Origin: a virus
Virus record (IMG/VR): IMGVR_UViG_3300025889_012341
Coordinates: 1 to 26,023 of that record
Reading direction: 5' to 3' (one strand)
DNA length: 26,023 nt
This document shows, piece after piece, positions 1 through 26,023 of this stretch (positions are counted from its first letter, which is position 1; each line of letters begins with the position of its first letter). Position numbers and translations under genes: made by a program. The notes beneath the pieces were generated by a model, which was not told where the DNA came from, ran no database searches, and was given only the letters and a program-made list of their open reading frames with translations.

Positions 1-464
1 GTGTGACAGTTCACGGTAGACCATCCCAAGAATTTTCTAGTGTTATTCAGGGATAGGGATGTCAATCCTAATGGGACCAGGTGTTCATATACCAACACCA
101 TCACATCAATCAATCTGATTCTTTTGGGAAGGGGAATCTGATAGGTGTTATACATCGCTTCAATGAATCCCCAATCAAAACTTGGATTGTAGCCCACCAC
201 ATATCCTGACACCAGTATAGTAGCTATTTGTTTGGCAGCTGTGTCCATATCCATAGCACCTGACCACCCCAATGGGGTGTATCCATTGATTTCCAAGGCC
301 TTGGGGTCTGCTGTCTCAATATGGGCAGGATGAATCAACGTGTTGAACACCTTGGACACCCCATCAGGATAGACACTGATGATAGTGATATCAATGATTT
401 CATGTTTTGTGCAATCCAGTCCTGTTGTTTCAATGTCCAGGAAATGAAGAATTGGTTTGTCCAT
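1..464 (-). CDS. DnaQ-like (DEDDh) 3'-5' exonuclease, partial
   Basis: The protein is cut at its C-terminus by the window edge; 154 residues are visible. Exo I motif DIETTG lies at residues 10-15 (D10, E12). The Exo II motif, GYNPSFD, follows at 91-97 with D97. The end has the typical run-up to Exo III (GW..VNCH, H154), whose final Asp would lie just outside. This is the DEDDh family, which includes the DNA polymerase III epsilon proofreading subunit; it removes nucleotides from 3' ends using two metal ions. It starts at ATG 464 behind an AAGGGGG ribosome-binding site. It lies downstream of the putative origin and is transcribed away from it, so a role in phage DNA replication or processing is likely. 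Whether it stands alone or is the N-terminal domain of a polymerase cannot be seen. Confidence 0.85.
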   Translation of the reverse strand, partial: MDKPILHFLDIETTGLDCTKHEIIDITIISVYPDGVSKVFNTLIHPAHIETADPKALEINGYTPLGWSGAMDMDTAAKQIATILVSGYVVGYNPSFDWGFIEAMYNTYQIPLPKRIRLIDVMVLVYEHLVPLGLTSLSLNNTRKFLGWSTVNCH

Positions 465-537
465 GTGGCCCCCTTGGTTATTTGATATGGAAAGATACCA
501 CCTGGAAAGGATTGTCATGTCTTACTAGGACATTTTC

Positions 538-578
538 TGCCACATACTGCCACATACTGCCACATACTTGCCACATAG
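538..578 (+). repeat. Left iteron array, four TGCCACATA copies
   Basis: Copies start at 538, 548, 558 and 569. The first three are identical TGCCACATAC repeats in direct tandem at 10-bp period; the fourth, TGCCACATAG, comes after one extra base. The 10-11 bp period puts all copies on one face of the helix, as expected for cooperative protein binding. A degenerate TGCCATATA occurs at 623-631. Confidence 0.85.
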
Positions 579-640
579 TTTTCTGTTGTTTGTTCCCTGT
601 GGGTGGGGATTCATATCACTTTTGCCATATATTCAATGAT

Positions 641-740
641 TTTTATAATATATATATAATAAATAAATTATAATTACAAAATATATTTTTGAGTTGTTTA
701 TGTGGCAAATATATATATAATATATATAATATATTCGATA
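641..740. other. AT-rich putative DNA unwinding element
   Basis: About 100 bp of nearly pure A/T, with alternating TATATA runs at about 650-660, 709-734 and 738-744. The main G/C cluster is a single inverted iteron at 699-707. This is the easily melted segment expected between iteron arrays. It could also supply promoter -10 elements for the exonuclease gene. Confidence 0.55.
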
Positions 741-827
741 TATAGGGAATGAAACAGGTTTTCCCTATGTGGCATGTATGTGGCATGTATGTGGCATGAT
801 GTGGCAAAATAAACAGGGTATGTGGCA
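699..827 (-). repeat. Right iteron array, inverted TATGTGGCA copies
   Basis: Copies of TATGTGGCA, the reverse complement of the left-array iteron, lie at 699-707, 766-774, 777-785 and 788-796, and again at 819-827. A one-mismatch copy (GATGTGGCA) lies at 798-806. The central copies are spaced 10-11 bp apart. The whole array points the opposite way to the left one, giving a symmetrical arrangement around the AT-rich block. Confidence 0.85.
742..768. repeat. Inverted repeat beside the right iterons
   Basis: ATAGGGAA (742-749) and TTCCCTAT (761-768) form a perfect 8-bp inverted repeat with an 11-nt spacer. The right arm overlaps the first copy of the right iteron cluster. It could be an origin hairpin or a dyad operator. 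Confidence 0.5.
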
Positions 828-834
828 AGAAGAC

Positions 835-880
835 AAAAAAAAATCTTGTGGCCCCCAACACGTAAAAGGGCCACAAGATT
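835..880 (-). terminator. Rho-independent terminator of the early operon
   Basis: On the minus strand a perfect 13-bp stem (arms 868-880 and 842-854) with a 13-nt loop is followed by a run of seven or more Ts (835-841). It begins 36 bases after the stop codon of the VirE-type helicase gene. It closes the early operon and shields the iteron region from read-through. Confidence 0.9.
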
Positions 881-915
881 CCTGGATGATATGCTATATG
901 TATTGTATCACAAAA

Positions 916-2208
916 TTAGTTTCTTGTCCACACTCTTTTGTTATCTCTTCTGACAAAAGAACACCCGTTTTCCTTGCATATCTTGGCCACCCTTCTGCTG
1001 TTGCCTGAATGTCTATGACTAACAGGAACCTGAAGATATTCCATGATTTCAGCGATTGTGGCCCCACCTTTTTGGACTAGGCAATCAAGGACCCCATAAG
1101 CCCACGGGTCTTCCACCAAGAAAGCTTCTTGGTACTTTTCCAATAGGTCTTCTTCATGTGGAAGAAGGTGCCATTCATGTCCTGTGTGATATGTGGTCAC
1201 AGCTTCAGCCCAAAGATGGTCCCTGTTCTCCTTAATCCACTGTAAATCCACTTTGTTGGGACACCAAAACACCCAAAATCTTCTTTCAGGACCATCATCC
1301 ATGATATTTCTGTCGTTACTGGTTCCATAGAAGCATGTTGTTCTCAATCTGAACACAGGGTCCTTGTCATACACAACCCGGTATCTATCTTTGTTATCAG
1401 TCAGAAAGGCCTTGATTGTCCCTGAATGTTTCCCGTGAAAATCATCCAATTCTTGAAATTCCCATATCCAAACCCCTGTTTGGTGAATCAATTCAAGGGC
1501 TGATTTGTTTCCAATGTTCAATTTGCTTCTTGAATACCATTGTTCTGTTGGAAGAAGAAACTCCACACAACGAGATTTCCCCACACCCTTGGGACCTGCA
1601 AATATAGGCATGGTGTCCATCTGACATCCAGGATTCAGAGCACGGGCCACCCAGGCAATGAACATTTTCTTTGACATCACTTCAATGATGGGCCGTGTAA
1701 AATCATCACATTCACACTTCAAGATATGTTCTGCAAAGTATTGGATTCTTGATACCCCATCCCATTCCAATCCTGACAGGTATTCCTTGATTGGGTCAAT
1801 TTGGTTCAGATATGCAACCCTGAAGACCCCATTCCTTAAGTCAGCTTCTGTGGTTTCTAGTCTGTATCTTTCTTCTAGGTCTATGGCAATCTGTGTCCAA
1901 TGATGTTTTTCCACCAATTTCCCATCCCAATATATTTTATCACTATGATAATGATAGGACATTTTTCCTGAATACTGGGAATCATTTTCCAAGACTATGG
2001 CCAAATTCTTTTTGTCTGCCCTTGGTCTAGGTGTGTTCTTCAAGTTCCCATCCTTGTCCCACACTGCCCTAGATGTTTCAAGCATATCCCACACACCAGG
2101 TTCAGCACCCACAGGGGTAGGATCTTCCTTGTCTTGGATTTCAATCTTGATTCCCTGTTCTGCTGCCACTTCACGCAATATCTTTAATCGTTCTTCATGT
2201 TTTGTCAT
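916..2208 (-). CDS. VirE-type SF3-like helicase / replication initiator
   Basis: 430 aa. The central part matches the virulence-associated E (VapE) family of phages and satellites, P-loop ATPases related to superfamily 3 helicases. Visible motifs: Walker A GPKGVGKS (205-212), Walker B VWIWEFQELDD (246-256), a sensor Asn in YGTSN (298) and the paired arginines GPERRFW (309-310). The upstream part (about 120-165) has the family's DPIKEYLSGLEWDG segment. The C-terminal 60 residues are basic and may form a winged helix. The start ATG overlaps the primase stop (ATGA, 2205-2208), so the two are translationally coupled and probably work as a primase-helicase pair. Being the last gene before the iterons, it is the best candidate for the origin-binding initiator; that part is inference. 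Confidence 0.85.
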   Translation of the reverse strand: MTKHEERLKILREVAAEQGIKIEIQDKEDPTPVGAEPGVWDMLETSRAVWDKDGNLKNTPRPRADKKNLAIVLENDSQYSGKMSYHYHSDKIYWDGKLVEKHHWTQIAIDLEERYRLETTEADLRNGVFRVAYLNQIDPIKEYLSGLEWDGVSRIQYFAEHILKCECDDFTRPIIEVMSKKMFIAWVARALNPGCQMDTMPIFAGPKGVGKSRCVEFLLPTEQWYSRSKLNIGNKSALELIHQTGVWIWEFQELDDFHGKHSGTIKAFLTDNKDRYRVVYDKDPVFRLRTTCFYGTSNDRNIMDDGPERRFWVFWCPNKVDLQWIKENRDHLWAEAVTTYHTGHEWHLLPHEEDLLEKYQEAFLVEDPWAYGVLDCLVQKGGATIAEIMEYLQVPVSHRHSGNSRRVAKICKENGCSFVRRDNKRVWTRN

Positions 2209-3086
2209 CTTCCACCCCCTAACACCAAATCTGTAAGACTACCCCACCACCCACATGAATTCTTATGATTGCAGGATGGAAACTTGTTGGAATTGGGGAA
2301 GTTGATGTCAATAGAAAAATGGACATCAGGTCTTCCACACTTGGGACAGGTTATGTGTCTTGCATTGTTCCCCAACATCTTGGCCCCTAGTCTGTGAGCA
2401 ACACCCATTCTGAAGTTGGGGTCTGATTCAGCTTGTGACACTGTGATGGGTTTTCCTGATTCAGGTGGAATGTATCTTGTAGGTTGTTGGATTGTAACAT
2501 GGGAATAGTCCAGTTTCAAGAATCTTCCTGCATGGTGAAAATCACTGTAATGGTATTCCTTGAAATTCAGGGGGTGTCCCATGTTCATGTTGCCTGCCAA
2601 TGGGTAAGCATACCGATAGTAAAGCCTAGCAACATCTTTCAGGGCCTTGGAATCAGGTTCACCCCTTCCAATTTGGCTGTCCCATAGTTCTTTGGCAGCA
2701 ATAGAAGCCCTTGGCCAATCTTCTGCTGGGATAGGTTCAGCCAATGGAAGAATAATTCTGTATTTGTTGTGTTGTGGTCTATTGCTGAAGGATGTGTGTG
2801 CAAGGACTGTCCAATCTGTCCACATTCTCCAAGTATCATAACCTGTCAAACCATCATCCATGTCATAGACAAGACATGATATTGCAACGGCTGAAGCCCC
2901 TGACCTTGTTTTGTTAGGTTGGAATGTGGTTGGGGTCCACAGGGGAAGGTCTTTCTTGTTTTGGATGGGTGTTCCTTTGGCAATGGGTGTCAGCAAAGAG
3001 TTGACAAGGGTTGCCAAGTTCACCACCCTGGACACAGGTTTGTTTTCCAAGGTGTGATTGAATGTTGATATAGCATATTTATCCAT
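2205..3086 (-). CDS. AEP-type primase (PrimPol) with zinc finger
   Basis: 293 aa. The N-terminal half has signatures of archaeo-eukaryotic primases: a metal-binding DMDD at 75-78, then AHTSFSN...KYRIILPL (97-115), and a third conserved stretch with D145, D151, R154 and Y157. The C-terminus holds a zinc-ribbon-like motif, CPKC (247-250) with C272, H274 and C278, as in primases that recognise template DNA. It would make primers for phage DNA synthesis next to the VirE-type helicase encoded just downstream. A clear AAGGAAC ribosome-binding site precedes ATG 3086. It follows rusA by 11 bp and overlaps the helicase start by 4 bp. The fold assignment rests on motifs only. Confidence 0.75.
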   Translation of the reverse strand: MDKYAISTFNHTLENKPVSRVVNLATLVNSLLTPIAKGTPIQNKKDLPLWTPTTFQPNKTRSGASAVAISCLVYDMDDGLTGYDTWRMWTDWTVLAHTSFSNRPQHNKYRIILPLAEPIPAEDWPRASIAAKELWDSQIGRGEPDSKALKDVARLYYRYAYPLAGNMNMGHPLNFKEYHYSDFHHAGRFLKLDYSHVTIQQPTRYIPPESGKPITVSQAESDPNFRMGVAHRLGAKMLGNNARHITCPKCGRPDVHFSIDINFPNSNKFPSCNHKNSCGWWGSLTDLVLGGGR

Positions 3087-3097
3087 TTTGTTGTTCC

Positions 3098-3496
3098 TTA
3101 TGTGATGATAGTGTTTCTATAGATTGAAAAGGTTGTGTGTGGTTCTTCATAGATTGAAGAATAGTAATCAGCAGCTTCCAGGACTACAACTTGATTGTCA
3201 TCCAACCAAACCCCTGATTTTGTCAGGATGTCAAATACCATCTTACACAGGTTGTCAATGTCAGGGGTTGTGGTCTTGAATGTTCTGTTTGGGTCCTTGA
3301 TTCTTTTTGGTCTTTGGTGAACAAACGTGATGGAAATCTTGACAGGGCCTTCCCAAGTCTTTTCAGCCTGAAATATGTGTGTTTTCATATATTCACGGGT
3401 CTTGGGTGGGGTATAGGTTCCATATTTTCCATGTCTTGATCTTCCTGTGGCTACTGGTTGTCCAGGAAAGAAGCCTTGAAAGATTAGTTCCCACAT
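3098..3496 (-). CDS. rusA: RusA-family Holliday junction resolvase
   Basis: 132 aa, close to the usual 120-140 of RusA proteins. The family's active-site pattern is plain: PDIDNLCK at 78-85 (D79, D81, K85), D89, and GVWLDDNQV at 95-103 with acidic D99/D100. RusA dimers cut four-way DNA junctions, and phages use it to resolve recombination intermediates and branched DNA before packaging. AAGGAAC precedes ATG 3496. The first 13 bases overlap the end of the upstream HTH gene, and the primase follows 11 bp later, so it is part of the early replication operon. Confidence 0.9.
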   Translation of the reverse strand: MWELIFQGFFPGQPVATGRSRHGKYGTYTPPKTREYMKTHIFQAEKTWEGPVKISITFVHQRPKRIKDPNRTFKTTTPDIDNLCKMVFDILTKSGVWLDDNQVVVLEAADYYSSIYEEPHTTFSIYRNTIIT

Positions 3497-3819
3497 TTTT
3501 CACGTTCCTTGATTATGATTTCTGTCCATTCCATATAAATTTCATAGAAGTTATAGGGATATAGGAATCTTATCAAATTATGAAAGAAAATAATTGTTGG
3601 ATATTGGGTCCCCTGAATCCACTTGTATATTGTTTGTTCAGAACAATTGATTTCCTGTGCTATGTGTTGTACTGTAAAACCTTTTTGTTTTATGGATTGG
3701 CCTAGAATATCACCCCAAATTTCAGGTTCAGTGATAGCAGGTCTTTCTTCCACAGGAATGGACATTCTTCCATTTTCTCTGATGTTGTCACGTTGTTTCT
3801 TTCTTTCTTCTTTTGTCAT
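3484..3819 (-). CDS. XRE/Cro-type HTH protein
   Basis: 111 aa. After a charged N-terminal arm of about 35 residues comes a lambda-repressor-like helix-turn-helix, FTVQHIAQEINCSEQTIYKWIQG, at roughly residues 48-70. The remainder is aromatic and hydrophobic (FYEIYMEW). AAGGAG precedes the ATG, which overlaps the stop of the upstream gene as ATGA (3816-3819). It resembles two other proteins here (3816-4115 and 23710-23997) in layout: a W...Q start, an HTH, then a hydrophobic tail. It probably regulates phage promoters, but I cannot say which. Confidence 0.7.
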   Translation of the reverse strand: MTKEERKKQRDNIRENGRMSIPVEERPAITEPEIWGDILGQSIKQKGFTVQHIAQEINCSEQTIYKWIQGTQYPTIIFFHNLIRFLYPYNFYEIYMEWTEIIIKEREKCGN

Positions 3820-4115
3820 TGTGTTGGCTCCTTGTATGTTGATAGTGATTGTTGATATTCATTGGTTGATTTCATAGCTTCCCAAAGAAGTTCATGAAAC
3901 AGTTCCACACATTCATTTTCTGTTGTGATGTTTCCAAGGTCTTTGTGGATGTGGACTATGGTTTCAATGATTATGATAATTTTACTTACCTGGGGTGTAT
4001 ATGGATATTGTGTGAAAAAACTATTTGGGGCAATCCCTGCAAGCTCACAAAATCTTTTATTTGACATCCCTAGGTCTTTTATTTGTTGTCTAGCCCATTG
4101 ATTGAATTTGTTCAT
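3816..4115 (-). CDS. Small HTH-like protein
   Basis: 99 aa. The N-terminus (FNQWARQQIKDLGMSNKRFCELAGIAPNSF, split over about 4-33) fits the first helices of an XRE-type HTH. The recognition helix is less typical than in the neighbouring gene. A run of isoleucines at 46-50 is probably a core helix and not a membrane span, since it is only about eight residues long. AAGGAA precedes ATG 4115, which lies 26 bp inside the upstream gene. It may form a pair with the next HTH protein, to which it is translationally coupled. Function otherwise unknown. Confidence 0.6.
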   Translation of the reverse strand: MNKFNQWARQQIKDLGMSNKRFCELAGIAPNSFFTQYPYTPQVSKIIIIIETIVHIHKDLGNITTENECVELFHELLWEAMKSTNEYQQSLSTYKEPTQ

Positions 4116-4329
4116 TGATATATTCCTTTGCTTTTTGTAGTGTCCATAAGATTGGTTCTGTGAATGGTTTCTTCTGAATCTTGTCCCCTGCTATGCAATA
4201 GACATATTTCTTTTTTCTTCCACAAGGGCTGATTCTTTTCTTGTTTTCTGTCTTCAGGATTAGACACCCCTTGTATTGAGTTGGTTCTATACAAGGGATG
4301 TTCTTCAGGAAATCATTGATATTCTTCAT
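4090..4329 (-). CDS. Small protein of unknown function
   Basis: 79 aa, starting MKNINDFLKNIPC. I chose ATG 4329 because it overlaps the stop codon of a 36-aa reading frame as ATGA (4326-4329). A longer frame to 4401 needs a TTG start and would run across that small gene. The protein is lysine-rich with a central basic stretch, CGRKKKYVYC at about 40-49. Spacing of the aromatic and basic residues suggests a compact beta-containing fold, possibly nucleic-acid binding; this is speculative. It belongs to the early operon. Confidence 0.6.
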   Translation of the reverse strand: MKNINDFLKNIPCIEPTQYKGCLILKTENKKRISPCGRKKKYVYCIAGDKIQKKPFTEPILWTLQKAKEYINEQIQSMG

Positions 4330-4436
4330 ACAGTCAACCAAGAAGCGATTTTCCCAAGGACAGCAGGTGTCAGGAATAGAATGATTGCTATTTCTGCACA
4401 AATAACGAATTGAAGGATTCTTTGTCTTTTTGTCAT
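4326..4436 (-). CDS. 36-aa single-span membrane peptide
   Basis: The frame MTKRQR-ILQFVICAEIAIILF... starts at ATG 4436 with a good AAAGGAG site 8 bases upstream (AAAGGAGAATAAGACC-ATG). It ends in a TGA that overlaps the ATG of the next gene. A basic N-terminus (KRQR) is followed by about 20 hydrophobic residues (7-27) and a short tail, KIASWLTV. The positive-inside rule suggests N-terminus in. Its gene fills exactly the space between the 4441-4746 stop and the next start, which supports it being real. Role unknown; small phage membrane peptides often inhibit host functions or exclude other phages. Confidence 0.65.
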   Translation of the reverse strand: MTKRQRILQFVICAEIAIILFLTPAVLGKIASWLTV

Positions 4437-4440
4437 GGTC

Positions 4441-4746
4441 TTATTCTCCTTTTGTTCTTTCACTGATAGCCCATCGGATATATTCACGGTCTTGGGTTCT
4501 TGTGGACAATTCAGGGTCCCAACATTTCACACATAAGACCACAGAATCAAAAGATTTGGTGTGACTTCCATTGATAGTGTAAACAGCATAGTTTTCTTTG
4601 TTTCTGTATCCTGTGATTGTGTTAGGGCCTGCATATTCACACACAATCTTTTCATTGTTTCTTTGTGTATATACATTGCTGTTCTTGGACATGATGTTTT
4701 GCATAACTTGCAAGGGGATATGTTTTGATATGTTTTGATAGTTCAT
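4441..4746 (-). CDS. Unknown early protein, paralogue of 4799-5119
   Basis: 101 aa, starting MNYQNISKHIPLQVMQNIM. It aligns over its whole length with the protein encoded just upstream. Shared elements in order: I.K.IP..VMQ.I, NVY, EKIV/DKIC..Y.G.NT, Y.V, S.TK, WD, and a closing RW.I.E. Mixed beta content is likely. AGGAAAA precedes ATG 4746. I do not recognise the family. Position at the start of the early operon suggests an immediate-early, host-directed role. Confidence 0.6.
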   Translation of the reverse strand: MNYQNISKHIPLQVMQNIMSKNSNVYTQRNNEKIVCEYAGPNTITGYRNKENYAVYTINGSHTKSFDSVVLCVKCWDPELSTRTQDREYIRWAISERTKGE

Positions 4747-4798
4747 ATTGATTTTCCTGTGTTTATAGTTATTTTTTAGAGCTGATATATTTGTGTTG

Positions 4799-5119
4799 TT
4801 ATTGTTGCCAATTTCTATTTGGACATTCAGTTATTACCCATCTCAATAATTCAAAATCCCATTTTGATGGATTCATTTGTGAATCTATGTCCCATTTATC
4901 TTCATAGAAGATCACATAATTATTTGGTTTTGTGTCGCTACTTTTCAAGCCCATAACAATGTATTTTTGTGGGTTTGTCATGTCTAATTTGGTATTTTTG
5001 CCGGTGTACACCACACATATCTTGTCGTTATGTTTATATACATTTTGATCTATAATCAATTGCATAACAGATATAGGGATATATTTTGCGATTCTTGCAT
5101 AGTATATGTATGATTCCAT
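4799..5119 (-). CDS. Unknown early protein, first gene of early operon
   Basis: 106 aa, starting MESYIYYARIAKYIP. It is the paralogue of the next gene and has the same order of conserved blocks: IAKYIP..VMQ.I, NVYKHNDKICVVYTGKNT, SDTK, KWD and LLRWVITE. It is the first gene after the AT-rich divergent promoter region, with only a weak ribosome-binding site (GAGAT). The AT content is higher than in most of the window. There are no membrane spans or recognisable catalytic motifs. Being first in the operon suggests it is made immediately on infection. Confidence 0.6.
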   Translation of the reverse strand: MESYIYYARIAKYIPISVMQLIIDQNVYKHNDKICVVYTGKNTKLDMTNPQKYIVMGLKSSDTKPNNYVIFYEDKWDIDSQMNPSKWDFELLRWVITECPNRNWQQ

Positions 5120-5150
5120 ATTTTATCTCGTTTGTTTTAGTTAGTTTGTA

Positions 5151-5166
5151 ACAACATGATTGTTGT
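5151..5166. promoter_or_regulatory. Palindromic operator candidate in divergent promoter region
   Basis: ACAACA-TGAT-TGTTGT is a perfect 6-bp dyad. Its last base is the first of a TATAAT (5166-5171) on the plus strand. It lies 32 bp upstream of the first early gene, inside an extremely AT-rich gap (5120-5280) that must carry promoters for both directions. One of the HTH proteins encoded nearby could bind here. Confidence 0.45.
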
Positions 5167-5245
5167 ATAATATATATATATTATATATTTGTATAAATGT
5201 CAATATAAATATATAAAAATATGTAAAAAAATATCTATTTTTTTG

Positions 5246-5254
5246 TGTTATACT
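5246..5254 (+). promoter_or_regulatory. Extended -10 promoter candidate for the plus-strand gene
   Basis: TGTTATACT fits the extended -10 form (TGn followed by TATACT). It lies 26 bases upstream of ATG 5281, and no good -35 is seen. The A/T run upstream (5220-5244) could act as an UP-like element. Confidence 0.4.
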
Positions 5255-5280
5255 ATTTCATATCGGATTCTAGGGGGAAT

Positions 5281-5775
5281 ATGTCATTTGAAAAAAGAAT
5301 GAAACAGGGTGAAAATAACTTCTTGAAAATTATTCCCCACCTGAAAGACATCTTCCCAGGTGAATGGTTTTCCACAGCAGGGATGGAAATTGATTATGGT
5401 TCAGGGGTGGATTTTATATATGTCCACCTGGGACAGCTCCTGACAATGTCTGTCAGGGTGTGGGAAGGGAAACCAAGACAATGGATGTCCATCAGGTGGA
5501 AAAGGACAGGGGATGTGTCCTTGAAGTTGGAAATGTCTTCCAGGTTGGAAGACTATAGGGCCAATAGGCCCCTGACCAGTTACACAATTGAAGGATGGAT
5601 ATATCAGGGTAGGATATATGTGGCCATTGTCCCCACCAAAGACCTGATGAAAATCATTGACATCCACTTCAATGAATTTTCTGATTTTTGGTGTACAAAT
5701 GAAAGGGACAGGGTGATTTTCAAAAGAATACCCTTTGACCTTATAAAACCTGTGAAGGTGGTAAGGACTTTTTGA
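5281..5775 (+). CDS. Sole plus-strand gene, unknown function
   Basis: 164 aa from ATG 5281, placed behind a TAGGGGGA ribosome-binding site; a longer in-frame start at 5245 has none. The N-terminal region contains D38..SGVD44 followed by a strand LLTMSVRVW (53-61), then SIRWKR. Many small phage proteins with a GxD...(v)xR core are PD-(D/E)XK-like, but the second catalytic acid and lysine are not evident here, so this is a weak hint. The gene diverges from the early operon and runs tail-to-tail into the holin gene, overlapping its 3' end by 35 bp. Standing apart with its own promoter suggests a regulatory, host-takeover or exclusion role. Confidence 0.65.
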   Translation: MSFEKRMKQGENNFLKIIPHLKDIFPGEWFSTAGMEIDYGSGVDFIYVHLGQLLTMSVRVWEGKPRQWMSIRWKRTGDVSLKLEMSSRLEDYRANRPLTSYTIEGWIYQGRIYVAIVPTKDLMKIIDIHFNEFSDFWCTNERDRVIFKRIPFDLIKPVKVVRTF

Positions 5776-6034
5776 TTTCACGGACATCCTTTTTGATGTC
5801 CTTGATTTCTTCTTTCATCCCTGTCATTGTTGTTGTCAGGGTTTCAAGGCTTTCCTTATACATGGTTCGGTCTTCTTCATGTGCTGACACTATCTTGTCA
5901 ATCTGTTCCATGTGCTTTTCTATAATCTTGGGGACATGGGTTCCTATCCACTTGGCAATATAAAATAATGCTACAATACACAGCCCCAAAGCTGCCACAG
6001 GGCCTGTCAAAAGTTGAAGAATCATCGGTTCCAT
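5741..6034 (-). CDS. Holin candidate, membrane anchor plus coiled coil
   Basis: 97 aa from ATG 6034. The preceding GGGGGAAA is its ribosome-binding site; a TTG further up (6049) would place that site inside the gene. One hydrophobic span (about 4-28, LLTGPVAALGLCIVALFYIAKW) is followed by a charged, heptad-like helix (about 35-92) rich in E, K and I. Phage holins and holin-like proteins often have this layout. It starts 2 bp after the stop of the endolysin gene, as in lysis cassettes. A membrane-bound regulator of lysis is the alternative. Confidence 0.65.
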   Translation of the reverse strand: MEPMILQLLTGPVAALGLCIVALFYIAKWIGTHVPKIIEKHMEQIDKIVSAHEEDRTMYKESLETLTTTMTGMKEEIKDIKKDVREIKKSLPPSQVL

Positions 6035-6036
6035 AG

Positions 6037-6621
6037 TTATTTCCCCCAATTATGGATTGCTGTGGACATTGCCAGGGCTATTTTGGCAAAATTGTCCTGT
6101 GAAATTAGATGTTTGTGTGTGTCCATGAAGATGGGTTCTGAACAGATTGCCACAGGTTTCCCAATCCCCTTGATTGTGTTATATGCATGTTCTGTCCAGT
6201 CTGTGGACTGTGCAGGAATGGATTTATATCCACCAATGGAAATACATTTCTTCATTTCATCACAAATCATGTCTGCAAGCTGTTTCCCCTGGGATGATTG
6301 GAAATGGTGAAACATTGCACAATAGTCACCACCCCCACAATTCAGGTGAAGGGCAATATATACCTGTTTGTCATTGGGGAATAATTTGCAATATTCATTG
6401 ACCCTGTTATGTCTGTCAGAATAGTTCCCATCAGACAAGGGCATGACATGATGTCCTAGGGCCAACAACCTATTTTCCAACATCAAGGACAAATAACCTG
6501 TCCACATGGCTTCCATTTCATCCGTGTCAATTTTGCCATTTCCATTGATGTCAGAACCTGCCCCCCTGTCTGAAATTTTGGTGGGCTTTCCTGCATGTTG
6601 TCTATCAAGATATATAATCAT
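6037..6621 (-). CDS. Endolysin, N-acetylmuramoyl-L-alanine amidase (Amidase_3)
   Basis: 194 aa. It cleaves the bond between muramic acid and the stem peptide of peptidoglycan. Family residues visible: Zn ligand H9 in DRQHAG, an acidic ligand at E35 or E37, Zn ligand H92 in ALHLN, and catalytic E162 in CSEPIF. No signal peptide and no separate wall-binding domain are seen, so it relies on the holin to reach the wall. An inserted loop at 24-35 reads as a canonical EF-hand (D24, N26, N28, G29, D32, E35), implying calcium binding beside the active site. AAAGGGGAAA precedes ATG 6621. It is followed directly by the holin candidate. Confidence 0.85.
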   Translation of the reverse strand: MIIYLDRQHAGKPTKISDRGAGSDINGNGKIDTDEMEAMWTGYLSLMLENRLLALGHHVMPLSDGNYSDRHNRVNEYCKLFPNDKQVYIALHLNCGGGDYCAMFHHFQSSQGKQLADMICDEMKKCISIGGYKSIPAQSTDWTEHAYNTIKGIGKPVAICSEPIFMDTHKHLISQDNFAKIALAMSTAIHNWGK

Positions 6622-6657
6622 TCTATATTTCCCCTTTTGCTTATTCTATCACCAAAG

Positions 6658-6684
6658 TTGAATATATACACTTGAATATATACA
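6658..6684. repeat. Direct repeat upstream of the lysis genes
   Basis: TTGAATATATACA occurs at 6658-6670 and again at 6672-6684 (14-bp period). It fills most of the 64-bp gap (6622-6685) between the tail hub and endolysin genes. It may carry a promoter or regulator site for the lysis cassette; no complete -35/-10 pair is clear. Confidence 0.4.
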
Positions 6685-6685
6685 A

Positions 6686-8383
6686 TTATCGGATTCTATT
6701 GATTGTTGAATCTTCCAGGTATAACACAAAGGACCATTGATTGTCTGACCAGGATTTGGATATAACCTGACACAAATGTTTTTCCAATCCCAATGTTGTG
6801 CTGGTGAAACTGATGATATCACCAATGTCAAGGTATCCATATCTTGGGAAAGCCTTGATTTCAATCCCCACAGGACCCAAGGCCCTGACCTTGATTCTGT
6901 CTTTGGCTATCCTGATAGCTGTGTCCAAATCCCATACAAATGGACATTCAATGATTTCTTCTTTCAATCCATATTTTTGATAGCTTACAGCTGCAATGTT
7001 GTCTTGAAGAAGAAGGGGATTTTGTTTTGAAGATGGGATTGTGGGGTCTATGGTGACACTGGTTGCAAATGTATCAAATTGACCTTGATAGCAAAATTTA
7101 CAAGTTACCTTATTTACTGTAGCAATGTCAAGGGGTTGAATCCCTGTCACTACTTCAAACTGTCCACTTTCTAGAATATGGAATTGTGGTTCTAGTTTAC
7201 TACTGAAAAAATACAAGTGCATTTTGGGGGTTAGGCCAAGGGGACCCTGTACCACTTCAATGGGTAACCACTGTAGGATATTTTCTTGCAGCCAATCCCA
7301 GGCCAAAACATTAGGATCGTTGATGTACCCTGCAAATCTATAAAGATTCAAGTTATTCAGCAATCCCATCCAGGCCCCCCTATCATAAGATAGGCCAAGA
7401 CTTTCAAGGATGAACAAACAAATATCCCCTGCCCCTGACATTGACCCTGTGGAATAGGGGGCAGGGTATCCCCCTGAATCTTCATCCCAAGAAGCCCAAA
7501 AGGTTTGATCTTCGTCTAGTGCAGGTACATAGCTGTTGTCTTCAATTACACCCCCCAAGGTGTATGTGGTGTATGAATACAAGTTCCCATCAGTGTCCAG
7601 GGCTGTTCTAATTGTATTCTTGAAATTGCCCCCTGACTGGTCCCACACCCTAACTGTTGAAGCCTTCACAGGGTGATAGGCTATGATATACACTGCTGTC
7701 AATCCTATCCCTGAACCTGTGGTGTCTATAGTATACACAGGGGAAACCTGTGCTTTGTTTATAAATTCAATCCCTGTGTTGTTCACTCTGACAGGATATG
7801 TCCCAGGTGTACCAAAGACCAAAGGTGCATATTTCCCAACAGGATACTGAATCATTCTTCCAATGGCTGCAGCTCTTTGGTCCAAACCAGGAAAATTATA
7901 TACCTGAATTTCAAAACTTGAGTCCATTATTTTACTGGATGATACTGTGGTGTCATTGGACATGGAAAAGACCACATGTCCCTTGGGTTTGTCAGGGGTG
8001 CCAATTATGGGGTCTGTCACCTTCCCTGTATACAATAGAATCTTGTCTTGTTCTGTGTATGTGGTTTTCATGTTACTGGTGGGAATCATGGCCAAGGTAC
8101 AATTGGATTGTGAAAGGGTCCGACCTTGCAACCATTCAGCAACCCAATCCACATCAGGAAAGACAAGTTCCAGGTTGATGTTGTTCCCTTCCACGTTAAC
8201 CCCCGTGAAAGATGTGGATTGACTGAAATCAGGGTCAGACAATCCACCTTCATAGGTATATGTTTGATTGGTTATGGTGTCCTTGACATCCAGGACAATT
8301 GTTGAAAATCTGAATGGTTTCCCCATCCAATCCACAGTCAGCAGGAAACAAACTTGATTGTCCAAAAAATCATCATATATCAT
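6686..8383 (-). CDS. Tail hub / tip protein
   Basis: 565 aa. The protein is rich in beta structure, Gly, Thr and aromatic residues, with no membrane span. The C-terminal part (about 490-560: AIRIAKDRIKVR, PRYGYLDIGDIISF, QWSFVLYLED) has the form of the hub domains that end tail-tip proteins of siphophages. It follows the tape measure and the large Asp-box protein and precedes the lysis genes, the normal place for distal tail proteins. Its ATG overlaps the stop of the upstream gene (ATGA, 8380-8383), suggesting equimolar synthesis and assembly together. Exact role (hub, tip or receptor contact) is not resolved. Confidence 0.6.
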   Translation of the reverse strand: MIYDDFLDNQVCFLLTVDWMGKPFRFSTIVLDVKDTITNQTYTYEGGLSDPDFSQSTSFTGVNVEGNNINLELVFPDVDWVAEWLQGRTLSQSNCTLAMIPTSNMKTTYTEQDKILLYTGKVTDPIIGTPDKPKGHVVFSMSNDTTVSSSKIMDSSFEIQVYNFPGLDQRAAAIGRMIQYPVGKYAPLVFGTPGTYPVRVNNTGIEFINKAQVSPVYTIDTTGSGIGLTAVYIIAYHPVKASTVRVWDQSGGNFKNTIRTALDTDGNLYSYTTYTLGGVIEDNSYVPALDEDQTFWASWDEDSGGYPAPYSTGSMSGAGDICLFILESLGLSYDRGAWMGLLNNLNLYRFAGYINDPNVLAWDWLQENILQWLPIEVVQGPLGLTPKMHLYFFSSKLEPQFHILESGQFEVVTGIQPLDIATVNKVTCKFCYQGQFDTFATSVTIDPTIPSSKQNPLLLQDNIAAVSYQKYGLKEEIIECPFVWDLDTAIRIAKDRIKVRALGPVGIEIKAFPRYGYLDIGDIISFTSTTLGLEKHLCQVISKSWSDNQWSFVLYLEDSTINRIR

Positions 8384-11300
8384 ATAATTTCAACCAGGTT
8401 GATTGTTGCAATTCTGAATAGTTCATTTTCCAATTCTTCACCCAATACGGATTCCATAGAGATAGCCCCTTGGGTTCTTACATAGGTGTGTTCATGGTAT
8501 CGGTTAAAAAGTTGAGTGTCATAGGTGTTTTCATTCCCTACAATACTGGGAATATACACACATGGGATTTCATTCCCAAGGTGTGTCCAAATCCCCATCA
8601 TCATCATGGGCCCATCCCCATAGGCTGCCACGGGTTGGGTGCTTCCTGATGTGCTATATATCCAGTAATCAGGATTCAGGTTATAAATGTCACGGGTGTC
8701 CACAGGTTCAGTCCAGGCCACGGAAATGGTTCTTCTTCCATCACTCATTTTTCTAGAGTGAAACATGTTGTCCATTGATTCTGTGGACTGCATGTTGGGT
8801 TCATAGCTGATTGTTCTGCCCCGTTGATACTGTGGGGCTACAAAAGCAATGGAACCCCACAAAAATGTCCCTATCTGAAACCATCCTTCAAGGGTGTCCT
8901 GTGATGGGATTTTGATTGCAATTGCACGCTTTCCAATGTTGACAGTTTGGAATAGTTCTGTTGTCACTGTCACTTTGTTGGGGAATATGTTGATTGTCCC
9001 TGATGTTGGAAGGGTAGTCACATCAAAAGAATCAGTGTCAATCCTGATGATACTTCTTTTGAAATTTGTGCTAGTTGTCCACATACCTTCTGAATTTGTA
9101 GACAATTTCACCACATATTTGGTTTCACCCTGGACAATTTCTGCATACCAATCATGACATTCATTGTATTCCAAGAAGAAGGGGGTAGCTGTGGAATTGG
9201 CTTGCAAGGTAGCCCCTACCCTTTGGAACGTTCCTTGAAGACCTGTTGATGTGTCTATGGTAACCAAGTCTTTCCAGGATGTGTCCCAATACTGTATTGT
9301 GAAAGACTTGAAGTTGATTCCATTCAAGTGAATCCCCCCCACATCAGAGAATTCTAATTGTCTTTCTGTGGTGTTTTCCTTGTCAAGATAGAAGGGAATG
9401 AATTGCTGGGCTGTGGTTGTGGACTTCCATTTCAATCTTGGGGATTGTGCAACCTGGTATAACATATTTTCCACAGGGAAATCATATCTTGGTTCTGTGA
9501 AGTAAGATTCACCACCACGGGCAGGGGCTTCTTTGGCTGTCAACAATAGTCCTTTGTCTATATATGTATAGGTCCCAAAGTTAGGATATAGTCCACCCCT
9601 TAAGACTGTGTCAGGGGTTCCCAATCCACCATCCGACATCATAAATTCTGTCCAAGTAGAATTCAAGGCCCCACCAAAGACTTGGATGTGGCCCCATTGG
9701 GTTAAATTTCCTAGACCTGTGGCCTGAATTGTCAATGTCACTGTGACTTTGGTCCAAATCTTGGCCTGCAATTGATCCCAGGTTCTATAGTATACATTGA
9801 CAGTTTGTTTATTCATAAATACCACAAATTCTGTCAGGTTTGTCATATTGGTGTTGATTGTAGCCAATACCCCTGTGTTGTCCCTGATCACAAATTGACT
9901 TTGGGCAAATCTTATATTCAGGGTGTAAGCATTGGAACCACTGTCACGATTGACCAAAAATCCAATATAATTTCCTATTACTGAATTGCCTGTTGTCACC
10001 TTCATTTTGAATCTGAAGATTTGGGCTACATCATAAGGAGCCCCAACAGTGTAATATCGTGTTGTGGATGATGTGGCCAACACCAACCCTGTGGATGTTA
10101 CAGTTTGGGTCCCTGTCCCTGTGGTTGTGATGGATGTGGATGTGGATGGGACCTGATTGGCAATCCAAGTCAGAATCCATCCTAGATAGTTATATCTTTT
10201 GGGTTGTTGCTCTAGTTTGGGATAGGTGAAACTATTCCATCCCCCAAAATATAACAGGGCTATTGATTGGAATGTCCCAAGGGCTACCACAGAAAATCCT
10301 TCCCAGGTTGCAGGCTTCATCGACACCATGTTGACATTTGAATTGCAGTCAAACACGGTCCCTTCTACTGAAGAAGGTGTCAAGTGTCCTGCAATATATG
10401 TCCAGGTGGCCCCAAGGTCTGAAGACATCCAACCAATGATTTCCTGTGTTGTTGTCTTGGCTAGAATATAGACATTCCCTTCATTGTAATAGGTTGTGAC
10501 ATTGCCTTGGGTCAAATTGGAACCTGCCAAGGTTGCAAATGTATGAACACCATTTGAAACTATGACTTCACGGGCTGTTCTATATGAATCCACAGTGAAG
10601 TTCAATCCAGGTTCAGGGATTTTGATGAATACCAATTTTTGAACAGCATTGAGATAAGCAAATCCAACCTGATTTCCTGGAAGGGCTACAGCTGTGCATT
10701 CATATATCTTTTTTGATACTGTACTTGGGGACCATCCAATCCTTTGGAATGTGGACCCGTTGTCCCTTGACACAAATTGAACCACTTCATTGGAACCTGA
10801 CACCAACCCCGACAAACATACAGCATACACCACCATATCATCCACTGTCACCATAGATGTGGAAGTGATTGCATATCCTGAAGCTGATACTTCTATATCA
10901 AAAGACCCTAGGCCCCTACTATTGATTTTTGTCCAGGTGACACCATTGTCAAAAGACCTTTGAACAACCAGGTTCACCCAATCTGTTGATGTATAGTCAA
11001 AGTATGTAACCAACAAAGAACCATCCTTCAATTGTACAATTGCAGGTTTGGCCGTTTCATTGGGTGCACTTGCCAAAGCCCCTGTGAAAAATGTATTCAT
11101 CAAGGTTATAGAACCGTTCTGTTCTTGTTTATGACAAGATATGGTATACACTGAACCATTGATCAATTCACTGACACTGAATAAGGTTCCTGAAGATGTG
11201 GCCACAATATCAAAATCTTGGTAGGCTGCTGGAACACTAGCAAATAACCAATATTTGAAATCATTCAAGATGTTGTCATGGTTTCTTCCAAGATTGATTC

Positions 11301-11553
11301 CATTTTCACCCTTCCACATAAAAGAAGCATATTCCCCAGGAATCCCACCTTCAAGGGTGGTGAATGTGATGTCTTGGGTTTGGGTTCCTGCACAGGACAA
11401 CACCATGGATGTCCCTTGGGTTTGTGCAAGGGGAATCCCTGACCTGGGATTCTGTTGGGTGAAATTGGCTTGTTCTTCCCAAATCTGTTTTTTGGTCAAT
11501 GAATTGGGAATGAGAATCCCACGGATTTTCTTTGGTGTGATATTGCTTGCCAT
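8380..11553 (-). CDS. Large tail protein with sialidase-type Asp-box propeller
   Basis: 1057 aa, the largest gene here. Residues about 105-440 contain three Asp boxes (S-x-D-x-G-x-T-W/F): SFDNGVTW 200-207, SRDNGSTF 262-269 and SSDLGATW 377-384. These mark beta-propellers of the sialidase/BNR type. A following stretch (about 460-640) resembles a jelly-roll carbohydrate-binding domain, and the last 200 residues look like a tail-attachment part. It starts 1 bp after the tape-measure stop. Likely a distal tail or receptor-binding protein that contacts surface glycans. Sialidase activity cannot be claimed: I did not identify the catalytic arginine triad, and many propellers only bind. Confidence 0.65.
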   Translation of the reverse strand: MASNITPKKIRGILIPNSLTKKQIWEEQANFTQQNPRSGIPLAQTQGTSMVLSCAGTQTQDITFTTLEGGIPGEYASFMWKGENGINLGRNHDNILNDFKYWLFASVPAAYQDFDIVATSSGTLFSVSELINGSVYTISCHKQEQNGSITLMNTFFTGALASAPNETAKPAIVQLKDGSLLVTYFDYTSTDWVNLVVQRSFDNGVTWTKINSRGLGSFDIEVSASGYAITSTSMVTVDDMVVYAVCLSGLVSGSNEVVQFVSRDNGSTFQRIGWSPSTVSKKIYECTAVALPGNQVGFAYLNAVQKLVFIKIPEPGLNFTVDSYRTAREVIVSNGVHTFATLAGSNLTQGNVTTYYNEGNVYILAKTTTQEIIGWMSSDLGATWTYIAGHLTPSSVEGTVFDCNSNVNMVSMKPATWEGFSVVALGTFQSIALLYFGGWNSFTYPKLEQQPKRYNYLGWILTWIANQVPSTSTSITTTGTGTQTVTSTGLVLATSSTTRYYTVGAPYDVAQIFRFKMKVTTGNSVIGNYIGFLVNRDSGSNAYTLNIRFAQSQFVIRDNTGVLATINTNMTNLTEFVVFMNKQTVNVYYRTWDQLQAKIWTKVTVTLTIQATGLGNLTQWGHIQVFGGALNSTWTEFMMSDGGLGTPDTVLRGGLYPNFGTYTYIDKGLLLTAKEAPARGGESYFTEPRYDFPVENMLYQVAQSPRLKWKSTTTAQQFIPFYLDKENTTERQLEFSDVGGIHLNGINFKSFTIQYWDTSWKDLVTIDTSTGLQGTFQRVGATLQANSTATPFFLEYNECHDWYAEIVQGETKYVVKLSTNSEGMWTTSTNFKRSIIRIDTDSFDVTTLPTSGTINIFPNKVTVTTELFQTVNIGKRAIAIKIPSQDTLEGWFQIGTFLWGSIAFVAPQYQRGRTISYEPNMQSTESMDNMFHSRKMSDGRRTISVAWTEPVDTRDIYNLNPDYWIYSTSGSTQPVAAYGDGPMMMMGIWTHLGNEIPCVYIPSIVGNENTYDTQLFNRYHEHTYVRTQGAISMESVLGEELENELFRIATINLVEII

Positions 11554-11554
11554 G

Positions 11555-13552
11555 TTAGTATACCCTTATCCCTGTCTGTTTTGGTGCCTTGAATCCAATT
11601 TCCCTGACAAATCTTCCAAAGTGTCTGAATGGTTGGACTACTACAATATTATCCTGTTTTGGTGATGATTGCTGTAAATTCTTGATACCCTGTTCACCAC
11701 CTAACTTCCTAACCGTTCCACGGTCCAAGATGGCTTCCCCTTTCAGGACTGTGGCTGACATTTCATCAGGTGCAACCCCACCCATGTGCATTGATGGGGT
11801 GGGTGGTTTTTGGGCCATGACACTGGCTGTCTGTGCTGCCCCTGTGGCTACTGCTAGTCCTGCCATAATCCCATTCAATGGGGGTGGGTATGTCATAGCC
11901 TTGGCTATGGCTTCAGATGTGGAAAAAGCAATTTGGGCAATTGCTGAAGCTTGTTGCATAGCAAATAGACCCCCTATCACTTTGGAATTGGCTACCCCGT
12001 TGTCAATGGCAGCCTGCAAGGTTGCACTGGAAAAAGCTTCAACCCCTGACAGCAAATCAGCAGTCTGTTCTTTTTGTACTTTGGCCATGTCTTCCCGTTT
12101 CTTCTGTTCTTCTGCAAGAAGTTCCATTTTTCTTTTTTGGACTTCTGTGAAAATTGCAACATCAGCCAAATGATAATCACCTGTCATTCTTCCAATTTCT
12201 GAAATTCTTGTCAATTCTGCTTCAAAGGCTCTTTCCTTCAAGGCTTCTTCAGACATTGTGTTTTCATCAATAATTTTCTGTAATTCATCAAGGTGGGATT
12301 GTCTTTGATTCAATTGTTCATTGGCTGCCTGAATTGAATCTTCAATGGCCTTCAATCTTGCAAGTTCCTTTTGTTGGGCTTCTTCAAGTTGTCTTTGGAT
12401 TTCCAATTCTTTGGCAAGGTCTTCCTGTCTTTTCCGTTCTGCTTCTTGTCTTCTTTTGGCAGCCTGTTCCCTTCTTTTTTCCTGTTCCTTGATATTGGCT
12501 ATCTTGGTCAAGTTTTCTTCCAATTGATCAGCTTGTTTCATCAAGGAATTACTTTGTTCATATAATGTGGACAATTTTTCCTTGTCCAAGACCTGGGCTT
12601 GTTTTATGGGTTCCAATTGTTTCTTCAGGGTTGCATATTTTTCAGCCTGAATCGCTTTTTCTGCTGCTGCACTGGATGAAATGGACATAGATGATTTATT
12701 GTTTTGATCGAAAATCTTCTTTTCTGTTTCCAATTGTGTTTCCATTAAGGAAATTTGTTGTTCCCTGGATGATATGGATATCTTCAAGGCTGAAATTTGT
12801 TCATCATAGGTCCCACGGATGGAAGACCTGTGTTTTTCTGCTGTTGCTGTGGCCTGTGCTGTGGCCAAATCATAATCTGACATGGTACCTGTCATCAAAG
12901 CTAGTTGATTGTTGGATTCATTCAGTTGATTGATATAGGACCCCAATTGACTGTCAGTTTGTGATATGATGTCCTGTTGGTCCTGAATTGCTGTGGACAG
13001 GTCCTTGATTGCCTGTTCCATTTCTTCAGCTTTCTTCCTTGCTTCTTCAGCTTTCATATTGTAGGCTGTATATGCTAGGGTCAAAGCACCCAAGGCCACT
13101 GTGGCAGCCAAGACATAGGGATTCAGGGATTTGAATGTCAACAAAACACCTTCACCCACAGCAAAGACATCAGCCAAACCATCAGCAGCTTCAGCCAATT
13201 GGGGATTGACACCACGTAAAGCCAAACCCACAGAACTAAACCCCCTGTCTATGTCACCACTTTTTTCAGCAACCAAATCCAATTTTTCTTCTGCTCTTTT
13301 TGCTGAATCAGCCAATTCATCAAAATCTTTCTGTGCGTTCATTGCTGCCCTGCTTGCTGATTGGGCTGCCTTCTTACTTGCTTCAGCAGCCTTCTTGCTT
13401 GCTGATTCAGCTTGTTTCAATTGCCTGTCCAAGGCTGCCACCATCTTCTTGGCTTCTTGGTCAGTGATGTTGGGGATTTGGGATAGTTTGGACTTCAGGT
13501 CCTGGATGTTCGCTTTATAACTGATTTCTATGGATTTTTCTTCTGTGGCCAT
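11555..13552 (-). CDS. Tail tape measure protein
   Basis: 665 aa. Long Ala/Lys/Glu-rich coiled coils (about 30-95, 170-280, 340-420) flank one hydrophobic segment (about 144-164, NPYVLAATVALGALTLAY). A Gly/Ala-rich, apolar C-terminal region (about 510-600) with AIAQIAFSTSEAIAKA follows, as in many tape measures. At about 1.5 angstrom per helical residue, 665 residues imply a tail near 100 nm. It lies after the chaperone genes and before the distal tail genes, the conserved siphovirus position. The hydrophobic part may enter the host membrane during DNA injection. ATG 13552 is 2 bp after the upstream stop. Confidence 0.85.
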   Translation of the reverse strand: MATEEKSIEISYKANIQDLKSKLSQIPNITDQEAKKMVAALDRQLKQAESASKKAAEASKKAAQSASRAAMNAQKDFDELADSAKRAEEKLDLVAEKSGDIDRGFSSVGLALRGVNPQLAEAADGLADVFAVGEGVLLTFKSLNPYVLAATVALGALTLAYTAYNMKAEEARKKAEEMEQAIKDLSTAIQDQQDIISQTDSQLGSYINQLNESNNQLALMTGTMSDYDLATAQATATAEKHRSSIRGTYDEQISALKISISSREQQISLMETQLETEKKIFDQNNKSSMSISSSAAAEKAIQAEKYATLKKQLEPIKQAQVLDKEKLSTLYEQSNSLMKQADQLEENLTKIANIKEQEKRREQAAKRRQEAERKRQEDLAKELEIQRQLEEAQQKELARLKAIEDSIQAANEQLNQRQSHLDELQKIIDENTMSEEALKERAFEAELTRISEIGRMTGDYHLADVAIFTEVQKRKMELLAEEQKKREDMAKVQKEQTADLLSGVEAFSSATLQAAIDNGVANSKVIGGLFAMQQASAIAQIAFSTSEAIAKAMTYPPPLNGIMAGLAVATGAAQTASVMAQKPPTPSMHMGGVAPDEMSATVLKGEAILDRGTVRKLGGEQGIKNLQQSSPKQDNIVVVQPFRHFGRFVREIGFKAPKQTGIRVY

Positions 13553-13554
13553 TG

Positions 13555-14025
13555 TTACACCTTTTTCATCAAGTCATTGGCTAGGGCCTTGACAACATTA
13601 TTTGAATCTTTGGATTGGGGTTTCACAAGAAGTTCATTGGCAACCCTGACCCCTGTTGGTTGAATTATATCTTGTTTTTGTGCGTTCTTACTGTCTTCCC
13701 CAAACTTTATAGCCCAGGAATATGGTGCTGTATTCTTCAGGAATACAACAATGTTTCCACGGGTGTCAGCTCTAACACCCTTCACAAATTTTCTATATGA
13801 TTCCTGGGTGGTTTTTCTGAAAAAAGTTATTTTCCCATCCTTGTCAGTTCTGATGATGGGTTGTCTGACTGGCCAATCTTTGGCAGCTTCTTCTTCAATC
13901 CTGGATAGACTTTCAGACATAATTTTTTCAGCACTGGGAATCACAGTCTTCAGGAATCCCAAGAATGTGTCTGTCATATCTTGGTCTATGGAAATGGTTG
14001 CATTTCTAGAAGTATAATTGGACAT
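13555..14025 (-). CDS. Unknown tail-region protein
   Basis: 156 aa. The N-terminus resembles small neck or tail-completion proteins of the HK97 gp10 kind: a helix (TVIPSAEKIMSESLSRIEEEA), then WPVR, a beta segment with FRKTTQESYRKF, and AYSWAIKFGED near 100-110. Similarity is by pattern only. Its place, between the GT chaperone and the tape measure, is unusual for gp10-type proteins, which are normally encoded before the tail tube. The ATG touches the preceding TAA (TAAATG) behind a GGGGGGAA ribosome-binding site. Confidence 0.5.
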   Translation of the reverse strand: MSNYTSRNATISIDQDMTDTFLGFLKTVIPSAEKIMSESLSRIEEEAAKDWPVRQPIIRTDKDGKITFFRKTTQESYRKFVKGVRADTRGNIVVFLKNTAPYSWAIKFGEDSKNAQKQDIIQPTGVRVANELLVKPQSKDSNNVVKALANDLMKKV

Positions 14026-14588
14026 TTATTCCCCCCTTTGTCTTCTTATCATCATTTCCATTCTATCCCTTTTTATTCGTTCCTGTCTGTCCTTTTTCTG
14101 TTTTTCACTTTCATTGTATAGTCTGTATTCGGCTAGGACTTTGACTTGGGTTTCCTGGTCTAGAGTATAGAACCAATTGGGATGTTGATTCCACAACCTG
14201 GCAATTCTCATCACCATCAAATCAAATTGTCCCCACCGAGTTAGGAAAAATTTGCTGTGGTTTCCACCTGTTCTTCACTTGGAAGAACCTTCATCATTTC
14301 CACCAACACATTGGAACCCATGTCATAGACTTGATTTGGTGTGACACCTGCTGCCAATAGCCTGTCCAGGATTTTGAACCCATATCCCACAGGGTCCCCC
14401 TGTTCAGGTTTGTACATTGGCAGACATTTGGAATGGTCCACGGCCACACCTATAGCACCAGCACAAAGGTGGCCAAGTTGGGCCCTATTCGGTTCACTTC
14501 CCCACACTGACACAAAATCCAAACAAATGGCCATTGACTTGGGAATCACAATTTCATGTTCCCCTAACTTTTTCAAATTCAATTTCAT
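14026..14588 (-). CDS. Tail assembly chaperone GT, -1 frameshift product
   Basis: Predicted 187-aa fusion: 114 residues read from ATG 14588 to the slippery site at 14247-14253, then 73 residues in the -1 frame to the stop at 14026-14028. The downstream frame is open across the junction (FLTRWGQFDLM...) and includes ARLWNQHPNWF, typical of T domains, then a highly charged helix. In siphophages the G domain coats the tape measure and the T domain recruits tail tube subunits. The T frame has no good start of its own: only a TTG and ATGs without a clear ribosome-binding site, which fits expression by frameshifting. Confidence 0.8.
14241..14588 (-). CDS. Tail assembly chaperone G
   Basis: 115 aa, the unshifted product, ending TANFS before TAA at 14241-14243. 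It has the usual size and acidic, helical nature of gpG-like proteins and lies between the tail tube and tape-measure genes. It is expected to be made in excess over GT. AGGGG precedes the ATG; a terminator hairpin just upstream (14602-14630) would reduce its transcription relative to the tail tube gene, in line with a catalytic assembly factor absent from finished virions. Confidence 0.75.
   Translation of the reverse strand: MKLNLKKLGEHEIVIPKSMAICLDFVSVWGSEPNRAQLGHLCAGAIGVAVDHSKCLPMYKPEQGDPVGYGFKILDRLLAAGVTPNQVYDMGSNVLVEMMKVLPSEEQVETTANFS
14247..14253 (-). promoter_or_regulatory. Slippery heptamer A AAT TTT for -1 frameshifting
   Basis: On the minus strand the frame reads GCA AAT TTT TCC TAA. 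A-AAT-TTT fits the X-XXY-YYZ rule exactly, two codons before the G stop. A one-base backward slip continues TTC CTA ACT CGG into the T frame. I see no strong downstream pseudoknot; the nearby stop codon may help by slowing the ribosome. Confidence 0.8.
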
Positions 14589-14601
14589 ATTGTACCCCTA
14601 T

Positions 14602-14630
14602 AAAAAGAAAGGGGTAAAAATACCCCTTTC
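14602..14630 (-). terminator. Terminator after the tail tube gene
   Basis: Minus-strand hairpin with a perfect 10-bp stem (GAAAGGGGTA / TACCCCTTTC) and a 4-nt loop, followed by TTTTT. It lies 36 bp after the tail tube stop and just ahead of the chaperone gene, so it probably lowers downstream transcription relative to the tail tube gene. Confidence 0.8.
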
Positions 14631-14666
14631 ACAATCATTCTTTTCTAACAAAACTAACTAACGAAA

Positions 14667-15176
14667 TTACAACGGACCTGTAACAGTTGAACCACCATAA
14701 CAAGTGAAATTCAAGGTGAAACTGGATGGGTCACCTTCACTGAAATCCAATGAACAAATACATTTGCTCAATGTCACCACGTGATCAGCATCATCACCAA
14801 AATCAGTTCCTTCAGCTGTGTATTTTATGTTGATACAATGGTGTTCAATGTATGGAACCCCTGTCAATCCTGTGGAAATGTTTGCTGAATAGAATCCTGA
14901 TTTGTTGATGAAATCACGGACTGAACCTGCTTCACTTCCATCAGTGAATTGTCTGAAATGAAAGCTGAAACTTCCTGTGATTGCCTGTTCATCTTGTTTT
15001 CTTACTGCTGCAAAATTGCCACGGTCCATCACAACCAATTCAGAATATTGTTGTGGTTGTGAAAAACTGAAATTTCCATCTTCATAAGCGATGTCCAAGG
15101 TAACAGGAACCCCAGTCCCATCCAACAATGTTATGGTTCCATCTCTTTTGGTTTTTGGTACTACTGAATAAGCCAT
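14667..15176 (-). CDS. Major tail tube protein
   Basis: 169 aa. A beta-rich, acidic protein without membrane spans, of the size of siphovirus tube proteins. The ITGSFSFHFRQFTDGSE and DHVVTLSKCICSLDFSEGDPSSFTLNFTCYGG segments alternate polar and apolar residues, as in the tube beta-sandwich. It lies between the tail-terminator candidate and the G/GT chaperones, the conserved place for this gene, and is followed by a terminator, fitting high expression. It would polymerise as hexameric rings around the tape measure. Called on fold pattern and position. Confidence 0.75.
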   Translation of the reverse strand: MAYSVVPKTKRDGTITLLDGTGVPVTLDIAYEDGNFSFSQPQQYSELVVMDRGNFAAVRKQDEQAITGSFSFHFRQFTDGSEAGSVRDFINKSGFYSANISTGLTGVPYIEHHCINIKYTAEGTDFGDDADHVVTLSKCICSLDFSEGDPSSFTLNFTCYGGSTVTGPL

Positions 15177-15187
15177 GTATATTCCCC

Positions 15188-15607
15188 CTATATGGTGTGT
15201 AATGTTTCAAAATCTATTGTAATTATAATATATTCTTGACTGTCTGTCACTTGTCTTGAGCTTCCAATATATCTTATCGTAAATTCTTGACTATTGTATG
15301 ATTCAAGGACTTTTTGGATGACTTGTTGTTCTGTATCCAATGATAAATCATAGTCTGTGGGATAGACATCCAAGGGTCTCAATCTATAAGCAAATATAAC
15401 CTTCACAGGTGTGTTGATGTATACACCAACACTTCTTCTTTGTCTTTCTTCCATGGCTGTGGAAGACCCTAGGGAAACCACAAAAGACCTGTTGGCAATC
15501 GTGTCCTGTGTTCGGCCAAAATAGTCAGGGGTCTGTTTGGTTTCCTTGAAACCTGAAAGACTTGAAATCTTTGAAGCTATTTGTTGTCTGATTGCAGAAA
15601 GGTTCAT
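15188..15607 (-). CDS. Tail terminator / completion protein candidate
   Basis: 139 aa from ATG 15607, which overlaps the stop of the upstream gene (ATGA, 15604-15607) and has GGAGAAG just upstream; a start at 15619 would include that site. Small alpha/beta protein: an N-terminal helix (IRQQIASKISSL), strands with FVVSLGSS and VKVIFAYRL, a helix (DTEQQVIQKVLESY), and closing strands ending in IIITIDFETLHTI. This matches gpU-like tail terminators, which cap the tube at its head end. Encoded just before the tail tube gene, as usual. Confidence 0.65.
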   Translation of the reverse strand: MNLSAIRQQIASKISSLSGFKETKQTPDYFGRTQDTIANRSFVVSLGSSTAMEERQRRSVGVYINTPVKVIFAYRLRPLDVYPTDYDLSLDTEQQVIQKVLESYNSQEFTIRYIGSSRQVTDSQEYIIITIDFETLHTI

Positions 15608-16368
15608 GGTCTTCTCCATGAACCAAAGTTCCCAGGCTGTGAAAGATAGACAACAGGTTGCTTGGCTTGTCTGTTGTTGGGTTCTTCTGCCTGTCCTGTG
15701 TGGTCATAGTCATACACAAAATTGATCATTTTCCAATCTGTCTGATATTGCTTATAATGTTCATTGGCCAAATCCAAATATCTTCCATTGGATTGTCCAA
15801 GACTGGAATGGAAATCCCTGAATATATAATATAGGGATAAATTTTGGTGTGCACTTCTGAAAGCTTCAGGGGACATGACAAGGTATTCAAGGCCACCACC
15901 TTCCTGTCTCATTCTCTGAATCATGGAAAACCATGCTTCATCAATATAGGTCTGATAACTTGTCAAGGTGCTGGGTCTTAAGTCTGCAAGCTGTGAATAT
16001 GTGGATGTCAAATCCCCATCACTGATAACAGGATACAACCTTCTTCTGACTACTGCTGCCGACCTTCTGAAAGTATAGGTCCCTGTGGAAAAAGTCAATG
16101 TCCATTCCTGAAGATACCCTTCACCTAGTTCCAAAGTATTGGCTAATATGATTGTACTGTGGGTATATTCTGCCACCTGTGCTGTGATAGTACAAGAAGC
16201 ATTGTCCACCAATTTGTCCCCATTGGGTTTGAACAGGGTATATTTGGCCAATGTGGGAACCACTTTCAATCCATCCCTATAGACTGGAAGTTGGGAAACC
16301 TGGGTCTTCCCACGTTCCAAAAGTTCAGGGACCTTGATTTGAGGTGCATAGGGTGTACTGTATGACAT
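15604..16368 (-). CDS. Head-tail adaptor / neck protein candidate
   Basis: 254 aa in two parts. Residues 1-105 look like a beta-sandwich (TLFKPNGDKLVDNASCTITA ... WTLTFSTGTYTF). Residues 110-225 are helical, with RRRLYPVISDGDLTSTYSQL, AWFSMIQRMRQEGG and LSLYYIFRDFHSSL; the latter follows the pattern of connector proteins that bind the portal ring from below. It lies between the capsid gene and the tail-terminator candidate, the right place for an adaptor. The ATG shares one base with the upstream stop (TAATG). Assignment is by pattern and position. Confidence 0.55.
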   Translation of the reverse strand: MSYSTPYAPQIKVPELLERGKTQVSQLPVYRDGLKVVPTLAKYTLFKPNGDKLVDNASCTITAQVAEYTHSTIILANTLELGEGYLQEWTLTFSTGTYTFRRSAAVVRRRLYPVISDGDLTSTYSQLADLRPSTLTSYQTYIDEAWFSMIQRMRQEGGGLEYLVMSPEAFRSAHQNLSLYYIFRDFHSSLGQSNGRYLDLANEHYKQYQTDWKMINFVYDYDHTGQAEEPNNRQAKQPVVYLSQPGNFGSWRRP

Positions 16369-17045
16369 TATTTTATATCCTTATAGATGTCCAAACCCAC
16401 CTTTTCAAAATCTGAAATGAAGGATTTCATATCTTTCAGTATAGCATAATATTCATCCATTTTCTTCTTGATTTCAGGGATGTGTTGTTGGGATTGCATT
16501 TTTTCAGGTGTCTTCACCAGGTTCAAGGTTTCCAATTCCCAAAAATGTGGTTCCACAGGATTCAAGATTCCTGACACCATCAGGGATACAGCCCATTTCT
16601 GATATGATAACAAATCCACCTTTTCAATTTTCTTTCCTGCTACCACCCTGATGTTGGTCCACTTCAGTACATGGTATCTTCCACCCCTGACCTGATAGAC
16701 ATGCATATAGTCATATCTTTGGGGGTCCAAGTATATCCAACCCTGTTGTTGTAGCTGTCCAATCCTGGAAGATGGGTTTCCAAGTTCACCATTGATTTGG
16801 TGCACCCCATTCACACCTGGGACAATACGTTCCATTCTTATGGTGGGGATGAAAAATCCTTTTCTCATTGTCACCACTTCTTTGTCTTTTCCCTTCCCTG
16901 ATTCCACAGGAATATCAAAATATACAAAATCCCAATTGGATGGGTGCCACTTCAAATAAAATGGGTGATTGGGTTGGGCAGGAAGAAGGTTTTGCTGTTG
17001 TTGTCCTATGGGGGCCCATGGACTTGGATTCATTGTGTTCATCAT
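16368..17045 (-). CDS. Structural protein of unknown role after the capsid gene
   Basis: 225 aa. A Gln/Pro-rich start (APIGQQQQNLLPAQPNHP) is followed by a beta-rich middle (YVYFDIPVESG, GFFIPTIRMERIVPGVNG, QVRGGRYHVLKW) and a helical, lysine-rich end (about 185-225). No family is recognised. The region after the capsid gene normally encodes connector, stopper or decoration proteins. It begins 27 bp after the capsid terminator, behind TAGGT, and the next gene overlaps its stop by one base. Confidence 0.5.
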   Translation of the reverse strand: MMNTMNPSPWAPIGQQQQNLLPAQPNHPFYLKWHPSNWDFVYFDIPVESGKGKDKEVVTMRKGFFIPTIRMERIVPGVNGVHQINGELGNPSSRIGQLQQQGWIYLDPQRYDYMHVYQVRGGRYHVLKWTNIRVVAGKKIEKVDLLSYQKWAVSLMVSGILNPVEPHFWELETLNLVKTPEKMQSQQHIPEIKKKMDEYYAILKDMKSFISDFEKVGLDIYKDIK

Positions 17046-17071
17046 TGTTGTACCTACTTTTTTGATGATTG

Positions 17072-17107
17072 AAAAAAAGGGGACAGGATGGGAATCCCAT
17101 CCCCTTT
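17072..17107 (-). terminator. Terminator after the major capsid gene
   Basis: On the minus strand GGATGGG pairs with CCCATCC around a 3-nt loop, and AAAGGGGA can pair instead with TCCCCTTT further out. The hairpin is followed by seven Ts. It starts 27 bp after the capsid stop codon. Confidence 0.75.
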
Positions 17108-17133
17108 AGATTACTGGAAATTATGACAAGAAA

Positions 17134-18078
17134 TTATATACCACCCTTAATCACAACACCACGGTTGTCATCAATAATTGACATACCAAGGTAAGCATGG
17201 CCCACGATACGGGTCAAAGCTTTTGTTGCGTCACGATCCATTTCCACCAGTACTTCACCCATTTCCATGGTTTCACTTGCACCTGGAAGACCTGCAGGCA
17301 TACCAGTTGCAAAACCAATTGCACCAGGGGCCCACATAGCACCCAAATGGTCAACACCATCATTGGTAACCCATGAAGAAGTATAGATTTCAACACCTAG
17401 GAAAGAACCTTTGTAATGGCTTCCTTTTGCGCTAATTGCTTCATAGCTTGCAGGAACAAATTGCAATACACCAGTTGACAAGGACAAGATGTTGTCTTGG
17501 ATGTCTGCCCATTGTTTTGGATGTAACACACAAACATAAGGACCTGGGGCACCCTTACCACTTGCAGCAGCTTCAAGGGCTTGAATTGCATCCACCAAAT
17601 GGGCCACGGTATTGGAACCACCTGAAGAACCCTTGATTGTGGTGAAAGCTGCAAAGGAAACACCGGTCAATTCCGCAAAGGTAGAATCATAAGATTTTGC
17701 AATACTATCAGCTATACGGAAAGGATCAATGTCACCACCACCCATTCCTGTCATTGAAGCCAAATCACTGATTGCATAGGCCAAGGCTTGTCTTTTTACA
17801 ACAACATCAGCATGTCCATCGGTCAAAGCAGTGTCAGAAACAGCAGAATCTTCTGTTGCACCTGTGAACGCTGAAAATTGATTGTATCCATCCAATCCTG
17901 CTTTTCTTACACGGATAGTGTCTGAACCTTTTCCATTGATAGAACCAACAAAATCCAAGAAAGGACTGTTTCTTAAGTTAGTAGAATCTTGAAGTAATAA
18001 TTTGATTTCTTGGGAAATCATTTTTGCCAAACGTAAATCTTCATTTGGGCTTGATAGATTGTATTGAGTTATTGCCAT
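17134..18078 (-). CDS. Major capsid protein, HK97 fold
   Basis: 314 aa. Pattern of an HK97-type capsid protein without a long N-terminal delta domain: an N-terminal helix (LRLAKMISQEIKLLL), the E-loop region (GSDTIRVRKAGLDGYNQF), a long spine helix (DPFRIADSIAKSYDSTFAEL), the P/A domain with YVCVLHPKQWADI and GVEIYTSSWV, and a closing GATGMPAG...VEMDRDATKALTRIVGHAYLGMSI. It lies downstream of a scaffold gene, so the scaffold is supplied separately. Codons and ribosome-binding site (AGGGGG, ATG 18078) suit strong expression, and terminators on both sides make it a near-independent transcription unit. Confidence 0.85.
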   Translation of the reverse strand: MAITQYNLSSPNEDLRLAKMISQEIKLLLQDSTNLRNSPFLDFVGSINGKGSDTIRVRKAGLDGYNQFSAFTGATEDSAVSDTALTDGHADVVVKRQALAYAISDLASMTGMGGGDIDPFRIADSIAKSYDSTFAELTGVSFAAFTTIKGSSGGSNTVAHLVDAIQALEAAASGKGAPGPYVCVLHPKQWADIQDNILSLSTGVLQFVPASYEAISAKGSHYKGSFLGVEIYTSSWVTNDGVDHLGAMWAPGAIGFATGMPAGLPGASETMEMGEVLVEMDRDATKALTRIVGHAYLGMSIIDDNRGVVIKGGI

Positions 18079-18121
18079 GGTGGCCCCCTAAAATTTGATT
18101 GATTGATTGATATGAAAATAT

Positions 18122-18148
18122 GGTCAACGCTGTTCAACGGGTGCGACC
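18122..18148. promoter_or_regulatory. Repeat cluster in the capsid gene leader
   Basis: TCAACG occurs at 18124-18129 and 18134-18139, exactly one helical turn apart, inside a GGTC...GACC frame (18122-18125, 18145-18148). On the capsid (minus) strand these read CGTTGA, and TTGAAC could serve as a -35 although no good -10 follows. A binding site for a late regulator is possible. Confidence 0.35.
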
Positions 18149-18166
18149 CTACCACAATATATATAT

Positions 18167-18185
18167 ACACTATTTTTCATAGTGT
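18167..18185. repeat. Inverted repeat upstream of the capsid gene
   Basis: ACACTAT (18167-18173) and ATAGTGT (18179-18185) form a perfect 7-bp dyad with a 5-nt spacer. It sits between the fibre-gene terminator and the capsid leader, next to a TATATATAT run. It may be an operator, a weak hairpin or part of the late capsid promoter. Confidence 0.4.
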
Positions 18186-18194
18186 TGCAAGCAC

Positions 18195-18226
18195 AAAAAA
18201 AAAGCCCCACCTTATCAGTGTGGGGC
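18195..18226 (-). terminator. Terminator between fibre and capsid genes
   Basis: Minus-strand stem GCCCCAC / GTGGGGC with a 9-nt loop, followed by nine Ts. It lies 34 bp after the fibre gene stop codon. It implies that the capsid gene has its own promoter in 18079-18194. Confidence 0.9.
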
Positions 18227-18259
18227 CAAAAAGCGAGGTACAAACTTTTTGAAAATCTT

Positions 18260-19609
18260 TTAGATAGACACTACCACTTCAGCATTGGTGACATTGATAA
18301 CAGATTTAATTTTCAAATTGTTACTGTCAATCAATTGGACATCAAGTTGAATCAAGTTGCCTGTTGAATCATAAGCAGAAACATGGACTTGTTTCACAGC
18401 TAGATTGTGTTGAAGTGTTGCCCAGGTGTTTGCTGTAAGTGATTGGGGAACAAATGACTTTCTGAATTTGCTCATAGGGACAAGGATGTCACCTGTGGAT
18501 TGATTGAATGTCAACATGTTTCCTGCTGCTGGGTCAGCTTGAACACTTTGTCTTGCACGGGCTTGAGTGAAATAAAGGTTAGAACCTTCAGACACTACGG
18601 ATGTGGAACCAGTGAAAGAAAATTGACCATTGCTGAAAGACATCCCTGTCCCTGCACTGAAAGCAGCAAACACATCAGATTTCATCACAGCAATATCACC
18701 ACTTGCATTATAATATTTCAACAAGTTGCCATTTGCTGGATCAGCTTGAACGCTTTGTCTTGCACGGGCTTCAGTGAAATATAAGCTTGTTCCTTCTGAA
18801 ATGTCATCAGTTGAAGCAACCAATTCCAATACACCAGCACTATAGGACAATCCTGTCCCTGTGATACTGATTGCAGCTTGTGCACGGGCTTCAGTGAAGA
18901 AAAGGTTGGAACCTTCTGAAATGTCATCGGTAGAAGCAGACAAATCAATTTGACCACCAACATAAGACAATCCCAAACCTACGGAAATTGCAGCTTGTGC
19001 ACGGGCTTCAGTGAAGAAAAGGTTTGTCACACCTTCATTGATTCCATCACTATCCACATCCAAACTGAATACACCATTTGCACTGTCATAGGCAAGGCCT
19101 GAACCTGCTGACAAGAATCCACGGATTTCACCTTGGTCAGCTGTGAATTCACCTGTTGCCACATTGTAATCAATACCGCTTGAAGCTGAAAGAGCTGCAC
19201 GAACTTCAGCATTGGAAACAGATTGACCTTCAATTTCTGTGAAGTCTGTAACATCAGCAGCACCACCACCATTGTGAATCCAGGTTTGTGCACGGCCTGA
19301 AACTGCTGTCAAGATGATGATATCACCTTCTTGTTTTTCATCACCTTGGGTGTAATTGCTTGCAACCCATGCAGAAATAGAAGCTGCTGTGGTATCCACA
19401 GAAACATCAGTGATAGTCAATGGCTTTAATTTCAATTTCAATTGACCATTGTCTGTCACCAATTCAGCATAATTAGCAGAATCGGCAGCAATACCAACAA
19501 CACTGTTAGCTTGCAAATATGAACGGGTTACAGCATGATTGTCTGCGCTAGGTGCTTGGTTTAACTGAACAACACCTTCAAAAACATTTGTAGGACTTAA
19601 GAATTGCAT
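18260..19609 (-). CDS. Repeat-rich fibre protein, possible head fibre
   Basis: 449 aa. The N-terminal PTNVFEGVVQLNQAPSADNHAV is typical of phage fibres. Four copies of (I/V)xEGxxL(F/Y)FTxARA lie at about 190-203, 230-243, 270-283 and 339-352, separated by beta-rich units with GxGLSYxxGxxxL. Such units form trimeric beta-structured shafts. The C-terminal domain (about 391-449) resembles the whole small protein encoded next upstream (19664-19876). Its place between scaffold and capsid genes, away from the tail genes, favours a fibre on the head, as known for phi29 gp8.5; a tail or decoration role is possible. Its ribosome-binding site is a strong AAGGAGA. Confidence 0.65.
   Translation of the reverse strand: MQFLSPTNVFEGVVQLNQAPSADNHAVTRSYLQANSVVGIAADSANYAELVTDNGQLKLKLKPLTITDVSVDTTAASISAWVASNYTQGDEKQEGDIIILTAVSGRAQTWIHNGGGAADVTDFTEIEGQSVSNAEVRAALSASSGIDYNVATGEFTADQGEIRGFLSAGSGLAYDSANGVFSLDVDSDGINEGVTNLFFTEARAQAAISVGLGLSYVGGQIDLSASTDDISEGSNLFFTEARAQAAISITGTGLSYSAGVLELVASTDDISEGTSLYFTEARARQSVQADPANGNLLKYYNASGDIAVMKSDVFAAFSAGTGMSFSNGQFSFTGSTSVVSEGSNLYFTQARARQSVQADPAAGNMLTFNQSTGDILVPMSKFRKSFVPQSLTANTWATLQHNLAVKQVHVSAYDSTGNLIQLDVQLIDSNNLKIKSVINVTNAEVVVSI
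18540..19040 (-). repeat. Imperfect direct repeats inside the fibre gene
   Basis: The DNA coding for the FTEARA units is itself repeated: CACGGGCTTCAGTGAA recurs near 18764, 18881 and 19000, with a divergent copy near 18556. Near identity at the base level suggests recent duplication and a potential for slippage or recombination that changes the fibre length. Confidence 0.7.
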
Positions 19610-19663
19610 AAAATTCTCCTTATAAGATTGAGTTATATAACTTGTCAGAATTGACAGTATATT

Positions 19664-19876
19664 CTATCTTATCAGGATGGTCCCTGTTGTTGAATTGATG
19701 AAAGTTATAACACATTCATTGACCGACACATGTCTTATATCAGCATACACCAGGGTATCATTGACCAGGATTTGGACTTGGGGAAAATAACCCTTGTTAT
19801 GTGTGATAGTCACTTGGACAGAATTTGCAAATGTATGCACCTGGGGTCTATCAGGAAATAAAATTGATGTTGCCAT
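19664..19876 (-). CDS. Small beta-rich protein like the fibre C-terminus
   Basis: 70 aa. Residues 18-70 (VQVTITHNKGYFPQVQILVND...VITFINSTTGTILI) align with residues 395-449 of the next gene's fibre product, sharing HN, QV, a central turn and a closing hydrophobic strand. It thus looks like a stand-alone copy of the fibre's terminal domain. It could assemble with the fibre, decorate the capsid, or be a remnant of duplication. AGAAGGT precedes ATG 19876. Confidence 0.55.
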   Translation of the reverse strand: MATSILFPDRPQVHTFANSVQVTITHNKGYFPQVQILVNDTLVYADIRHVSVNECVITFINSTTGTILIR

Positions 19877-19903
19877 GATTGTACCTTCTTATATCTTGGG
19901 ATT

Positions 19904-20209
19904 CTATTCTTCAAGAATCAATGTGATTTCAGCAGAAGAAGAAGCTTTGGTGGCCACATATACTGAATTGTGTTGATTGTTTCCAACACCACGATTCAGG
20001 GCCATATATCCACCTGCCTTGATGAATAGTTTATTGATTCCTGTGGTTGTTCCCCCATCGGTTCCTTCAAACGATACATATATGTCATGTTCTGCCCCAA
20101 TGGTGATTATTCTTCCCTTGGATGGAAGAATAACCTGTGTCCAGGTTTGGACTGCTGTGAAGTTCTTCACCATTGGATAAGTGTTTTGACTTTGGTAAGA
20201 TACTGACAT
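19904..20209 (-). CDS. Small beta-rich structural protein, decoration candidate
   Basis: 101 aa from ATG 20209, which overlaps the scaffold stop by one base (TAATG) and has GGAGAAG nearby; a start five codons earlier has no such site. It is Gly/Thr-rich and beta-patterned (VQTWTQVILPSKGRIITIG, HDIYVSFEGTDGG, NSVYVATKASSSAEITLIL), without Cys or membrane spans. Size and place between scaffold and capsid fit a head decoration protein. No family recognised. Confidence 0.5.
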   Translation of the reverse strand: MSVSYQSQNTYPMVKNFTAVQTWTQVILPSKGRIITIGAEHDIYVSFEGTDGGTTTGINKLFIKAGGYMALNRGVGNNQHNSVYVATKASSSAEITLILEE

Positions 20210-20847
20210 TATTTTCTTCTCCAAGCTTCTCGGATAGCTTCACGATTTTGTTTGTAAAATTCAAAATCTTCAGTTCCACGTTTCAACAGGTCTGTGGATT
20301 GGACTGGGGGTGGTTGGGTTCCCACATTGGTTTTGGGTGGTAGGATGACAGGTGGTTCTTGGACTTGGGATTGGGTCTTGGATACCGTTTCCACCTGGGT
20401 GGGTTCTTGGGGTTGGGGATTTGGGGAAGGGGATAGGTGTGGTTTCAATGCAATTGGGGCCTTGGATGGGTCTGCCTTGATTTCTTGTAACCATTCCACC
20501 ATGGACACCTGGTCTTTCTTGGGTTTTCCTGACATTGCCTTTTCAAACTGCCATTCCACCAAGTCACGCAAATCAGAATCTTGGAATCCTAGGTCTGCCA
20601 GGGCTGTGTGTCTTGTATATCGTGAATTGGATTTTTCAAGTTCTTCACCCAGTTTTTGAATCTGTGTGTTCAAGCTTTCAATTTTTCCCAATTCCCCTGA
20701 CTGTGAATCAAGTTTGTCCTGTAAGGATTTCACCTGTTCTTCTGCTTGAATCGCACGGGTGGACAGTTTGGTAATTCTGTCTTTGATTGCTTCTTCCATA
20801 TCAGTTTTCAAGATATATTCTTGACCTTCATGTGTAATTGTTTTCAT
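20209..20847 (-). CDS. Scaffold protein
   Basis: 212 aa. Residues about 15-75 form a coiled coil (ITKLSTRAIQAEEQVKSL, then ELGKIESLNTQIQKLGEEL). The middle has LADLGFQDSDLRDLVEW; the 60-residue Pro/Gln linker (about 135-188) is disordered; the basic C-terminus (REAIREAWRRK) is the kind of helix that binds the capsid protein. It lies between portal and capsid genes, as scaffolds do. No protease gene is seen, so the scaffold may leave the prohead intact. GGAAGGT precedes ATG 20847. Confidence 0.75.
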   Translation of the reverse strand: MKTITHEGQEYILKTDMEEAIKDRITKLSTRAIQAEEQVKSLQDKLDSQSGELGKIESLNTQIQKLGEELEKSNSRYTRHTALADLGFQDSDLRDLVEWQFEKAMSGKPKKDQVSMVEWLQEIKADPSKAPIALKPHLSPSPNPQPQEPTQVETVSKTQSQVQEPPVILPPKTNVGTQPPPVQSTDLLKRGTEDFEFYKQNREAIREAWRRK

Positions 20848-20878
20848 GTGTACCTTCCTTTGTTGTTGTTATTATAAT

Positions 20879-22339
20879 TTATATTCCAAATTCTGCACGT
20901 TCCCTTCTTACCTGAAGAAGATATTCACGGGCTTCACGTTCATCCATGTCTTCATACATCATCATGACAGCCTGAATGGGACTTATCAATCCTGCTGACA
21001 TCTTGGCCACAATGTCTTCACGTTGACTTCTCATTTCTTCAGGGGTTAGGGGCATGCTGTGATAGGATACCCTGTAACCATCTTCAGGAAGATTGGTCCC
21101 CAAGAAACGATTGGCCAATATTGCTGTTTTGCTCAACAATTCTTCATCACCCATTCTGAATGTGGGTGCAAATTTCTTTTGTGCTTCACGTTGTCCACCC
21201 CTGGACACTGCAAGGGCAAATCCTGACCTTGGGTCTGCTGCTGTCCTTGATATGTCACTAGGGGCCAACCCTGCAGCCAAGGCCACACGGACTTCATATT
21301 TTGATATAGAATCAAGTAAGTTGTTGGGGTCTGTGGCAATTCCAAAGGAACCAACTAAGGGCTGTCCTTGGGAATCAGGGTCTTGGGTGAATACAAGGAT
21401 GGAAGATGGGTCTGTGGAAATGGCTGCCCTTCTTGCTATGTCATTGACATTGTATTGGGATAGACCTGCCACGGATAGACCTGCAACATATTTTTGAGCC
21501 CAGGAAGCGTCACGGACTAGGTGAACCCACATTGAATATAGGACAGCACTGGTCAGGGAACCATAGACCATTTGACTTCCATTGTAGGGGTCCCACAAGT
21601 ATCCTGTTTTTTCAGCATGGTACAACACCAAGGGAAGGAAAGGTCTTCCTTGTTTATCTCTGTATGGATATGATTCCCCTATGTGTGCAGGGTGTCCCAT
21701 GTAATGTTCGGACACATCGTGTCCTATCTTTCCATCAGGGTTGACTTCATACATTCCAAAGATTGGCATGTTAGGGTCACGGATGTCCAGGATGTCAACC
21801 ACCCAAATCAATTCTTCTGACTTGTATGATTTTCTCAACCTGTATTCCTGATAATATACAGGGATGTCAGGTTGTTCAGGATGGGATTGACAGAATACAA
21901 GGTCAGGGGTGACAAGTCTATATTGGATTCCTGGAAACCTTGTCAATTCTTCATCACTGTGGGGATTCACATCAATTCTGACAATTGATTCCCTTAACCC
22001 AATCACCATTTGTTGGGTTCTTTGTTGCAATTGCCACAATCCTGACTTGGTCAACAATCCTTCCCTACCTGTCAAGGCAGTTATATCCCCGTTCATGTTA
22101 CTGATGGATGGGGTTTCATGATATAGGACACTCAATTGTCTTGTAATCTGTTCAAAAGGGTTGGAAGACATGTCTGATGGTCCCCAGGCTTCCCTTCTGT
22201 CTGCTGGAAGGTGTCTTGACAATTCATCTTCCAAATCTTCAGCCCAGCACCCTAACAACATTCTTCTTCTTAATCCTGTGTGGGACCATCGGTCCTGATC
22301 TGTGGTGGTGGGTGCCAATGGTTTCATACTTGCTTTCAT
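20879..22339 (-). CDS. Portal protein
   Basis: 486 aa, a normal size for siphovirus portals. Features: NPFEQITRQLSVLYHETP near 60-78, a beta-rich wing (about 110-200), GRPFLPLVLYHAEKTGYLWDPYNGSQMVYGSL (about 230-262), a helical stem region, then AAGLAPSDISRTAADPRSGFAL (about 343-365) and a C-terminal LTPEEMRSQREDIVAKMSAGLISPIQAVM typical of portals. Twelve copies would form the DNA channel at one head vertex and dock the terminase. It begins 1 bp after the large terminase stop. Assigned from these patterns and from its place between terminase and scaffold. Confidence 0.85.
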   Translation of the reverse strand: MKASMKPLAPTTTDQDRWSHTGLRRRMLLGCWAEDLEDELSRHLPADRREAWGPSDMSSNPFEQITRQLSVLYHETPSISNMNGDITALTGREGLLTKSGLWQLQQRTQQMVIGLRESIVRIDVNPHSDEELTRFPGIQYRLVTPDLVFCQSHPEQPDIPVYYQEYRLRKSYKSEELIWVVDILDIRDPNMPIFGMYEVNPDGKIGHDVSEHYMGHPAHIGESYPYRDKQGRPFLPLVLYHAEKTGYLWDPYNGSQMVYGSLTSAVLYSMWVHLVRDASWAQKYVAGLSVAGLSQYNVNDIARRAAISTDPSSILVFTQDPDSQGQPLVGSFGIATDPNNLLDSISKYEVRVALAAGLAPSDISRTAADPRSGFALAVSRGGQREAQKKFAPTFRMGDEELLSKTAILANRFLGTNLPEDGYRVSYHSMPLTPEEMRSQREDIVAKMSAGLISPIQAVMMMYEDMDEREAREYLLQVRRERAEFGI

Positions 22340-22340
22340 T

Positions 22341-23756
22341 TCAATACATCCTTATAGTTGCAGGGGGTGGGGTGAATCTTACATTTTCAATACTTGGTAT
22401 CGTTGCATATCGCAAACAATCAACACAATGTCCCCATTCATCCCTAGACCTTTCTGACTGTGTGGATTTCATTGTCCACCGTTGCAGTGATTGGATAGTC
22501 CGTTGACACTTGGGATTGATGAAGAATTGTTTTCTTGCCATGACACTATGCAACATAGCACTTCCATAATATACACTATATCTAGGCTTCTTGATAGTCC
22601 GAATTCTAAAAGGTAATTGTGGAACCCGTAGAAGCTGTTCAAAAGCTTTCATCAGCATACTATTGGACATTTTACCTGTTCCACTAGAATCACCCCTATG
22701 GATGTTGTCACCTGTCCAGGTTACTTGATTCATGTCCACTTGATTCCTGGACAACATTTCAAGGATGGCCCTTGCATGTGCTTCAGGGGGTGCAGCCCCT
22801 GAAATGTATTCATCCAGGACATATATCCAAGGATTCTGTGGGTCACGCAAATTCAAGGCTGTCAAAATTGCAACCTGTGTATTTGGTTGGGAACCATGGT
22901 CAATTCCCAATCCAAAGACATAATTGGCAGGGGGTGGATGTAATGGGGAAATCATTTCTTCTGTGAAACAGTCAAAGACCCGACCTTCAGGAATACCCAC
23001 AACCCAATCCCCATTCAATCGTGCATTTCTGTCTATAGGTAGATAGGTCTGTGAAATCCTGTCAATCTGTTCTTGGGTCAGGGTGGGATTGCAATATTTG
23101 GGTGTTGTCGCTTCCACTGTCAGGGGTGCCTTGGTACAAGACACCACACCTTCTTCAACCAATTTCTGAAGGTATCGGACATCCTGTCCCACAGGGGTCA
23201 TGGTTATGGCTATGGTTCCAGTCTTTCCACCTGCCCCACCCCTTAACGTTCTAGCAGCAATTTCATTCCAAACAAGTTGATCCACAGGTTCATCAATGTG
23301 GACAAAACTTGCAGTGAAAGAAGCCAAACCAAGCCCCTGATTTGCTGTCTTGATATATATGATAGACCCGTTTGTGAATCTTACAATCGGATGGATACCC
23401 CTGAAACCCTTCCCAGGTACAAACTCACATTCAGGGTGTAGGGTATCTTTGGGAACCATGTTATATAATTTTTCTTGGATAGTCACTGACTGTTGATGAC
23501 TGTGGGTGATTAGATAGGCCTGGATTGGGGGTGGGTCTGTGTTGATATATGGATGGGTTCCAAGACATCTGTGGATAAGTTCCACACATCCCGTGGTGGT
23601 CTTCCCCACTTGATTGCCACCAAGGAACAATTTCACCTTACTTGTATCCTGTAACCACCTTTCTTGTGGGGGTGTGGGACAAAAGTAGGTCAATGGGTTC
23701 CTGGCTGCCCTATCTTTTAGGCTTCTTATGTTTTTCGTTGCTGTTCTTATATTCAT
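22341..23756 (-). CDS. terL: Terminase large subunit
   Basis: 471 aa from ATG 23756; ATG 23771 or TTG 23804 would add 5 or 16 residues and none has a strong ribosome-binding site. ATPase: Walker A GGNQVGKT (46-53), Walker B FVHIDEP with D155/E156, and coupling motif TMTPVGQ. RNase H-like nuclease: GIDHGS (D286), VLDEY (D315) and HCVDCLRYA (D446). It pumps DNA into proheads and cuts the concatemer. The start lies 47 bp inside the preceding HTH gene. The small subunit is encoded about 1.5 kb upstream, with four genes between, an uncommon separation. Confidence 0.9.
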   Translation of the reverse strand: MNIRTATKNIRSLKDRAARNPLTYFCPTPPQERWLQDTSKVKLFLGGNQVGKTTTGCVELIHRCLGTHPYINTDPPPIQAYLITHSHQQSVTIQEKLYNMVPKDTLHPECEFVPGKGFRGIHPIVRFTNGSIIYIKTANQGLGLASFTASFVHIDEPVDQLVWNEIAARTLRGGAGGKTGTIAITMTPVGQDVRYLQKLVEEGVVSCTKAPLTVEATTPKYCNPTLTQEQIDRISQTYLPIDRNARLNGDWVVGIPEGRVFDCFTEEMISPLHPPPANYVFGLGIDHGSQPNTQVAILTALNLRDPQNPWIYVLDEYISGAAPPEAHARAILEMLSRNQVDMNQVTWTGDNIHRGDSSGTGKMSNSMLMKAFEQLLRVPQLPFRIRTIKKPRYSVYYGSAMLHSVMARKQFFINPKCQRTIQSLQRWTMKSTQSERSRDEWGHCVDCLRYATIPSIENVRFTPPPATIRMY

Positions 23757-23997
23757 TGATGTCAATTCCATATACAATATACAATACTTCTTGAAAGATT
23801 TCAAGAAAATCCCTGTTTTGCAATTTTGCCAAAATGAAACATACTTGAAGGATATATTCCACCCTGGGATTTTTCCCTTTTCTCCAGTGTGTAAGAAGTG
23901 ACTGTGAACACCCCAATTCCTTGGACATCCAGGCCATGGACATCCCTGATGTCCATAACTGACTTCTTAACCATTCCCCAAAAGTCTTGATTTGCAT
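23710..23997 (-). CDS. XRE/Cro-type HTH protein upstream of terminase
   Basis: 95 aa. The HTH is clear at about residues 18-45 (SMAWMSKELGCSQSLLTHWRKGKNPRVEYI), followed by a hydrophobic helix and a basic tail (NSNEKHKKPKR). In length and layout it matches the two HTH proteins of the early operon (3484-3819, 3816-4115), so the three are probably related. Its ATG shares a base with the preceding stop (TAATG) and its end overlaps terL. It could be a late regulator, or assist packaging by binding DNA. Confidence 0.65.
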   Translation of the reverse strand: MQIKTFGEWLRSQLWTSGMSMAWMSKELGCSQSLLTHWRKGKNPRVEYILQVCFILAKLQNRDFLEIFQEVLYIVYGIDINEYKNSNEKHKKPKR

Positions 23998-24422
23998 TAT
24001 TTTCTTTTCTCGATGTATTCAAAACATTTCTTTGTCTCAATGTCATATTTGCTACAATTTTCTATAATGAAGAAGGTATTGGCCACATTGGAAATGGTTT
24101 CACATTCAGTTTGGGAAGAAGCTGAACCTTCACGGGTTTGTAATCTACAGAACATTTCACGACACAACAGGGAACCATTCTTTTCCATATAGGTAGAAGA
24201 ACAGGAAACTTCCAACAAATCTGTATCTGTTAGGTTCTTTTGAATTTCAATTTTGCCTTGTTCTATGGTTGATTGGATTTTGGCCAAATCTTCAATGGTT
24301 TTGGATTGATTTTCCAAAATCATGGCTGTGGGGTCTTCCCTGGATGATAGGTACAAAAATAGACCTGTGGTCCCCAAGGAACCACCAAAGACACCCAATA
24401 ATATAAGTTGAAATACTGTCAT
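23997..24422 (-). CDS. Membrane-anchored protein with six-cysteine domain
   Basis: 141 aa from ATG 24422 (ATGA overlap with the previous gene; a start three codons earlier sits right against the GGGGGA site). One N-terminal span (about 4-25, FQLILLGVFGGSLGTTGLFLYL), a short amphipathic helix (about 35-65), then six cysteines at 74, 87, 92, 107, 123 and 133. The even number suggests three disulfides, hence a domain outside the cytoplasm. No lipobox is present. A spanin-like or superinfection-exclusion role is possible but not shown; spanins are normally encoded with the lysis genes, which are far away here. Confidence 0.55.
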   Translation of the reverse strand: MTVFQLILLGVFGGSLGTTGLFLYLSSREDPTAMILENQSKTIEDLAKIQSTIEQGKIEIQKNLTDTDLLEVSCSSTYMEKNGSLLCREMFCRLQTREGSASSQTECETISNVANTFFIIENCSKYDIETKKCFEYIEKRK

Positions 24423-24619
24423 TCTTCCCATTCCCCCAATTCCTTCAGGACATCAATGAAAAACTGTGTGTCCTTGTCTGAATAATATGTTTCCTTAATG
24501 TTTTCAGTGTCAGTCCCTTCAATGATAGACCTGAATTGGTTGACAATTTCAACATACCAGGAAAATGATGTCACCTTGATCAATCTGAACCAATCGGCCT
24601 TTTTTTGCACTTCTGTCAT
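24419..24619 (-). CDS. Small acidic protein of unknown function
   Basis: 66 aa. Aromatic-rich first half (DWFRLIKVTSFSWYVEIVNQF) and an acidic second half (DTENIKETYYSDKDTQF, LKELGEWEE); probably helical, no membrane span. ATGA overlaps on both sides (24616-24619, 24419-24422) tie it to the methyltransferase and the six-cysteine protein. Not recognised. Confidence 0.5.
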   Translation of the reverse strand: MTEVQKKADWFRLIKVTSFSWYVEIVNQFRSIIEGTDTENIKETYYSDKDTQFFIDVLKELGEWEE

Positions 24620-25275
24620 GCTATACCTGTGAATAATTGTTGTTGTTGTTGATGTGTTTCCAATCTTGCCTTGGCAGCTGCAAAATAGTCAGGGTCCAAT
24701 TCCCACCCATCCAAATCATATCCAAGATTGTGGCATGCTATCGCTATGGAACCACTTCCCAAATGGGTGTCCAAGATTCTGTCCCCTGGATGTGCATATT
24801 TTTCTAGACACCATTGGTATAGGGCAACAGGTTTTTGTGTGGGGTGGATTCTATGTTCTTTATTTTTCATGTTTTCTTGAAGAAAACCGTTCCATGTATA
24901 TTTGAATTTTCTTACTGCCGTTTTGAATGATGTCCAAGCAAGTTCACAATCAGCGAAATCACCACTGTTATTCTTATCCCATACTATCCAACATGATGAA
25001 TCCAATGCAATCCTTGATATGAAATGATTGGCCCCCCAAATTATTTGATGTTTTGAAACCCTAAATAATTCATCAAAATAATCTTTTGAAGGTGGTTCAG
25101 TATCCCATGATTTTGATTCATATTTCCTTTCAAATTTTTCATTCTTTCTGATTCTGAATTTTCTGCCATCTTCCCCAATCCCATAAGGTGGGTCCACAAT
25201 GGCCAAATCATAACATTTGTCAGGCATGGCCTTCATGGCTTCAAGGCTGTCCCCTAGGTGAAGATTGATTGTCAT
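24616..25275 (-). CDS. Phage DNA adenine/cytosine-N4 methyltransferase, beta class
   Basis: 219 aa. Catalytic motif DPPY at 28-31 comes before HPTQKP (144-149) and the SAM-binding DTHLGSGS (169-176) with ELD (192-194); this order is the beta class. The region between (about 40-130) would be the target recognition domain. DPPY marks transfer to an exocyclic amine (N6-adenine or N4-cytosine), using S-adenosylmethionine. No partner endonuclease is encoded nearby, so it is an orphan enzyme that may protect phage DNA from host restriction or mark DNA for packaging. The C-terminus has a short Gln run. Its ATG overlaps the terS stop. Confidence 0.85.
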   Translation of the reverse strand: MTINLHLGDSLEAMKAMPDKCYDLAIVDPPYGIGEDGRKFRIRKNEKFERKYESKSWDTEPPSKDYFDELFRVSKHQIIWGANHFISRIALDSSCWIVWDKNNSGDFADCELAWTSFKTAVRKFKYTWNGFLQENMKNKEHRIHPTQKPVALYQWCLEKYAHPGDRILDTHLGSGSIAIACHNLGYDLDGWELDPDYFAAAKARLETHQQQQQLFTGIA

Positions 25276-25958
25276 TCTTCACCCCGTGTCTTGAATTTCA
25301 GGATGTTGGAACCTGTGTCCCCTATATTGGATTCTAGTCTTTGTCTCAAGATTGGGGGAAGGGATACAATTGCATTGGTGATCTCTTGAAGTAATTGTTC
25401 ATCAGTCAACCCTTCCATTTCATCATTCAACCCTTCTTCTGCTTCAATCAATCGGATTTGTTGCACTACCTGAAGAAGTTGTCTTTGCAAAGCTGCATAG
25501 GCCTGCCAAGATTGGGATTGTTCTGCTTTCATCATACTGGATTTCAGGTCCTTGGCTTGTTCTTTCAGCAGGTCAAGGGGATTGGATGGAAGGTGGACTT
25601 CTTGTTGGGGTTCTTGCATTGATACCCCATCCCTGTGGAAATGGTGTCTTCTTTCCAATAGCCAAGCAGCAGCCTTCCAATCCTTGACACTGGCTTGTTT
25701 TATCGTTCCCAGGTTTGAGATAGCCCCTTCAGCTTCTGCCCTTTTTATATCGGTTCGAAAGGTTACATATTCTTTGTTCTTGGGGTCCTGACCTTTCTTC
25801 AGCCAATCCCATAAGGTCTTTCTTGAAATTCCTGCATAGTCAGCAGCCAAATCATAGGTGCACCCTGCACCAATGGCCTGAATGATTCTGTCCCTGACAG
25901 GTTTGGAAAATTTGGAAGGTCTTCCTGTGGGCTTTTTTGTTGTTGTGGTTTTTTTCAT
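25272..25958 (-). CDS. terS: Terminase small subunit
   Basis: 228 aa. A basic N-terminus (KKTTTTKKPTGRPSKFSK) leads into a homeodomain-like HTH, CTYDLAADYAGISRKTLWDWLKKG (about 33-56), and an oligomerisation region with helices (FRTDIKRAEAEGAISNLG, DWKAAAWLLERRH at about 93-105). The DWKAAAWLLERR element is characteristic of phage small terminases. A long helical, Gln-rich C-terminal part follows. Rings of this protein bind the packaging site and direct the large subunit. It is the first late gene in the window; the 65 bp upstream (25959-26023) show no clear promoter, so transcription may enter from outside. Confidence 0.85.
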   Translation of the reverse strand: MKKTTTTKKPTGRPSKFSKPVRDRIIQAIGAGCTYDLAADYAGISRKTLWDWLKKGQDPKNKEYVTFRTDIKRAEAEGAISNLGTIKQASVKDWKAAAWLLERRHHFHRDGVSMQEPQQEVHLPSNPLDLLKEQAKDLKSSMMKAEQSQSWQAYAALQRQLLQVVQQIRLIEAEEGLNDEMEGLTDEQLLQEITNAIVSLPPILRQRLESNIGDTGSNILKFKTRGEE

Positions 25959-26023
25959 AATGTTTGTACCTCTTTTTTCTGAAAAAAATAATGAATCGCA
26001 AAAGAATTTCGTGATGGGAACAG

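Follow-up and report, generated by a model that had tools for sequence, protein, structure and literature searches.

Results

In the genome of an uncultured 26-kb tailed phage we found a 290-bp non-coding stretch that is very probably a SaPI-like replication origin, recognised and opened by the self-loading VapE-type helicase of this integrase-less phage. The window, by which we mean the whole stretch of DNA analysed, is a linear IMG/VR virus contig of 26,023 bp, and all positions not given with another locus label refer to it (Table 1). The features seen directly, on which this reading is based, are the anatomy of the stretch, its conservation in related contigs, the homology of its AT-rich core and the families of the proteins encoded beside it.

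Table 1. Features in and around the proposed origin
Feature	Position	Strand	Remarks
DnaQ-like 3'-5' exonuclease, far side of origin, cut by contig end	3..482	-	PF00929, E 1.4e-14
Left iteron array, four exact TGCCACATA	538..577	+	starts 538, 548, 558, 569; spacing 10/10/11 bp
Degenerate iteron TGCCATATA	623..631	+	aligns opposite exact TGACAGAT of relatives
AT-rich core, proposed DNA unwinding element	636..745	.	homologous to L028, L029 in + orientation only
Single iteron within AT core	699..707	-	position kept in L028 and L029
TCGATATATAGGG element beside right array	735..747	+	common to L029; one difference in L028
Right iteron array	766..827	-	exact copies at 766, 777, 788, 819; near copy at 798
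Intrinsic terminator, primase-helicase operon	842..880	-	inverted repeat, T run, folding energy
VapE-like (PF05272) helicase, proposed initiator, 430 aa	916..2208	-	Pfam E 1.7e-55
C-terminal winged helix-turn-helix of helicase, proposed iteron-binding domain	919..1107	-	residues ~368-430, model
AEP-type primase with C-terminal zinc ribbon	2205..3086	-	invariant D75xD77, CNH-NSC motif
RusA Holliday-junction resolvase, same operon as helicase	3098..3496	-	PF05866, E 3.5e-22
XRE-like HTH protein, same operon	3484-3819

The gap contains four exact plus-strand copies of the 9-mer TGCCACATA and five exact inverted copies, and copies with a single mismatch start at 798 (-) and 623 (+); the rest of the 26-kb window has no exact copy. 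Nine occurrences of one 9-mer are far beyond chance, as no 9-mer exceeded four copies in 2000 dinucleotide shuffles of the 397-bp gap. The period of 10-11 bp that an earlier note on this DNA had described holds on both sides, the spacings on the right being 11, 11, 10 and 21 bp. Each detail of the note that we checked proved right, the facing of the two sets included, with one refinement: the inverted copy at 699 stands alone within the AT core, outside the right-hand array. The centre is 89% AT over 636-745, rising to 92% over 636-698 and 94% over 708-742, and an 8-bp dyad (ATAGGGAA at 742-749 and TTCCCTAT at 761-768) could be read from the sequence within 742-768. At the edge of the array, some 10 bp away from the final iteron, ends the strong terminator of the primase-helicase operon, with a 13-bp perfect inverted repeat (842-854/868-880) followed by a minus-strand T run (folding energy -26.7 kcal/mol, z -6.0). 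Matches to DnaA boxes in the gap were weak, had one mismatch and overlapped the iterons; GC skew, a check that the earlier note had asked for, was uninformative.

The operon running towards the array consists of the HTH gene, RusA, the AEP-like primase and the VapE-type helicase. A profile search of the PDB with the helicase matched a single sequence, 7pds ('Similar to D. nodosus vapE', E 5e-55), and the structural model of the helicase, of moderate confidence (mean pLDDT 70), matched the same entry (PriRep1 with dsDNA) with a Foldseek E-value of ~1e-16, so that PriRep1 was the best match by both profile and model. The C-terminus is predicted to fold as a winged helix and is a candidate DNA-binding domain, the modelled elements being helices at residues 368-380, 385-391 and 401-413 and strands at 417-421 and 424-428 (pLDDT ~79-90). 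Sequence families gave weak matches for the primase, whose AEP call rests on the conserved DxD and on the model, with the AEP domain of S-2L PrimPol as the best Foldseek match (E 4.5e-5). Judged from the grouping of the helicase with PriRep1 and from the AEP-like primase model, the window appears to carry the phage replicon of primase and helicase that had been proposed from the sequence, where the helicase was called VirE-type; VirE in this sense is a former name of the VapE (virulence-associated E) domain and does not mean Agrobacterium VirE. As had also been noted, the ORFs of the window include no polymerase-like ORF. They do include virion genes, namely TerS, TerL (terminase), a major head protein and tail genes. 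A DNA-level search with window 1-3500 and protein-level searches with the primase and terminase gave no match to annotated phages.

Searches with the helicase and primase identified related contigs whose helicases are 51-55% identical to that of the window. Of these, L028, L029 and L030-L032 keep the layout in the gap that separates the VapE-type helicase from the DnaQ-like exonuclease, with the iteron TGACAGAT. Exact copies of TGACAGAT number 10 in L028, 11 in L029 and 12 in L031, all confined to the gap and absent from the rest of these 8-13 kb loci. The conserved layout and the homologous AT core both support the SaPI-type origin arrangement put forward in the earlier note. In L028 (5004-5942) and L029 (4916-5545) helicase and origin are separated by a methyltransferase gene, which has no counterpart there in the window or L031; the two methyltransferase genes are unlike each other.

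When aligned in plus orientation, the window core scored 101 and 98 against L028 and L029, compared with 50 and 49 in reverse orientation, the latter being close to the shuffled alignments for these two contigs (mean 48-50, sd 6-6.6). Against L031 the scores were 81 forward and 70 reversed, both below the shuffle maximum of 92. On these alignments the AT core is homologous to the cores of L028 and L029, yet turned round relative to the flanking genes, because the genes of the window are on the minus strand and those of the relatives on the plus strand while the core aligns in plus orientation. The flip between lineages was seen for L028 and L029, and we infer that recombination between the facing arrays is its simplest cause. 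It is conceivable, though we regard it as doubtful, that the origin can invert and switch specificity as a module, its core flipping by way of the arrays acting as inverted repeats, and iteron and helicase changing together to give origin-specificity groups of VapE-helicase phages. Adjoining the left array, window 592-607 (TTCCCTGTGGGTGGGG) aligns with a terminator inside the origins of the relatives and is perhaps a remnant of that internal terminator after inversion.

We then scored the 500 bp after the stop codon of VapE helicase genes for an 8-mer repeated exactly in both orientations. In a first set of 27 loci (23 annotated phages or satellites with VapE-like helicases and four loci of the window's group), 14 scored at least 5, compared with 1 of 371 windows elsewhere in these loci. 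This cut-off was picked after the first set had been seen, which makes the second set, of uncultured contigs, the fairer test; here 7 of 23 loci reached it, against 0 of 321. Pooled, 21 of 50 VapE-helicase loci (the window and some relatives included) compare with 1 of 692 background windows, for which the Fisher p-value of 5e-26 overstates independence because the loci are related. The other 29 loci fell below the exact-match threshold, some of them with an array further off (L028, L029 and Pseudomonas phages). Iterons vary by lineage (GTATCCAT, GGTCACCC, TGTCAACA, GATGCAACA, GGAACAAC, CTGCAACA, CGTCCAGC and others), and helicase similarity correlates with iteron similarity (Mantel p 0.0002, and 0.008 once the obvious clades are removed). 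We asked whether iterons track the C-terminal domain more closely than the ATPase domain, and the two were not separable: the winged helix is not singled out, because iteron similarity runs parallel to both (r 0.54 for the ATPase domain and 0.48 for the C-terminal domain). No description of this layout as general for VapE-helicase phages was found in the open-licence literature.

Discussion

From these data we infer a mechanism in which the 430-aa VapE-type helicase would act as a self-loading initiator and bind the TGCCACATA iterons through its C-terminal winged helix. The two facing iteron sets would load two helicase assemblies in opposite orientation, and these would melt the AT core between the arrays, allowing bidirectional firing; the adjacent AEP-type primase would then prime, and a host polymerase would replicate the DNA.

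Other proteins might be the ones that bind the repeats. A phage transcription factor could use the array as an operator cluster controlling both the replication operon and the gene for the exonuclease, and the XRE-like HTH protein of the same operon would be a candidate for this; in addition, the iteron at 699-707 coincides in part with a promoter-like -35 box directed towards the exonuclease (708..680 minus, TTGCCA-17-TATATT). We consider this reading unlikely, as the 9-12 sites form two sets that face each other across an alignable AT core and lie beyond the operon terminator, other promoters are without iteron copies, and arrays of this kind are found after the VapE helicases of many unrelated phages. 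Autoregulation could nevertheless accompany origin function. Iteron-like arrays also occur at packaging and partition sites, and L037 has a tandem GGTGACARAT array (1314-1400) directly upstream of a terminase-small-subunit-like gene; however, in the window and its relatives the array is linked to helicase and exonuclease rather than to terminase, and no ParA/ParB-like gene was identified in the window, which makes it very improbable that some other phage protein binds the array for packaging or partition.

The least credible reading, in our view, is an attP whose arm-type sites, bound by a tyrosine integrase, would be the repeats. We explored it owing to arrays of the TGCCACATA 9-mer beside tyrosine integrases in three other loci (L017:140-214, L018:174-248 and L014:3948-3967, the L014 integrase having an Arm-DNA-bind_4 domain), and these arrays are probably arm-type att sites. 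It was dropped, since no integrase (PF00589) was found in the window, L028-L031, L033 and L034 (records incomplete), every one of these loci that spans the gap has it flanked by helicase and exonuclease, and the integrase-linked arrays of L017 and L018 are in one orientation only.

An origin served by its own helicase has close precedents. The Rep helicases of SaPIs recognise iterons directly downstream of their own gene through the C-terminal domain (PMC7581432). Like the SaPI pri-rep-ori module (PriRep1, PDB 7pds), the window has a helicase of the VapE/PriRep1 family, proposed as initiator, with an AEP-family primase beside it, a proposed iteron origin immediately after the helicase gene and, by prediction from the model, a C-terminal DNA-binding domain. 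Unlike that module, it has separate primase and helicase genes, the iteron TGCCACATA and a core inverted relative to its relatives, and it belongs to a full tailed phage. As the window encodes TerS, TerL, head and tail proteins of its own and no integrase was found, the element is not a phage satellite (a small integrated element with an integrase and without a full set of virion genes), and these data do not show it to be a SaPI. Nor does it fit a lambda-type origin, with iterons inside an O-type initiator gene, as the array is intergenic and no O-like family matched the replication proteins of the window that were tested.

The SCCmec helicase Cch2 binds, through its C-terminal domain, direct repeats downstream of its gene at a putative origin (PMC7581432), as we propose for the window, but it is of the Primase_Cterm/D5 family and its repeats are 5 nt long and in three copies. 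In phage Sfi21 a 302-bp noncoding element functions as an origin of replication and gives resistance to phage (PMC6356513); like the window's stretch it is short, noncoding and in the replication module, with an unrelated iteron. Streptococcus thermophilus phage SW6 has a primase, a helicase and, in the gap that follows the latter, a ACGGTAAC array.

To this known kind of origin the window adds the switch of iteron, the inversion of the core and the general occurrence of the layout. If our reading is true, the DNA immediately following the helicase gene will often reveal where a VapE-helicase phage has its origin, and this would hold for phages of Firmicutes, Proteobacteria, Actinobacteria and Cyanobacteria. 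Matched helicase C-termini and iterons would be ready for testing, and it could be predicted which phages compete for each other's origin, a competition suggested by origin-based resistance in S. thermophilus phages.

The same iterons also occur in other settings. Among the matches listed in a literature search for the TGCCACATA 9-mer, nothing concerned origins or att sites. Pattern matches in L006, L007, L008 and L010/L013 look like chance or coding matches, and those in L009, L012, L015 and L016 are repeats with a 12-bp period. L011, an uncultured GC-rich 34-kb phage, resembles the window in having eight exact TGCCACATA copies in both orientations (L011:4381-4698), placed between the genes for PolA and a Prim-Pol/PriCT/DUF927 protein; unlike the window, it has PolA, no AT-rich core and no detectable helicase similarity. 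An intergenic array in a Clostridia MAG (L019:6994-7042) has five copies at a 10-bp period, three exact and two with one mismatch, and no integrase was seen among the ORFs listed for this 8-kb locus. Finally, a TGACAGAT array in both orientations (L035:10024-10120) lies just upstream of the gene for a 128-aa HTH-like regulator in a phage with a D5-type helicase.
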